Assembly (NCBI GenBank): GCA_018608565.1
Contig: JABAZT010000013.1
Location: 11,112-75,111, forward strand
Source of the DNA: Candidatus Altimarinota bacterium
GTDB taxonomy: Bacteria; Patescibacteriota; Gracilibacteria; UBA4473
Direction of reading: 5' to 3'
DNA: 64,000 bases
A program made the translations under genes and the position numbers. Shown piece after piece: positions 1 to 64,000 of the stretch (position 1 is its first letter; each line of letters starts with the position of its first letter). Below the pieces are notes generated by a model, which did not search any database, was not told the origin of the DNA, and saw nothing but the letters and a program-made list of their open reading frames with translations.

Positions 1-2
1 AA

Positions 3-1040
3 TCAAAAATTATTATTGGTTACGGTCAAAAAACAAAAGCAGATTTCGATGCAGGGCCTTTCCCCTGTTTTACGGTCAATGACTGGAAAGGAGAAAAGCT
101 AGGATGTTGGAATTTTGAGTATTATAAGGAAATTGATCTCGATAGTATTAAGGATTTTGAATTAGAGATTTTATCTCACGATGCCAATATATTAAAAACG
201 AATGTATCTCTCTGGGATTATTCGAATGAAAGCACAGAATCATATGTTTCAAAAGTTAAGGAAATCCAATTAGCCATGAAAAATGGAGAAATGTATGTAA
301 TGAATCTCTGTATGGAATTGAGTTCGACCTGCAACATCTCAAAACTCACGTGTAAAAAATTGCTTCTCTCCGCCTATCTCAATTTCCTTAGCTCAAATCC
401 AATTCATTGTGGAGGAATAGTTTTCACTAAAGAACAAAAATATTGTTCGTTTTCTCCGGAAGTATTTTTACATCAACAGAAAACTAAATTTTCTACCTAT
501 CCGATCAAAGGAACAGGAGCTCAAGACGAGTTAGAACAATCAGAGAAAGAAATCTCAGAGCTTCAGATGGTGACCGACTTACTACGTAATGATCTAGGGA
601 AAGTAGCAGAAACTGTTTGGGTAGAGCGAGAGCGGTTTTATACTCAGTTAGAGCATTTTTCTCATGCTCAGTCTGAGATTTGTGCGGAGATAGAGAATTT
701 TGGGTGGAAGAAATTTAAAAAACTCCTGCCTTGTGGTTCTATGACTGGAGCTCCTAAATCTCGAGTCTTAGAGTATATCAAATCGTTAGAAACATTTGAT
801 AGAGAATTCTATGCCGGAAACTTTGGACTGCGAAGGAGTAAGGACGAGGGAATATGGAACATATTGATACGGACGCTTTTTCTGAAAGAAGAAAAATCAG
901 AAGTAGTCAGTCACAGGTTATCGGCTATTTCATGGCGTTATCCGGTGGGGGCTGGGATTACCGTAGACTCTAATCCAGAGATGGAAGCGAAAGAGTGTAT
1001 AGAGAAGGCAAAAGTTTTGAAAGTCTTCACAAGTAAATAA
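3..1040 (+). CDS. pabB: Chorismate-binding enzyme (aminodeoxychorismate/anthranilate synthase component I family), 5' truncated by window edge
   Basis: Frame is open from base 3 without a stop; motifs LQMVTDLLRNDLGKVA, GSMTGAPKSRVLEYI and YPVGAGITVDSNPEMEAKEC are typical of chorismate-utilising enzymes. Confidence 0.85.
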   Translation, partial: SKIIIGYGQKTKADFDAGPFPCFTVNDWKGEKLGCWNFEYYKEIDLDSIKDFELEILSHDANILKTNVSLWDYSNESTESYVSKVKEIQLAMKNGEMYVMNLCMELSSTCNISKLTCKKLLLSAYLNFLSSNPIHCGGIVFTKEQKYCSFSPEVFLHQQKTKFSTYPIKGTGAQDELEQSEKEISELQMVTDLLRNDLGKVAETVWVERERFYTQLEHFSHAQSEICAEIENFGWKKFKKLLPCGSMTGAPKSRVLEYIKSLETFDREFYAGNFGLRRSKDEGIWNILIRTLFLKEEKSEVVSHRLSAISWRYPVGAGITVDSNPEMEAKECIEKAKVLKVFTSK

Positions 1041-1051
1041 GATATAAGTGA

Positions 1052-2059
1052 ATGAAAAAACTCTTTGGAAGATTATTATCTATTATCTGTTTGTTATCCC
1101 TTGGGTTCAATGTAGCTCAGGCTTTTACGGGAGGTGGAAATATCGGAGGAGTAACGCAGTTGAGAAACATTTTAAATCAATCAGATCAGGATGAGCTTGA
1201 GGCAGAGCAACAGGAACCAAGTACTCCGTCGGTAGCAGAGCAAGACTATCTGAAGGGGGGGGAACTCATAATTCCAAAAGTTAAACACTATGTCACCGAT
1301 ACGGCAGATATATTCAACACTCACGTTGAGGCTCAGCTCATAGAACAGATCAAGAAGATAGAAGCTTCAACGACGGCAGAGATCGGAGTCTTAACAGTCC
1401 TAAGTACCGATGGGATAGAAATTGCAGAATATACTATAGAGGTAGCCCATGAGTGGGGGATCGGAAAGAAAGACGTCGACAACGGACTTATGATTGTGAT
1501 CGCGGTAGCAGATCGTCAATGGTTTATGGCTTCTGGGTATGGAGTAGAAGGAATACTTCCGGATCTAAGGTTGAAAAAAATAGGAGAACGACATTTTCCA
1601 GAAAACTTCAAAACACGAAATTATTTTAGAGGGGTATCATCAGCTTTGACGGAAATTGAAGGTTTTTTACTACAGGATCCGGAGGTGATTTCATCCTATG
1701 AAAACCAAAACGATGTCTCACTCAAAGAGATAGCCTTTATTTTGGCAGGAATTCATCTGTTTCTGACCTTGGTTGTTACAAGTGCGTATTATTTAAGACG
1801 TGATAAAAAAGAGATTCTAGGGGTAGGGAAACCACGAGTTTTCTTTTTCTTAGGTGCTTTTTTATTAATTGGATTATTGCTTAGTGCGGTGTTTTTACCG
1901 ATCTATTTCTTCTATTTCTTAGCAAGTGTCGGGCACGGAGATAGTGTTGGGACTGGCGGTTGGAGTTCTGGTGGAGGTTGGGGTGGTGGGTCTTCTGGGG
2001 GATTTGGAGGATTTGGAGGTGGAGGATTCGGTGGAGGTGGGGCCGGAGGGAGCTGGTAG
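1052..2059 (+). CDS. TPM-domain (YgcG-type) membrane protein with Gly-rich C-terminus
   Basis: Signal peptide, YVTDTADIF...EIGVLTVLSTDG...WGIGKKDVDNGLMIVIA TPM pattern, TM segments, GGGGFGGGGAGGSW tail. Confidence 0.85.
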   Translation: MKKLFGRLLSIICLLSLGFNVAQAFTGGGNIGGVTQLRNILNQSDQDELEAEQQEPSTPSVAEQDYLKGGELIIPKVKHYVTDTADIFNTHVEAQLIEQIKKIEASTTAEIGVLTVLSTDGIEIAEYTIEVAHEWGIGKKDVDNGLMIVIAVADRQWFMASGYGVEGILPDLRLKKIGERHFPENFKTRNYFRGVSSALTEIEGFLLQDPEVISSYENQNDVSLKEIAFILAGIHLFLTLVVTSAYYLRRDKKEILGVGKPRVFFFLGAFLLIGLLLSAVFLPIYFFYFLASVGHGDSVGTGGWSSGGGWGGGSSGGFGGFGGGGFGGGGAGGSW

Positions 2060-2090
2060 TAAAACTAAAAAACTAATAATTTAATTACTA

Positions 2091-2732
2091 ATGGAAAAAA
2101 TACTAAATCAGATTCGAGAGATACTAGGGGAAAATTTAACGTCACTGATGCATTATCAGCGATTTAATGAAGATTTATTAATAATTGTCCTCAGAGAAGC
2201 CGATATTCAAGCCTTGATCAAGATTCGAAAGCCACTCAAAAAGACAGGATTTATTGTGTTTTTAGAGCACGACCTAGGGCATGGAGAGGATGTATTTCCG
2301 CTTGAGTACTTGCATATGCAGACACATGTAGACGTTATAGAGGGAAAAGACTATTTCGCGTCTATGAAACTTAAAAAAACAGACATTCGAACACAACTAG
2401 AATACGAACTACGAAACAAGTTGATTCACTTAAGACAAGATTTTCTCATTGCTCCTAATCAAAAGACATTTCTTAAAAAGATTTTACCTCAGTTTGTAGT
2501 CTTCCTAGAGGCTTTGTTTTTTCTCAAAAATATAACGCCTACCAGGGATTTTGAGCCAGATATTCAGGTTATTGAGGATGAGTATAATATCGATCTTACA
2601 GCCTTTCAGTGGTTGCTTCGTGTAGAGCAAGGAGTTACAAAGCTTCACAAATCTCAAATCACTGATATGATTCAGTCCGTACATGATCAATTGGAGTCAT
2701 TGTTACACATTATCAATAAACTTAAAATATGA
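2091..2732 (+). CDS. Conserved hypothetical, possibly nucleotidyltransferase-like
   Basis: Intact ORF between TPM and LemA genes, overlapping lemA start by 4 nt; weak resemblance to nucleotidyltransferase/HEPN-like proteins. Confidence 0.55.
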   Translation: MEKILNQIREILGENLTSLMHYQRFNEDLLIIVLREADIQALIKIRKPLKKTGFIVFLEHDLGHGEDVFPLEYLHMQTHVDVIEGKDYFASMKLKKTDIRTQLEYELRNKLIHLRQDFLIAPNQKTFLKKILPQFVVFLEALFFLKNITPTRDFEPDIQVIEDEYNIDLTAFQWLLRVEQGVTKLHKSQITDMIQSVHDQLESLLHIINKLKI

Positions 2733-3322
2733 AAAAATTTACACCTATCATCATCGTTCTTGTTCTGATTTTTCTTTGGATCAATCCATTTGGAAAATTT
2801 AATAGTATGGTAACGCTTGATGAAGGCGTTCAGACAGAATGGGCACAAGTTGAAAATCAATATCAACGAAGAGCTGACCTTATTCCAAATTTAGTAGAAA
2901 CGGTAAAAGGTGCCGCAAATTTTGAGAAAGATACGCTTACACAGGTCATTGAAGCAAGAGCCAATGCGACGAAGACAAATATCAATGTTCAGGACGCAGA
3001 AGAATTCGCACAGTTTCAAAAACAACAAACAGGGATCTCTTCAGCAATGAGCCGATTGATGGTGGTTATGGAGAAATACCCACAGCTTACCGCTACAAAA
3101 GAATTTGGAGAACTACGGGTTCAGCTCGAAGGAACAGAAAACAGAATCTCTACCGCACGAGACAGATACAACGAAACTGCTAAAGGCTACAATATTTATG
3201 TCAGACAATTCCCAAATAATCTTTGGGCTGGAATGTTTAAGTTTAAAAAAGCTAATCTCTTTGAATCTTCAGAAGGATCAGACGCAGTTCCAACCGTAGA
3301 TTTTAGTGATGAGAAAGAGTAA
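2729..3322 (+). CDS. lemA: LemA family protein
   Basis: N-terminal TM then WAQVENQYQRRADLIPNLVETVKGAANFEKDTL...EARANA, classic LemA. Confidence 0.92.
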   Translation: MKKFTPIIIVLVLIFLWINPFGKFNSMVTLDEGVQTEWAQVENQYQRRADLIPNLVETVKGAANFEKDTLTQVIEARANATKTNINVQDAEEFAQFQKQQTGISSAMSRLMVVMEKYPQLTATKEFGELRVQLEGTENRISTARDRYNETAKGYNIYVRQFPNNLWAGMFKFKKANLFESSEGSDAVPTVDFSDEKE

Positions 3323-3344
3323 AAAGATCAATTAAGCTCAAAAT

Positions 3345-3375
3345 AAAAAAGGCATCGAAAGGTGTTTTTTTTCTA
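3345..3375. terminator. Probable bidirectional intrinsic terminator between convergent genes
   Basis: AAAAAAGGCATC-GAAA-GGTGTTTTTTTT; weak wobble-rich stem with GAAA loop flanked by A and T runs. Confidence 0.5.
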
Positions 3376-3376
3376 G

Positions 3377-3805
3377 TTATACTTTTCTCAAAACGGGGAA
3401 AGGGAGTGATTGCTTAGAGAGTACATTTTCTGTCTCTGATTTGGTTGTTTGTTCAAGCGCTTGTATTTGTTTAGGGGTTCCTTTGGTAGCCTCCATAATT
3501 ACATCAAATGGGGTGAAGTCTGTGTCAGAGACTTCTTCCTCATTTCGAGATGCAAATACACCATAGGTAGTCCCTTGAGACAAGGTGCTATCAAAGTGAT
3601 CAAATCCCCTTGGGCGAACTACTATTCCTTGTTCGTCAGTATCTAGGATAGGGTATAGATCAATTACAACATATTTACCTCTGAAAAATAGGGGATAGGT
3701 TTCTTGAATTTTTATTAGTTCCTTCGCCTTATTTAAGACCTCATTAAATTCTTCTGGAGATAGTTTGCGCCCTTTTTCCATATTGGGGTTGTTATTCGAA
3801 GGCAA
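3377..3805 (-). CDS. Hypothetical protein
   Basis: 142-aa ORF, plausible composition. Confidence 0.5.
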   Translation of the reverse strand: MPSNNNPNMEKGRKLSPEEFNEVLNKAKELIKIQETYPLFFRGKYVVIDLYPILDTDEQGIVVRPRGFDHFDSTLSQGTTYGVFASRNEEEVSDTDFTPFDVIMEATKGTPKQIQALEQTTKSETENVLSKQSLPFPVLRKV

Positions 3806-3827
3806 AACAGAAGAAATAAGAAAAGTG

Positions 3828-4991
3828 TCAATAAGTGGTAAGTCTTAAACAAACCTTCATTCGTAATACTTTTCGTACACTGTCTTTTATCTGATTTTTA
3901 AATTCAGGATTGAGCTCCATTTCTTGTAGCACTTCATAGATGAGCTGGTTTTCATTGCTTGGAATGAGGACAATGTCATTTCCAGCTTTTAGTGCTTGTA
4001 GTCCAGGATTATCAAATGTATCTAACGCCCCCATATTAAGCGCATCAGTGATGGCAATTCCTTGAAATCCAAGTTCGCCTTTGAGTAAATTTGTCACAAT
4101 TTTTCGGCTGAGGGATGCCGGTAATCCTTTAGTGTCGTACAGTTGATTGTTCGTGATTGCAATATGTCCAATCATTACGAGCGGAATTTGATCCTCAATC
4201 GCAGTATTAAATGAATCGAGTTCATCTAGATCCCCATCTATCGTTACCAGGTTGATATGTGAATCACCAGAAACGAGTCCATGTCCTGGGAAGTGCTTGG
4301 CAGTCGGAGCAATATTAAATTCAATCATGGCTTGGTTAAATGCCTGGGCAAGTGGGGTAATTTGGTTCGCATTACTCCCAAACGAGCGATTACCAATAAT
4401 ATCAGTATTTACATTGGCGTCGTAGACCGGAGCAAAATTGATATGAATATTTTTAGACGAAAGATCTTGAGCAATTTGGTTCGCATACAGAGAAACGTCG
4501 TCAATGGTATTTTGTTGGTTAGTCGGAGGAATTTCACTGAGTTCAGGAATTCGGTAGGGGAGGAGGGATGGTTCTGCATCAATCGAGAATAAAAGTTTGG
4601 TAGGATTGTAGAGACTATTGAGTACCTGTAGTTCTTGAGTAAGAGTATGATCATATTGAGGATCTAGAATCATAAGTCCTCCGATTTCCTCCTTTTGAAT
4701 CATAGTTCGAATATTTTCAATATCAGTATTTCTGTCTATTGCAGGCATGAGAAGCTGAGCGACTTGTTGTTTAGGAGAAAGCTGAATAAATATTTCTTCA
4801 ACTTTTTCATTAAGTTCAATATCTTCAGGATTGCTGAAATCATCGAGTGAAAAAATGCGAAGAGAAGGGAGAGATTCTTCTTTGGTAAAGCTGGAAATCC
4901 AGTGATTGATTGGTTCTTGGAAGAGTTGGAAAGCGGTAGCTCCCAGTAAAATTCCGATCAAGAGTAAGAGGGTTCCAGTAATAGTTTTCAT
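3828..4991 (-). CDS. nagZ: Glycoside hydrolase family 3 (beta-N-acetylhexosaminidase, NagZ-like), membrane anchored
   Basis: Start reassigned to internal Met (MKTITGTLLLLIG) giving a signal anchor; GGLMILD, INFAPVYDANVNTDIIGNRSFG, AKHFPGHG, ITDALNMGA motifs. Confidence 0.88.
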   Translation of the reverse strand: MKTITGTLLLLIGILLGATAFQLFQEPINHWISSFTKEESLPSLRIFSLDDFSNPEDIELNEKVEEIFIQLSPKQQVAQLLMPAIDRNTDIENIRTMIQKEEIGGLMILDPQYDHTLTQELQVLNSLYNPTKLLFSIDAEPSLLPYRIPELSEIPPTNQQNTIDDVSLYANQIAQDLSSKNIHINFAPVYDANVNTDIIGNRSFGSNANQITPLAQAFNQAMIEFNIAPTAKHFPGHGLVSGDSHINLVTIDGDLDELDSFNTAIEDQIPLVMIGHIAITNNQLYDTKGLPASLSRKIVTNLLKGELGFQGIAITDALNMGALDTFDNPGLQALKAGNDIVLIPSNENQLIYEVLQEMELNPEFKNQIKDSVRKVLRMKVCLRLTTY

Positions 4992-5041
4992 CAAGAGAAA
5001 GCCTAGGGGATCAAATAATAAACTCAAGAGAGAGCTGCTAG

Positions 5042-6100
5042 ATGAAAGTTGATAAAAAGGACAAAAAGAATAAGATGTCAACAATGATAGGTAGAAGAGA
5101 TATACTCAGGGGTACTGGCGCTGCATTATTGAGTTTTTGCGGAGATGATCTGTTTGCAGAGGAAGAACCGCCTCTGCGTGTATTATCTAAAAAGGAAGAA
5201 AGATCACAAAATGGTCCTGATGAAGAATCATTTCAGCATCTAGTGAGCTTAGGACAGGGGGCGCCTCTGCCTTTTAGTGTATTTTACAAAACCATGAATA
5301 CCTATGTTGATTCATTGGAGGGAATTGATTTTGAATCAAATAATCACGGGCCACAACGAGAGGGGAATATATCCATTATTTCTACATCTCAAGGAGAGTT
5401 AGGGAGTTACGGTTTGGCTCATACGGGGGAAGTTTTAAAATCAGAGAACGAAGCGCTCAAAGAATTTATCAGTCAGTACGATATTATTTGTCTTGAATCA
5501 GCAGATTTTTTTGAAGTGTTGGCAGAGGAGGCCTTGAGACAAGGGAAGGAGATTCGTTGTGTTGATCCACACATGAGTAAGATTGAGGTGGGAGCGGATC
5601 ATGAAATTAATGTCACGGTAGTCGCAAACTATATAAATTTTCTAATTGGTTTTTATACTAAATTCAATGCGCACAAAGGATTTCATTGGAAGTTAAACCT
5701 AGCTTCTCTTTTGGTAGGGCAATATACGGTAATACCAGTAACGTCGCTTGTCAGTGCTTGCGTTGGCTTATGTCTGAAGTCAAAGTATGCGGGGGGGCTT
5801 GATATTGCATATTTAACCGATGGTCGGACCATCGAGATATACAATAACACCGAGATCGTTGCTCAAAATAATCCAGGGAAATCAATCGGGGTTATTTCCG
5901 GAGAAAACCATCATGAAGGATTACGATATTATGCGAAAAGGCCGAAGCTGCTCGCTCGAAAGAATGAGTTTTATCAAAAGACAATTCCAGGCTTTGGGCG
6001 AACCCCAGATGCATTGCTTGAGGGTGAGAGCTTGGCAGAAGGTCAAATATTGAGTGTTTTAAATCCGATTCAATCAAAACGAAAACAGGAGGAGTTATAG
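5042..6100 (+). CDS. Tat-signal exported protein, possibly TraB/GumN-like
   Basis: N-terminal GRRDILRGTGAALLSF twin-arginine motif; DIICLESADFF and GVISGENHHEGL loosely resemble TraB-type motifs. Confidence 0.55.
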   Translation: MKVDKKDKKNKMSTMIGRRDILRGTGAALLSFCGDDLFAEEEPPLRVLSKKEERSQNGPDEESFQHLVSLGQGAPLPFSVFYKTMNTYVDSLEGIDFESNNHGPQREGNISIISTSQGELGSYGLAHTGEVLKSENEALKEFISQYDIICLESADFFEVLAEEALRQGKEIRCVDPHMSKIEVGADHEINVTVVANYINFLIGFYTKFNAHKGFHWKLNLASLLVGQYTVIPVTSLVSACVGLCLKSKYAGGLDIAYLTDGRTIEIYNNTEIVAQNNPGKSIGVISGENHHEGLRYYAKRPKLLARKNEFYQKTIPGFGRTPDALLEGESLAEGQILSVLNPIQSKRKQEEL

Positions 6101-6166
6101 GGCTGTGTTTATAGTTTTAGTATCTCAGGCTTTTCAATCAGAGGGAAAGTTTTATACTCGGCGCAA

Positions 6167-7687
6167 ATGTCTGAAAAAAAGAAAAAAGTAGTCGTTATTG
6201 GTTCTGGTCCTGGAGGTTCTAGTACCGCAATGTTATTGGCTCATCATGGATTTGATGTGACCATTCTCGAAAAAAATAATGTCGTAGGAGGACGGAATGC
6301 CGAACTAAAAGTTGGAGATTTTAGTTTTGATACGGGACCTACATTTCTTCATGTTCCTTGGGTTATTGAAGAACTATTCGCAATAGCAGGAGAAAAAATG
6401 TCTGATCATCTCGATCTCGTTCAGGTCGATCCATTTAACAAAATTGTATATAACGACATCACGATCAACTGTTGGACTGATAAAGGAGAAATGAAATCAG
6501 AGATAGCATCTCAGTTCCCTGGTTCAGAAGAGCGATATGATGAATATCTCCAGAAAGAACGAAAACTTAATCAGGATATTAATGCCTGTCTGACAGACTC
6601 ATTTCAGCATATATGGAACTACCTGCGTCCAAGCGTATTTCGAGCAGCGCCACATGTATTTAGTCGAGACTCTATCTATACCAAGCTTGGTCGGTATTTT
6701 GAGGATGAGCGACTTCGTATGGCGATGACATTTCAGTCTAAATATCTCGGAATGACTCCTTGGAAGTGTCCAGGTTTTTTATCAATTCTTTCTTCTTGGG
6801 AGTACCTCTATGGGATTTATCATGTACAAGGAGGACTTTGTCAGTTGTCCAAGACATTTTCTCGATTGGCGGTAGAAAAAGGGGCTGAGCTGCGACTCAA
6901 TGCGGAGGTAGAGGAATGCGTCCTAAAAGGAAAAAAAATCACAGGAGTCAGGCTTACCTCTGGAGAAGTCATCGAGTGCGATGAGGTCGTCATGAATGCT
7001 GATTTCGCCTACGCTATGACAAACCTGATGGGGAAAAAGAATATTCCAAAGAAAAAGATGAAAAAGAAACCGATGTCGTGCTCTACGATAATGCTCTATC
7101 TAGGAATGAAGAAAGAGTATGTAGACCAACCACATCACCAGATTCTGATGGCAGATGACTACAAGGGGTGGACTCAAAAAATAAACGATAATGAGGTCAT
7201 ACCAGAGGACATGGCAGTTTATGTGCGTAACTCCTGTGTTACCGATCCAACAGTTGCCCCTGAGGGTAAAGCAGGGCTGTATATCCTTACGCCAGTTCCA
7301 AATAATATCAAAGATCATGATTGGATAACTTTAGCTCCAGAGTATCGGGAAAAAATGCTTGATCGAGTGATTGAGCGGACAGGAATGAAGGATCTACGTG
7401 AAAACATAGAGGTAGAGAAGATGATCACTCCAGATGATTGGGAGCAGGATCTAAATGTATTTATCGGGGCGACATTTAGTTTTCGGCATACGCTCAATCA
7501 GATGCTTTATTTTCGGCCACACAATAGATATAACAAGTTCAAAAACTGCTTCCTCGTAGGGGGAGGGGCACATCCTGGGGCTGGAATAATCCCAATACTA
7601 CAATCAGCTCGGATTTCTACCCAATTGCTCTGTAAGAAGCATAAGGTTCCTTACGAGGATGTAGATCTTCATTCAGATAAGTTGTAG
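6167..7687 (+). CDS. Phytoene desaturase/CrtI-like FAD-dependent oxidoreductase
   Basis: VVVIGSGPGGSSTAMLLAHHGFDVTILEKNNVVGGRNA dinucleotide-binding fold and C-terminal GGGAHPGAGIIPILQSAR typical of CrtI-type proteins. Confidence 0.87.
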   Translation: MSEKKKKVVVIGSGPGGSSTAMLLAHHGFDVTILEKNNVVGGRNAELKVGDFSFDTGPTFLHVPWVIEELFAIAGEKMSDHLDLVQVDPFNKIVYNDITINCWTDKGEMKSEIASQFPGSEERYDEYLQKERKLNQDINACLTDSFQHIWNYLRPSVFRAAPHVFSRDSIYTKLGRYFEDERLRMAMTFQSKYLGMTPWKCPGFLSILSSWEYLYGIYHVQGGLCQLSKTFSRLAVEKGAELRLNAEVEECVLKGKKITGVRLTSGEVIECDEVVMNADFAYAMTNLMGKKNIPKKKMKKKPMSCSTIMLYLGMKKEYVDQPHHQILMADDYKGWTQKINDNEVIPEDMAVYVRNSCVTDPTVAPEGKAGLYILTPVPNNIKDHDWITLAPEYREKMLDRVIERTGMKDLRENIEVEKMITPDDWEQDLNVFIGATFSFRHTLNQMLYFRPHNRYNKFKNCFLVGGGAHPGAGIIPILQSARISTQLLCKKHKVPYEDVDLHSDKL

Positions 7688-7757
7688 GAGGGCGGAAATG
7701 TGTCATGTTTTATCCTTTTTTTGCGATAGATCACTTTCAGAGTATATTTGTTCTTGA

Positions 7758-8318
7758 ATGCCACATAACACTTACTGCCTCCTCGATACTGAAACTACTG
7801 GGATCTCTGGGAAGAGAGACGAGATCATAGATATTGCCATTATAAAAATTAAAGACGGAAAAATAATAGATCAATACGAAACACTGGTCCGGCCAAACGC
7901 CCGGATCAGTTCTTTTATCCAGAACTACACTGGGATTACCAATGATATGGTATTAGATGCGCCACGATTTCACGAGGTCGCAGATAACGTGCAAGAGTTT
8001 CTCTCAGACGGCGTTTTAGTAGCACACAATGTCGGATTTGATTTTTCATTTCTTCGACATGAATTTGAGCGGATGGGGCGATTATTTGATACTCCGAGGC
8101 TCTGTACCGTCAAACTATCCCGCCATCTTTACCCTCAGTTCCCAAAACACGGACTTGATGCCATCATAGAACGTTATGATATTGATTGTTCTGCTCGTCA
8201 TAGGGCGATGGGGGACACTGAGGTTTTATGGGAGTTTTGGCAATTGCTGAATCAGGAGTTTGCCCAAGAAGATTTATCCAAAGCACTCAAGAATATCATG
8301 ACGCATCCAAAGAAGTAA
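7758..8318 (+). CDS. DnaQ-like 3'-5' exonuclease (DEDDh)
   Basis: LLDTETTGISGKRDEIIDIAI, AHNVGFDFSFLRHEF and HRAMGDTEVLW exonuclease motifs. Confidence 0.88.
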   Translation: MPHNTYCLLDTETTGISGKRDEIIDIAIIKIKDGKIIDQYETLVRPNARISSFIQNYTGITNDMVLDAPRFHEVADNVQEFLSDGVLVAHNVGFDFSFLRHEFERMGRLFDTPRLCTVKLSRHLYPQFPKHGLDAIIERYDIDCSARHRAMGDTEVLWEFWQLLNQEFAQEDLSKALKNIMTHPKK

Positions 8319-8388
8319 TCCACCCCTAGCCCCTCGTTTAACAAGGAGGAGGAAAAGTCTCCCTTGTTAAAGGGAGATTCAGAGGGAT
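8317..8388. repeat. Imperfect palindromic (REP/MITE-like) intergenic unit
   Basis: TTTAACAAGG...CCTTGTTAAA perfect arms inside a longer imperfect palindrome AATCC...CCCCTC.../...GGGAG...GGATT. Confidence 0.5.
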
Positions 8389-8442
8389 TTATTTTCAGAT
8401 TCTTCTGCGTTATTTGGAATCAAAATATCATAATTGTATCAC

Positions 8443-9651
8443 ATGAAATCCTTCAAGTTTATCCATTTATTCTGGCTTTTATTCAATAATAATCCAAAAC
8501 CTGATCTCACTAAGATTGAAAAAAAAGGGCTTCTCGCCGTAAAGATCGGACAGATGTATGCACTGCGGTCAGATTTTTTGGGGATTGAAAAGTGTAATCA
8601 CTTATCGTCCTTGTATGAAGCCACAGGGATAATTCCGACGCAAAATTTTGAAAAATTATTTGAAACTTATGCCTCTGATATTTTAAAAGCAGATTTGGAT
8701 TCCTATGATCCAAAACCAGTGGCCTCTGCCTCAATAGGACAGGTTCACAAAGGGAAGCTGAAGTCGGGAGAAGTAGTGGCAATAAAAATTATCAAAGATG
8801 ATTTTAAAGAAAAATTTCTGGCGGATGTAGCTTCGGTTCGGAGAATTCTTCGATTGATCGTATTCGTGTATCCAAAACTCAAACGAGTAGCAGATCCATT
8901 GGGAACACTAGAAACAATTGAGCGACTAACTGTGACCGAGTTGGATCTAGAAAATGAAATAAAAGGAATACAAAAGCTACAAAAAATTAGAGATGAAAAT
9001 AACACAAAGTTTCCATATCTATCTGACTTACGTTTTCCTCGAATCTATCCTAAATATACGAATCACAAGGTTTTTGTATCAGAGTTTATGGCGGGGCAAT
9101 CATTTCGTGCATTATTAGATGAAGGAGCATTGAGTTATGAGCAATTACTCAGGCTTTTTCGAATTCATGGATTTTATCTCTTTCTCAAGGGGGAATTTCA
9201 TGGGGATTTACATCCAGGGAATGTTTTTTTGGAGGGAGAAGCGATCGTCTTTCTCGACAATTCAAATATTGAGTTGGTTCCTCCTCGATTTGGACAGGGG
9301 ATTGTGAAGTTGCTCTTTCATCTTTCTGCAGCAGAGTGGAAGGATGGCGCAGCGACATTGCGTGAGATTTCTAAGGTTGAAATATCAGATAAAAAATACA
9401 AAAAGTATGAGGAGAAATTTCTAGCGCTTTATGAAGATTTTGACCAAAAGAAGGTTTCAGAAGTCTCCCTGACAAATAAGATGATGGAGACCGTAAAGCT
9501 TGCGATTAACTCTGGAATGGAGTTTGAGTCAGGAATGTTTAGTGTTATAAAAACCCTGATGTATCTCGATGGAATGGTGATCAAGTGTAACCCAAATGCG
9601 GTTCTACTCAAAGACGTCTCTCGGTTTAGAGATGACTTCAAAGCTTTATAG
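8443..9651 (+). CDS. ABC1/AarF/UbiB-family atypical kinase
   Basis: PVASASIGQVHKGKLKSGEVVAIKI, GEFHGDLHPGNVFL and FLDN motifs; ATG at 8443 preferred to TTG at 8434. Confidence 0.9.
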   Translation: MKSFKFIHLFWLLFNNNPKPDLTKIEKKGLLAVKIGQMYALRSDFLGIEKCNHLSSLYEATGIIPTQNFEKLFETYASDILKADLDSYDPKPVASASIGQVHKGKLKSGEVVAIKIIKDDFKEKFLADVASVRRILRLIVFVYPKLKRVADPLGTLETIERLTVTELDLENEIKGIQKLQKIRDENNTKFPYLSDLRFPRIYPKYTNHKVFVSEFMAGQSFRALLDEGALSYEQLLRLFRIHGFYLFLKGEFHGDLHPGNVFLEGEAIVFLDNSNIELVPPRFGQGIVKLLFHLSAAEWKDGAATLREISKVEISDKKYKKYEEKFLALYEDFDQKKVSEVSLTNKMMETVKLAINSGMEFESGMFSVIKTLMYLDGMVIKCNPNAVLLKDVSRFRDDFKAL

Positions 9652-9678
9652 TATTTATGGGTATCAAAAAGGGGATAG

Positions 9679-9882
9679 TTAAGATTTCTTCTTAGTTTCT
9701 CTTTTGATTTTATAATTATGTCGATGGTTTGTTTTTTCTATATCCCAGGCAAAAATTGCTTTCTTCTCTTGTAGATTATTTCCAAGCATTTCTACGGTTG
9801 AACTTTTTGTCAGGATTGGAAGAATGGCGATTATAACTGCCAAGCTAGAGAGTGTTTTTCTTTTGTTTTTTTTCATTTTCAC
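9679..9882 (-). CDS. Small hypothetical with signal-peptide-like N-terminus
   Basis: 67-aa ORF, KMKKNKRKTLSSLAVIIAILPILT leader. Confidence 0.3.
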   Translation of the reverse strand: MKMKKNKRKTLSSLAVIIAILPILTKSSTVEMLGNNLQEKKAIFAWDIEKTNHRHNYKIKRETKKKS

Positions 9883-9967
9883 TTCTTATCATACATATTT
9901 TGCTCTAGTTTTAAAGTAGTACTTGTAGTTTGTTTTACCTTAACAATGAAAGCACTAGTATATATCT

Positions 9968-11335
9968 ATGAAAAAAAAATCAGTTTTCATATTTCGAAGA
10001 GATCTGCGGTGTGATGATAACATTGCAATGATAAAATCAATTGAGGTCTCTGATGAGGTGTTGCCAGTGTTTATTTTTGATCCAGTACAGATTGAAAAAA
10101 ATGAATATTTTGCGGCAAATGCTTTCAAATTTCTACTTGAAAGTCTGAAGGATTTGGATCAACAACTAAGGGGACGATTAAAAATATTTTATGGAAATCC
10201 GGTCGAAATTTTGTCTGAAATAAAAGAAGAATATGATTTTGATGCCGTGAGTTTTACTATTGATTATACGCCGTTTTCGCGAAAACGAGATAAGGCAATT
10301 GCAGACTGGTGTACGGGGCAGGGGGTAGATTGTCGGATGATAGAAGGGTTATTGCTCAACTCAGTCAATAAGACACTCAAGGCGGATGGAACCCCCTATA
10401 TGATCTACACGCCCTTTGCACGAAATGCCAAGCAGTTTTTGGTATCCCGACCGCAAAAGTTTGTTGATCAAAAGATTAGTTCAAAAGATTTTAGTTTTTC
10501 CGTAGAATTGAATGAAATTGAAGCAAAAGTTAAAACCACCTACGCTTTGTCTCCACCCTACAAGGGAGGAAGACAAGAGGCGTTGAGTCAGTTGGAAAAC
10601 TTTGTCGCTGATAGATTTGATGGTTATGGAAACACGCGAGATATTCCTCGGTTATCTTCCACGAGTGGATTGGCGCCGCATCTCAAGTTTGGGACTATCT
10701 CGCCTCGAGAGATCTATCATTCCCTCCCATCGACCGACAGCGTATTTGTAAATGAATTATATTGGCGTGACTTTTTTACCCAGATTGGGTGGTACTTTCC
10801 GCATGTGTTTGAGGGGGAGAAAAACTTTCGTCCTATGTATGACAAAATCCAGTGGGAAAATAATGAGCAAAAATTTGAAGCCTGGTGTGAAGGTAAGACG
10901 GGATATCCTATTGTCGATGCAGGAATGCGAGAGCTAAATACAACAGGATTCATGCATAATCGAGTTCGGATGATTACGGCCTCATTCCTCGTCAAGGATC
11001 TACACGTCGATTGGAAATGGGGAGAGCGATACTTCGCACAACACCTCGTCGACTACGATCCAGCCGTCAATAACGGAAACTGGCAGTGGGCCGCCTCTAC
11101 TGGCTGTGACGCACAGCCCTATTTCCGGATTTTCAATCCCTGGCGGCAGCTGGAGCGATTTGATCCTGAGTGTGAGTATATACAGCGATGGATTCCAGAG
11201 CTCAAAGATTCAAATGCAAAGGAGATTAGGAGTCTTGAAAAAGGCCAAGAAATTGAGGGGTATCCAGGATTGATAGTAGATCATAAGGTCGCTTCGGCTC
11301 GGACAAAAGAATTGTATCTGGAGGCGCGCGGCTGA
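9968..11335 (+). CDS. phrB: Deoxyribodipyrimidine photolyase
   Basis: VFIFRRDLRCDDNIAM, ELYWRDFFTQIGWYFPHVFEG, GYPIVDAGMRELNTTGFMHNRVRMITASFLVKDL, NNGNWQWAASTGCDAQPYFRIFNP. Confidence 0.96.
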   Translation: MKKKSVFIFRRDLRCDDNIAMIKSIEVSDEVLPVFIFDPVQIEKNEYFAANAFKFLLESLKDLDQQLRGRLKIFYGNPVEILSEIKEEYDFDAVSFTIDYTPFSRKRDKAIADWCTGQGVDCRMIEGLLLNSVNKTLKADGTPYMIYTPFARNAKQFLVSRPQKFVDQKISSKDFSFSVELNEIEAKVKTTYALSPPYKGGRQEALSQLENFVADRFDGYGNTRDIPRLSSTSGLAPHLKFGTISPREIYHSLPSTDSVFVNELYWRDFFTQIGWYFPHVFEGEKNFRPMYDKIQWENNEQKFEAWCEGKTGYPIVDAGMRELNTTGFMHNRVRMITASFLVKDLHVDWKWGERYFAQHLVDYDPAVNNGNWQWAASTGCDAQPYFRIFNPWRQLERFDPECEYIQRWIPELKDSNAKEIRSLEKGQEIEGYPGLIVDHKVASARTKELYLEARG

Positions 11336-11372
11336 TCTTTATTTTAGGTAGAATTTAGAGTATAATGATAAG

Positions 11373-12719
11373 ATGATTGATGATGAGCCAATAAATTCAC
11401 AGCAAGAGATATCAGGTCCTGATTTTACAGAGTTAGAGGTATCTAGAAGGGTCGTACAGCTTTCGGAAGAGAGTTTGTTTGATAGTGAGTTGGTTGTTAG
11501 TGTGGGGATAAAGGAGTTACTGTCTAGGGCTTTGCGTAAAAAGTTGTTTCAGATTCAGAAATTGGGTGTAATAGAGCTAAATAGGGACGGCCAAATTAGT
11601 GGGATTTATGAAGAATGTGATAGGGAAGAATTACAGGAGTTATTGTTCTATGGGGAGGATGTATTAGATCGAGCTATTGGTGAAGGGCTAGTGATTGGGG
11701 GAGAGCGAGTATTGAGTCGGAAATTAGCAGAGATTGAGCGAGATATTCAGGCGGATTCACTTCCAGATTCAGTCTCATTTCCACATGAAAAATGGATGGA
11801 GTACTGGAGAGCAGAATCAGGTTCCGATAACGCAATAGCTCGACTATTTTCAGAACCAAAAGGACGGAAGTATCACGATAGATCCTGGTTTCATAGTCTC
11901 TATCATTACTCCAAGAAAAATCAGCGTTGTAATCCATTGCAGTTGCATCGCTTGCAAGAGTTTATCGCTCAAAATACACAAGCAGCTCTGTTTCTTTGGG
12001 AGGAAGATCATGAGACTGTAGAGGAGCAAGAGAAACTTGGAAATGTTCATGACGCACATACTGCACAGCTAGAACGAATTGGGTGGAGGAATAAAAAGAA
12101 GGCGAAAAAAGAATTGGAAGAGAGACCAGATAAATTTCAATTAGTGCTCTATGTGAGAGAAGATCAGGATTCGATGCTTTTTCTTACATTACTTCATTTG
12201 GCAGTAGAGTGGGTGAAGCAAAAATATCCAGCGTTCGTAACAAATATAGTCGTCACTTCTTATAGTTATGGGCGGTATCCAGGACATGCAATGCAATCGC
12301 TATTTCTAGAGGAGAAGGTTGATTATCAGTGTCCAAGTGGTGATAGATTTGTTCAACTTCAGAGCCTGGGAGGATTCGTGGTTCCGTTTCAGGGGAATTC
12401 TGTTGAAAATAAAAAATATAGAGGAGTGGGAGTGGAAATAAATGATTTTAAGTATGATAAAAAATTTAATTGGAGAGAGAAGAAGACGCATGATCCAAGC
12501 TGTCTAGTTCAATTTCCTATTAGTAGTGATTGGCATGAATCTGGCCGTCCTAAGCTCGATAAGTCAGTGGATGTTGAGGCATTTTTGGCAAGAAATAAGG
12601 GGGCAGAGAATAGTGATCCAGATGGTTATTATGATCGAATAAGTCGTGTGTCTCAGTTGTTTTTAGAAATGTTAGAAGATGTCGAATTAGAGGTGCAGTC
12701 TTGGGTGGAGGAACTTTAA
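11373..12719 (+). CDS. Hypothetical protein (448 aa)
   Basis: Long intact ORF with TATAAT 6 nt upstream of ATG; no recognised domain. Confidence 0.65.
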   Translation: MIDDEPINSQQEISGPDFTELEVSRRVVQLSEESLFDSELVVSVGIKELLSRALRKKLFQIQKLGVIELNRDGQISGIYEECDREELQELLFYGEDVLDRAIGEGLVIGGERVLSRKLAEIERDIQADSLPDSVSFPHEKWMEYWRAESGSDNAIARLFSEPKGRKYHDRSWFHSLYHYSKKNQRCNPLQLHRLQEFIAQNTQAALFLWEEDHETVEEQEKLGNVHDAHTAQLERIGWRNKKKAKKELEERPDKFQLVLYVREDQDSMLFLTLLHLAVEWVKQKYPAFVTNIVVTSYSYGRYPGHAMQSLFLEEKVDYQCPSGDRFVQLQSLGGFVVPFQGNSVENKKYRGVGVEINDFKYDKKFNWREKKTHDPSCLVQFPISSDWHESGRPKLDKSVDVEAFLARNKGAENSDPDGYYDRISRVSQLFLEMLEDVELEVQSWVEEL

Positions 12720-13501
12720 TCCCGCCCCTTCGCCACATCCCACATCATCTCAAACATAATCTCTCGGAAAAAATACGCGATATCCTCATTTTCAATAATC
12801 GTACAAGTAAGACGTTCTGCTGTGTAGGAGAGCAGAGAGATTTTATTATCCCAGGCAAAAATTCCAGATTTCCATTCGTGTTCCGCGGGGAGGTAGCGGA
12901 TATTCATTTTGTAGTGATCTTTCTTTTTCTCCGTCTTATCTGCAAACGGGCAGGGAGGAAAAATTAATCGCGTATGAATGCCTTTCTTGGATCGTTTTTC
13001 ATAGTATCCTTCTAGATATTCTGGATCTACGATCTCTGAGAGGAGGTGGACATAGCTTATGACTAGTATTTCTCCTTTGGTTTCTAGGGTCTCGTGCAGC
13101 ATGTTTCTAAATCCCTCTACATCTTCATAGAGTTTGACATTGGGACGTCCTAGTTCGCTTGATTCAAGTTTTTGGATCAGTGATTCAACATAGTTGATAT
13201 TTTTCTTTGCGACTTCAAGTTCGTGTTGTTGTTTGTGCCAAAGTTTGTGAAGGATATCTGATTTTTCTGCGACGAGGAGTCTTCGTTTGCCTTTTCGTGA
13301 TTCATAGCAAAATCCCTTTTCAATTAGCTGTTCTACGGCACTGTGGATAGTGACGCGGTTACTTCGGAGTGCCTTGGCGAGTTCCTGGACGGATGATGGA
13401 CCGAGTGAGAGGAGTTTGAGGTAGATCTGTGTTTCTCTTTCATTACAGCCAAATCTTCGAAACAAAGCGGTGATATGCGTCTGATCTGAAGGAGAAATCA
13501 T
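12716..13501 (-). CDS. TrmB-family (sugar-specific type) transcriptional regulator
   Basis: LFRRFGCNERETQIYLKLLSLGPSSVQELAKALRSNRVTIHSAVEQLIEKGF winged HTH; start trimmed to MISPSDQ. Confidence 0.82.
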   Translation of the reverse strand: MISPSDQTHITALFRRFGCNERETQIYLKLLSLGPSSVQELAKALRSNRVTIHSAVEQLIEKGFCYESRKGKRRLLVAEKSDILHKLWHKQQHELEVAKKNINYVESLIQKLESSELGRPNVKLYEDVEGFRNMLHETLETKGEILVISYVHLLSEIVDPEYLEGYYEKRSKKGIHTRLIFPPCPFADKTEKKKDHYKMNIRYLPAEHEWKSGIFAWDNKISLLSYTAERLTCTIIENEDIAYFFREIMFEMMWDVAKGRD

Positions 13502-13848
13502 GTCTGGAACAGATTTAAGGTTAAATATTGGAGGAATCAAATCCTGTACTCGCGAGACCAGCGTAGTGCCAAGCTTTTTCTCTAGGCTGAGTCTGATAAG
13601 TCTAAATGTAGAATTATTTTCTACAAATATTGTATCATTATTTTTTGTTTTATGGAAGAGGGTTTGTGAAATTTCATGCCTGGTTTTATTATCTTTTGGG
13701 TCGCATTGGTTTACAAGTTTAAGTGAGGCTGTATTATGGTTTTGTAGTAAAGGGAAGAGGGGCAGGCACATTTGTCTGTGCTTATTTCTGGAAATTCTAT
13801 TTTTTTAAGTTCCGCGTCGCGGCTTTATTTTTTGATGTCTTTTTTATC

Positions 13849-14835
13849 ATGGATTTTATATCTCAATTTCAGCAACTCCTCCTAGAAAAACCTCGATATG
13901 CACTCAAGCAAGTCATGTCGGAAAACTGTAGTTATGCTGACACGGCCCTTAAGTCTAAGAATGCCTATTATAGTTTTTGTACCTTTTACTGTGAAGATGT
14001 GTTGTATGCTCGTTACAGTCGTAAGTGTGTTGATTGCTGTGGGATTACGCTCTGTTCGGATTGTGAGCTTTGTATTGAGTGTGCTGACTGTGTGAGTTGT
14101 TATGATTGCGTTCATTGTGCCAACTGTAGTAATACCAATACTTGTTGGTATTGCACCGATTGTTATGGATGTAGTGATTGTTTTGGCTGTATTGGGCTCT
14201 ATCAGAAGCGCTATCACATTTATAACCAACCATATTCTAAATCTGACTATGAAAAAATTATCAATTCAGTGGATCTGAAAGATTTAAAAACACAGAAGGG
14301 GATCAAGCTGAAACTAGAAGAGTTATCCAAAAGAGCTCCCAGGCTTTCAATTCATCAGACACAGTGTGAAGATAGTATTGGAGAAAATCTCGCCAACTGT
14401 AAATCATGCTATCAGTGCTACGACACCTTTAATAGTGAGGACTGCATCTACAATATCGAAACCAATGGAAATAAAGACAGTGTTGATATTTCAGTCTGCT
14501 TCGAATGTGAGCAGTGTTACAGCTGTGTCCAATCTACGCTCAGTTATAACTGCAATTTTCTCTTTTACACAGATGTATCCAGTGATTCCGAATTTTGTGC
14601 ATTTTCACGTAATCTAAAAAACTGCTTCGGCTGTGTCTATCTCGAACACAAGCAATACCACATCCTCAATAAGCCATTCAGTAAAGAGGAGTATGAGATT
14701 AAGGTCGCCGAGATCAAGCAGCAGCTCATAGCTCAGAATCAATACTCCATAGACTGTTATTTTGTCTCGGATTACGAACGGTCTAGATTGGCCACGGAGA
14801 GTGATCCAGTGATCCAGTCTATGCTTCCTGATTGA
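13849..14835 (+). CDS. Cys-rich repeat protein (metal-binding-like body of a family I associate with CPR)
   Basis: Regular C-x2-C/C-x5-C spacing; NCFGCVYLEHKQYHILNKPFSKEEYE and GCIGLYQKRYHIYNQPYSKSDYE repeat units; start trimmed to MDFISQF. Confidence 0.75.
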   Translation: MDFISQFQQLLLEKPRYALKQVMSENCSYADTALKSKNAYYSFCTFYCEDVLYARYSRKCVDCCGITLCSDCELCIECADCVSCYDCVHCANCSNTNTCWYCTDCYGCSDCFGCIGLYQKRYHIYNQPYSKSDYEKIINSVDLKDLKTQKGIKLKLEELSKRAPRLSIHQTQCEDSIGENLANCKSCYQCYDTFNSEDCIYNIETNGNKDSVDISVCFECEQCYSCVQSTLSYNCNFLFYTDVSSDSEFCAFSRNLKNCFGCVYLEHKQYHILNKPFSKEEYEIKVAEIKQQLIAQNQYSIDCYFVSDYERSRLATESDPVIQSMLPD

Positions 14836-14881
14836 TAATTAATTCTGATTTCTTTTCTCTGATATCTAATACTACTCATTC

Positions 14882-15145
14882 ATGTCCCATACCTGTACCG
14901 ATTCCAATTGTAAAAAATTCTTCGTCGTCATTCCTCAGGAGTTAAGGTTCTACGAGGAGAAAGGACTTCCGCTTCCAATGCTCTGTCCATCCTGTCGACA
15001 TGCACAACGGATGGCTCTTCGAAGTGAGCGTCAGCTCTATCGACGGAAATGTGATCTTACGGGAAAAGATATTCTTTCGGTCTATCCTCCAAAGGCTCCT
15101 TATAAAGTGTATTCTCCTGAGGTGTTTTGGGATAATGTGTGTTGA
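14882..15145 (+). CDS. Short zinc-ribbon protein (N-terminal module of the same family, truncated)
   Basis: CTDSNCKKFF...LCPSCRHAQRMALRSERQLYRRKCDLTGKDILSVYPPKAPYKVYSPEVFWDNVC*. Confidence 0.7.
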   Translation: MSHTCTDSNCKKFFVVIPQELRFYEEKGLPLPMLCPSCRHAQRMALRSERQLYRRKCDLTGKDILSVYPPKAPYKVYSPEVFWDNVC

Positions 15146-15196
15146 TTTATCCGTTTTATTAGATATGAATAGTGTGATTTATTAAAATTGAAAACT

Positions 15197-15958
15197 ATGA
15201 AGTCAATGAGTGAGATTCGGGATGATCTGGCTAGGTACGGTGAATCTCACGGTATACAGGGACTTGAGGGGCGAATTCAGAGAGGGCTTGATCCAGTAGG
15301 GGTGCTTGCTGTATCAGTGACACGAGAAAAAATTCAGAAAATTGTAGATTTACTAGGTGCGAATATGAGTGATGTTGAGGAGCTTGCGAATGAGTTGCAT
15401 GTTGGAGGGATTTGGGAAAATGGAGGAAAACTTGAAGCAGGAGAAGATTTAGATGTGAAAGTTTGGATGATTTTGGTGGAGGCTTGTCTTGCAGGTAGAG
15501 AATCAGAGAGTGAATTGGGAGAGGGAGAGTTTTTGGATGATGTGGCAAGGATAGGAAAGAAATTGGATGAGGCAGTGGAAAATTCAGAGAAGTTTCTAGA
15601 AACGGCTCAGCAAAACTTGATACATTGCTCTGAGGAGAAGTTTGTAGTTGAGGACGGGGTTCCTTTTTCTCAAGTAGATGATGGATTCTTGGCGGCAGCT
15701 ATTAATGGGTATGAAGCTGCGGTGGTGGAAGATAGTAATAATTTACTTTTTGTTGGATCTAATGTGTTGGATTATTCAGTTTTGTGTGATGAATTTGGGC
15801 TTGTAAAAACTAGTATAGAGGACAGGGGGAGGGAAGTTGATTTTTATCTTAATGAGAATGGAGATGAATTGGTGAAAGTTCTTTCGCCTGGTTTCTGTAT
15901 TGTTTTTGAGCAAAGAAAAGACATTGCAACAAGAATTGCAAAAACTGGTATGCAGTAA
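15197..15958 (+). CDS. Hypothetical protein
   Basis: Intact ORF from ATG 15197. Confidence 0.55.
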   Translation: MKSMSEIRDDLARYGESHGIQGLEGRIQRGLDPVGVLAVSVTREKIQKIVDLLGANMSDVEELANELHVGGIWENGGKLEAGEDLDVKVWMILVEACLAGRESESELGEGEFLDDVARIGKKLDEAVENSEKFLETAQQNLIHCSEEKFVVEDGVPFSQVDDGFLAAAINGYEAAVVEDSNNLLFVGSNVLDYSVLCDEFGLVKTSIEDRGREVDFYLNENGDELVKVLSPGFCIVFEQRKDIATRIAKTGMQ

Positions 15959-15993
15959 TTTTTTACTTCTGATAGTCGAGTGAATAGGGTAAT

Positions 15994-16467
15994 ATGTGGC
16001 AGATGAAACTCTTCCTCTCAATCCTCGTTCTCCTTGGTCTCGATCAATGGACCAAGTCTATTGCTCGAGAAAAATTCATAGAAACCTTTATGGTTATAGA
16101 TCCATGGTTTCGGTTTCGATTTGTAGAAAATGAGGGAGTAGCATTCTCCATGCCAGTGCCCCAGGGGGTGGTGATTGCGCTTACAATTTTAGTTTTAGTC
16201 TGTCTTATGTTTCTACTGGCTGGGTATCAGTGGGGGAGTTGGAAATATTTTCTGAAGCCTATACAGCTCTCCAGGTTGGAAAAAATAGTGATCGTTCTAA
16301 TTTTTGCGGGAGCTTTGGGGAATCTCATAGATCGGATTTGGCTTGGGAGAGTGACCGATTTTATATCGGTCGGAAATTTCGCCATCTTTAATCTGGCTGA
16401 TACTTGGATTAGTGTGGCGGTAGGGTTGTATATCTGTTCGGAGGTTTTTGGGAAAAAGAAAATTTAA
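15994..16467 (+). CDS. lspA: Lipoprotein signal peptidase (signal peptidase II)
   Basis: LGLDQWTKSIA, FRFVENEGVAFS, GALGNLIDRIWLGRVTDFI, FNLADTWIS motifs. Confidence 0.95.
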   Translation: MWQMKLFLSILVLLGLDQWTKSIAREKFIETFMVIDPWFRFRFVENEGVAFSMPVPQGVVIALTILVLVCLMFLLAGYQWGSWKYFLKPIQLSRLEKIVIVLIFAGALGNLIDRIWLGRVTDFISVGNFAIFNLADTWISVAVGLYICSEVFGKKKI

Positions 16468-16820
16468 TCAGTCTCGGGGAGTCCTGTTCCTCCTTTTATT
16501 GATTTTCCTCCATCGGCGACATATCCATTGATAACGTTGAAGGCGTTTTGAAAGATTCTAGGTACGGCTTTTGTATGATCTTTGATTGTATCATCAAAAA
16601 TAGCTTCAGAATTTGCTTCTCCTGTTTTGAGGAGTGTGTCTAGGATCTTTGATTTGTAGTATGCATCCCAGTAATCGCTCGCCAGTTCTCTTATTTGTGG
16701 GTTTGGGCATCTTTCTTTTGCTGTTTCTAGTCTTGCTTGGTATTCAGTGAGCTTGGCGTCTAGCTGAGCTTTTCGTTGGTTATCATTGGGGCGGATGATG
16801 GTAGTTGGAGTTTCAGGCAT
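16464..16820 (-). CDS. Hypothetical protein
   Basis: 118-aa intact ORF. Confidence 0.5.
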   Translation of the reverse strand: MPETPTTIIRPNDNQRKAQLDAKLTEYQARLETAKERCPNPQIRELASDYWDAYYKSKILDTLLKTGEANSEAIFDDTIKDHTKAVPRIFQNAFNVINGYVADGGKSIKGGTGLPETD

Positions 16821-16912
16821 TTTGAATGTGTTGTATTATTTATAGGACATATTAGCATATTTTTCAGGAAAGAACAATATCCTGAGTTGAGGGGTATGAA
16901 AAAAAGGGAGAC

Positions 16913-16938
16913 AAAAAAATAGCCCTTTTGAGGGCTAT
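16913..16938 (-). terminator. Intrinsic terminator of rpsT
   Basis: AAAAAAATAGCCCT-TTTG-AGGGCTAT downstream of the minus-strand rpsT. Confidence 0.8.
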
Positions 16939-16965
16939 CTATTTATTAGTTTTCTTGTTCAGTTG

Positions 16966-17283
16966 TTATTCAGCTTTCTTTGTTTCTTTCTTCTCTGCTT
17001 TTTTAGTAGGAGCTTTTTTTGCTGGTTTAGCAGCCAATTTTTTAGAAAGGTTAGATTTCATTCGATCTGCTCGGTTAGCAGGAATAAGATTTTTCTTTAC
17101 CGCCATGTCGATAGATTTTTGAACTTGTGGGTAAAGTTTAGTAGCTTCGGCTGTTTTGCCTTCTTCTGTAAGTTTTAGAAATTCCTTGATCAATGACTTG
17201 TATGTGTTCTTTGTGGCAAGGTTTCGTGCAGTCCGTGTTTTTTGTTGTCGGACTCGTTTGATAGCTGATTTAATGATTGGCAT
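16966..17283 (-). CDS. rpsT: 30S ribosomal protein S20 with Lys/Ala-rich C-terminal tail
   Basis: MPIIKSAIKRVRQQKTRTARNLATKNTYKSLIKEF...KNLIPANRADRMKSNLSKKL; start trimmed to MPIIKS. Confidence 0.93.
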   Translation of the reverse strand: MPIIKSAIKRVRQQKTRTARNLATKNTYKSLIKEFLKLTEEGKTAEATKLYPQVQKSIDMAVKKNLIPANRADRMKSNLSKKLAAKPAKKAPTKKAEKKETKKAE

Positions 17284-17393
17284 AGTGTTTCCGGGTTCGT
17301 TATAGCCGACAGAATCTACTCTAGAAAGAGGATTCGTCAAGATTTATTTATGAATAGGGCTTATTTGTTATGATCACTGTCTGTGATTCTTGG

Positions 17394-17417
17394 TTATTTT
17401 ACTTAAAAGTAAAATAA
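17394..17417. promoter_or_regulatory. Perfect inverted repeat, candidate operator
   Basis: TTATTTTACTT-AA-AAGTAAAATAA, 11-bp arms, 4 nt upstream of a TTGACA. Confidence 0.55.
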
Positions 17418-17421
17418 ACTT

Positions 17422-17450
17422 TTGACATTAGTTTTTTTTGGAACAATATG
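17422..17450 (+). promoter_or_regulatory. Candidate sigma70-type promoter
   Basis: Consensus TTGACA, 17-nt spacer, weak -10 AATATG. Confidence 0.4.
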
Positions 17451-17455
17451 GGTGC

Positions 17456-17521
17456 ATGATTTTACTATCAAATAAGTTTCTAATCAATTACTTCCTCTGG
17501 CAGAGGAGGAGATCGAGATAA
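17456..17521 (+). CDS. Candidate 21-aa leader peptide MILLSNKFLINYFLWQRRRSR
   Basis: ATG...TAA short ORF between candidate promoter and terminator, upstream of the 17601 gene. Confidence 0.3.
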   Translation: MILLSNKFLINYFLWQRRRSR

Positions 17522-17550
17522 TATAATTAAATTTGTTACGATTTATATCT

Positions 17551-17585
17551 ATCACGGTCCTACCTAGTAAGACCGTGATTTTTTT
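17551..17585 (+). terminator. Intrinsic terminator/attenuator upstream of the 17601 ORF
   Basis: ATCACGGTC-CTACCTAGTAA-GACCGTGAT-TTTTTT, perfect 9-bp stem plus T run, ending about 15 nt before the ATG. Confidence 0.75.
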
Positions 17586-17600
17586 ATAATTTTTATTCCC

Positions 17601-18866
17601 ATGGTATTAGGAGCACCTGGCAACGGAGAATACGACATATTGGATCAACGAACTTCATCTAATCCAGAAATGGCAGAGGCTGAAATGTATAAGATCGAAC
17701 CACAGTCACAGCTTGGATTAGGGGTGTTGGTAGAAATATTTGGAGATGATGTAGAGGATTCGTTCTCGATAGACAAGACTCTGTTTGACCAAGAAATAAG
17801 TCTAGAAAAAATTGATGCAGCCATAGCTACAGTGGTAAATACAACGAGTCTTGGATATGTAGCACAAGCTATTTCTGAGAATGGGGATGATCCTATTAGT
17901 CAGCGATTAGCACAGATCGGTCGACGAGTTGCACTTTCATTGACCTTGATACGAGCCTATACAGATGAAGATGTGAGTGAATCTCAGATACATATACTAG
18001 CTCCAGGAGTGTTGGGGCAGTATACGGTTGATTCTCAAGAAGCCTCAGGAATATCGCTTGATGTAGAGGGGGTATTGAGTGAGGATTGGAGAGAGAAAAT
18101 TGTCCATGTGATGACCCATGAGGTGACGCATTTGCAGACCAACAGTATGATTAATGACATTGAGGATAAAGGGGATATCAAGATAAAAGGACAAATGATA
18201 ATGACCGCAATAGAGGTTATTGAGGCAATGACAGAGCATGCGGCATCACGAAAGACGGGAAAAAACATAGCGTACAAAGGTCCTCAGTCAGATTTAGAAG
18301 AGTTGGTAGGGGCAGAGAACTTAGACTGGATCAACAATGCCTTCCTTGCCAATGATGTAGAGGAATACACCGAACGGTTAATGGTTTGTATTGAGCCAGA
18401 CATCAATGAAATAGAAGAAGATAAAAAGTCAGAGTTGGTATCAGAAGATGCGTTGGTTGAAATGGGGCCGATGGTACGTCAGAATATTTTGATCGGAGAG
18501 AGTCCTCACGAAATATCACTTACCAATACCTGTACGGATGTAGTAACTGACTTGATACAGGAGTATCATGTATATCTTCCAAGTGGGGATATGAGAGAGT
18601 TAGAAGAGGCGGCACGAGAAATTGATTCGGGTGTCATAAAAGCCGCATTCCCTGGAATGAAAGATCCGATAGACAATATGATGGGATTAGACGAGGCCGA
18701 GGCAATTATAAAAAGAATAGGAAATAAAACGCATGGGATTAAATCAGCATTGGAGTCAGATCAGTCTAGAGAGACATTGCAGGATATGGAGAGAGGTCTT
18801 ACAGGGATAGATGAAAATGTTCAGGCGGGAGTGAATGCGGTTAGAAGGCACAAGGGGCACATATAA
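17601..18866 (+). CDS. Hypothetical protein with HExxH-type motif (possible zinc metallopeptidase)
   Basis: VMTHEVTHLQTNSM motif; otherwise unrecognised. Confidence 0.6.
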   Translation: MVLGAPGNGEYDILDQRTSSNPEMAEAEMYKIEPQSQLGLGVLVEIFGDDVEDSFSIDKTLFDQEISLEKIDAAIATVVNTTSLGYVAQAISENGDDPISQRLAQIGRRVALSLTLIRAYTDEDVSESQIHILAPGVLGQYTVDSQEASGISLDVEGVLSEDWREKIVHVMTHEVTHLQTNSMINDIEDKGDIKIKGQMIMTAIEVIEAMTEHAASRKTGKNIAYKGPQSDLEELVGAENLDWINNAFLANDVEEYTERLMVCIEPDINEIEEDKKSELVSEDALVEMGPMVRQNILIGESPHEISLTNTCTDVVTDLIQEYHVYLPSGDMRELEEAAREIDSGVIKAAFPGMKDPIDNMMGLDEAEAIIKRIGNKTHGIKSALESDQSRETLQDMERGLTGIDENVQAGVNAVRRHKGHI

Positions 18867-18893
18867 AATAGGTATTTTTTAACTCTATATATC

Positions 18894-19088
18894 ATGTCAT
18901 ATCAACAAGGACTGGCCGGCGCCATCAAAGCACTTCGGAGTGTTGGAGCAAATCCAACCGGGATAGATGAACTGGGGTGGCAGCAAAAAAAAGCAGGAAC
19001 AATTCTCTGGGAAGGCGCCTGTCGTCACGGTCACGCTCAACTCATTAGGGGCAAAGAAGGCTCCGATAGCTATCAGGTATCCTTTTAG
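18894..19088 (+). CDS. Small hypothetical protein
   Basis: 64-aa ORF in an intergenic position. Confidence 0.4.
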   Translation: MSYQQGLAGAIKALRSVGANPTGIDELGWQQKKAGTILWEGACRHGHAQLIRGKEGSDSYQVSF

Positions 19089-19284
19089 TTATTTCTTCGT
19101 TATTAGATGACTCAGATATAGGAATGGAGTATCAATCAATATGAAGAGGTATAGTTTTCCTAGTCGAAATGCAACGAGTGTGAGAAGAAAAAGAACAAGT
19201 GCAAAAGCCAGAAAAAGAGTTTCGTTCATAGATAAATCGAATATAATTCCGAGCGACATTACAGATTTTATTAAAGACTACAAA

Positions 19285-19899
19285 ATGACATTTCTATCCA
19301 ATCTTGACTGGCGGCACGCCACAAAATCTTTCGACTCTAACAAAAAAGTATCTGATGAAGATCTTCAGAAGATTGTTAAATCAATTCAGCTTACGCCCGC
19401 TTCATTTGGACTACAGCCATATCATGTTCACGTAATATCAGATCAGGTTATCAAGGAAAAGATTAAATCAGTATCTTGGGATCAGGCTCAAGTGGCCAAT
19501 TGTTCTCATTTACTGGTATTTAGTTCTCGTCTTGATGCAGAGCAAAGAATTGAAGACTATATGGAAATCGCTTCAGAAGGTTCAGCAGAAGCGAAGCAGG
19601 CACTTCTTCCCTATAAGGAGATGATGCAAGGATTCCTTCTCGGAGAAAAAGGGAAAGGGGATTTCAACTGGGCAACACGACAAGCCTACATTGCACTCGG
19701 ATTCGCGATGGCAGCCTGTGCAGAGTTGGAGATAGATAGTTGTCCTATCGAGGGATCAGATTTTGCTGAGGTAGACCAAATTTTAGACCTCCCTCCACAT
19801 TTACTTTCTTGTGTACTGCTTCCTATAGGATATAGAGAGACAGAACCACGAGAAAAAGTCCGATTCTCAGAAGAAGACTTATTTACGACTCTTTCCTAG
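19285..19899 (+). CDS. Nitroreductase family protein (NfsB-like)
   Basis: LDWRHATKSFDSNKKVSDEDLQKIVKSIQLTPASFGLQPYHVHVI; start trimmed to MTFLSNLDW. Confidence 0.88.
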   Translation: MTFLSNLDWRHATKSFDSNKKVSDEDLQKIVKSIQLTPASFGLQPYHVHVISDQVIKEKIKSVSWDQAQVANCSHLLVFSSRLDAEQRIEDYMEIASEGSAEAKQALLPYKEMMQGFLLGEKGKGDFNWATRQAYIALGFAMAACAELEIDSCPIEGSDFAEVDQILDLPPHLLSCVLLPIGYRETEPREKVRFSEEDLFTTLS

Positions 19900-20712
19900 A
19901 TGGAAGAAAACGTATTATTCGCCTTTGGGCTCACGCTCTTCGCCGGACTCGCAACCGGTATTGGGAGTTTGATCGCTTTATTTGCCAAAAGAACCAATGA
20001 AACCTGGCTTTCCCTTGCATTAGGATTTAGTGGAGGAGTGATGCTGTATGTTTCTTTTGTAGAGATATTTCCGAAGTCACAGCTATATCTTGTTGAAAAT
20101 TTTGGAACACAGATAGGAACGCTTTATACCACATTAGCATTCTTTGGGGGAATGCTCTTGATTGCTTTTATTGATAGGCTCATTCCACACGAGCACAATC
20201 CACATGAAGCACGTAGAGTAGAGGAGCTCGATACAGAGGCGAAAGAAATATTAAAGAAAAAACAGCTCCATCGGATGGGGATGTTTACCGCTCTTGCTAT
20301 CGCCATACATAACTTTCCCGAAGGACTTGCTACATTTGCCTCAGCACTTGCAGATCCAACTCTGGGTATCGCTATCGCTATTGCTATCGCTATTCACAAT
20401 ATTCCAGAAGGAATTGCCGCCTCAATTCCAATTTATTACGCAACAGGAAGCCGTAAACGCGCCTTTGCTTTTTCTTTTCTTTCGGGATTGGCAGAGCCCA
20501 TTGGAGCGCTAATCGGTTACTTTTTACTCAAGTCTTGGTTCAATGACGTCACATTTGGTCTGCTTTTTGCAGCAGTTGGAGGAATTATGGTATTTATATC
20601 TTTGGATGAGCTCCTTCCCACCGCCGAAAAATATGCCTCTCATCATACCGTTATTTACGGAGTGGTATTGGGAATGATTGTTATGGCTGCAAGTCTTATC
20701 CTGTTTCTTTAG
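19900..20712 (+). CDS. zupT: ZIP family metal transporter
   Basis: AIHNFPEGLATF and IAIHNIPEGIAASIP signatures, eight hydrophobic segments. Confidence 0.93.
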   Translation: MEENVLFAFGLTLFAGLATGIGSLIALFAKRTNETWLSLALGFSGGVMLYVSFVEIFPKSQLYLVENFGTQIGTLYTTLAFFGGMLLIAFIDRLIPHEHNPHEARRVEELDTEAKEILKKKQLHRMGMFTALAIAIHNFPEGLATFASALADPTLGIAIAIAIAIHNIPEGIAASIPIYYATGSRKRAFAFSFLSGLAEPIGALIGYFLLKSWFNDVTFGLLFAAVGGIMVFISLDELLPTAEKYASHHTVIYGVVLGMIVMAASLILFL

Positions 20713-20715
20713 GAG

Positions 20716-21087
20716 TTAGTATGTGCGGTTCGTTCTGATTTTTAGATACAAGAGTCTTTCGTGTTCTTCTTTTAGGTATTTTGTCTGGCGTAGTAGTGAA
20801 GCAAGCGTGATAGTTGAAAAAATTAAAGAAATCAAAAAGACTTCAGGAGAAATAATTTCATTATATTCTTCTTCTTGAATGAGTTGTTTAGCTCTATTTA
20901 TATGAATGCTGGTAAATCCTAGGCCAAGAAGAAAGCTTGATCCTGTATATCCAATCAAAAAAGAAATTCGAGAGATGATAGACCTTGTGAGTTGTTTGAT
21001 TTCCGTTTTGATCGTGTTAGGATCAGGGAGCGTCTCAAATAAATGATCTGGTACTGGAGGAGGGAGAATTGCTTCTGCTTCAGGCAT
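20716..21087 (-). CDS. Hypothetical membrane protein
   Basis: 123-aa ORF with two TM-like stretches. Confidence 0.5.
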   Translation of the reverse strand: MPEAEAILPPPVPDHLFETLPDPNTIKTEIKQLTRSIISRISFLIGYTGSSFLLGLGFTSIHINRAKQLIQEEEYNEIISPEVFLISLIFSTITLASLLRQTKYLKEEHERLLYLKIRTNRTY

Positions 21088-21117
21088 TTGATTGATTAAT
21101 AAATAAAAAAAATAAAT

Positions 21118-21720
21118 ATGTCAAAAATATCAATCTTAGCTCTCGCATCTTCTCCAGAAAAAGGACAAAACTCAGATACACTTCTCGATGCATTTCTAGA
21201 GGGTGTAAAAGAAAAAAATCCTGATGCAGTCATAGATAAATATTACATCTCCGAAATTCCACTCAAGGCCTACTGTCATAAGTGTGCGCGAGAGCCGCAA
21301 CCAGGAGAAGAAGTTTTTGCCGAAGTCGTAGAAAAGCTCAAATCAGCCAACGGACTCGTGATCGCGACGCCAACGTATAACTTCAACATTCCCTCAGGAC
21401 TTAAAAATTTCATCGATCGAATTGGATATATTTCATTGGATTACGGAAAAAAGAATCTCGTAGGACAACCTCCGGGGAAACTAAAACATCTCAAAACCTA
21501 TTTCATCGTCAGTGGAGGAACGCCTGCATGGATCCGACGATTTATTTTCTTTCTCTATCCAGCTTTTTATCTCAGTGTCGCATTTAGCTACTACTATGCC
21601 AAGCTCGGAGGAAGTTTCTATGCAGGGAAGCTAACATTTAGCACTCCAGCTCGAGATGATATGAAATTACTGAAGAAAGTACGGAAGAGGGGGAATCGAT
21701 ATGTAAAAACCATAGGTTGA
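21118..21720 (+). CDS. NAD(P)H-dependent FMN reductase/flavodoxin-fold protein
   Basis: ILALASSPEKGQNSDTLLDAF...LVIATPTYNFNIPSGLKNFIDRIGY. Confidence 0.88.
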   Translation: MSKISILALASSPEKGQNSDTLLDAFLEGVKEKNPDAVIDKYYISEIPLKAYCHKCAREPQPGEEVFAEVVEKLKSANGLVIATPTYNFNIPSGLKNFIDRIGYISLDYGKKNLVGQPPGKLKHLKTYFIVSGGTPAWIRRFIFFLYPAFYLSVAFSYYYAKLGGSFYAGKLTFSTPARDDMKLLKKVRKRGNRYVKTIG

Positions 21721-21753
21721 CGAAATTGCAAGAATTTGTATTTATTTTTTTGT

Positions 21754-22632
21754 ATGAAATTTTTGCAATGTCCACCCGAAGATCTTACCATCTGGCATAA
21801 TCTATGTGATGATCGAGAGGTTCAGGAGTTATTAGCTTATTATAGTGATCCTCATAATAGGCGTCGTCCTATCCCTGTATTTATGCAGCGTGATAGAACG
21901 GGGAAAACAGTGCTTGGCTGTCTAGACGGAAATTTTCAATGTTATGCATCCAGAATTTTTGAAGATCAACATCTCAACGTGGTGGTACTAGAAACAATAG
22001 CAGATTTTCGAAAGCTCACGGAGGTATGTATAGAGCATTATTATCTTGATTCTAGGGTTCTTAATGGATTATTAGCTCATAGATTAATTTCCCCAGAAGA
22101 GGGGCGATCCATTCAAGGTAATAAGCAGATATATGAATCTGTTTTTTATGAAAATGATAATTGCGTGGAAATGCTAAGAATGTATTTGCGTACATGTCTT
22201 ACAGTAGAAAAAATTGAGTCAATAATAACAGCTTCTCATCAAAATAAAGAGATGTCATTGTATCGGAGCTCTTGCTTGAGGATTGCTTCAGAGTGGTTAG
22301 CGAGTAAGGGAAGAAGACTTGTGTCAGATGGCATCAACTTAGAGGATCTAGTTGATATTAGTGATAATAAGCGTCTGAGTAGCGCTTATAGAGAGAGGGT
22401 TCGATCTCAAACAGAAGATGCATTACAAAAACTAGAAATGGAGGTTCGCCCGAGTCAGCAGAGCGGCTTTAATTACACCGGAGTGTCAGATCAAACGTCA
22501 CAAGCATTAAATAAACCTTCTTTTGAAAACGGCGTTATATATCCACGAGTGGAAGCACTATTAATAAGTGTAATGTATGAAAATGGGTATGATGATGCAT
22601 TACGAGAAATCCTTTCTATGAGAGAAGATTAG
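21754..22632 (+). CDS. Hypothetical protein
   Basis: Intact ORF starting MKFLQCPPEDL. Confidence 0.55.
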   Translation: MKFLQCPPEDLTIWHNLCDDREVQELLAYYSDPHNRRRPIPVFMQRDRTGKTVLGCLDGNFQCYASRIFEDQHLNVVVLETIADFRKLTEVCIEHYYLDSRVLNGLLAHRLISPEEGRSIQGNKQIYESVFYENDNCVEMLRMYLRTCLTVEKIESIITASHQNKEMSLYRSSCLRIASEWLASKGRRLVSDGINLEDLVDISDNKRLSSAYRERVRSQTEDALQKLEMEVRPSQQSGFNYTGVSDQTSQALNKPSFENGVIYPRVEALLISVMYENGYDDALREILSMRED

Positions 22633-22950
22633 AGTTTCTTTGAGAATTTTTGAAAGAAAAAGATATGGGGCACGTATTACTCCTTGTCAACGATCAGATA
22701 GATACTTTACGGAAGCATCACTCACAAATAATTAGAGCGACAAGACTTCACAAGGGTTTCTGCAGAGTCGCTGACACACTTTTTTTTGATATCCAATTTT
22801 ACGTTTATAAAGGGTTAAGATTACCGAGTAATTCATTTTACCCAAGACACATAACAGCTTAGTTTTATTGCTATTTCTTTGGCACGTAGTTTGTCTTGCT
22901 CGGTTATTCTTTTTAAAAAATTTTGGATTGTCACACATCAGTGCATTTTT

Positions 22951-23019
22951 CGGAGACTGAAGTGTCTGCATAAACTTATATTTAAAACGTATTTCACCTT
23001 GCAGACTCCTCAGTCCCCA
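22951..23019. repeat. Long imperfect inverted repeat in non-coding region
   Basis: CGGAGACTGAAGTGTCTGCA / TGCAGACTCCTCAGTCCCC arms around a 29-nt AT-rich loop. Confidence 0.55.
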
Positions 23020-23074
23020 ATTTTTAAACATGTTCAAAGTCCTCTCTCAATCTTTTTAACTTTTTATCTTAATT

Positions 23075-23755
23075 ATGAAAATCTCAAAAATTGCTTTCGG
23101 AATGCTCGCTGTGCCAGTTGTATTTGCTTCAAGCGCGGCACTCGCAGATGATCACGTCTCAGAAAATGGAGAGCGAGGAAATCGGATGAAAAAAGCTCGT
23201 CATTTTAAAAAAAATAATGATGTAGTTTATTCTACAGAAAAAATATCTAATGGAGTTAAAGTAACGATTACTTCAGATGATTCGGACGTAGTAGAAAAAC
23301 TACAATCACGAGAGCCAAAATCTCGGGATGAATCTGTGACAGTTTCAAAGCAAGATATTACAAATGGAGTGATTGTAACCAAAATATCTACTGAAACTGA
23401 AACGGTCCAGAAATGGCATGATCGAGTCGATAAGAAAGCACTCAAAGACAGCATCGCTAAAACAACAGAAAGTCTTAGTAATGGTTCAAAGGTAACACTT
23501 ACTTCCGATAATTCAGATGCCGTGGCTAAGCTTCACGAAAAAGCAGATAAAATCTCAGAGCGTGATTCTAGAAACGATGAAATCACAAAAACGGTAGAAA
23601 AAATATCAAACGGGATTGTGATAACTATGACTACGGATAACTCTGAGCTTGCAGAAAAAATACAAAAACGATCTGAAAATAGTAAGAAATTTGGAGCTAA
23701 ACGAAAAGGAAATAGAGGGGAAGGGCGAAGAGGTGGACGAAGAGGGGAAAGGTAA
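23075..23755 (+). CDS. Secreted protein with four tandem (I/L)(S/T)NG-containing repeats and a basic tail
   Basis: Signal peptide MKISKIAFGMLAVPVVFASSAALA; repeats centred on KISNGVKVTITSDDSD, DITNGVIVTKIST, SLSNGSKVTLTSDNSD, KISNGIVITMTTDNSE. Confidence 0.75.
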   Translation: MKISKIAFGMLAVPVVFASSAALADDHVSENGERGNRMKKARHFKKNNDVVYSTEKISNGVKVTITSDDSDVVEKLQSREPKSRDESVTVSKQDITNGVIVTKISTETETVQKWHDRVDKKALKDSIAKTTESLSNGSKVTLTSDNSDAVAKLHEKADKISERDSRNDEITKTVEKISNGIVITMTTDNSELAEKIQKRSENSKKFGAKRKGNRGEGRRGGRRGER

Positions 23756-23790
23756 TTAATCAAGTTTCGAAATTTCAGAAGTAGAAAGAG

Positions 23791-23818
23791 AAACCCGCAG
23801 AGTAATCTGTGGGTTTTT
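23791..23818 (+). terminator. Intrinsic terminator
   Basis: AAACCCGCAGA-GTAA-TCTGTGGGTTTTTT. Confidence 0.85.
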
Positions 23819-23869
23819 TATAATTAAGTATTGAATATTAAGCACTCAATACTATATATTAGCTCCAAC

Positions 23870-24751
23870 ATGCAATCCTATCTTGATCTTCTCACGTACG
23901 TCAAAGAAAATGGAATAGATCGAACCGATCGTACAGGAGTTGGGACACGGAGTGTTTTTGGGCATCAGTTACGAGTAGATCTAGGAAAAGGGTTTCCATT
24001 ACTTACGACCAAGAAAATATTTTGGAAAGGGGTCGTTGAGGAACTTCTCTGGTTTCTGAGAGGGGATACCAATATTCGTTCTTTAGTTCAAAAAGGCGTC
24101 CATATCTGGGATGATTGGCCCTATGAAAAATTTAAAAAAAGTAATGAGTATGAGGAGGAAACAAAAAACGAGTTTGTGCAGAAAATTATTGAAGATGAAG
24201 CCTTTGCATCACAATGGGGAGAGCTCGGTCCTGTCTATGGATCTCAGTGGCGTTTCTGGCAAAAAACAGATGGAACACAAATTGATCAGATCAAAAATTT
24301 AATCGACCAAATCAAAGCCAATCCAGATTCTCGTCGGCTGATCGTTTCGGCCTGGAATCCCGGAGAAGTAGATCAGATGGCATTGCCTCCATGTCATAGT
24401 TTTTTTCAGTGTTACGTATTGGAGGGAAAACTATCGCTTCAGCTCTATCAGCGGAGTGCAGACGTATTTCTTGGGGTGCCGTTCAACATTGCTTCGTATG
24501 CATTGTTAACACATATGATTGCTCAGGTCTGTGATCTCGAAGTAGGGGAGTTTGTCCATACATTTGGGGATGTACATATCTATAGCAATCACGTCGATCA
24601 GGTAGAGGAACAATTATCAAGAAAGCCATCAGCACTACCAAAAATAAAACTAAATTCAGGTATCAAAAATATAAAGGACTTCACTTCCGAAGATATTGAG
24701 ATTATTGGCTATGAACCGCAGGCGGTGATCAAGGCACCAGTGGCGGTCTAG
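23870..24751 (+). CDS. thyA: Thymidylate synthase
   Basis: [90 protein letters not shown]. Confidence 0.97.
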
Positions 24752-24762
24752 GTTATATCTTT

Positions 24763-24791
24763 TTGACATAAGATTGGGAAAAAGATACTTT
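24763..24791 (+). promoter_or_regulatory. Candidate promoter with -10 7 nt from the ATG
   Basis: TTGACA-17 nt-TACTTT, then TGAGGTA, then ATG at 24799. Confidence 0.55.
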
Positions 24792-24798
24792 TGAGGTA

Positions 24799-25032
24799 AT
24801 GGGTAATGAAAAACAAGAATCCAAGAGTCTTTCGGTCGACATAACAGAATTATCAGTAGAGCAACGATCGGCTGCAGAAAGGATAACCACGGGGTGTGTT
24901 GTGGCTGTAGGAACTACGGTAGTATTGGTACTAGCAATTCCAGGATTAGCGGCTTATTGGACATACTGTAAAGCAATTGGTCACAAGAGTAGATTATTTC
25001 GGCCTATGAATCGTCAAAATTGGATAGATTAA
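24799..25032 (+). CDS. Small membrane protein
   Basis: 77-aa ORF with a TM helix. Confidence 0.5.
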   Translation: MGNEKQESKSLSVDITELSVEQRSAAERITTGCVVAVGTTVVLVLAIPGLAAYWTYCKAIGHKSRLFRPMNRQNWID

Positions 25033-25034
25033 TT

Positions 25035-25769
25035 ATGTGCCTTCTTATTGCCCAATTTTGTAGTGATGCAGAGACTGGAAATCCTTATTTTATACTAGGG
25101 GAAAATCGAGATGCACCTCTGCGGAGTATGCATCATAAAAATCATGTTATAAAAGGCATTGAAGCATTTCCTGATGTGGGAATGGAGCAAACATGGATAG
25201 GGGTAAGTAATACGGCTGTGGCAGCATTGTTAAATAACTATCCAGAAGAGCATCCTCAGAGTAAAACTGGGTCAAGAGGAATAATTGTTCCTCGTTTATT
25301 GAGAATGTCAGAACCGTCATTAGGGATGTTAGAAGAACCTAATATGGATCTAGAAAACATTAATCCATTTAGGGTTTTATTATATTCCATTAAGACACAA
25401 ACTTTAGTGATGCAGGTTTGGGATGGAGAGCAGCTTTCTAAAAAACAAACATTTAGTGAAGGACGAGTTATACTGGCTTCATCTAGTTATGGGGAGGAGA
25501 TAAGAATGGCACGAGAGAAAAAAGCGATAGATCTTCTAGAAGGAGTAGGGAATGTGACTCGAGAGGGTCTGCAAGTATTTTTTTCAACGACGGGGGAAGA
25601 TGGATATCCAACATCTGATAGCCCATGTATGGAAGCTAAAAAGAGTCAATCAGTTGCATCACAGGTTATTACCGTTCAAGAAAGCATAGTTCATATAACT
25701 GGATACGCAGGTCCTCCAAATATTCCAGAAGAGCAACATGCTCATATGGATGAAATTATAAGAGTGTGA
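25035..25769 (+). CDS. NRDE/TANGO2 family protein
   Basis: MCLLIAQF...YFILGENRDAPLR, WIGVSNTAVAALLNNY. Confidence 0.82.
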   Translation: MCLLIAQFCSDAETGNPYFILGENRDAPLRSMHHKNHVIKGIEAFPDVGMEQTWIGVSNTAVAALLNNYPEEHPQSKTGSRGIIVPRLLRMSEPSLGMLEEPNMDLENINPFRVLLYSIKTQTLVMQVWDGEQLSKKQTFSEGRVILASSSYGEEIRMAREKKAIDLLEGVGNVTREGLQVFFSTTGEDGYPTSDSPCMEAKKSQSVASQVITVQESIVHITGYAGPPNIPEEQHAHMDEIIRV

Positions 25770-25834
25770 TTTTAATTACAAGAAAGAGTTGTGAAATATA
25801 TAGATCAGTTTATCAAGACCTTAAAGGAAAACCT

Positions 25835-26413
25835 ATGAAGAAAATAAAAAATCCGAAATTAATCCACGATCAAAAAGAAATCCTCGCGGTTATTGATAAT
25901 AATCTTCATTTTTTAGAGAAATTAGAAAGTGTAGTGCAGCAAATTTCTGAAAGCTGCGAAGAAATTTATGAAGAAGGTCATTATGAAATTGGTTCATTTG
26001 TGCGACATGTGATCGATTTTTATAGGGTATTTATTACATATTTAACTTCAAACGAAGAGGTTTTGGACTATCGGGTGAGGAATATAGTATCAGCAGATCA
26101 AGTGAGAACAAATAAAGCCATTGAAACTAATCCAGGGACGGGGGTTCATGCGATTCAGGAAATAAAAAAAGAATTTGAAAGAATGAAATTTAATATTCCA
26201 GAGGATGTATTGTTCCAAAAAGTAAATGTAACCGCCCAGGGAGATGAAATTATTACTCCAACAACGGTGGTAAGTGAATTATTTGTTCTACCAGATCATC
26301 TTATACATCATTTCGCAACTATGGCGGTAATGGCAGTAATAAAAGGAGAATCGAATCTAGATTTCGGAGGAGCAGATTATAATCCTACAACAAAAAGGGA
26401 GAATAAATATTAG
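25835..26413 (+). CDS. DinB-like protein
   Basis: EIGSFVRHVIDFYRVFITYL...DYRVR...ELFVLPDHLIHHFATMAVM, DinB-like His pattern. Confidence 0.65.
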   Translation: MKKIKNPKLIHDQKEILAVIDNNLHFLEKLESVVQQISESCEEIYEEGHYEIGSFVRHVIDFYRVFITYLTSNEEVLDYRVRNIVSADQVRTNKAIETNPGTGVHAIQEIKKEFERMKFNIPEDVLFQKVNVTAQGDEIITPTTVVSELFVLPDHLIHHFATMAVMAVIKGESNLDFGGADYNPTTKRENKY

Positions 26414-26979
26414 CTCATCACTCTATCCAAAACGGTATCCAGTACTCCTGTAAACAAAACCGTAGTAATCAAATCAGCTGATAACAATAACACAATATAG
26501 ATTGAATATTTGAGTCTGAAATATCCAGCTAAGTAATTTGGGATATCAAAACTTAAGCCTAATAGATTGATCATAAATATGGCCTTATATCCACTTTCTT
26601 TGAGTTTTGAGAGGATGATGCTTGATTCTGATTTCGTTCGTATGGCTTGGAAAAAACGATGAGAAGCCCCAAATCGTCCAATAAGAAAAGAAACAGTCGC
26701 TGACAGCCACATCCCCACCATGAAAATCCAGATTGTATCCCATACGTCATAGATCACCATCAATCCAAGGAGGAAGTAGACGGGCGGAAATAGAAAAAAT
26801 CCACGAATGATAAATATAATCCAATAGCTAAGCATAAAAATCCATCCAGTATTTTCTATTTGTCTCGCCCATTCCTCGATTGGTAGTTGTTTAGCCAGAA
26901 GCCCGATAACGACTAGGTAGGAGATCAATATGAAAAGAAAATTTCCTTCAGATTTTAGAAATAAGGTAATTTTTTTCAT
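26410..26979 (-). CDS. TVP38/TMEM64 (VTT, DedA-like) membrane protein
   Basis: FFLFPPVYFLLGLMVIYDVWDTIWIFMVGMWLSATVSFLIGRFGA. Confidence 0.75.
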   Translation of the reverse strand: MKKITLFLKSEGNFLFILISYLVVIGLLAKQLPIEEWARQIENTGWIFMLSYWIIFIIRGFFLFPPVYFLLGLMVIYDVWDTIWIFMVGMWLSATVSFLIGRFGASHRFFQAIRTKSESSIILSKLKESGYKAIFMINLLGLSFDIPNYLAGYFRLKYSIYIVLLLSADLITTVLFTGVLDTVLDRVMS

Positions 26980-26982
26980 AGA

Positions 26983-27663
26983 TTAGTTGAGACGTAATTT
27001 TCTAAGCTGATGTATCTGTTTTGCAATACCCCAAAATCCAAGAAATCGTATGATTTCGATCGCCATAGTAAAGTCCTTCCAAGAACCAGAAATCCAGTTC
27101 ATTTTCTCTGATTTTCGAGTGTGAGAGACATTGTTCATACGGATTATTTTGATTGTATCAGTTCGGTTGATAGCTTGTTTATTGAGATAGGATTCAAGCC
27201 CAAAGCCTGAAAGTCTTCGAAGTTCGGGGGAGTCATTCAGATATGATTTGGGGAAAACTCTTTCGCCTGAAACAAAATCTATGCCTAGGAGTTTAAAGAT
27301 CGTAAACGAATTTTTTCTCAGACTTATGGTCATGGCAGCTTGATCGTGTATTAGTGGTTCGGCTAATGCTTCAATATTTGAAAGATGAAGATTGATTAAA
27401 TCTGCATCGATAAGCATTATTAAGTCATGTGAAGCAACTTTTACAGCTTTTAGTATGGATTGTGTTTTTCTCAGATTTTTGGGGTTCTCAATAAGTGTAA
27501 TAGAGGCGAATTCCTTTACAATTTCAGCGGTCCTATCGGTAGAACCATCATCGACGACTATCAATTCTTGAATATATGGACTCTGAACCAGAATTTCTAA
27601 GACAGCTCCAATTCGTTTTTGTTCATTATAAGCAGGAACAATACAGGTGATTTTTTTATTCAT
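26983..27663 (-). CDS. Glycosyltransferase family 2
   Basis: ITCIVPAYNEQKRIGAVLEIL...LIVVDDGSTDRTAEIV...LIMLIDADL. Confidence 0.92.
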   Translation of the reverse strand: MNKKITCIVPAYNEQKRIGAVLEILVQSPYIQELIVVDDGSTDRTAEIVKEFASITLIENPKNLRKTQSILKAVKVASHDLIMLIDADLINLHLSNIEALAEPLIHDQAAMTISLRKNSFTIFKLLGIDFVSGERVFPKSYLNDSPELRRLSGFGLESYLNKQAINRTDTIKIIRMNNVSHTRKSEKMNWISGSWKDFTMAIEIIRFLGFWGIAKQIHQLRKLRLN

Positions 27664-27668
27664 GATAT

Positions 27669-28709
27669 TTAAATTTTCTCGGCTTTAGTTTGATGTTTTT
27701 TCATGTCATAAAAAACCTTATTATTCATCTTAATTATCTGGAGAAGAGAGGGATTATCCATCTTTTGTTTTCTGTGTTCTTGAGCGATAGTTGACCATCG
27801 TAGAGCATAGTCCCACTGGATTTTCATCGCCTTCCAAAACCCATATTTTGGATCATACATATGCGTCGGGCGAGACTCGACTCCATTGGCCTCTATCACC
27901 CCCAATTCTCCTCGAAGAAACTGTTCGACCGATTCGGATTTAATATCGAGTCTTCCAAAGTTATATCCAGGAGCCCTGCATAGTAGTTTAGTTAGTTTAT
28001 CTTCTAGTGCTTGTGTTTTGATATGAGTTTCATCCGTAAATACACATCCCATAGTATGTGATCCAAGTGACGAAATTTCCTGAGATTTTTGAGGAGCGAG
28101 AACTTCGTTTTTATTTTTAAGCTCAGGGAGAAATGATTCCCATTCGGAGGTATATCGAGGGTGTTTTCGTGCAAGTTCTATAACCGTAGATATTCCATCC
28201 CCAGAAACAGTAGGAAAATGTTTTTGGTTAATTCCAGAGATGATGCCTTTCCCTTTGTGTCGCTCCCAGAAAACTCCGTGTTCTATATTTCCAGGTAAAA
28301 ATTTTTGTGCGAGGTAGTCATAGTTCAGGAGCTTTAAAGCTTTGGGGATATCATCAGTCGTTTGGATCTTTATGATCGCGAATCCCACCATGCCTTTATC
28401 TGGTTTCAGAATTACCGGAGATCCAAAGTCTTGGAGTGCCTTCTTGAGAATTTTTATTTTTTCAGAGTCATGTAGTTCTGCATCAATGAGGAAGGTGTCA
28501 GGGAAAATCTCTTTTCCAATAGATTCTTGAATTTTAAATTTACTCGCAAAATGCATCCCGCCATAGGGAATTTGGTAATTTGGTTTGAGGAGTGTTTTGA
28601 TCCAAATTCGGCGAATAAGGCACCAAAAACCCAAAAATAAATGATAGATAACCAGAGCGATCCAGTCGGGCCAAAATTCAAAAGGTCTGAAGATCCAAGG
28701 CTTTTTCAT
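27669..28709 (-). CDS. ATP-grasp domain protein (sugar-transfer-associated type)
   Basis: FGSPVILKPDKGMVGFAIIKI, NFGRLDIK...GVIEANGVESRPTHMYDP. Confidence 0.75.
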   Translation of the reverse strand: MKKPWIFRPFEFWPDWIALVIYHLFLGFWCLIRRIWIKTLLKPNYQIPYGGMHFASKFKIQESIGKEIFPDTFLIDAELHDSEKIKILKKALQDFGSPVILKPDKGMVGFAIIKIQTTDDIPKALKLLNYDYLAQKFLPGNIEHGVFWERHKGKGIISGINQKHFPTVSGDGISTVIELARKHPRYTSEWESFLPELKNKNEVLAPQKSQEISSLGSHTMGCVFTDETHIKTQALEDKLTKLLCRAPGYNFGRLDIKSESVEQFLRGELGVIEANGVESRPTHMYDPKYGFWKAMKIQWDYALRWSTIAQEHRKQKMDNPSLLQIIKMNNKVFYDMKKHQTKAEKI

Positions 28710-28806
28710 CTTGAAGATTCTAAGTTGTTGGGAGAAAAAGAACAGAGGTCTTTGTGTGATGGATTACGGTTTGATCGAAGAAGGAAATCCAATACGATCC
28801 TCTCAC

Positions 28807-29865
28807 ATGAGAATAGTCATCATTACCGATGCATGGGAACCTCAGACCAATGGGGTCGTAACCACGCTCAAGCATCTTGAAACACAATTGTCCAAGGAGC
28901 ACGAAGTACTGATTATTCATCCAGGATTATTTAAAAATGTGCCGCTCTGGCCTTATTATCCAGAGATAAAGATGACCTATGATATTTTTAAGGTAGAAAA
29001 AGCAATAAAGCAGTTTAAGCCAGAAAGTATTCATATAGCGACCGAAGGGCCATTGGGGGTGATGTCACGAAATTTTTGTTTGAGAAAAAAATGGTCATTT
29101 ACGACCAGTTTTCATACTAAGTTTCCTGAATACATACGAAAACGAGTCCCAATTCCCGTTACATTTTCATACGAATGGTTTCGTCGATTTCATGCAGCCG
29201 CAGATCTAACGCTGGTGACCACAGAGTCTATGAAAAAAGAACTAAAAGATAGAAAATTTAAAAATCTAATTACTTGGACTCGGGGGATTGATCGAGAAAT
29301 ATTTCATGCAGGTCAAAAGATTGATAAGTACTTTCCAACCTCGAATAAGAAAATAAAAAATCTCCTCTATGTAGGACGAGTAGCAGAAGAAAAAAATATA
29401 AAGGAGTTTTGTGAGCTGAGTCGGATGAAGCAGTATCAGTGTTGGGTCGTAGGGGATGGTCCTCAGCGTCAAAAACTGGAAGAGGAATATGCAGGGAAAG
29501 TACACTTCCTCGGATATAAATACGGAGAAGTATTGGCTCATCACTATGCTTCTGCAGACATATGTGTATTTCCAAGTTTGACTGATACCTTTGGGATTAC
29601 AATTATTGAGTCAATGGCGTGTGGGACTCCGGTGGCTGGGTTTCCAGTTTCTGGTCCAAAAGATTTGATTATAGAGGGAGTAAGTGGATCCATCAATGAG
29701 GATCTAAAAATAGCCGTCAAAAATTGTCTTGAGATTGATAGGGGGCGTGTGCCAGATTACACGATTTACTATACCTGGGAAAAATGTGCGTCTATATTTG
29801 AAGAACATTTAGTCCCTCTTAAATCTCGAAAAATAGTCGAGAAAGAAATCCTTAAAATTGATTAA
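28807..29865 (+). CDS. Glycosyltransferase family 4
   Basis: MRIVIITDAWEPQTNGVVTTLKHLE...YVGRVAEEKNIKEF...VFPSLTDTFGITIIESMACGTPVAGFPVSGP; start trimmed. Confidence 0.92.
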   Translation: MRIVIITDAWEPQTNGVVTTLKHLETQLSKEHEVLIIHPGLFKNVPLWPYYPEIKMTYDIFKVEKAIKQFKPESIHIATEGPLGVMSRNFCLRKKWSFTTSFHTKFPEYIRKRVPIPVTFSYEWFRRFHAAADLTLVTTESMKKELKDRKFKNLITWTRGIDREIFHAGQKIDKYFPTSNKKIKNLLYVGRVAEEKNIKEFCELSRMKQYQCWVVGDGPQRQKLEEEYAGKVHFLGYKYGEVLAHHYASADICVFPSLTDTFGITIIESMACGTPVAGFPVSGPKDLIIEGVSGSINEDLKIAVKNCLEIDRGRVPDYTIYYTWEKCASIFEEHLVPLKSRKIVEKEILKID

Positions 29866-29867
29866 GT

Positions 29868-30671
29868 ATGAAGCTTGGAATTATCGGTCATGGGTTTGTG
29901 GGAAAGGCGGTTGATAATGGATTTAATCGAGAGGTTGAAAAATATATTGTCGATCCAAAATACGGAGATAAGACGATTGAAAGTGTTATTGCAGCTGGAG
30001 TAAAAACGGTATTTGTATGTGTTCCTACGCCTATGAGTGAAGGAGGAGAGATCGATATTTCTATTGTAAGTTCGGTGCTTGAGCTATTGGATCAGCTCGG
30101 AGACCAAGACAAAAAAATTCTTACCATCCTCAAGAGCACGGTGACACCACAGCATGTGAAAAATTTTGAAACAACGTATTCAAATTTAGATATGGTCTAC
30201 AATCCTGAGTTTTTGACGGAAAAAAATTATCTAGAAGATTTTATAAAGCCGACGATGCATGTATTGGGAGGAAAAGAAGAATTCACGAAGTTAGTTGAAA
30301 AACTTTATCTCGAACATAGTCAGTGTCACGAATGTCCAGTGTTTCATATGGATGGAGTGACGGCTAGTTTTATCAAGTATACCATGAATACCTTTTTAGC
30401 AATGAAGGTCATCTATTTCAATCAGATGTATGATGTATTCAAAGCCATGAATTCAGAAACTTCCTGGGAGACGTTTATATCTATTGTTGGAGAAGATCCA
30501 CGAATGGGGAATACGCACATGATGGTTCCGGGGAATGATGGGAGAAGAGGGTTTGGAGGGAGTTGTTTCCCTAAGGATACAGAGGCTTTGATTGCTTTTG
30601 CAAAAGAACAGGGGGCTGATTTTACACTATTAGAGGAGGTGATGAAGGTGAATAGTAAGGTGAGAGGGTGA
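29868..30671 (+). CDS. UDP-glucose/GDP-mannose 6-dehydrogenase family protein
   Basis: KLGIIGHGFVGKAV, VFVCVPTPMSEGGEID, YNPEFLTEKNYLEDF, GFGGSCFPKDTEALIAFA. Confidence 0.93.
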   Translation: MKLGIIGHGFVGKAVDNGFNREVEKYIVDPKYGDKTIESVIAAGVKTVFVCVPTPMSEGGEIDISIVSSVLELLDQLGDQDKKILTILKSTVTPQHVKNFETTYSNLDMVYNPEFLTEKNYLEDFIKPTMHVLGGKEEFTKLVEKLYLEHSQCHECPVFHMDGVTASFIKYTMNTFLAMKVIYFNQMYDVFKAMNSETSWETFISIVGEDPRMGNTHMMVPGNDGRRGFGGSCFPKDTEALIAFAKEQGADFTLLEEVMKVNSKVRG

Positions 30672-30685
30672 TTAATTTGGTAAAT

Positions 30686-30713
30686 AAAAAAGAGCCTGAC
30701 AAGGCTCTTTTTT
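30686..30713. terminator. Bidirectional intrinsic terminator
   Basis: AAAAAAGAGCC-TGACAA-GGCTCTTTTTT between convergent genes. Confidence 0.9.
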
Positions 30714-30738
30714 ATTACTTAAAAATTGAACAATTATT

Positions 30739-32064
30739 TTACTCAAAGAAGCTTGCAATAGCTTCAAATGAAAGTCCTGATTTGGTTTCTGTATAGACTC
30801 CATTTCGAAAATAAACTCCAGTCGTTTGTCTGGTAACTTTATATTTTTTTCGAAGATCAGTGGCACTATCATAGTCAACTTCTAGAACCACCGCTCCTGC
30901 AGGGAGTAGGTTGAGATCAGCATTGAGTTTGGCATCGAGGGCACGACAGTTTGGACACCATGAGGCACCGAAGTTCAGTATGAAGTCCTGGTTTGTCGCT
31001 ACAAGCTCATCGAAACGAGATTTAGAGTATGATTGATAGAGAGGATTTGTTCCTTCGTTTTCAGATTCTTCATGAAGTGGAGATTCAAAACTTCCCTCTA
31101 CTACATGATCAGCCGGAGCAGGATCTCCATCATCCGGTTCAATTGTCAGAACATATTCAGTGTGATCGGTCAGATCTTTGTCAGAGATATATATATTTAC
31201 AAATCTTCCATCTTTCCATTCCGCTTTTCCCGTACTGATAACACTGGTGATGAGTCCTTTTCGAACAATCCATCCTTCATAAAAATAATTATTTCCAGGA
31301 CTGATGAGATTTGAAAATTCTGCTACAAGTTCATACTTTCCGTTATTGTATCGAGCTTTGGCAGTCCCAGTCGCTTTATAGCCTTCGACTGGCGATAGAT
31401 CAGCTTCTAATTCAAATTTACCAGTAGGAATTTTAACCATCAGATCAGTAGATATAGTGGCAGATACATCCGCTTTAAAGAAAAAATCTTTGTTACGGGC
31501 TGGTTTATTTTTCTTCTTAGCTTTGAGTCTGTAGATAATTTCAGCCATGATTCCTCGGTCAACGAGTTGTTCTACTGCGTCTACTTCTTCAGGAAGGGCT
31601 CCTTCTGTAGCTAGATCTTCTATATAGGGACGATACCATGGTTCTCCGGTTTGGGTACCTTTTCGGTAGGCAGAGATTATTTTTGCGGCTTCTGCGACAT
31701 TGATATTATCTCCAGGACGAAAAGTTCCATCTGGATATCCCTTGATCAGGCCTTCTTGTGCGGCCACACATATGTAGGAGGAAAACCATGCATTTGCAGG
31801 AACATCAGAAAATGAAATACTTGATACCGCACAGCTATCAGCAAAAGAAGCACCAAAATAGGTTTCAACAACAATCTTGGTAAAAGCCGCTCTAGAAATA
31901 GTTTTATCAGGAGCGAAAGTTCCATCAGGATTACCAGCTACAATATTATTTGTCTCAAGATAGGTGATTGCTTCTGCATGAGGATGGCTGGATGGAACAT
32001 CGGGAAATGCAGCGAAGCTTGGAGTCGCAATGGCGAGCATAAAGAGTGAAAGTAGAAATTTCAT
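30739..32064 (-). CDS. SLH-domain surface protein with C-terminal thioredoxin-like domain
   Basis: Signal peptide, FPDVPSSHPHAEAITYLETNNIVAGNPDGTFAPD and FSDVPANAWFSSYICVAAQEGLIKGYPDGTFRPGD SLH repeats; GASWCPNCRALDAKL thioredoxin-like active site. Confidence 0.88.
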   Translation of the reverse strand: MKFLLSLFMLAIATPSFAAFPDVPSSHPHAEAITYLETNNIVAGNPDGTFAPDKTISRAAFTKIVVETYFGASFADSCAVSSISFSDVPANAWFSSYICVAAQEGLIKGYPDGTFRPGDNINVAEAAKIISAYRKGTQTGEPWYRPYIEDLATEGALPEEVDAVEQLVDRGIMAEIIYRLKAKKKNKPARNKDFFFKADVSATISTDLMVKIPTGKFELEADLSPVEGYKATGTAKARYNNGKYELVAEFSNLISPGNNYFYEGWIVRKGLITSVISTGKAEWKDGRFVNIYISDKDLTDHTEYVLTIEPDDGDPAPADHVVEGSFESPLHEESENEGTNPLYQSYSKSRFDELVATNQDFILNFGASWCPNCRALDAKLNADLNLLPAGAVVLEVDYDSATDLRKKYKVTRQTTGVYFRNGVYTETKSGLSFEAIASFFE

Positions 32065-32188
32065 AGATCTAAAAAGTTAGAAAGTAAAAAGAGTATAAAG
32101 ACTTAAACCCAGGAGAGCCAGCAAGAGATAGTAGTATGTGTTACAGAGAGGCTTGATGTACTGGGGTATATATGAAACAATGAATAAG

Positions 32189-32590
32189 ATGAAACATCTT
32201 CCTTTTCACATTGCCCGTATTCTTGCCGCCGCGCTTCTGCTTATGACACTTCGTCACAAACTCGGAGGAACTGACGAATCCGTACAGCTCTTCACACAGC
32301 TCGGCTCAGAGACATGGAGTCGAATTGCTACATTTGGAGGAGAGCCGACAGGAAGATATGTTGTCGGAATATTAGAACTGATTGCGGGGATATTGCTTCT
32401 CGTGCCTCGTGCCGCTTGGTTTGGCGGATTGATGGGGATGGGGCTTATGGTTGGAGCTTTTATCTTTCACGCTTTTATCCTTGGATTTGATGCTCTATTT
32501 GTCATGGCACTTATCGTACTCTTTGCTTCCGCCTACGTCGCATGGCATGAGCGGAAAAAAATAATGAACTTCGTAGTAGAAATTGTTTAA
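32189..32590 (+). CDS. DoxX-like membrane protein
   Basis: RILAAALLLMTLRHKLGG...ELIAGILLLVPRAAWFGGLMGMGLMVGAFIFHAF. Confidence 0.7.
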   Translation: MKHLPFHIARILAAALLLMTLRHKLGGTDESVQLFTQLGSETWSRIATFGGEPTGRYVVGILELIAGILLLVPRAAWFGGLMGMGLMVGAFIFHAFILGFDALFVMALIVLFASAYVAWHERKKIMNFVVEIV

Positions 32591-32644
32591 AAATTCATTC
32601 GCCTGCCACCAGCTATTTATTCTCACATTCTCTAACGCTTCCCT

Positions 32645-34324
32645 ATGCCCCTCGTCGACATCGTTCTCATCGTTCTCGGAATAATCATCGCTATAGTAAT
32701 TCTTCTTTTAGTCATCGTGACCGTTCATGATCGATTCTTTGAGAAAAAAAATCTCGTCATCGGAAATTTTCCACTCCTTGGGCGTGGACGATATGTGATG
32801 CATGAGCTTCGACCATTTTTTCGACAATATTTTGGAGATGATGACGCCTTTGCTCCACGGATTATTATTGATTGGATACTGGATCTGACCAAGGGGAAGA
32901 GCGGATACTTTGCCTTTGATAAATTTGACACTACTGGACATCTACACGATGGAACGCATCAGATGATCCACAGTAGTAGTCCGCTCAATATGGATGAGAT
33001 TAAATCGGAATATCCGCTCATAGGAAAAAAACGAAAACATCCTTTTCAGATGAAATCATTTTTCTATCGAAGCGCGATGAGCCTCGGGTCTTTGAGTTTT
33101 GAAGCTACTTCTGCGATGGCAGCGGCTTGTGCTGATGCCGGAGCGGCATTTAATACCGGAGAAGGGGGGCTCAGTGTTCACCACATCCCACGTGTTTCAT
33201 TTTCAGAGGACAAGAAATTTTTCAAATTCAAGCGCATGCCACTCTGGGGGAAGATACTATATAAACTTCCACTTGGAATAGGTTGGAAGACGAATATCAC
33301 CGACTGGGTTGGATATGCAATGTTTGGGAAAGAACAACGGGATCTGTATCTGTTTTGTCTGGCCAAATGGGTCTATTACAAGATCGACTGGGACGCGCCA
33401 ATCGAACACTTCCCAAAACCAGAGGAGCTGACAGAAGATTTTGGAAATATTATTCTTCAGATCGGATCAGGACTCTATGGACTAAGAGAAAAACGAAAAG
33501 ACGGAACCGTGAAACTCGACTGGGATAGATTTAAAAAAGTAACCAGTTTTGTCCGAGCGATTGAAATTAAACTGGCTCAAGGGGCCAAGCAAACAGGAGG
33601 AATCCTCAAGGCGCATAAAAACACCCACGCCATCGCTGAAATACGAGGGATTCACGAAGGGATCGATCTCATTTCTCCAAACCGATTTCCTTACTATAAC
33701 AAAGATGGAGAATCAGACTTCTTTGACTTCATCGAGAAACTCTCAGAACAATCTGGAGGTAAGCCCGTCGGAGCGAAAATCGTAATCTCTGCCAACAATA
33801 ATATCGAACCACTCGTAAAGGAACTCGCTTCGCGACCAGTATCACAAGGACTCGACTTCATCACCGTGGATGGAGGGGATGGAGGGTCAGGAGCAGCGCC
33901 TATTGCCTTAGGAGTACTCTTTGGGAAAAAGATATTTGAAGCTTTAGAAATTGTGAACGATACACTGGCAACTCATAAAGTTCGAGATCGAGTCAATGTC
34001 TTCGCAAGTTCAAAACTCTACGCACCACACATGTCTGCTCGAGCTCTTGCAAAAGGGGCTGATGCTATAGGAAACGCAAGATCGATCATGATCGCCGGAG
34101 GGTGTATTCGTGCCGGGAGATGTAGTGGGGAGCATGGAGCTTGTCCAGTTGGGATGGCCACCATGAATAAATACAATCGAAAATCCTATGCCAGGTCATG
34201 GGATAAGAAGGTAAACCAAATCACAAACTATCTTCACGGACACGAACACGGACTCGAACAAGTCGCGGCCGTGTGTGGAGTGAAGAGTCCATCACAGTTG
34301 GGGGCGGAGCATGTAATGAATTGA
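32645..34324 (+). CDS. FMN-binding glutamate synthase family protein (stand-alone GltB synthase domain)
   Basis: SAMSLGSLSFEATSAMAAACADAGAAFNTGEGG...AIAEIRGIHEGIDLISPNRFP...GLDFITVDGGDGGSGAAP. Confidence 0.92.
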   Translation: MPLVDIVLIVLGIIIAIVILLLVIVTVHDRFFEKKNLVIGNFPLLGRGRYVMHELRPFFRQYFGDDDAFAPRIIIDWILDLTKGKSGYFAFDKFDTTGHLHDGTHQMIHSSSPLNMDEIKSEYPLIGKKRKHPFQMKSFFYRSAMSLGSLSFEATSAMAAACADAGAAFNTGEGGLSVHHIPRVSFSEDKKFFKFKRMPLWGKILYKLPLGIGWKTNITDWVGYAMFGKEQRDLYLFCLAKWVYYKIDWDAPIEHFPKPEELTEDFGNIILQIGSGLYGLREKRKDGTVKLDWDRFKKVTSFVRAIEIKLAQGAKQTGGILKAHKNTHAIAEIRGIHEGIDLISPNRFPYYNKDGESDFFDFIEKLSEQSGGKPVGAKIVISANNNIEPLVKELASRPVSQGLDFITVDGGDGGSGAAPIALGVLFGKKIFEALEIVNDTLATHKVRDRVNVFASSKLYAPHMSARALAKGADAIGNARSIMIAGGCIRAGRCSGEHGACPVGMATMNKYNRKSYARSWDKKVNQITNYLHGHEHGLEQVAAVCGVKSPSQLGAEHVMN

Positions 34325-34355
34325 CATATAAAAATAAAAAAAGTAAAAGTAAACC

Positions 34356-35183
34356 ATGCTTCGTTTTGGCAAAGGAATACCTAGGGCTGCTAAAATTCAC
34401 ACTCATGAAAATGAGTTGGGGGAGTTTGTATGGATGAGTGGTATAGGATGTAGGAAGCAGCAACAAGATGGGTTGCTATTAGATTTTGAATCAGGGCATT
34501 TTGCAGCAATTGATGGAGCGACAAAAAGAGGCGGAGTGGCTATGAAAATAATCAGAAAACAGCTAAGAAAAGGAGATTTAGAAGACTATCCGGCTTTGTT
34601 GAAATCTGTACGAGATAAGCTAAGTCGAACGAGCGGAATAGCCTGTTTATCTAGTATTTTGGTAGATACAACCGAGAATCGGGTTCAACAGTGCTTGGTT
34701 GGTGATTGTGTTATCGAAGATAAAAACGGGATATCAGTTCCACAGAATGGGATAGAATACTATAAAGCAGGAAGGCGAGACTTGAAGGTGATGATAAGGG
34801 CGAGATTTGGACCAAATATGGATTACGAGGAGGGAATTGAGAAGCTTGAAACAGAAGTTGCTAATTGGTTGGGGGGTGGGGAAAATAGCGAAGGACTAAT
34901 GCCGGATCATTATCAAGAATCTTCATATCAGAGTGGTGATGTGGTAAGACTGAAGACGGATGGAGTGTTTGATGAGTTCGGAGCTGATGAGGACAGTAGA
35001 TTGTTTCAAGAAGCAGGGGAGCTTTATCAATATGCAGATTGGGTTCAGCAAGTAATAAGACATAAGACATTGGGGACACCAATTGAACAAAAAATTATAG
35101 ACATAGCAACGGATGGAACCGGCATTTTTGAAAAAGAAGCAAAAGGAGATAATTACACCATGTTGGCTCTTAAATTTAAGTAA
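34356..35183 (+). CDS. PP2C-like protein phosphatase
   Basis: QQDGLLLDFESGHFAAIDGATKRGG, CLVGDC, VRLKTDGVFDEF, GDNYTMLAL acidic-metal motif pattern. Confidence 0.7.
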   Translation: MLRFGKGIPRAAKIHTHENELGEFVWMSGIGCRKQQQDGLLLDFESGHFAAIDGATKRGGVAMKIIRKQLRKGDLEDYPALLKSVRDKLSRTSGIACLSSILVDTTENRVQQCLVGDCVIEDKNGISVPQNGIEYYKAGRRDLKVMIRARFGPNMDYEEGIEKLETEVANWLGGGENSEGLMPDHYQESSYQSGDVVRLKTDGVFDEFGADEDSRLFQEAGELYQYADWVQQVIRHKTLGTPIEQKIIDIATDGTGIFEKEAKGDNYTMLALKFK

Positions 35184-35204
35184 AAGAAAATAGGCTTCTT
35201 TTGT

Positions 35205-36443
35205 ATGAAGATCTATACTTTTGGCATGGACCATCAGATCATAAATTTTGTAGCTCTTATCTGTATTGGGCAGGTATTGCTGATATTACTGCAGCACTAC
35301 GGGAGAAAAACCCCTATTCCACTAGTAACTTGGGTTATGGCATTGGGGGTTGGGTATGGATTTATACAAGGGCGGCTTTTTGAACAGTTGCCAATAGTAG
35401 ATCTCAACGCAGATCTGATCTTTTTTATTTTTGTGCCACTGCTGATATTTAGTGCGGCCCAAAACATTTCATTGCCTCAGTTGAAGACGATTTTTTCTCC
35501 TGCATTATTATTATCTACTTTGGGGGTTTTGATCACCACCTTTTTGATTGCGGTGCCACTCAGGTTTATCTTAGATATTAGCTGGTTAGAGAGTTGGTTA
35601 TTTGGAGCCATTATGGCGGCAACCGATCCAATAGCCATCAATGCGATCCTCTCCGAAAATGGATATATAAAAGAACGAACAAAACTCCTTATAGAAGGGG
35701 AGTCACTCCTCAACGATGGGACAGCCGTGGTATTGTTTGGAATTATTTTTTCAATGGTTTTTGGCGGTGCAGATTTAAGTGTTATCAATCTTAGTGCAAA
35801 TTTTTTGTTCAACTTTTTTGGAGCTTTAGTGATAGGAATAAGTTTTGGTTTTTTGGGAATAAAAATAATTCATATCTGGCATGAGACCAATCCTCATCTT
35901 AAGGTTACATTGAGTTTTTTGGTGGCATATGGATCTTTTTTTGTAGCGGAGCACTATATACAGGTATCGGGGATACTTGCTGTTTTTGCCTCGGCATTAG
36001 CGTTTCATTTTCCAGACTGTGATCGTAAGGCTTGTACTGGGAATCCAGCCTTTGATAGTATTTGGGGCTACGCACAATATCTGGCGAATGTTTCACTATT
36101 CTTTTTGGTGGGAATCGAATTTGTCCGTCACAATTATACAGGGGTAAATCTGTGGTGGCCCGCATTAGCATTGGCTCTATTGATAGTTCCTCGAGCGATT
36201 GCGGTATGGAGCTGTAATGTGCTCTTGCCGGTGTCTGAGCAACTAGATAAACACGAGCGAACGATTCTCAACTTTGCGGGGGTGAAGGGGGCGGTATCAA
36301 TTGCATTATTGCTCATGCTCCCAAGCAGTTACGAACAGAAAGAATCGTTTATCTGTCTCGCATTTCTCATGATTTTGATATCAATGGTAGGCTATCCGAT
36401 TGAGATTTATTGTCGGGCTCAAAAAAAACCTCTCAAGGACTGA
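35205..36443 (+). CDS. Na+/H+ antiporter (CPA1/NhaP type)
   Basis: FGAIMAATDPIAINAILSENG...LLIEGESLLNDGTAVVLF...GVKGAVSIALLLMLP. Confidence 0.94.
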   Translation: MKIYTFGMDHQIINFVALICIGQVLLILLQHYGRKTPIPLVTWVMALGVGYGFIQGRLFEQLPIVDLNADLIFFIFVPLLIFSAAQNISLPQLKTIFSPALLLSTLGVLITTFLIAVPLRFILDISWLESWLFGAIMAATDPIAINAILSENGYIKERTKLLIEGESLLNDGTAVVLFGIIFSMVFGGADLSVINLSANFLFNFFGALVIGISFGFLGIKIIHIWHETNPHLKVTLSFLVAYGSFFVAEHYIQVSGILAVFASALAFHFPDCDRKACTGNPAFDSIWGYAQYLANVSLFFLVGIEFVRHNYTGVNLWWPALALALLIVPRAIAVWSCNVLLPVSEQLDKHERTILNFAGVKGAVSIALLLMLPSSYEQKESFICLAFLMILISMVGYPIEIYCRAQKKPLKD

Positions 36444-36453
36444 GAGGCTTTCT
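36422..36453 (+). terminator. Intrinsic terminator overlapping antiporter stop
   Basis: AAAAACCTCTCA-AGGAC-TGAGAGGCTTTCTT. Confidence 0.7.
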
Positions 36454-36476
36454 TATAAAAGGTTCTATTTCAAAAC

Positions 36477-36911
36477 TTATTTCACAGAACAAGCTTCTTT
36501 GTTACAACAACATTTTGGTTTGAGTAACTTGCAGTAAGCTTTTTTGTATTTGATCAAAAGCACAAAATTAAGTGCGGTAACCAAGAATGCTGCTCCGATA
36601 CCAGTCGGGTCTAGGAACGCGTGAAAGAAGAAAATATTCACAGAAACTGGAGCAAGGATAACTAGTGCCAATGGAACAAAGAATCCAGAGAGAAGCGCTA
36701 CTCCAACGGCCAAGAATACAATCCCAAGAGTCGGCATAACATAACCAGTCTCAACAAGAGCCATCATGAAGCTCTGAGCCGCTTCAGGAAGAGGGGGCAT
36801 CTCCATAAATTGAAAGAATTTATTGAGTCCGAAGATAACGCAGATAGCTCCAAGAAGGTATCGAAGTACCATTCCGACTATTTTGCAGGTTTTTCCATTT
36901 TTGCATGACAT
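36477..36911 (-). CDS. DoxX-like membrane protein with Cys-rich termini
   Basis: MSCKNGKTCK N-terminus, DoxX-like TM core, CKLLKPKCCCNKEACSVK C-terminus. Confidence 0.7.
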   Translation of the reverse strand: MSCKNGKTCKIVGMVLRYLLGAICVIFGLNKFFQFMEMPPLPEAAQSFMMALVETGYVMPTLGIVFLAVGVALLSGFFVPLALVILAPVSVNIFFFHAFLDPTGIGAAFLVTALNFVLLIKYKKAYCKLLKPKCCCNKEACSVK

Positions 36912-36995
36912 GAGAAAAAAGTGTTAAAAAAATTTTATTGTTAGTATAGTGATCGTGCGACAAAACCGCAATCTATATGTTATCAAGACTACGAT

Positions 36996-37853
36996 ATGGC
37001 ACGATGGGATAAGATCCGGCACCGAGGAAATGTACAAGATCGACGAGGAATGCGGCCAGCGAAAGTCGCCGGAGGTATAGGAGGTATAGGAATATTACTA
37101 GTTATTGCGGTAGGGATTATGGGCGGGGAACAAGAAGCCTATCAGGTCTATGATGTGCTCTCTCAGATCAATCAAAACTCAACTCAATATACAGAAGAGG
37201 GAACTCAATCATCAGAATTTGCTGGAGAAGATAGCTATGAAGTTTTTGCCTCTACCGTACTTGGATCCAATAACTACTACTGGGATCGACTCTTTAAATC
37301 AGGGGACGCTCAATACGTCGAACCAACGCTTGTACTATTTCGAGGGTCGACAGAATCAGCTTGTGGCGGAGCGACTTCTGCGATCGGACCACACTACTGT
37401 CCTACTGATGAGACAATCTATCTAGACGAGACATTCTTCGACGAGCTACAGCGACGGTTTGGTGCCAAGGGAGGGGACGTTGCCGAAGCCTACGTAATAG
37501 CTCATGAGGTTGGACATCATGTACAGACAAGACTTGGAACCTCTACTCAAGTCAGAAAACTTCAACAAAAAAATCCATCTAAAGCCAATGATCTCTCCGT
37601 CAGTCTTGAGCTCCAAGCGGACTGCTACGCAGGACTCTGGGCGAACTCTATCCGGGATCAGGGCGTCTTCGGAAGAAACGAGATCTCAGAAGCCATCGAT
37701 GCGGCGGAGGCAGTAGGGGATGATCGGATTCAGGAATCCGTCAATGGTCGAATCAATCCAGAGTCATGGACCCATGGATCATCTGCTGATCGGAAGAAGT
37801 GGTTTAATATCGGATATGAGACGGGTGATGTGAAGCAGTGTGACACGTTTTGA
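36996..37853 (+). CDS. Neutral zinc metallopeptidase (YpfJ family)
   Basis: RRGMRPAKVAGGIGGIGILLVI, CPTDETIYLDETFF, YVIAHEVGHHVQ, LELQADCYAGLWA. Confidence 0.93.
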   Translation: MARWDKIRHRGNVQDRRGMRPAKVAGGIGGIGILLVIAVGIMGGEQEAYQVYDVLSQINQNSTQYTEEGTQSSEFAGEDSYEVFASTVLGSNNYYWDRLFKSGDAQYVEPTLVLFRGSTESACGGATSAIGPHYCPTDETIYLDETFFDELQRRFGAKGGDVAEAYVIAHEVGHHVQTRLGTSTQVRKLQQKNPSKANDLSVSLELQADCYAGLWANSIRDQGVFGRNEISEAIDAAEAVGDDRIQESVNGRINPESWTHGSSADRKKWFNIGYETGDVKQCDTF

Positions 37854-37861
37854 TCGAAGCA

Positions 37862-37890
37862 TTGACATTGCTGCAAGTTCTGGGTATTAA
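37862..37890 (+). promoter_or_regulatory. Candidate promoter with -10 6 nt from the ATG
   Basis: TTGACA-17 nt-TATTAA-GTATTC-ATG. Confidence 0.6.
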
Positions 37891-37896
37891 GTATTC

Positions 37897-39054
37897 ATGG
37901 GATCAGAAGAATTATTACATGGAACTTCGAGTCATTCGATACAGCTTAGAGAAATAGTGGAATGGTATAAAGCCGAACCAGAAGGGGTAGAGTATGATGG
38001 ATATTTTCAAGGAGGATCAACGAATGAGGGGGTGAAAATGTCCGGAGGATATAAATACAAATGTCCGAGGGAAATAATTACAGAATCCGCCTCTCGTCTG
38101 GGAGCGCGGTTGGATTCAGTTATTAAAAACACTCAGCGTTGGCAAGTAGACATCACAGACGGCGTGATTTTTATCCGAGATTTAGTTGGATATCCAGATC
38201 ACCTTAATAAGTCTATTTATAGAGCCGGAAAATCTGTGATAGATTCAGTGAATGCTTTGGATGCAATAAACCTTCACTTGATAGATTGTACCCATCCTCG
38301 ATATTTGGCTGAATTTATAAAAGAACTAGGGGATTCGTTTTCAGAGGAATTTTTTAAAAACAATCTAGAGGTGTTAGATATATATTTTACCTATTCAAAA
38401 GTGATGAAAGCTTTTGTGGAAGAGCGATCAAAAGTAGAAGAAGAGGGAAGTTTTCTAGAAGAGGATTTTGAAGATCATAAGAAAATGTTTTTGGAGGGAT
38501 ATTCAAATCCTATAGGTCTGTACTGGTACGGATTGATGTTAGATAACTTTATTGCAAAGCCGAGAGGAATGCAGTTTGATTTCAAGTATTTTTATATTTG
38601 TTTTTGTAAGGCGCAAGAACCAAGTGTTTTTGGAGTATTTATTCAAAATGAATCAGAAGAAGAACATGAAACATTTGATTTTACTCGTTTATTGCTTTCG
38701 GAAGGGCTTGAGGGGGTGGAGAATTCAATCAAGTCAATGAGTGGTGCAAATAAATGTCCATTTTTGATGGCTGCGTTTGATAAAAATCCAGTCATGCTTG
38801 AGCTTTTTGAGTTGGTGGAAGAATTAATGAATCACTTATTTTCTGCGGGAATACTAGACATCCAAGCATGGTTGAGTGATGAAGAGCGGATAAAAAAAGA
38901 ATTCGATATCGAGCATATTGATCAGCTATGGGCGAGAGAACCAAATTTAGCCTTCTTTGTAGGAAAAATTTACAATCCAAATACGGGAGAAATAATAAAT
39001 TTTGAGGATATTTCGCTCGAGGGAAATCCATTTTTTAAGCCAATAGAGGAATAA
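37897..39054 (+). CDS. Hypothetical protein
   Basis: 385-aa intact ORF. Confidence 0.6.
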   Translation: MGSEELLHGTSSHSIQLREIVEWYKAEPEGVEYDGYFQGGSTNEGVKMSGGYKYKCPREIITESASRLGARLDSVIKNTQRWQVDITDGVIFIRDLVGYPDHLNKSIYRAGKSVIDSVNALDAINLHLIDCTHPRYLAEFIKELGDSFSEEFFKNNLEVLDIYFTYSKVMKAFVEERSKVEEEGSFLEEDFEDHKKMFLEGYSNPIGLYWYGLMLDNFIAKPRGMQFDFKYFYICFCKAQEPSVFGVFIQNESEEEHETFDFTRLLLSEGLEGVENSIKSMSGANKCPFLMAAFDKNPVMLELFELVEELMNHLFSAGILDIQAWLSDEERIKKEFDIEHIDQLWAREPNLAFFVGKIYNPNTGEIINFEDISLEGNPFFKPIEE

Positions 39055-39230
39055 AAGTAACACCATTTACAATTTTCCGTTCATAGGGTAGACTCTATGT
39101 CCTGTTCTTTAAGGCTTTCGGCCAATCATAGTATATAAAGCAGCTAAGAATTATTTTAGTTATCTCATATACTTTTCGTTTTTTTTCAGGTTTTCGGCAA
39201 ATAGTTTGCCACTCAGGCTTCGCCTTTGTA

Positions 39231-39674
39231 GGGGGTGTTTGGATTTGACAGGGAGAATCGGAAGCAAATTCTTGCGTTTGAGGCGAGGTGTGAATCGTCT
39301 CCAATATAACATTACACAACTTATAAGTGCTACTTATAAACAAGCTAAAGCAAAAGCTTCTGCTTTTGCTCTTCGATTTAAATCTCCTCAACTTGCTTAC
39401 GCTGGTTTAGTTTAATTTTTTACGAAGTTTAGCAATAGGATAAACCCTACTTGAGCGTTTCGCTCGTAGGTGGTAGAGTCAGAAGCCGTGGCTGTCTCTA
39501 TCCATTTAGCGGTGTAGATCTTCTTCGCTCCCTCGGAGATAGATTGAAATTTTTGGGAAACTTTTTGGGTATTTTGTTTATTTTACAGCTCAGATCGTAA
39601 GTAGATAAACTATAAGCGTAGATAGACCTTGATTCCCTCTCTGGACGCGGGTTCGAGTCCCGCCACCTCCACCA
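39231..39674 (+). ncRNA. ssrA: Transfer-messenger RNA
   Basis: 5' GGGGGUGUUUGGAUUUGACAGGG; 3' GCGGGTTCGAGTCCCGCCACCTCCACCA; acceptor GGGGGUG pairs with CACCUCC; encoded CCA; internal tag frame ends LAYAGLV-TAA at 39415. Confidence 0.95.
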
Positions 39675-39675
39675 C

Positions 39676-39718
39676 GTCGCCACTAATGGCGACACTTCAT
39701 TTCCTCGAAATAGGAAAT
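39676..39718. repeat. Two small hairpins directly downstream of tmRNA
   Basis: GTCGCC-actaat-GGCGAC and ATTTCCT-cgaaat-AGGAAAT. Confidence 0.5.
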
Positions 39719-39756
39719 TCCGTTTGCATCTCTTTTTAAAAACAACTCTTATTGAA

Positions 39757-39790
39757 TACAAAATAACTTTGTCGTTATTTTGTACTTTTT
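39757..39790 (+). terminator. Probable tmRNA terminator
   Basis: TACAAAATAA-CTTTGTCG-TTATTTTGTA-C-TTTTT, perfect 10-bp stem. Confidence 0.7.
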
Positions 39791-39825
39791 GAGGTAAAAA
39801 TTCATAAATATAATTTAGATATCAA

Positions 39826-40677
39826 TCACTGTTTCTGTTGCACATACACCGCCAGAGACAAGATAAACGCAGCCAATACAATCCGTATCGTAAATCCTTC
39901 CCCCAAGAGAAAAAAGGCAAACACCGCAGACCAGATTGGTTGAAGGCCTCCGACAATCCCTACTGTAGTAGGAGAAAGAAGTTTCAAACAAGTGATATAG
40001 GCATAATGACCGATCACGGTTACTAGCGCTGCACCAAAAACCAATAACAGATTCCCATTCATCAGTATTGGAAACGAAGATGTGGCAAAAGGAAGAAAGC
40101 ATAATACCAAGACTCCAAATTTTACGAGATTGATACTCGAAGGAGAAAATCCATTGGTCACACTCCGCTTTGACAGACACATCTCTAGTCCAAAACAAAG
40201 TGCAGAAATCAATCCAAGACCAATACCAATCAAGTCAGAGTCAGTCAGTGTCGTGATGGGAGCCATGCTCCCAATACCAAGGATCACAAGTAAAGAGGCA
40301 AAAAGATCATTAGATCGTAATCGTTGAGAGGTGAAGACTGGCTGGAAAAACGCTGTAAAAACTGGATACGTAAAGATAGCAATCATCGCATACGCCACAG
40401 TGGTATGAGTAAGGGCCTCAAAAGAAATCCAAGCCCCCAGTCCATATACAATTCCACTCAAAAACAATATGAAACGTTTGGATGTTGGTGCCTCTCGGAT
40501 TTGTCGTAGATCACGACCACGAATAAAAACACCAAACAATACAATCGCCATCAGAAATCTCCAGAACAGATATCCAGGAGTCTCAAATCCATCCGTAAGA
40601 CGAAATAACACAGGTCCCATCGCGAGAATAGTTGTCGCAATATGAATGGTGATGAAGGCGGAGGTATTAGATTTCAT
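39826..40677 (-). CDS. EamA/DMT-superfamily transporter
   Basis: Ten hydrophobic segments, duplicated EamA topology, GIVGGLQPIWSAVFAFFLLGEGFT. Confidence 0.9.
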   Translation of the reverse strand: MKSNTSAFITIHIATTILAMGPVLFRLTDGFETPGYLFWRFLMAIVLFGVFIRGRDLRQIREAPTSKRFILFLSGIVYGLGAWISFEALTHTTVAYAMIAIFTYPVFTAFFQPVFTSQRLRSNDLFASLLVILGIGSMAPITTLTDSDLIGIGLGLISALCFGLEMCLSKRSVTNGFSPSSINLVKFGVLVLCFLPFATSSFPILMNGNLLLVFGAALVTVIGHYAYITCLKLLSPTTVGIVGGLQPIWSAVFAFFLLGEGFTIRIVLAAFILSLAVYVQQKQ

Positions 40678-40743
40678 TTATTTTTAATGAGGAATGGTGT
40701 TTTGTTTCTCTCCCTTTGGGAAAGATTAAAAGAGGGGAAACAC

Positions 40744-40772
40744 AAAAAAACCACTCGGAATCCCTGAGTGGT
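40744..40772 (-). terminator. Intrinsic terminator between the leader ORF and the EamA gene (candidate attenuator)
   Basis: Minus strand ACCACTCAGGGATTCCGAGTGGTTTTTTT. Confidence 0.75.
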
Positions 40773-40796
40773 GAAAGTCGAGCGGTGAATATTAGT

Positions 40797-40874
40797 CTAT
40801 TGACGAACACGAACCAAGCTCACACCACAAGGGTATGGAGACAGGATCCAGAGTACAAATTCAATACAATTCAT
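40797..40874 (-). CDS. Candidate leader peptide MNCIEFVLWILSPYPCGVSLVRVRQ
   Basis: 26-codon ORF with stop about 25 nt upstream of the terminator stem and a candidate promoter upstream. Confidence 0.5.
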   Translation of the reverse strand: MNCIEFVLWILSPYPCGVSLVRVRQ

Positions 40875-40898
40875 TATGAAAAAATATTAAAGATTTTT

Positions 40899-40927
40899 AG
40901 TAAAAAGTAAAACTATCCTCTGTTCAA
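40899..40927 (-). promoter_or_regulatory. Candidate promoter for leader/EamA transcript
   Basis: Minus-strand TTGAAC-17 nt-TTTACT. Confidence 0.45.
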
Positions 40928-40964
40928 AAAAAAAATACAATTCTAAAGAATTAATGAAGTAAAA

Positions 40965-41363
40965 ATGAAGATATCACATATTTTGATTATCCTTGCAGTA
41001 TTTGTTACGGGGTGTTCTGTCCAAAACGATAGTGATATCAGTTTTCAATCAAGTCTGATGGGGCATGCCGTCAAAAAAGGGACGGGGGTAGCAGTAGAGG
41101 ATGGAGATAGTATAACGCTTCATCATGTCCTACGAACACAGGAGGGAGAAATCATAGACTCTACGCATGATCGAGATCAACCTATTCCCGTCACGATAGG
41201 ATTTGGACAGGTGGGGGAGACCATAGAACAAGAACTAGTAGGGATGAAGCTTGGTGAAAAAAAAACTATATCAGTTCCTTCATCCGAGGTAAGTCATTTG
41301 TTAAAAGGAAAAACCTACACGGATACTCTAGTATATGAAATTGAGTTAGTAGCAATTCGTTAG
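40965..41363 (+). CDS. FKBP-type peptidyl-prolyl isomerase lipoprotein
   Basis: Lipobox FVTGC; GDSITLHHVLRTQEGEIIDSTHDRDQPIPVTIGFGQVGETIEQELVGMKLGEKKTISVP. Confidence 0.87.
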   Translation: MKISHILIILAVFVTGCSVQNDSDISFQSSLMGHAVKKGTGVAVEDGDSITLHHVLRTQEGEIIDSTHDRDQPIPVTIGFGQVGETIEQELVGMKLGEKKTISVPSSEVSHLLKGKTYTDTLVYEIELVAIR

Positions 41364-41427
41364 TGTAGAGTTGGAAAAATGTGATAAATGTCCTAGTATT
41401 ACTTTATATTTAATATCGGTGCTATAT

Positions 41428-41595
41428 ATGAAAACCACAAAAACAATCTTCGGAGGACTAATAATTGCTTCTTTATTTGTGTTGCAAGGATGTAGTCAGT
41501 CACAATCACCAACCAATGAATCATCTGATTTAGAGGTAGAAGCTAAAGCAAAAATGCCAACCATCCAAACAAGTCTTTTTAAGAGAGATAAGTAA
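41428..41595 (+). CDS. Small lipoprotein
   Basis: MKTTKTIFGGLIIASLFVLQGCSQS lipobox; start trimmed. Confidence 0.6.
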   Translation: MKTTKTIFGGLIIASLFVLQGCSQSQSPTNESSDLEVEAKAKMPTIQTSLFKRDK

Positions 41596-41611
41596 ATTTT
41601 AGAGAGCTTAT

Positions 41612-42142
41612 TTACCAAAAAAGACCGATCCAGTATTTAAAGAGTCTCAAACTAAATTTCTGAATGAGTGGTTCCTTTTTTTGTGTATCCGGGGTATATG
41701 CTTGATTGGAAATAGAGCTATGGTCAATAATTTCACGATCAATAGTGATGTCTTCAACATTTGGATCCAGTACAAAGTATGAAGATTTTGGTGCATGATC
41801 TTGCTTGACCTCTATCTGTAGATATTGGTGGAGAAGAGGGTCAAGCAGTAGTGATTGGGAGATCCCTGCATGGACTACAAAAGATCCATTTTTATCCGTC
41901 ACAAAAGCCTGTTCTTCTTGCCAGAGAGCCCCAATTATTTGACCATTGACGAGGTTTTTTTGAGGATCAAAATCAGCGGTTTTCCAAATCGAAAGACGAG
42001 CCAAAAAAGGCATGTTAGCCGCAGTTTTTTGGTTTGCTCCAATAAGATTTCCAGTAAACGGAATCGTATGAGTCGCCGTAAGTTGTGCAAAAGTAACAAC
42101 TGGGAAAAAAAGAGAGGCTATAATGGTGAAAACGAATTTCAT
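41612..42142 (-). CDS. Secreted hypothetical protein
   Basis: Signal peptide MKFVFTIIASLFFPVVTFAQ. Confidence 0.6.
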   Translation of the reverse strand: MKFVFTIIASLFFPVVTFAQLTATHTIPFTGNLIGANQKTAANMPFLARLSIWKTADFDPQKNLVNGQIIGALWQEEQAFVTDKNGSFVVHAGISQSLLLDPLLHQYLQIEVKQDHAPKSSYFVLDPNVEDITIDREIIDHSSISNQAYTPDTQKKEPLIQKFSLRLFKYWIGLFW

Positions 42143-42194
42143 TGCACACTAGAGATACATTCTTTCGCAGAACGAGTCAATGTAAGGATATTTT

Positions 42195-43691
42195 TTATTC
42201 TGTATCAGAAACTTGTGATTCAAGTGGAAGGGGAAGCTGATCGTGATCAATTTTATATGGACCTTGAGATTGATGTGAAAATCCAGGAAAGATAAGATTG
42301 AGAATCTGATGAAGCCATGAATAGGAATGATAATTTGGAGAGGCATCTATATATGTTCCGTTTAGTGGGATTGTAGAAAGATAATTTTGTTTTCGAAAAA
42401 GGAGGAAGAACCCTCCAAGTAAGAGAAGCGGTATATACCAATAATCCATCACATCACCACTACCACAAGTTCGATTACGATTATTTATAGAGGATCCTTG
42501 GAGTGAAAATGAACGCATTTTTTTCTGAACCTGTTTTTTCCCCATAAGTTGAGTTTGCTCCGAATTTCGTCCAAAGAGGGAGCTTTGAAAGCTGAAAGGA
42601 GCCCTATTTTGGTTAGGTTGAGCCTCAAGTGATAAAGACTTAAATGTAGTAGCTGGAGGAACTTGATACTGATCGGAGTTGGAAGTCGTAGTAACAGATT
42701 TTAGTTCAGCTTCCAGAGGAGGCGTAACAATGACCTGGTTAGTTGAAGTATTGGGTTCAACCCGCTCCGTCTCTGGAGAAGTATCTACTTCAGTCTCAAT
42801 CGTATCAGAGGCGGATTGTGTATACGGGGTATTTTCAGTCGAAGGAATGGATGACTCATCCGAAGAGGGTTCAGGTGAATTGGCTGAATCATTGTCAGCC
42901 GTATTTAAATAGTTGTCTTGAGATGAATTTGGTTCCGTAGAATTTTGTGTTAGATCTTGATTTGATTGATTTGTATCTATGGATTCTGGAGAAGAATTAT
43001 TGTTTGGTGGAGATTGTATAGCGTTTGTGGGAGGTACTATTGATTCGGAATCTATAGCGGTAGTACTATCTACAGGGGCTTGAGTAAAAGGGGAGTCAGA
43101 TGCATTATTTGTTTTAGATAGAGAATCAGGATGAGGATTGCTTGGTTGAAGAGTGGTTTGAGGTTCTAAGGCCGATTGTTTTTGTGTTTCAAATAAACGA
43201 ATCAATTCCTCGATTTTTTTATTAATAGCTTCATCACTGAGTATCTCTTCAGCTTCATTGATCTGAGTTTTGGTAGTATTGGTTGTCGGAGGTGGAATGG
43301 ACGGAGCGATAGGATCTTGTTGTGGTTTTATGACTGGAGTCTTTGTTTGAGGGGGGGATATTTTTTTTAGGGGTTGGCTTACACTATTAGGCTTAGATTC
43401 TGAGTCTTGTTTACTTTCAATAATAGGAATTGAGAAACGGCTTGGGTTACTTATGTTGGATGGTGCAGGATCGGCGAGAAGGAAAACATCAGGAGAAGAA
43501 TCTTCTTCCGAGGGCGCATCAATAAAAAATGGGATAGTCCAAGTATTTTCAGTTGTTTCTAGGATTTTTTTATCATTTTCTGGCGGCGGACAGTTGTGTT
43601 CTGTCTCATTAGCCAATGCAGTAGATATAGGAATAAAGAGCACTATGAGACTCAATATATAATTCCGAGAAGACATCAGCTGGATATACAT
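42195..43691 (-). CDS. Secreted Ser/Thr/Pro/Gln-rich low-complexity protein with C-terminal TM
   Basis: Signal peptide, about 350 aa low-complexity STPQN-rich stalk, IPLLLLGGFFLLF TM near C-terminus. Confidence 0.7.
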   Translation of the reverse strand: MYIQLMSSRNYILSLIVLFIPISTALANETEHNCPPPENDKKILETTENTWTIPFFIDAPSEEDSSPDVFLLADPAPSNISNPSRFSIPIIESKQDSESKPNSVSQPLKKISPPQTKTPVIKPQQDPIAPSIPPPTTNTTKTQINEAEEILSDEAINKKIEELIRLFETQKQSALEPQTTLQPSNPHPDSLSKTNNASDSPFTQAPVDSTTAIDSESIVPPTNAIQSPPNNNSSPESIDTNQSNQDLTQNSTEPNSSQDNYLNTADNDSANSPEPSSDESSIPSTENTPYTQSASDTIETEVDTSPETERVEPNTSTNQVIVTPPLEAELKSVTTTSNSDQYQVPPATTFKSLSLEAQPNQNRAPFSFQSSLFGRNSEQTQLMGKKQVQKKMRSFSLQGSSINNRNRTCGSGDVMDYWYIPLLLLGGFFLLFRKQNYLSTIPLNGTYIDASPNYHSYSWLHQILNLIFPGFSHQSQGPYKIDHDQLPLPLESQVSDTE

Positions 43692-43697
43692 CAGGTG

Positions 43698-43726
43698 ATT
43701 ATATCATTTTTCAACTCTTTTTTCAA
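43698..43726 (-). promoter_or_regulatory. Candidate promoter with -10 6 nt from the ATG
   Basis: Minus strand TTGAAA-17 nt-TATAAT-CACCTG-ATG (ATG at 43691). Confidence 0.6.
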
Positions 43727-43809
43727 TAAGAAAACAAAGAATAATAGTATAAAAACTTGCATTCTAGGGTCTTAATCTGTACAAAAATATTGAACATAAA
43801 AATAAAAAA

Positions 43810-44664
43810 ATGAGAAAATTATTCCTATCTGTAATATTAATCCTTCTTCCTGGGGTAAATATTCACGCCGTCAGTATTTCAGAATTTATTGATATAGATC
43901 CAAAGGATCCAGTATGGAATTCTTTTGTTGATTATACAGAGCGAGGGGTGTTTAGTGGGATGCTCAATAAAAAAACAGGACAGAGATTAGTCGCTCCTGA
44001 TGATGTGATATTAAAATCTCATGCAGCACTATTTCTTTCAAAAGTACTAGGAAATCCAAATCCAACGATGGAGTTAGTATTGGAGGCGGGGATTTTGTCT
44101 AAACTACCAGATCCAAAAGAGCTAGTCACACATGCAACCTGGATAAAAATGCTCTCAAATGCATTTAACGTTCCCGTAACATCTCTTTCTGGCAAACAAT
44201 CATGGTACGTTGCCCCATACGCTCTTGCTAAGACTATCGGAGCGGTAGAAGGAGAAGATCCATTTGATTTTGCATCTCGTCGATTTGTATTGATGACGAC
44301 ACATCTATATGAAGAGTTTTTTGCAGTAAATAGTTTGCATGGTCTGCTTTCTCAGCGAGAGCAAACTTTGATGGAGGTGCGAGATTTGATTGTCGAAACA
44401 AAGATGGATTTAGAAGGGGTTGAAAATAGAATCTGGCAGAATATTATTACCGGTCAAGATTTACCACTTGTAGGGCGAGCTGGTGCTATTCAAAATTTTA
44501 ATTTTGCGTCTTTATTACTTTTATCCATGCGTTTGGATCCTCATATGAATCAGCGTGATCATAGAAAAATTCAAGTATTTTATTTTTTGGATCGGGCAGA
44601 ACAGGAATTACCTGACAGTAAAGCTTTTGCTGATGATTTGCGAGCAATAGCCGATAATTTTTAG
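43810..44664 (+). CDS. Secreted hypothetical protein (SLH-like N-terminal region possible)
   Basis: Signal peptide; DPVWNSFVDYTERGVFSGMLNKKTGQRLVAPDDVILKSHAALFLSKVL. Confidence 0.6.
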   Translation: MRKLFLSVILILLPGVNIHAVSISEFIDIDPKDPVWNSFVDYTERGVFSGMLNKKTGQRLVAPDDVILKSHAALFLSKVLGNPNPTMELVLEAGILSKLPDPKELVTHATWIKMLSNAFNVPVTSLSGKQSWYVAPYALAKTIGAVEGEDPFDFASRRFVLMTTHLYEEFFAVNSLHGLLSQREQTLMEVRDLIVETKMDLEGVENRIWQNIITGQDLPLVGRAGAIQNFNFASLLLLSMRLDPHMNQRDHRKIQVFYFLDRAEQELPDSKAFADDLRAIADNF

Positions 44665-44711
44665 AAAAAAAATAGGTTTGAAAACGGCAGGAAAATAGTA
44701 CGATTTGTCAG

Positions 44712-45848
44712 ATGAATCAACGAATAGAAACCTCACGACTTTACCTTCGTCCTTTGCAGATAGAGGAGTCTCCATTTATCACAGAGGTGATGAATACCTA
44801 TCCAGAAATGTCTCAATGGATGACCTGGAGTCCACCACAAACTGAGGAACAAGTAAAAAAATCACTCAAAAAACAGTTGGATGAAGGCTCAATTCCCTAT
44901 GGAGTTTTTTTGAAATCAGACGATAGTTTTATTGGACGAATTACGCTTCGAAATTTTGTGTGGGCGGAGCGAGATGCTCAGAAAACATCAGCATTTCTCA
45001 GTTTTTGGGTGTCGCCAGAGTTTGGGGGAAAGGGCTATGGAACAGAGTTGTTAGAAGTCGTGTGCAGGCATGCGTTTGAAAAATTACACCTTCGAAAAAT
45101 ATTTGCTGGTGTGTTTGTTCAAAATATTCCATCTCAAAAACTTTTAGAAAAAGTTGGATTCAAGGAGATTGGGGTCAGTCACAAGCATTATCTCAAAGAG
45201 GGAATTGAGTATGATTCGGCTCGATATGAGCTGTTAGTAGAAGATTTTTTTGGGAAAAAAGTAGCCATTCCAAGTCAAAAGAAAAAACGAATATTTCATC
45301 ATGTTTCTGATAAATCAGTAACGCTAAAAACTAAGAATCTAGAATTTAGAACTTTGCAGGAAGAAGATTCAAAAATAGTATTTGACGCCTTGCAAGAATT
45401 TCCTGGCTTTGACACCTATGTCATGTGGAATATGCCTCAGAATAAGGAAGAAGTCGTAGAAAAAATTATAAAAACAAGAGATCTTCCAGATCTTAATTTT
45501 GGGGTATATCAGAAGGATCAATTTATCGGGCGAGTTATTATTCGAAATTTTAGGTTTTCTCAGGAATCAGCCCTCAAAAATTCTGCATTCATAAGTTTTT
45601 GGGTTTTGCCTCCATATGAAAAGTACTCGCTGGAACTTCTGACTGAAATTTGTCGATATGGATTTAAGGATAGAAAGTTAAGAAAGATATTCGCTCCAAT
45701 TTTTGCTGAAAATGTTAGAGTAAAAAATGTGATCAATCAGTTGCCATTTAAGCCAGTGGGTCGTCTCCGAAATCATTATCTAAAAAATGAAGTAGAACAT
45801 GATTCTCTTCGGTATGAAATACTGGCAGAGGATTGGGATAATAAATAG
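44712..45848 (+). CDS. Tandem GNAT (RimJ/RimL-type) acetyltransferase
   Basis: Two homologous halves: RLYLRPLQIEE...GGKGYGTELLEVVCRHAFEKLHLRKIFAGVFVQN and LEFRTLQEED...LLTEICRYGFKDRKLRKIFAPIFAEN. Confidence 0.88.
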   Translation: MNQRIETSRLYLRPLQIEESPFITEVMNTYPEMSQWMTWSPPQTEEQVKKSLKKQLDEGSIPYGVFLKSDDSFIGRITLRNFVWAERDAQKTSAFLSFWVSPEFGGKGYGTELLEVVCRHAFEKLHLRKIFAGVFVQNIPSQKLLEKVGFKEIGVSHKHYLKEGIEYDSARYELLVEDFFGKKVAIPSQKKKRIFHHVSDKSVTLKTKNLEFRTLQEEDSKIVFDALQEFPGFDTYVMWNMPQNKEEVVEKIIKTRDLPDLNFGVYQKDQFIGRVIIRNFRFSQESALKNSAFISFWVLPPYEKYSLELLTEICRYGFKDRKLRKIFAPIFAENVRVKNVINQLPFKPVGRLRNHYLKNEVEHDSLRYEILAEDWDNK

Positions 45849-45912
45849 CTTTTAGAAAGTATTAATAACGGAATACTTGATAACATGAGGTTAAAAAATC
45901 ATAATATTTATA

Positions 45913-47016
45913 ATGACAAATCTCATACGGCTCACAGAGGGACAAAGAGAATCGATAAAAGAAGATTTTCTTTCTATCGCCTCACTCGATAATCCGAGTC
46001 ATCATGAAGACTTGGTGATTCAGTGGATTCATGATTTCTTAGAAACACATGATCTTGGACAGGCTGAAGTCGATAATGAAAAAAACATGCTTCTTCGAAT
46101 AGAGGGAGAAGGGGAGTGGCTCCTCCTCAATGCCCATACAGATGGCGTTGATATTTCAGTTGGAAAAGAACCATGGTTTGATGGAGAATATTTTCGAACA
46201 AATGGGAAAACCATTCTTGGGGCGGATGATCTAGCGGGTGTCATTCCTATTCTTCATACGGCCAAGATTCTCAAAGAGCAGGGGATTAAGCATCGACCGC
46301 TGGAGATTCTTTTTGTAAGTCGAGAGGAAATATCTGGGGAGGGGATCAAGGCTTTTGATAAAACAAAACTGAAATCAAAAGAAGGACTTTTACCAGATTT
46401 TGTCGGACCGGTTGGGTGTGTGGGAATTAAGGCACCATCCAAACATATTTTCTCCATTCAAGTGCACGGAAAACCGGCCCATGTAAAAGAAATTCAAGAA
46501 GGGGTTTCCGCCATTAAGATCATGTCTGAATTTCTTCATACCCTTCCAATTGGGTATATAGGAGAGGATATGACACTCAATGTCGGATTTATAAATGGAG
46601 GAAGAGGATTAAATATCGTTCCGGATTTTGTAGAAGCAAAAGGAGAATTGAGAGGTTTTGATGAAACAGCCTGCCAGACGATCCTGGATATGCTCAATCA
46701 AAATATAAAAACCTGGCAAATAAATCACTCAAACGCAAAACTAGAATTTACTTCAAAAAAAGTAAGGACTGCGTATGGACATGACACATCAGAGCCAATT
46801 TTTGAGAAATTAGAAAAGGTTACTACTGATTTGGGATTAGAATTTAAACCTCAAAAAACACAAGGGCTCTCAGATGCATCAGAACTTACAGAAGCAGGAG
46901 TGATGACACTTTGTATCGGAGTTGGGTATGAGCATCCTCATACGACAAATGAGACGGTTTCTTTACAATCTATGGTAAATCTGACAGAGCAGATATTAAA
47001 CTTTAGTAAGACATAG
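45913..47016 (+). CDS. M20-family metallopeptidase (PepT-like)
   Basis: LLLNAHTDGVD, TNGKTILGADDLAGVIPIL, LFVSREEISGEG, TLCIGVGYEHPHTTNETV. Confidence 0.88.
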   Translation: MTNLIRLTEGQRESIKEDFLSIASLDNPSHHEDLVIQWIHDFLETHDLGQAEVDNEKNMLLRIEGEGEWLLLNAHTDGVDISVGKEPWFDGEYFRTNGKTILGADDLAGVIPILHTAKILKEQGIKHRPLEILFVSREEISGEGIKAFDKTKLKSKEGLLPDFVGPVGCVGIKAPSKHIFSIQVHGKPAHVKEIQEGVSAIKIMSEFLHTLPIGYIGEDMTLNVGFINGGRGLNIVPDFVEAKGELRGFDETACQTILDMLNQNIKTWQINHSNAKLEFTSKKVRTAYGHDTSEPIFEKLEKVTTDLGLEFKPQKTQGLSDASELTEAGVMTLCIGVGYEHPHTTNETVSLQSMVNLTEQILNFSKT

Positions 47017-47217
47017 ATAGTTCGGACTGACAAATCCTGATTGGCATTTTTAAATACTTTCGTGAAGAGGGTTTTATTGATTTTTCTTTATCTTAAATAT
47101 ATTTTTTTTGTAAAAGATAGTTCGTGAGATCAGAATATCGATAACACTTTTAGTTTAAAGTTGAATTAATCAATTGACTGAAGGCGGTTACGATATTTAT
47201 TAAAATTTAATTTTCAA

Positions 47218-47655
47218 ATGAGTGGAATAGATAGAGCAAAACTACCTCCAGTAGATGGATTTCGTGAATCTCTTGATGTAGTAGCTTCCGAATGGCTTGA
47301 TGTAGAGCGATTTCAGGCATCAAATAAGATGATGGAAGAAATGAATTTTGAAAGAGGAGATCCTAGTGCGGCTGAGCTTTGGATAAGTTCATTGAGAGAT
47401 CAAGAATATAATACTCTTAGAATAGAGCTGCATACGCGAATTGGAAATGCTTGTAAGATGGTTTTAAATAGTACATCTAGCGATGAAATGACACGAAATG
47501 CGGTTTTGGATATTTTAGAAACATATAAAGAGAGGCCTACTTTTTGGCAGAGGATAAAGGGTAAAAAAAGAATACCAGCGGACATTAATTCGGCTCCGGA
47601 TGATTTTTTAATGGCGGTAAATATTATCCTAAAAGACCTGTCTGAGTTTTTTTAG
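47218..47655 (+). CDS. Hypothetical protein
   Basis: Intact ORF. Confidence 0.5.
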   Translation: MSGIDRAKLPPVDGFRESLDVVASEWLDVERFQASNKMMEEMNFERGDPSAAELWISSLRDQEYNTLRIELHTRIGNACKMVLNSTSSDEMTRNAVLDILETYKERPTFWQRIKGKKRIPADINSAPDDFLMAVNIILKDLSEFF

Positions 47656-47741
47656 ATAGTCAATATAAAGGAGTGGGGGGAGAGTCAGGTATTTAATTTA
47701 TAGATTAGAAGTATTGTAAGTATCAATAAGTAGTAAAGACT

Positions 47742-48122
47742 ATGAGACAGAGTAATGGAGAAAATGGTTTTCGGACTAAGACAGATAGGGATGGAGATAG
47801 AAATAGTGACGGAGGGAGAAATGGTTTTTATCAAGGAAATGATTATAGAGAGTCTCGATCGTATCAGGAACAAGCAGCTAAGTTGGAGTCTAGAAACATA
47901 AGAAATTCGTTATTAACCATATTGGGTGGTCTTGCGGGAGCAAGTCTTGGTATTACCTCAGTTGCCGTAATACTCAATCAACCAGAGTTATTAGAGTCTT
48001 CTGGGCAAGAAGTAACAGAGTACATTAAGGCTGAAATTAGTCGTGTAATTATTATATTGATAGCTGGAGGGATTGGTTTTGTGGTAGGAAAAAAAGTGGC
48101 GGAAGCTGTGGTTGAAAGATAG
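47742..48122 (+). CDS. Hypothetical membrane protein
   Basis: Two TM-like segments after a polar N-terminus. Confidence 0.5.
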   Translation: MRQSNGENGFRTKTDRDGDRNSDGGRNGFYQGNDYRESRSYQEQAAKLESRNIRNSLLTILGGLAGASLGITSVAVILNQPELLESSGQEVTEYIKAEISRVIIILIAGGIGFVVGKKVAEAVVER

Positions 48123-48137
48123 AGGAGGTAATGAAGA

Positions 48138-49076
48138 TTAGTTTTTTATATGCTTCACTAGCATCTCAATCACCGCTGTATTAAAAGTTTCATACGTACT
48201 TGACCAGTTTGGATGTTGGACTCCTGGACGAGAATTCAATTCTATAAGTTTCCATCCTCGTTGTCCGAGCATAAAATCTGCAGCATATATATTGGGCTCA
48301 AAAGGTTCGAGTTGTGCATGAATTTCAGAGACAAAATCCAATACATCTTTTGGAACTTTATCGATAGGAATAGCGAGGCCAGATCCTCCTTGGCTTACAT
48401 TGGCAAGGAGGCTTCCTGTTTTTGGAGTTCGAACGAATGAATTTATAGGAGTGCCTTCAATAACGGTAACTCGTAAGTCATGATATCCATCTATAATCTC
48501 TGGAATTCCTCCAGAACTGTCGATGAATTCTTGTACGAGCAGATCACTCCAGTCATCGTAGTCTGATTCAACAATATCTTTCCATGGCTTGATAACAATG
48601 CCTCGTCCTTCCGCTTCAAAATTTTTCTTCAATACGATACGTTCTTCTGGTGGAAAATCCCAATCCTGAACTGTTTTTAGATAGGCTTCAAAGGTATGAA
48701 TTGTTTCACTCTTTGGAGAAAACTGTGGTAAGAATTTGAATGTTTTTACTTTATCAAGACACAAGTCATCAAAATCAGCTCGATTGATAATTGGGCAATC
48801 AGTAATGAATGGAATCGTATTTTTATCATCTCGGTTAAAGATGAGATCCGCTTGCACGGTTTCAACTTTTTCAAGCTTATTGTCAGCTCCAAATTTCCAT
48901 CCATGAGAAAATACACCATTTCCCTGATAGCTATTTCCACGAACAATAACACTGTGGATATTGTGTTTTGAGAGTCGATCTATCAGTCCTTGATAAATTT
49001 CAAGATACTCAGATTTATGAAACGGATAGTCCATCTCCCTTGGTTCGGAGAAGTATATAGCAAGTATTTTAGTCAT
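48138..49076 (-). CDS. ATP-grasp domain protein (RimK/glutathione synthetase-like)
   Basis: ERIVLKKNFEAEGRGIVI...LLVQEFIDSSGGIPEIIDGYHDLRVTVI...YAADFMLGQRGWKLIELNSRPG. Confidence 0.82.
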   Translation of the reverse strand: MTKILAIYFSEPREMDYPFHKSEYLEIYQGLIDRLSKHNIHSVIVRGNSYQGNGVFSHGWKFGADNKLEKVETVQADLIFNRDDKNTIPFITDCPIINRADFDDLCLDKVKTFKFLPQFSPKSETIHTFEAYLKTVQDWDFPPEERIVLKKNFEAEGRGIVIKPWKDIVESDYDDWSDLLVQEFIDSSGGIPEIIDGYHDLRVTVIEGTPINSFVRTPKTGSLLANVSQGGSGLAIPIDKVPKDVLDFVSEIHAQLEPFEPNIYAADFMLGQRGWKLIELNSRPGVQHPNWSSTYETFNTAVIEMLVKHIKN

Positions 49077-49086
49077 GGTTTATAGT

Positions 49087-51003
49087 TTATAGATTTTTCA
49101 AAACCTCCTCAATAGCAATAGCTCCAATCTCGGCACTTGCATAGAGTTCCGCTGGTTTTCCTGAGAGTTGATATTCTTTTGGCGAAATATCTACAAATTT
49201 CTCAAGCGTAATACCATTTTCTGCAGCAAAGAGAGCGACTTGGCTGGCAAATCCAGAAAGTCCATTATGATCTTCGACCACCACGACTTTCCCAGTTTTC
49301 TTGAGTGAAGTTTTCAATACATCATCAAACTGTTTGAGACTTGCCGCAATAACAATATCAGCACTGATTCCAGCATTTTCTACGGCCATGATAGATTCAA
49401 TCACCATTGGACCACTGGCTACGATGGTTACATCAGAACCAGATCGATAGAGATCACATTTTCCATATTCATATTGGTAGTCTTTGTCATAGAACAATGA
49501 TCCATCTTCCTTGAGTAACGTAGGGAGTTTGTGTCGTCCCATCCGAACATAAAAATTTCCATATCGACTCGCGGCATATCGGATGATTCGATCACAGTGA
49601 TTTGGATCTGCTGGTTCTATCACATGCGTATTGAACATTCCGAGGAAAGACCCCATATCATCGATTGCCTGATGAGTCGGTCCATCCTCTCCTACAGAGA
49701 GTCCACAGTGAGTAGAAACCATCTTCACATTTGTTCCATTAATATCATTCACTCGTGCCTGATCTTTGGCTCGACTAGACGTAAACGCTCCAAACGTAGA
49801 AGCAAATGGAACAAATCCGTCTAGAGACAGCGCTCCAGAGACCGAAACCATATTCTGCTCACAGATACCGTATTCTATATGTTGTTCTGGGAGTTCTGCT
49901 TTTACAAACTTGGTCATCACTGATCCACCTAGATCAGCCGTCCCCGCTAAAACATTGGGGTTAGCCTGGGCTAAATCCAAAAGGGCATATCCGTAGGCAG
50001 ATCGACAATCAGTGATTGTTTCTGCATCGTATTCTCTGGGAGTTCCTGTATCGATATCATCTTGCACGGTTAGGTTATCCTCAAACACATTGGCTGGTGG
50101 TTGGAAATTTCTATTTTTTCTAAAAGCATCAAGTGCCGTATCTTCTTCTTTACTAAGTGTTAATTCTGGTAATGCGAGTTGTGCATCAATTACATCTGGT
50201 TTTGGAGCTTTTCCATGCCAAGCAGGATTATCAGCCGCACCATCAGGTTCCATGAGTGGAACTCCTTTTCCCATGATCGTCTGTCCAACGATCATAACTG
50301 GTTTATCAGACTCCATCGCTTCACTAATCGCGCTCCAGATCGCCTCAAAATCATGACCATCAATATCGATCACATGCCATCCATGTGCCAGAAACATGGC
50401 TGAAACATCTATGGGTAAAGTATTTTCTAGGCTGTCGGTGAGTTGGACTCGATTGTAATCACAAAACATGATCAAGTTATCCAGTTTTTGCTTCGCAGCG
50501 AAGAGTGCCATCTCGTGCACTTGTCCTTCTTGGGCTTCTCCATCTCCCAGAACTCCAAAAACTTTCTTGGCATTCCCTTCAGACTTGAGTTTTTCCCCGT
50601 AGGCAAATCCGGCAGTTGCACTGGTTCCAACTCCAAGCGGTCCAGTTCCAAAATAAATACCAGGAATATGTCGTGTCACATGACCTTCGTAGACAGATCC
50701 GATCTGACGAAATTCATTGCAGACAGTTTCCTTATCTATAACTCCACATTCAGCTAGAACAGAGTAAACACCAGGAGAGATATGTCCGTTTGAGACGACG
50801 ATCTTTTCTTCAGTTTGAGTCAATCGAAAAGCATATACCGTTGCTAGAAAATCCAGAGAAGAGAGACTTCCTCCGGGATGACCTGATTGCGAAGTTTTGA
50901 GCATTTCCAAGATTGAGCGAGCACAGCTTTTACGAAATGTAGAGAGAAAATCCACTCGATCTGATCCGAGAGGTTGTCCAAGTGTAGGGAGAGAAAAATC
51001 CAT
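49087..51003 (-). CDS. tkt: Transketolase
   Basis: TSQSGHPGGSLSSLDFLATVY, LGDGEAQEGQVHEMALFAAKQKLDNLIMFCDYN, GICEQNMVSVSGALSLDGFVPFASTFGAF. Confidence 0.95.
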   Translation of the reverse strand: MDFSLPTLGQPLGSDRVDFLSTFRKSCARSILEMLKTSQSGHPGGSLSSLDFLATVYAFRLTQTEEKIVVSNGHISPGVYSVLAECGVIDKETVCNEFRQIGSVYEGHVTRHIPGIYFGTGPLGVGTSATAGFAYGEKLKSEGNAKKVFGVLGDGEAQEGQVHEMALFAAKQKLDNLIMFCDYNRVQLTDSLENTLPIDVSAMFLAHGWHVIDIDGHDFEAIWSAISEAMESDKPVMIVGQTIMGKGVPLMEPDGAADNPAWHGKAPKPDVIDAQLALPELTLSKEEDTALDAFRKNRNFQPPANVFEDNLTVQDDIDTGTPREYDAETITDCRSAYGYALLDLAQANPNVLAGTADLGGSVMTKFVKAELPEQHIEYGICEQNMVSVSGALSLDGFVPFASTFGAFTSSRAKDQARVNDINGTNVKMVSTHCGLSVGEDGPTHQAIDDMGSFLGMFNTHVIEPADPNHCDRIIRYAASRYGNFYVRMGRHKLPTLLKEDGSLFYDKDYQYEYGKCDLYRSGSDVTIVASGPMVIESIMAVENAGISADIVIAASLKQFDDVLKTSLKKTGKVVVVEDHNGLSGFASQVALFAAENGITLEKFVDISPKEYQLSGKPAELYASAEIGAIAIEEVLKNL

Positions 51004-51095
51004 AGAGAAAAAGGCTTAATTTACTCTATTGTAAAAAGGAATCATAGAGAGACAACTGTTTCGGTAGGAAAAGCTACTTCTATGATGCTAAAAAA

Positions 51096-52184
51096 TTAAG
51101 CAGTTGTATAAGATGTTCTACTAAGTCTTTCTGCTTCAAGGGCAGGTAGGTTCATAATAAAAGTCAGATCATTATCTGGTTGATCCGTGAAAAATAGAGG
51201 TTTCAACGTGTTTGTGATTACTGATCTAGAACGAGGAATATTTTTTCCAGAGATCAATATTTGGCCACTTACCAGAATAGCGTTAGGAGGAATTTTCACA
51301 TCAGTGCATTGGGCAATCTCATCTGCCGTAGCTAGTTTTGCAATGAGCGGTTGCAATGATGTATTTCCATCAGGTTCTGTTTGTACATAATACTCAAAGA
51401 AATACCCATTTTCATGCATAACAGTCTCTAGGTAGCCAATAACTTCGTTAGGATTTCTAGGAAGTGGAATATGTGTTGGGATATCATCTTGATTGGCGAG
51501 TTTGTCTGTATAAAAATCCCATAGACCAAGTCTTATGTCTTCAGGCGTTTGTCGTAAATCCTGTGTCTTTTGGAGTAGGACGAGCATTTCAAAATGTGAA
51601 AATATCTGTGATGCAGAAGAAGAAAGACCTTCGATGTTTGTTGTTACGATTCTATCAAAGTTAGCATCAACTTGTGCATGGGGCGGAGTTTGGTTTGTGG
51701 GGGGTATCTCTTTAGTGTGGCCTCCCATGGTTGCGATTACAAGTCCAGCGAATAACGTTGTCCCAGTAGCAATTTCTCCAGCGGCATTATCAGTTTCAGT
51801 AATTTCTGTAGAGGGAGCACTAGTGGTGTTTTCTTGAGCCGATTTTGAAATAAATGGCTCTTTATTAAATCCTGATAAAAAGCTCTGGTGGTGATGGTGA
51901 TATACTGAGTATGGATCTCCCTGTTCTACAGTATAGTTAATCCCAAAGATGTAGGCGGTAAGTTCTTCGGACGGTGTTTCAGATCCCATTATAAGCTCAG
52001 GAGAAAGAGGATTGTTTTCTCGTCCCGCATTAAAAGCATTAGTAAGTTTTGGATCTACTTCTAAGATTGCTTCAGGGTTGTCAGTGTTTTGACATCCCAA
52101 TAAATACGCATCTATTTCTGGATAATCAGATTTAATTATCAGTTCAATTCTATCTCCAAGTTTTCTGTATTTTTCATTAACCAT
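51096..52184 (-). CDS. Hypothetical protein with duplicated N-terminal motif
   Basis: Intact ORF; DAYLLGCQN...FNAGREN / TAYIFGINY...SGFNKE. Confidence 0.55.
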   Translation of the reverse strand: MVNEKYRKLGDRIELIIKSDYPEIDAYLLGCQNTDNPEAILEVDPKLTNAFNAGRENNPLSPELIMGSETPSEELTAYIFGINYTVEQGDPYSVYHHHHQSFLSGFNKEPFISKSAQENTTSAPSTEITETDNAAGEIATGTTLFAGLVIATMGGHTKEIPPTNQTPPHAQVDANFDRIVTTNIEGLSSSASQIFSHFEMLVLLQKTQDLRQTPEDIRLGLWDFYTDKLANQDDIPTHIPLPRNPNEVIGYLETVMHENGYFFEYYVQTEPDGNTSLQPLIAKLATADEIAQCTDVKIPPNAILVSGQILISGKNIPRSRSVITNTLKPLFFTDQPDNDLTFIMNLPALEAERLSRTSYTTA

Positions 52185-52276
52185 GCAGATAAATTAAATT
52201 AAAAAACAAAAAAGTCAACTAAATAATTGAGTCTGAAACACTAGTGTATTAAGCACTGATTGTTCTCAATTATAGC

Positions 52277-53749
52277 ATGAATCGTTCAATAACGGAAATT
52301 TTGGAACTACTGGAGGAATTAAAAAACTCACAAAAGATAAGAATAGATACAAATTCTCTCTCAGAAGAAAAGATCGATAGTTATCTCCTCTACGGTCCTG
52401 CAACGGCTCAGGCACTCAATGCAGGCGAGATTGATATCCTCGAACGTGGAGAGCGAATACGAGTAAAAGAGGGGATGCTCATAGTCAAGGAAGCCTGTGC
52501 ACTCGCAAATCAAGAGTTGAGAAAAGGAGATACAGGGAAATTGGAACTTGTGGCCGAGTGTGCAAAAGAGGTAAGAAAAAATATACCAGAGTTACTGGAT
52601 CATTTTCCACTGGGAGTATTTCATACCGGATCAGGAACAGCCACTAATATGAATGCCAATGAAGTCATATCCAACTATGCACATATAAAACAGGGAGGAA
52701 GTTTGGCTGATGATCAATCTCTACGGTATCAAGCCGCGCATCCCAACGACATCGTTAACGCGTCTCAGTCCTCAAATGATACCTATCCAACAGCAATGCG
52801 AATCGCCGCTGTGTTGGAGCTATCACGCATAACTCTGCCTGGGCTACATACGCTTCGGGCTTCACTCGAACAAAAAGCAAAACAATGGGAAGACGAGCAA
52901 GTCATACTTCCTGGACGAACCCACGGAATGGATGCTATGCCGATCGGGGCGTGGCAATGGCTCGGAGGATTTGTAGGGAGAGTGGGGGAACAGATTGAAA
53001 ATCTAGAAACAAGTCTAAAAGCAATGTTGGAACTCCCAATAGGAGGAACCGCGGTCGGAACTGGGATCAACTGTCCTGATGGGTTTGATGACTCGGTTGT
53101 GAAATATGTGAATAAAATTACAGAATTAGAATTTAAATCATCGAATAATAAATTTGTTCAAATAGCAGCACACGATAGCTTTGTCTCTGTGCATGGAGTA
53201 TTGAATACCATTGGGACTATTCTTCTAAATCTCTCCAATGACCTACGAGACTACAGCGCAGGGCCACGAACTGGGATTTCGGAGATGCAACTCCGAGCCC
53301 TTGCACCAGGGTCTTCAATCATGCCGGGCAAGGTAAACCCAATCCTACCAGAAATGGCACGACAAGTCGCTTGCTCGGTCGCTGGAAATCATACCACTAT
53401 TACAATGGCAAACGCGAGTTGTGGGCACACGCAGTTGGGCGTCGGGAATCCAATTATCATTGATGATTTTTTGAGTTCTGCCACGGCAATAGGGGAGATA
53501 GCTACGGCTTTTGCCAATAACTGTATCAAGGACTTGGAAATCAATATCAAAAACGTAGAAGCTCATCTCGGACTTTCTCCATCGCTTGCGACCGTGCTCA
53601 ACGAAAAACTTGGATATGATCAGGTTGCTGCAGGGGTAAAACTCTCTATTGCCAAGGATATGCCTCTCAAGCAAGTGTTTTGTGAGGAGTTATCTCTGAT
53701 CACATCAGAAGATTACGATCAAATCGTAGATCCGAGGAAGATGGTCTAG
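52277..53749 (+). CDS. fumC: Class II fumarase/aspartase family (probable fumarate hydratase)
   Basis: HTGSGTATNMNANEVISNYA, SSNDTYPTAMRIAAV, LPGRTHGMDAMP, PGSSIMPGKVNPI. Confidence 0.9.
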   Translation: MNRSITEILELLEELKNSQKIRIDTNSLSEEKIDSYLLYGPATAQALNAGEIDILERGERIRVKEGMLIVKEACALANQELRKGDTGKLELVAECAKEVRKNIPELLDHFPLGVFHTGSGTATNMNANEVISNYAHIKQGGSLADDQSLRYQAAHPNDIVNASQSSNDTYPTAMRIAAVLELSRITLPGLHTLRASLEQKAKQWEDEQVILPGRTHGMDAMPIGAWQWLGGFVGRVGEQIENLETSLKAMLELPIGGTAVGTGINCPDGFDDSVVKYVNKITELEFKSSNNKFVQIAAHDSFVSVHGVLNTIGTILLNLSNDLRDYSAGPRTGISEMQLRALAPGSSIMPGKVNPILPEMARQVACSVAGNHTTITMANASCGHTQLGVGNPIIIDDFLSSATAIGEIATAFANNCIKDLEINIKNVEAHLGLSPSLATVLNEKLGYDQVAAGVKLSIAKDMPLKQVFCEELSLITSEDYDQIVDPRKMV

Positions 53750-53752
53750 GAA

Positions 53753-55447
53753 TTATAAATTCGAGGAAATAAGTGTAAAAAAACGTCCTGGGAAGTTTTT
53801 GTCATAATATTCTTTAAATGCTTTTGCTGCATTGGGATCAAGCAGTACATGAAGTTCTGATATGATTTCAGAATCTAGAGGCGCCAGTCTCCAAGCTCTG
53901 GCAAGATTTAATGACTTTGTTGTTTTAGAAGAGCTTTGTTGTGCTAGATAATGATAATAAAGAGGAGAAGGAGATCCTGGTTCTTTATTATGACTGGAGT
54001 GAGAAGGCATGGGGATAAGTTCATCTCCCCATGTATCGATGAAGTTTTTACATAAAGGCAGTAACTCTGATTTTTTTTCTAGACCGGTTCTGAAATATGC
54101 TTTCGCTTTTTCAGTATCCCCTTGAAGTGAAAAAATATTCCCCATAATAATACAGTGGTATGCAGAACGTTCATTGACAGGTATCTGGGTAAATTCTACC
54201 GCAAGGTGATCCGCTTGAGATTTTGTTTCTAGAGAGGGAGCGTTGGTTTGTGCTACAATATTTGAGAGAAGTGTTTCAGATTGAGATAGGTGTTTACGAG
54301 ACTTTCCTTCAGAGGATTTTTCATCAGCCTTAGAAATAATATTAAGAATGACATCTGGATTGATGTATAGTTCTTTATATCGATTTTGAATGTTCCTTAT
54401 GGTCTTGTCTTCGGGATGAGTGAAGGACGCCAAAATGAGTTTTGATTCAAGTAATTTTAGTAGTGTATGGGCTTTGTTATAATGGTCTGGGGTCTGGTAG
54501 AGGGGGGTGAGTCGATCAAAAATAGATTCTCCTTGTTCTAGAATTGACGTATCATTTAGGTCAAATATTTCTTGTTCTAGCTTTATTAGTTCTATTTCAG
54601 GGAGTGATTGAAGTTCGGTAGGAATAGTATTTATAGCCTTAATTTTTTCTTCTAGTGTAAGGTATTCATTGGTTTGTATGAAGGAGAAGAGAGCGTCTGT
54701 TAGTATTTCTGGGTGTGCGGATTGGAGTGCATAGTTTAAGGCAAGGTTAAGATCTTGGTGGCTACTTATATCAACGAGTAATTCTTTAAATTCAGCTCGA
54801 TATTTTTCTTTAGAATGAGGAACAGAAGAAAGTTCGCCTCTTTCTTGAATTTTATCGGCGTAAGTATCTACCGAGCTAACTCTAAAACCGGAAGTAGAAG
54901 TATTCCACTCAAGAAGAATCGAAAATGTATTGGCATTATCTAGGTAGGATTTCATTGCTGTGTTGAGTTCTGGGGGGAGGGGAAATGTTCCATTGAGGAG
55001 GAGGTGTTTGGGCATACGCGTGATATCGAGTAGGATATTATATCGGTATAGAATTTCTGCCGCGATGATTGAGCGTGTATCACAATCAGAATGACCTTCA
55101 GTAGCCATTTCATGTAGGTTTAGAGTTCCAGATTCTTGGAATGGGAGTGTGTCTACAAATTGCTTTCCTAAAAACTCACAAACTTTCACGGTATCCGTAA
55201 AATTTTCTGGTCCAGGCGTTAGATTCTCGGTTACTACAAAATGATCTACTTGAGATTGAAAGCTAGATTTCATTTTTTCAATATCAAAACGTCGAGGATC
55301 CTTAGTTGCCGTAAGGGTTCTGATTAAATCTTGATAAGTAGTCGCGGTTTCTTCTAGAGGTCTTTTGTTATTTTTATCAGAGCTGGAAGGAAGAAATCCA
55401 AGGGCAACGATAGTTCCAACAGTAGCTAGTCGATTTCGAATCCTCAT
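53753..55447 (-). CDS. Secreted hypothetical with transglutaminase-like Cys motif and TPR-like C-terminus
   Basis: GHSDCDTRSIIAAEILYRYNILLDITRMPKHLLL; helical repeats. Confidence 0.55.
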   Translation of the reverse strand: MRIRNRLATVGTIVALGFLPSSSDKNNKRPLEETATTYQDLIRTLTATKDPRRFDIEKMKSSFQSQVDHFVVTENLTPGPENFTDTVKVCEFLGKQFVDTLPFQESGTLNLHEMATEGHSDCDTRSIIAAEILYRYNILLDITRMPKHLLLNGTFPLPPELNTAMKSYLDNANTFSILLEWNTSTSGFRVSSVDTYADKIQERGELSSVPHSKEKYRAEFKELLVDISSHQDLNLALNYALQSAHPEILTDALFSFIQTNEYLTLEEKIKAINTIPTELQSLPEIELIKLEQEIFDLNDTSILEQGESIFDRLTPLYQTPDHYNKAHTLLKLLESKLILASFTHPEDKTIRNIQNRYKELYINPDVILNIISKADEKSSEGKSRKHLSQSETLLSNIVAQTNAPSLETKSQADHLAVEFTQIPVNERSAYHCIIMGNIFSLQGDTEKAKAYFRTGLEKKSELLPLCKNFIDTWGDELIPMPSHSSHNKEPGSPSPLYYHYLAQQSSSKTTKSLNLARAWRLAPLDSEIISELHVLLDPNAAKAFKEYYDKNFPGRFFTLISSNL

Positions 55448-55498
55448 TAATAGTCTTATACACTAAGGCGATAAATTATCAATAAGAGTGAATTGTTC

Positions 55499-56599
55499 TT
55501 ATATCTTTTTCAATACTTCATTACAAAATTGAATCACCTTCTTTCGATCTAGTTTTTGGGCGAGTTTCTTTATAGTTCTTAGTTCTGATTTTTTTGATTT
55601 GTAGTCAGTGATGGTTTTGCAGTCAGCGATCTTGTCGAGATAGTATTTGAGTTCATATTGATCTGCTGATTTGAGGCCAGAGACAGAGTTTATCTTTCGG
55701 AAGTTCTTACGAGCTCGGCTAAATTGATCCTTTTTGAGAAAGGAGATAGCTTGGTCGTGAATAATTTTTTTGATCAACTTTTTGTTTTCTGATGCATGAG
55801 CATATTTCAGCGCTTTCCCAAAATTATCCTTTTCCAGTTGTTCAATAGAGCAGTTGTGGTAGGCGACGCGGAGATTGTGTTCGACGAGTTTTCTTTCCTT
55901 TGAGAGTTGGTAGGCGAGTTCTGCCGCCTTGAGTCTGGTCATGGAGGAGAGCTGATGTTGTCGCTCAGATTGATCTGAGATATCGAGAAGATTGATAGGG
56001 ATTATTTCCTCTATATTAGTGATGCGTTTGTATTTTGGGTGAAGCGTCCATTCTCCAGCCGTTGTCTCCAAATCCTCGCCATTAGAGTGGAGGCAGACAT
56101 GCCCTTCGGGGACTTTGAGTTGGAGATCCGTGATGGAGTGTCTGAGGCTGTAGAGATAGATATAGAGGGTAGTGATTTGATTACAATCTCCAGTCAGTGT
56201 TTCCTTCGATGGATCTCTCAGAAGATGCTGAAAACTACTTCCAGCTTTGTATTTGAGGTTTCGAGAGGGGTGGAGGTATTGTCGAATCAAGTCGAGATAT
56301 TTTTCTGGTTCCAGTCGTTGGTTCTCTTCAAGTTCATGGGTTTCATAAAATTGAACAAATCCAAGGAAATCTTCAGTCAATAGCTTCGCATTACTATAGA
56401 GCTTAGCTCTGTGTCTTTTTTTTAGATTCTTATAGCCTTTGAATTTCCATTCGAGTAATAAATTTGTTCGAACTAAGTCTTCCTCCATAAGAGATAAAAG
56501 TTCTTTTTGTATTTTTAGATGAGAAGATTTAGTAGAAATTTTATGGAAAAATTTATACACTCTTTTTTCAAAAGGATCGGTGAAACGGGAAAACAACAT
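55499..56599 (-). CDS. Hypothetical protein with transglutaminase-like motif
   Basis: GDCNQITTLYIYLYSLRHS...EGHVCLHSNGEDLETTAG. Confidence 0.6.
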   Translation of the reverse strand: MLFSRFTDPFEKRVYKFFHKISTKSSHLKIQKELLSLMEEDLVRTNLLLEWKFKGYKNLKKRHRAKLYSNAKLLTEDFLGFVQFYETHELEENQRLEPEKYLDLIRQYLHPSRNLKYKAGSSFQHLLRDPSKETLTGDCNQITTLYIYLYSLRHSITDLQLKVPEGHVCLHSNGEDLETTAGEWTLHPKYKRITNIEEIIPINLLDISDQSERQHQLSSMTRLKAAELAYQLSKERKLVEHNLRVAYHNCSIEQLEKDNFGKALKYAHASENKKLIKKIIHDQAISFLKKDQFSRARKNFRKINSVSGLKSADQYELKYYLDKIADCKTITDYKSKKSELRTIKKLAQKLDRKKVIQFCNEVLKKI

Positions 56600-56692
56600 A
56601 TCAGAATATAGTATACCATATTTAGATATTCTTGGTATATCCTCTTAAAAATACAGAGAATAAAAATTAATTAAGCTTCTATCTAAGGTGTT

Positions 56693-56893
56693 TTAAGTTT
56701 GCTTCAGAGGGGTAGTGAGTGCCTTTACTCTTGCTGATAAGTTCTCTTCATCCCAGGTCTCAAGAAGAAATTCAGGGTTCATATTAGCATCAAAGCGCTC
56801 AAAATCAGGGTCTTGTCCTTCGCAAGAATCTACAAGAAATTGGCGATCGGATTCTGCCGTCAGTTGAAACTTATGTGTTTTTTTCATGTTCAA
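56693..56893 (-). CDS. Small hypothetical protein
   Basis: 66-aa ORF with plausible composition. Confidence 0.4.
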   Translation of the reverse strand: MNMKKTHKFQLTAESDRQFLVDSCEGQDPDFERFDANMNPEFLLETWDEENLSARVKALTTPLKQT

Positions 56894-56979
56894 AATATTA
56901 AAGCGAGGGAATGGTTAATGGATTTACGTGAATTGTCAATTTTTGATTGCCTGATATTATTAATGATGGAATTGAGTTG

Positions 56980-58083
56980 TTATGGCGCGCCAAAATATTT
57001 CACAGATCCAGAGGATTCTCGTCGTTTTCGAGGTTTATAGTTTTGAGAAAATCGTTGTCTCAGGCTGGATACTCTACTTGAGAGCTGACCTGGAGGTGTT
57101 TCTAGTGTATTAGGTTCAGTGGTTTGAGCCGGAGTGGTAGTGCTTCTTGTATAGGATCTACGACTTGGAATAGATCGTCGAGGGGACGTTCTTTTTGGTT
57201 GCACCTCGGCTACTTCTTCTTTTTGGGATATTTGTCTAATGTATCGGCTTTTTCTAGAGGTGGTAAGTTTTCTACTTGAGGTGCTTTTTGGTTTTTGTTC
57301 TGTTTGAGACTTGTAGTAATTGAGTATTTCTGAGGATATCTTTGTTTTTTGTTTTGATTGTTCTTTTGCCCATGACTCAAGTGGAGAAAAAGCAATAACG
57401 CCACTATAGTCTTCGGCTATTTTGTAGGTTGGAATTCCAAAATACTTTCCAGTCCGATCAAACGCACCACCACCGGAAGAACCATGATCTACTTTTGCAT
57501 CAGTGAGGTAGATGATATCTTCTCCTGTGGCAGTCGAAACACCTACCAGTTGGATGGTTCCTCGGGTAATGGTGAGTTTATCTCCGAGGGACGAGTTTTT
57601 CCATTGGTCGGTTCCAAAGGTTTCAAAATTGTTATAAGCCTTATTATCTCCAAATTCACCTTTTTCTGGAGAGTAGGGGAATCCGTAGATGCGGAGGGGA
57701 TCTCCTGCAGAGAGGCTTGAACGTTTTATGGCGGCTTCTGGGTATAGTGGTTTTTTATTAAGTGGATGAATGATCGCCACATCGTAGTCAGGGTGTGTAG
57801 CTGTTACGCTGGCAGGGATAGTGCATTGGCTATTTTTGGTACGTCGTCTATTGGCTTTGCAGAGGAGTATGAAGTCAGCTGTTTTTCCATTTGCTTCGAC
57901 TACATGTTTATTAGTTATAAGGCCGATTCCATGGACGGAAGTTCCAGATCCAAATCCGGTAGGGATGAGTTTTTGTTTGGTGGAGTCCCATTGGAATGCA
58001 ATTACCTGATAGAGTTCGTCGGCACTAGCAGCAAGGGTCGAGAGCGGAATTAGTGTCAGGAGTGTTAGGAGTAAAAATTTCAT
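56980..58083 (-). CDS. Secreted trypsin-like serine protease with Ser/Arg-rich C-terminal tail
   Basis: GIGLITNKHVVE, YDVAIIHPL, DHGSSGGGAFD catalytic motifs; signal peptide from ATG 58083. Confidence 0.87.
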   Translation of the reverse strand: MKFLLLTLLTLIPLSTLAASADELYQVIAFQWDSTKQKLIPTGFGSGTSVHGIGLITNKHVVEANGKTADFILLCKANRRRTKNSQCTIPASVTATHPDYDVAIIHPLNKKPLYPEAAIKRSSLSAGDPLRIYGFPYSPEKGEFGDNKAYNNFETFGTDQWKNSSLGDKLTITRGTIQLVGVSTATGEDIIYLTDAKVDHGSSGGGAFDRTGKYFGIPTYKIAEDYSGVIAFSPLESWAKEQSKQKTKISSEILNYYKSQTEQKPKSTSSRKLTTSRKSRYIRQISQKEEVAEVQPKRTSPRRSIPSRRSYTRSTTTPAQTTEPNTLETPPGQLSSRVSSLRQRFSQNYKPRKRRESSGSVKYFGAP

Positions 58084-58157
58084 TGAGTTAAGTATAATCA
58101 TCAGGTTCTAATACGAAAAGTAAAACAAAAAAACTTTCCGTATTGGAAAGTTTCATC

Positions 58158-58232
58158 TGGAGCGCGTGGTGGGAATCGAACCCACGTCCTCGGCTTGGAA
58201 GGCCGTAATAATAGCCATTATACTACACGCGC
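58158..58232 (-). tRNA. tRNA-Gly (anticodon TCC), CCA encoded
   Basis: Minus strand GCGCGTGTAGTATAATGGCTATTA...ACGGCCTTCCAAGCCG...GTGGGTTCGATTCCCACCACGCGCTCCA. Confidence 0.95.
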
Positions 58233-58325
58233 GCCGCTTGAGAAGAACAAGCTCTATTTAATTAGAGCTCGGAGATCTTAAAAAATATTTTTTCCTGGTC
58301 AAGAAATTTATTATATTAGTTTCAA

Positions 58326-58835
58326 ATGTTTGAAAAAAATACTATCTGGGCGTACCCAACTGATACGAGTTTTGGGCTCGGAGTTCGTTCGGATGATGAA
58401 TCCGGAATGGAGCAGATGCACGCACTCAAGCAAAGAGAGGTGGGGAAATTCTTTTCTCTTATGGTGCGAGATGAGGCTATGTTGTATGAATTTGCAGAGG
58501 TGGGGGATGATCGTGATTGGTTGGGGTGGTTTATGGAAAAACCCAGAACTGCGATTTTTGCCCCTACCAAAAAACTATCTCAGTCAAAATATTGGCCTAA
58601 GGAGAAAGTCGCATTTAGGATCTGTACGATTGCGGATATTGCTCAGTATATAGAGGTTCCAGTGACGGCCACATCAGCTAATTTTTCGGGAGAGCCGAGT
58701 ATTTATTCGGTATCAGAAATACAAAAAAAATTTGGTCATCAGGTGAAATGCTATGATGAAATTTTGGAATTGCCCATAATTCCGGCTTCGGAAATTTGGG
58801 ATTTTACAGAAAGGGTTCCGAATCAGCTTCGATGA
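58326..58835 (+). CDS. Sua5/YciO/YrdC-family (TsaC-like) protein
   Basis: TIWAYPTDTSFGLGV, VAFRICTIADIAQYIEVPVTATSANFSGEPS. Confidence 0.85.
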   Translation: MFEKNTIWAYPTDTSFGLGVRSDDESGMEQMHALKQREVGKFFSLMVRDEAMLYEFAEVGDDRDWLGWFMEKPRTAIFAPTKKLSQSKYWPKEKVAFRICTIADIAQYIEVPVTATSANFSGEPSIYSVSEIQKKFGHQVKCYDEILELPIIPASEIWDFTERVPNQLR

Positions 58836-59095
58836 AAAAAGCTATTGGCTTTTTGGTAGAAGGAAATCAGTTGTAAGTGAGTTTTAGATAAGAAATCATT
58901 TACTCGCTTTGTTCGTTGTAAAAAGCGATCTCTTTCGTGAAGTCGTTTTCTGAGTTTATTGAGGTGGTAGCTTGTATTGGTTACTTTTTCAAAACGATTC
59001 AAGTCTTGTGATTCAATAAAAGGAAGATGTTCAAGATTTTCAATTCCTACTTCGAGAGTGATTTCTTCGGGTTCTATGTCTGAATCGTATGGCAT
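58823..59095 (-). CDS. Hypothetical protein
   Basis: 90-aa ORF. Confidence 0.45.
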   Translation of the reverse strand: MPYDSDIEPEEITLEVGIENLEHLPFIESQDLNRFEKVTNTSYHLNKLRKRLHERDRFLQRTKRVNDFLSKTHLQLISFYQKANSFFHRS

Positions 59096-59299
59096 GTTTT
59101 AATATAAGTTGATGCATATGTAAATATATTAATTAGTAGTAAAATCAAGTTTTTTATTCAATATCTATTTTTTGAATTACTTTTGTGTCCACAAAGTCTA
59201 TAAAACCAATATAGAAAAGATAAAACAAGTTGTGCAAACACATTTTTTGTTCTAAATTTAGGTCAGATCGTGGTTTAACCGCGGTGCTAAAACAAAAAC

Positions 59300-59320
59300 A
59301 AACACAAACCCCTTGTGTTT
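59300..59320. repeat. Small hairpin upstream of rsmH
   Basis: AAACACAA-ACCCC-TTGTGTTT, perfect 8-bp stem, no T run. Confidence 0.4.
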
Positions 59321-59366
59321 AAGTGAATACAAAAAATATCCATCATACTAAAAACTTGTTCGTAAA

Positions 59367-60299
59367 ATGCTAGATGGAGACTTACATCATGATCCAGTGC
59401 TACTAAAAGAAATTAAAGAAACATTAATTTTACCAGAGACTCGTTATTTTTTTGATGGAACATTAGGTTTAGGAGGGCATGCACAGTCAATTTTAAATTC
59501 ACATAAGGATCTTACGACCTATATCGGATGTGATCTAGATAGACAGCATCTTGAATATGCAAAACAACGACTCTCTTTGTACAAAGACAACATACAACTT
59601 CATAACATGAATTTTTCAGACATTGGTCAGATACTCCCAACAAACCGAAAAGGGGGATTGTCGGTGTTGTTAGATTTGGGAATTTGCTCAAATCATGTAG
59701 ATGATGCGGCAAAGGGTTTTTCTTTTTCTCAGGATGGCCCCCTCAATATGAGCTATGCCTCTAATCCTTTAGAAAATGCAGAAAGTATAATAAATCATTA
59801 TGAAGAACGAAGTTTAATGAAGATTTTTCGAGATTATGGAGAGGATCCTGCTGCATTTAAGCTTTCGAAGGCGATTAGCCGACATCGAACACAAAATCCA
59901 ATTCGGACTACCTATGAGCTTCGAGATATTATTTCGGAGACAGTTAGACCTCAAGACCTCAAAAAGACATTAACGCGTGTTTTCCAAGCCATACGGATGG
60001 AAGCAAATGAAGAGCTTCATCATTTGGAGAAAGCACTAGAGGATGGAGTAGCCTCTATGGAGTCAGGTGATCGAATGGGGGTTATATCATATCATTCACT
60101 GGAAGATCGGATCGTAAAAAAGTTTTTTCTACAAGTATCTAAGCCTGAAACAAAAGAAGGTTTATATTCTCTTCATGAAGAGGTCGCCCCACCACGGGCT
60201 GATTTGTTGACACGAAAGCCAATCGTTCCGACGGAAGAAGAGACTAGTCAAAATCCACGAGCTAGAAGTGCAAAGTATCGGGTTATAGAGAAGCGGTAG
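59367..60299 (+). CDS. rsmH: 16S rRNA (cytosine-1402-N4)-methyltransferase RsmH
   Basis: HDPVLLKEIKETL, FFDGTLGLGGHAQSIL, GLSVLLDLGICSNHVDDAAKGFSFSQDGPLNMSY, VISYHSLEDRIVKKFF. Confidence 0.96.
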   Translation: MLDGDLHHDPVLLKEIKETLILPETRYFFDGTLGLGGHAQSILNSHKDLTTYIGCDLDRQHLEYAKQRLSLYKDNIQLHNMNFSDIGQILPTNRKGGLSVLLDLGICSNHVDDAAKGFSFSQDGPLNMSYASNPLENAESIINHYEERSLMKIFRDYGEDPAAFKLSKAISRHRTQNPIRTTYELRDIISETVRPQDLKKTLTRVFQAIRMEANEELHHLEKALEDGVASMESGDRMGVISYHSLEDRIVKKFFLQVSKPETKEGLYSLHEEVAPPRADLLTRKPIVPTEEETSQNPRARSAKYRVIEKR

Positions 60300-60345
60300 G
60301 CGGAATTTATTTTAAAAAGAGCGTATATCGTTTCTATAATATCTC

Positions 60346-60732
60346 ATGAATGTAACACATCACACACTCGATGGAAAAACTGCGGTCAATGCCGCAGAAG
60401 GAGGAGTGAAAGTGCAACAATCAGTAGAAGAGCTATTTAGTTGGCTGATTCGGATCGGGATTGTAGTGATATCTATTCTTGGTTTTGCCTATCTGATTAT
60501 GCTCAATTCTCTGGCAACGCTTGGGTTTGATCTTGAATCCTTGAAGCAAGAAGGATTAGTATTAAAGAAATCAGTGGAATCTTGGGATATAGAGCTCGCA
60601 ATTCCTTCGAGTCTCTATGCACTCGAAAGTACTGAGCAAATTCAAAATATGGCAAACATAAAAAGAAGAACTTTCTTTGAAGTAGCAGAGGGAGAGGTGG
60701 CAATGATACGAACCGTTGATTTGATTCAGTAG
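60346..60732 (+). CDS. Single-pass membrane protein, FtsL-like by position and topology
   Basis: Directly after rsmH; one TM followed by a short coiled-coil-like region. Confidence 0.55.
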   Translation: MNVTHHTLDGKTAVNAAEGGVKVQQSVEELFSWLIRIGIVVISILGFAYLIMLNSLATLGFDLESLKQEGLVLKKSVESWDIELAIPSSLYALESTEQIQNMANIKRRTFFEVAEGEVAMIRTVDLIQ

Positions 60733-60742
60733 TCGGTGTGAC

Positions 60743-61546
60743 CTAATGTCCTTTTTTTAGGATCTTCCAGGGGAATATAAATACCGCATTCAATATCCGT
60801 TTGATACGACTTGGTTGTAATATAAGTCTCCAGAGCCATTCAAGGCCGAGTTTTTGTAACAGTTTTGGGGCTCTTTTTAGATTTCCGGCATAGTAGTCAA
60901 ACGTCCCGCCAATTCCCATTGCAACTTTTACACTTGGGCATTTTTGGAGATTGCGTTTGATCCATAGTTCTTGTTTGGGGCAGCCATAGGCTACAAATAG
61001 GATGTCAGGTTTAAATTCGTTAATTTTGTTTATAGTCTCATCGTCACCAGAGTTTGATCCATCTCCACTAAAGGATTGGATGCAAAGTCTTGGGAATTTA
61101 TTTTGTACAAAATACTTGTTCTTGTTCGAAATTTTTGTGCTAGAGCCAAGGCAGAAGATTGATAAATCATTTTGAGTCGCTTGTTCGCAGATTGAGAGAT
61201 AGAGGTCAGATCCAGTAACCGTCTCAGGAAAGGTGTTTTTCCAGTATTTTTTTCGTATAGGAAGAAGGATGAGTTCAAGTACAGCTCGAAATCGAGACCA
61301 TTTATTAGAGGTATAGGCTCCAGCCCAGAGTTGGCTGACTGAATCCGCAAAGTTTAGAATAGAGTCTTCTTGAAGAAAATGCTTGAGTGCGTCATCTTTT
61401 TGAGCTTGGAGGCATATCTCCGCATTTGGAGTGGCGGTGGCGGATTGGTTATTGCTTCTAGCAAGATCCATAAAAGCATGACAGGCCTGTTCTCTGGTGA
61501 GAACATTGAGTGGGATGTCGAGGAGTTTTATGATTTTCATTACCAA
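60743..61546 (-). CDS. WecG/TagA/CpsF family glycosyltransferase
   Basis: ATPNAEICLQAQKD, GSDLYLSICEQA, KPDILFVAYGCPKQELWIKRN, AMGIGGTFDYYAGNLKRAPKLLQKLGLEWLWRL. Confidence 0.93.
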   Translation of the reverse strand: MVMKIIKLLDIPLNVLTREQACHAFMDLARSNNQSATATPNAEICLQAQKDDALKHFLQEDSILNFADSVSQLWAGAYTSNKWSRFRAVLELILLPIRKKYWKNTFPETVTGSDLYLSICEQATQNDLSIFCLGSSTKISNKNKYFVQNKFPRLCIQSFSGDGSNSGDDETINKINEFKPDILFVAYGCPKQELWIKRNLQKCPSVKVAMGIGGTFDYYAGNLKRAPKLLQKLGLEWLWRLILQPSRIKRILNAVFIFPWKILKKGH

Positions 61547-62706
61547 AATTTTTTATACACCTCATACATCTGTTCTCCCATCTTCTCCCAGCTAAATTTT
61601 TGGCATTGCTCAAATCCTTTTTTGATCAGATCGATTCGGAGAGATTCATCTCGAATGATTTTTTCCATTTCATAAGCAATAGCCTCAATGTTGTGAGGAT
61701 TGAAATACAATGCTGCTTCGCCACAGGCCTCTGGAAGAGAAGATGTATTGGAGCTGGCTACTGGGACCCCGCATCCCATAGCTTCAATGGGCGGAATTCC
61801 AAATCCTTCATAGAAGCTAGGAAAAATGAAAGCCTCCGCTTTTCCAATTAATAGATGCATGTCCTCTGAATCTACAAATCCAGGGAAATATACATCAGCT
61901 TCTTTGGATGGTTTATTGGAGTCTTGTGTTGCGACTACGAGTCGTAGTTTTAATGCCTGTTCAATGAGTTCTTCCAGGTATACCGTGTCCTTTGGGCCCA
62001 CGAGTACGAGTTTTGTAGAAAGATCAGGGTTGTTCTGACGAAATAAGTCATAGGCCTGAATCAATCCTAAAATATTTTTATGACTTCGCATGACTCCTGT
62101 ATAAACAAAATAATTGTCTGGAAGATTATATTTTTCTTGAATCAACGGCCATAGGATTTCATCAGTATCGGTAATAGGATAAAAATTACGACTAATTCCA
62201 TTGTAGGTGACGGTGATATTTTTTGATTCTACCTTGAGTAGGTCCATCATGTCATTCTTAGTGTTTTCTGAAACGGCAAAGCAATGAGCCGCTCTATGCG
62301 CTACGGTTCTGATGAGTGCTTTGTAGGCAAGGCGGTGGTACCATTTATTTTTTTTCTTTCCAGGGTAGTGGTGAAGTGTCAGATCATGAATTGTTACTAC
62401 GAATTTTCCACGATACATTGCCGGAGCATTGAAATGAGGGAATACCATCAAATCAAATGTATGAGAGTGGAGTTGGCGACAAAAAGCCGTCTGTTCGCTC
62501 AGGCTATAATGGTCGTAGTCAGCAATTTCTGCATGAAAGTTATCGCCAGGACGTTCAAAATTTTCAAATTGGGCTTCACGCAAAAAAACCATGTATTGGT
62601 TTTTCGTATCAATTCTCGCGAGTTGGAGTATGAGTTCATATACATGTTTTCCAATTCCTGTCGCGGTATCACTGTAAAAACGAGCGTCAATTCCAATGTG
62701 TTTCAT
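61540..62706 (-). CDS. Glycosyltransferase family 4
   Basis: GIDARFYSDTATGIGKHVYEL...YTGVMRSHKNILGLI...FIFPSFYEGFGIPPIEAMGCGVPVASSNTSSLPEACGEAALYF. Confidence 0.95.
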   Translation of the reverse strand: MKHIGIDARFYSDTATGIGKHVYELILQLARIDTKNQYMVFLREAQFENFERPGDNFHAEIADYDHYSLSEQTAFCRQLHSHTFDLMVFPHFNAPAMYRGKFVVTIHDLTLHHYPGKKKNKWYHRLAYKALIRTVAHRAAHCFAVSENTKNDMMDLLKVESKNITVTYNGISRNFYPITDTDEILWPLIQEKYNLPDNYFVYTGVMRSHKNILGLIQAYDLFRQNNPDLSTKLVLVGPKDTVYLEELIEQALKLRLVVATQDSNKPSKEADVYFPGFVDSEDMHLLIGKAEAFIFPSFYEGFGIPPIEAMGCGVPVASSNTSSLPEACGEAALYFNPHNIEAIAYEMEKIIRDESLRIDLIKKGFEQCQKFSWEKMGEQMYEVYKKFW

Positions 62707-62747
62707 GTTTGTAGAACTTTGCTATAATTCTACAGAACTTTTACTCA

Positions 62748-63890
62748 ATGCCAAACCTTCCCGATAGTATTCAAAATCTAAAAATATGTCTCGTAACCGA
62801 TTGGCTTACCAATCTTGGGGGAGGGGAGAAAGTATTAAAAGCGATTTCAGATCTATTTCCTGAAGCACCAATCTATACTACGGTTGTAGATAAAAAGAAT
62901 ATTGGAGCTTTGGCTGGGAGAGAGATTCACACAAGTTTTCTTCAGCGTATACCAGGGGCAAGTAATAATCATCAAAAATTACTTCCAATGCTTCCGCAGG
63001 CCATTGAAAGTTTGGATGTATCCAAATATGATCTGGTACTAAGTTTTTCATCGGCAATCGCCAAAAGTATAAAAACACATAAAAATCAGACGCATATTTG
63101 TTATATTCATACGCCTGCGCGATATGCCTGGGAGCCTGGTTTTGATACGAGAGTGGAGTCATTGCCCAAGTTATTGAGGCCAATGGCGTATAGGACCCTT
63201 AAACGAATAAAAAAGTGGGATTATGAGACGCGGAATCGTCCAGATTTATATATTGCCAATTCATCAACAACTGCGGGAAGAGTAAAAGAGTATTACGGAT
63301 TGGGTTCGACGGTTTTGTATCCACCGGTTGAGACCGATAAGTTTAGTAAACCTTTGCATATCGACAAGACACTGCCAACTTCTTTTTATCTCGCGCTGGG
63401 GCGTATGGTGCCGTATAAGAAGTTTCCTCTTATGGCTCAGGCATTTGCGAAGATATCAGATAAAAAAATTGTGATTGCGGGAGATGGACCTGAGTTCGAT
63501 CAGGTAAAAAACATGGCGGAAAATCATGATAACATTCAGCTTCTTGGTCGTGTTTCTGAGGAAGAGTTAGCAAGTCTGTATAGTCAGGCTCGTGCATTTT
63601 TATTACCACAGAAAGAAGATGCTGGGATTACCCAGTTAGAGGCATTTGCCTGTGGAACTCCTGTTATTGCTTGGAAAAGAGGGGGCGTCTTGGATGTCTT
63701 AGAGGAGGGCGTAAATGGAGTGTTTTTTGAGGAGCAATCAATTGAAGGAATACTTAAGGGGATTGATAAGTTTGAAAAAATAGAACAAAAATTTAGTTCA
63801 GAAGAAATAAAGGAAACCGCTCAAAAATATGATATCAAAAAATTTCAGAAAAATTATCTAGATATTGTAGAAAGTCACCTAAAGAAATAA
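62748..63890 (+). CDS. Glycosyltransferase family 4
   Basis: LVTDWLTNLGGGEKVL...YIHTPARYAWE...ALGRMVPYKKFPLM...FLLPQKEDAGITQLEAFACGTPVIAWKRGGVLD. Confidence 0.95.
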   Translation: MPNLPDSIQNLKICLVTDWLTNLGGGEKVLKAISDLFPEAPIYTTVVDKKNIGALAGREIHTSFLQRIPGASNNHQKLLPMLPQAIESLDVSKYDLVLSFSSAIAKSIKTHKNQTHICYIHTPARYAWEPGFDTRVESLPKLLRPMAYRTLKRIKKWDYETRNRPDLYIANSSTTAGRVKEYYGLGSTVLYPPVETDKFSKPLHIDKTLPTSFYLALGRMVPYKKFPLMAQAFAKISDKKIVIAGDGPEFDQVKNMAENHDNIQLLGRVSEEELASLYSQARAFLLPQKEDAGITQLEAFACGTPVIAWKRGGVLDVLEEGVNGVFFEEQSIEGILKGIDKFEKIEQKFSSEEIKETAQKYDIKKFQKNYLDIVESHLKK

Positions 63891-63897
63891 AAAAAAT

Positions 63898-63999
63898 TTA
63901 TTTTTTCCTTGAAGTTTTTTTACTTGGTTTTTTTACTTCTTCAATATCATCAGTGATACCAACATCGAAGACACTTTGTTTTCCATGTATTTTGTGTCC
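63898..63999 (-). CDS. C-terminus of a gene cut by the right window edge
   Basis: Minus-strand frame ...GHKIHGKQSVFDVGITDDIEEVKKPSKKTSRKK* open to the edge. Confidence 0.55.
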   Translation of the reverse strand, partial: GHKIHGKQSVFDVGITDDIEEVKKPSKKTSRKK

Positions 64000-64000
64000 A

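Follow-up and report, generated by a model that had tools for sequence, protein, structure and literature searches.

The classical trp, leu, his, thr and ilv attenuators of Proteobacteria are built from a short translated ORF, an alternative antiterminator and terminator, a U tract and the regulated gene. In Actinobacteria, leader peptides carrying runs of Trp, Leu or Cys codons have been described (Seliverstov et al. 2005, PMC1262725), and mycobacteria produce leaderless transcripts with small uORFs, some of which are Cys-rich (Shell et al. 2015, PMC4633059). His leader peptides of Firmicutes attenuate aminoacyl-tRNA synthetase genes (Naville and Gautheret 2010, PMC2965389), and as of 2010 the known leader peptides came from Proteobacteria, Actinobacteria and Firmicutes (PMC2965389). 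Our search of the open-access literature, where absence is not a proof of novelty, turned up no paper on leader-peptide attenuation in Patescibacteria or the candidate phyla radiation.

The locus described here lies in a 64,000-nt stretch of DNA (the window) belonging to a genome of 1.66 Mb in 43 contigs. It shares the order of elements of the classical attenuators, and we consider it probable that at positions 17422-17601 transcription is attenuated by ribosomes translating a leaderless leader peptide. Three features set it apart from the classical systems: their leader ORF is led by a Shine-Dalgarno sequence, whereas the present one is predicted to be leaderless; it has no clear run of codons for a single amino acid; and the gene behind it encodes an orphan HExxH protein instead of a biosynthetic enzyme. 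The mycobacterial cys leaders have no conserved terminators, whereas the leaders of the present genome, from another lineage, are followed by strong intrinsic ones. The Firmicutes His leaders control HisS, while in this different lineage the synthetases concerned are ValS, ThrS and TyrS and the start is leaderless. No Rfam riboswitch, T-box or ribosomal-protein leader matched the leader at the gathering score. The L20_leader family (RF00558) gave a sub-threshold match at 17468-17590, terminator included (23.2 bits versus a gathering score of 58.7), and the downstream gene is not rpmI-rplT.

The elements listed in the earlier note were all found in place. A perfect 11-2-11 inverted repeat resembling an operator (TTATTTTACTT-AA-AAGTAAAATAA) occupies 17394-17417, followed on the plus strand by TTGACA (17422-17427), the -35 box of the leader promoter P1, and by its weak -10 box CAATAT (17444-17449) after a spacer of 16 nt. 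Next comes the leader-peptide ORF of 21 codons (17456-17521; MILLSNKFLINYFLWQRRRSR), within which lie the predicted sensor codons TAC TTC CTC TGG for Tyr, Phe, Leu and Trp (17489-17500) and the antiterminator strand (region 2) GATCGAGAT (17511-17519), which encodes the Arg-Ser-Arg end of the peptide. The intrinsic terminator (17551-17585; -14.5 kcal/mol) has a perfect 9-bp stem at 17551-17579 and a U tract reaching 17585; it is separated by 21 nt from the ATG at 17601 of the regulated gene (17601-18866), whose 421-aa near-orphan product contains the HEVTH (HExxH) motif of a putative metallopeptidase. Among 100 shuffles of the window, none contained an equally good match to the palindrome or to the terminator.

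An unsupervised -35/-10 promoter model was trained on the same genome. In the regions 5' of genes, sampled from 443 kb, Shine-Dalgarno-like hexamers are nearly absent and -10-like hexamers peak 12-13 nt 5' of the ATG. The model converged on TTGAC[A/T]-16-TAnAAT, with 16 nt as the commonest spacer, and placed the -10 boxes in two modes, at -12 to -15 (leaderless) and at about -30 to -40. P1 (TTGACA-16-CAATAT) scores 10.5 bits, which is in the top quarter of the best scores per gene and equals the 95th percentile of shuffled sequences; nearly all of these bits come from the -35 box, the -10 box alone giving 0.3 bits. P1 is the sole good plus-strand promoter that the model finds in the intergenic region. 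From the first base of its -10 box to the uORF ATG is 12 nt, the distance typical of leaderless genes here. We therefore predict a leaderless uORF with its ATG at about +1, a relation missed by the earlier note.

The starting clue to a wider set of such leaders was a group of terminators at amino-acid genes: each stands 5' of a gene, and no other gene reads into it. A search through 1.625 Mb of the genome (98%) looked for units combining a promoter, an ATG placed 10-17 nt beyond the first base of its -10 box, an ORF of 6-45 aa and a terminator ahead of the next gene. Nine units were found, all with the ATG 12-17 nt after the -10 start. Six of them precede valS (leader MNTHSRLSPYKTPISDVVVVVE, run VVVVV), a DAHP synthase gene (MQNLFFYFWNFYFAPSRVRVRS, FFYFWNFYF), an aspartokinase gene (MKFVTMITTMTKITK, TMITTMTKIT), leuA (MFSKIIPLLLILLEEIQVA, LLLILL), tyrS (MQSNFHISYYSYTRSIPV, YYSY) and ilvB (MQKILLVLV, ILLVLV). 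A seventh, with three Cys codons (MNIVSQNCCCVLPKQRLR; L086 ~9870-10005, C30:50004), precedes a gene whose first 200 aa have no match in Pfam or NCBIfam. The eighth is found in the window on the minus strand, where a leaderless leader (40797-40874; MNCIEFVLWILSPYPCGVSLVRVRQ) and a terminator precede a gene for an EamA-type amino-acid transporter (39826-40677; TIGR00950), and the HEVTH leader is the ninth. The thrS leader (TTTTTTTTT / MKSTTTTTTTTTE) lacks a perfect terminator and is therefore outside the nine. In valS, leuA, tyrS, DAHP synthase, aspartokinase, ilvB and thrS (C12, C16, C19, C27, C36 and C41; loci L107, L091, L102, L166, L155 and L088) the codon runs are cognate to the enzyme encoded downstream, the gene identities of the targets having been confirmed with NCBIfam.

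As a control, the same 684 upstream regions were dinucleotide-shuffled 20 times and each resulting set was scanned. The full unit of promoter, uORF, terminator and gene occurred nine times in the real sequences and not once in any of the shuffled sets. Leaderless uORFs overall numbered 16, versus 6.8 expected from the shuffled sets, and the seven without a terminator are close to chance level, which implies that very few of the nine full units are accidental. The HEVTH unit lies within the ranges of the leaderless family (12-17 nt from the -10 start to the ATG, ORF of 9-25 aa, terminator no more than ~120 nt beyond the ORF end). It looks like one of roughly ten switches of this kind in the genome, in each of which the codon run predicts what is sensed.

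The leaders of thrS and valS are also conserved in relatives. Among 19 same-family genomes, the present one included, 12 have a leaderless ORF with at least four Thr in five codons upstream of thrS, and six have a leaderless poly-Val ORF upstream of valS. All 18 runs are cognate and none is non-cognate, and the -10 boxes were located 13-16 nt before the leader start. As the promoter model was derived from the present genome only, this conservation supports the leaderless layout largely independently. Outside the family but within the class, thrS was positive in 1/10 cases and valS in 0/11. The class includes families with TGA read-through in conserved genes, which together with the small genomes suggests a place in Gracilibacteria/Patescibacteria.

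The existence of this whole class of leaders strongly supports one of the two readings offered by the earlier note, that of a second attenuated leader, and it does so beyond the evidence given there. The other reading, a regulated small RNA, has become less likely. It would make 17456-17586 a stand-alone gene for a small RNA or small peptide and would assign the HEVTH gene its own leaderless promoter at TATAAT (17585-17590). This perfect hexamer does lie 11 nt 5' of the ATG in a genome where leaderless promoters are common, and genes do begin soon after RNA-gene terminators here, e.g. 28 nt after that of tRNA-Gly. However, the hexamer sits inside the T/A-rich tail of the terminator and has no -35 box (0.5 bits in total), and the genome-trained model finds no second recognisable plus-strand promoter for the HEVTH gene. 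Since no Rfam family matches and the identical layout is clearly attenuation elsewhere in the genome, we regard this explanation as unlikely.

For the attenuator itself, the leader was folded as a function of ribosome position. The segment GAUCGAGAU (17511-17519) can pair at 8/9 positions with the 5' arm of the terminator, AUCACGGUC (17551-17559), and is among the best-pairing 12-mers of the leader. At that place 46/3000 shuffles were as good, and in a further test 47/1000, so the pairing exceeds chance only modestly (p about 0.015-0.05). The segment stays free only when the A site of the ribosome is at the Trp codon (17498) or earlier, and is covered by a ribosome at the leader stop codon. 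A promoter lies 5' of the short ORF, a terminator stands before the gene and the antiterminator can be masked by a ribosome at the stop. An alternative antiterminator pairing was also found in nearly all of the leaders examined.

We infer the following sequence of events, together with the transcription of the leader and the direction of the response. RNA polymerase would start at about 17456, on or beside the uORF ATG, and a ribosome would initiate directly at the 5'-terminal AUG of the leader RNA. On reading to the UAA it would mask 17511-17519, the terminator at 17551-17585 would form, and the HEVTH gene would be off. With an earlier stall, in the Tyr-Phe-Leu-Trp stretch up to 17500, the segment 17511-17519 would be left free to pair with 17551-17559, blocking the terminator and allowing transcription of the gene. 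Ahead of the 3' arm the antiterminator reaches -9.4 kcal/mol, against -14.5 kcal/mol for the stronger terminator, so such a switch would have to be kinetic.

The leader peptide contains a mixed hydrophobic stretch (FLINYFLW) followed by an Arg-rich end, and no amino-acid run in it matches an obvious function of the near-orphan protein. Where the case is clear, some 11-21 nt separate the final control codon from the pairing strand downstream of it. The codons TAC TTC CTC TGG, 13-22 nt upstream of the antiterminator strand, fall in this range, whereas the Arg codons are 7, 4, 1 and -5 nt from its start. The Arg-rich end is therefore best taken as a by-product of encoding the pairing strand and is probably not the sensor. 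A stall at or before TGG (17498) is needed to free the strand, which makes the Tyr-Phe-Leu-Trp codons the likelier signal.

The Arg run had nevertheless been our first choice of sensor before its geometry demoted it. In such a variant of the attenuator, the C-terminal codons AGG AGG AGA TCG AGA would make the HEVTH gene answer arginine shortage, consistent with four Arg in the last five codons and with the runs of the valS and thrS leaders, which are likewise at the very end of the peptide. In those two leaders, however, the pairing strand lies beyond the stop codon, while in the HEVTH leader the Arg codons, unlike the control codons of the clear cases, overlap or touch the strand, and a ribosome stalled on them would hide what it should free. 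The earlier note had pointed to an Arg-containing C-terminus shared with the EamA leader. For the HEVTH leader such an end is explained by the antiterminator strand, which basic codons also form in the DAHP synthase (GTGAGAG) and Cys-run (AGGTTGAGG) leaders, and these codons need not be sensor codons. We consider an arginine sensor quite improbable.

Chance, with a short ORF of no significance beside a terminator that serves as insulator, would be in line with the poor -10 box of P1 and with a HEVTH gene that has no orthologues to show conservation, yet such coincidences are expected well below once in the genome, and we give this explanation very little weight. Arrest at +X+ motifs is known for the Erm and Msr leaders, and the motifs RRR and RSR of the HEVTH leader, RVR of the EamA and DAHP synthase leaders and RLR of the Cys-run leader could suggest a general sensor of translation stress (e.g. 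drug-induced arrest) in place of an amino-acid sensor, but this is scarcely credible, as the basic end of the DAHP synthase leader accompanies a cognate run that explains it, the basic ends encode the pairing strand, and no resistance gene lies downstream.

Under hydrophobic-codon attenuation, the EamA leader offers a possible parallel: its antiterminator strand is at leader nt 42-51, and a mixed hydrophobic stretch (IEFVLWIL) occupies the place matching FLINYFLW. A hydrophobic-amino-acid signal common to both leaders is plausible but unproven, since such codons are common in A+T-rich DNA. It is possible, and we suggest it only tentatively, that leaderless leader peptides carry a large share of amino-acid regulation in a small-genome lineage, apparently of the Patescibacteria type. 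Sensors of several amino acids (HEVTH and EamA) would then be among them and would turn on scavenging by a protease and a transporter whenever bulky hydrophobic amino acids are in short supply. In any case, the set of leaders is direct sequence evidence for ribosome-mediated attenuation, operating from leaderless ORFs, in uncultured small-genome bacteria whose Shine-Dalgarno signal is almost nil.

The orphan protease-like HEVTH gene thereby gains a testable physiological signal. Its 421-aa product has no match in Pfam, NCBIfam, PADLOC or PDB, and no relatives were found in genome and viral collections. Among 357 genomes of the class there is one weak relative, a 188-aa ORF with HEAWH (E 1.8e-4). 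A single-sequence AlphaFold model was too poor for use (pLDDT 33). Judging from its motif, the product is plausibly a zinc metallopeptidase. A gracilibacterium genome devoid of almost all amino-acid synthesis has been read as that of an organism living on external peptides (PMC6851277); the present genome, in contrast, carries leuA, ilvB and DAHP synthase genes. A protease induced when amino acids run low would suit organisms presumed to use external peptides.

The divergent neighbour of the leader, missed by the earlier note, is rpsT (S20; 16966-17283, minus strand). It has its own promoter, TTGACG-16-TAGATT (17340-17313, minus strand; 12.7 bits), hence the palindrome and leader stretch is not its core promoter. 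TTGAC-type boxes resembling the rpsT promoter are present 5' of rpsT in most of the family relatives inspected. Behind the gene, at 16917-16940, lies a strong terminator which by its sequence is bidirectional.

The palindrome core TTTTACTTNNAAGTAAAA recurs perfectly at one further place in the genome (C30:21145-21162). About 20 nt of flanking sequence are also alike at the two sites: AACCAAGAATCACAGACAGT on the minus strand of the window, towards rpsT, and AACATAGAGTCAGAGATAGT on C30. The C30 copy (L061 1492-1540) is located ahead of a 2028-aa ORF of unknown function. At this copy a promoter of 10.0 bits is predicted, with the -35 box inside the palindrome and the -10 box in the shared flank, and the equivalent minus-strand promoter of the window (7.9 bits) points to rpsT. 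On this basis, the palindrome is probably a protein-binding site. Its target may be a distal rpsT promoter, the HEVTH leader or the two together, and it may be a separate operator outside the attenuator unit. Conservation of the palindrome in relatives, proposed as a check in the earlier note, was not borne out: no perfect copy of the core occurs in 19 same-family genomes, and in the class the core is no commoner than a reversed control. A role as a conserved control element of rpsT was rejected, the palindrome being absent 5' of rpsT in the same-family relatives inspected.

Two further loci of the genome deserve mention. An Ala-rich leaderless ORF (MNYIFPAFAARRAARTIGA; L150 ~5476, C20:10476), without a perfect terminator, lies 5' of an unknown gene and is a possible alanine leader. 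At L049 ~4760-4940 (C11:4831), a terminator-like hairpin is placed between a promoter and a gene that by eye resembles nusA, an arrangement that might reflect autoregulation.
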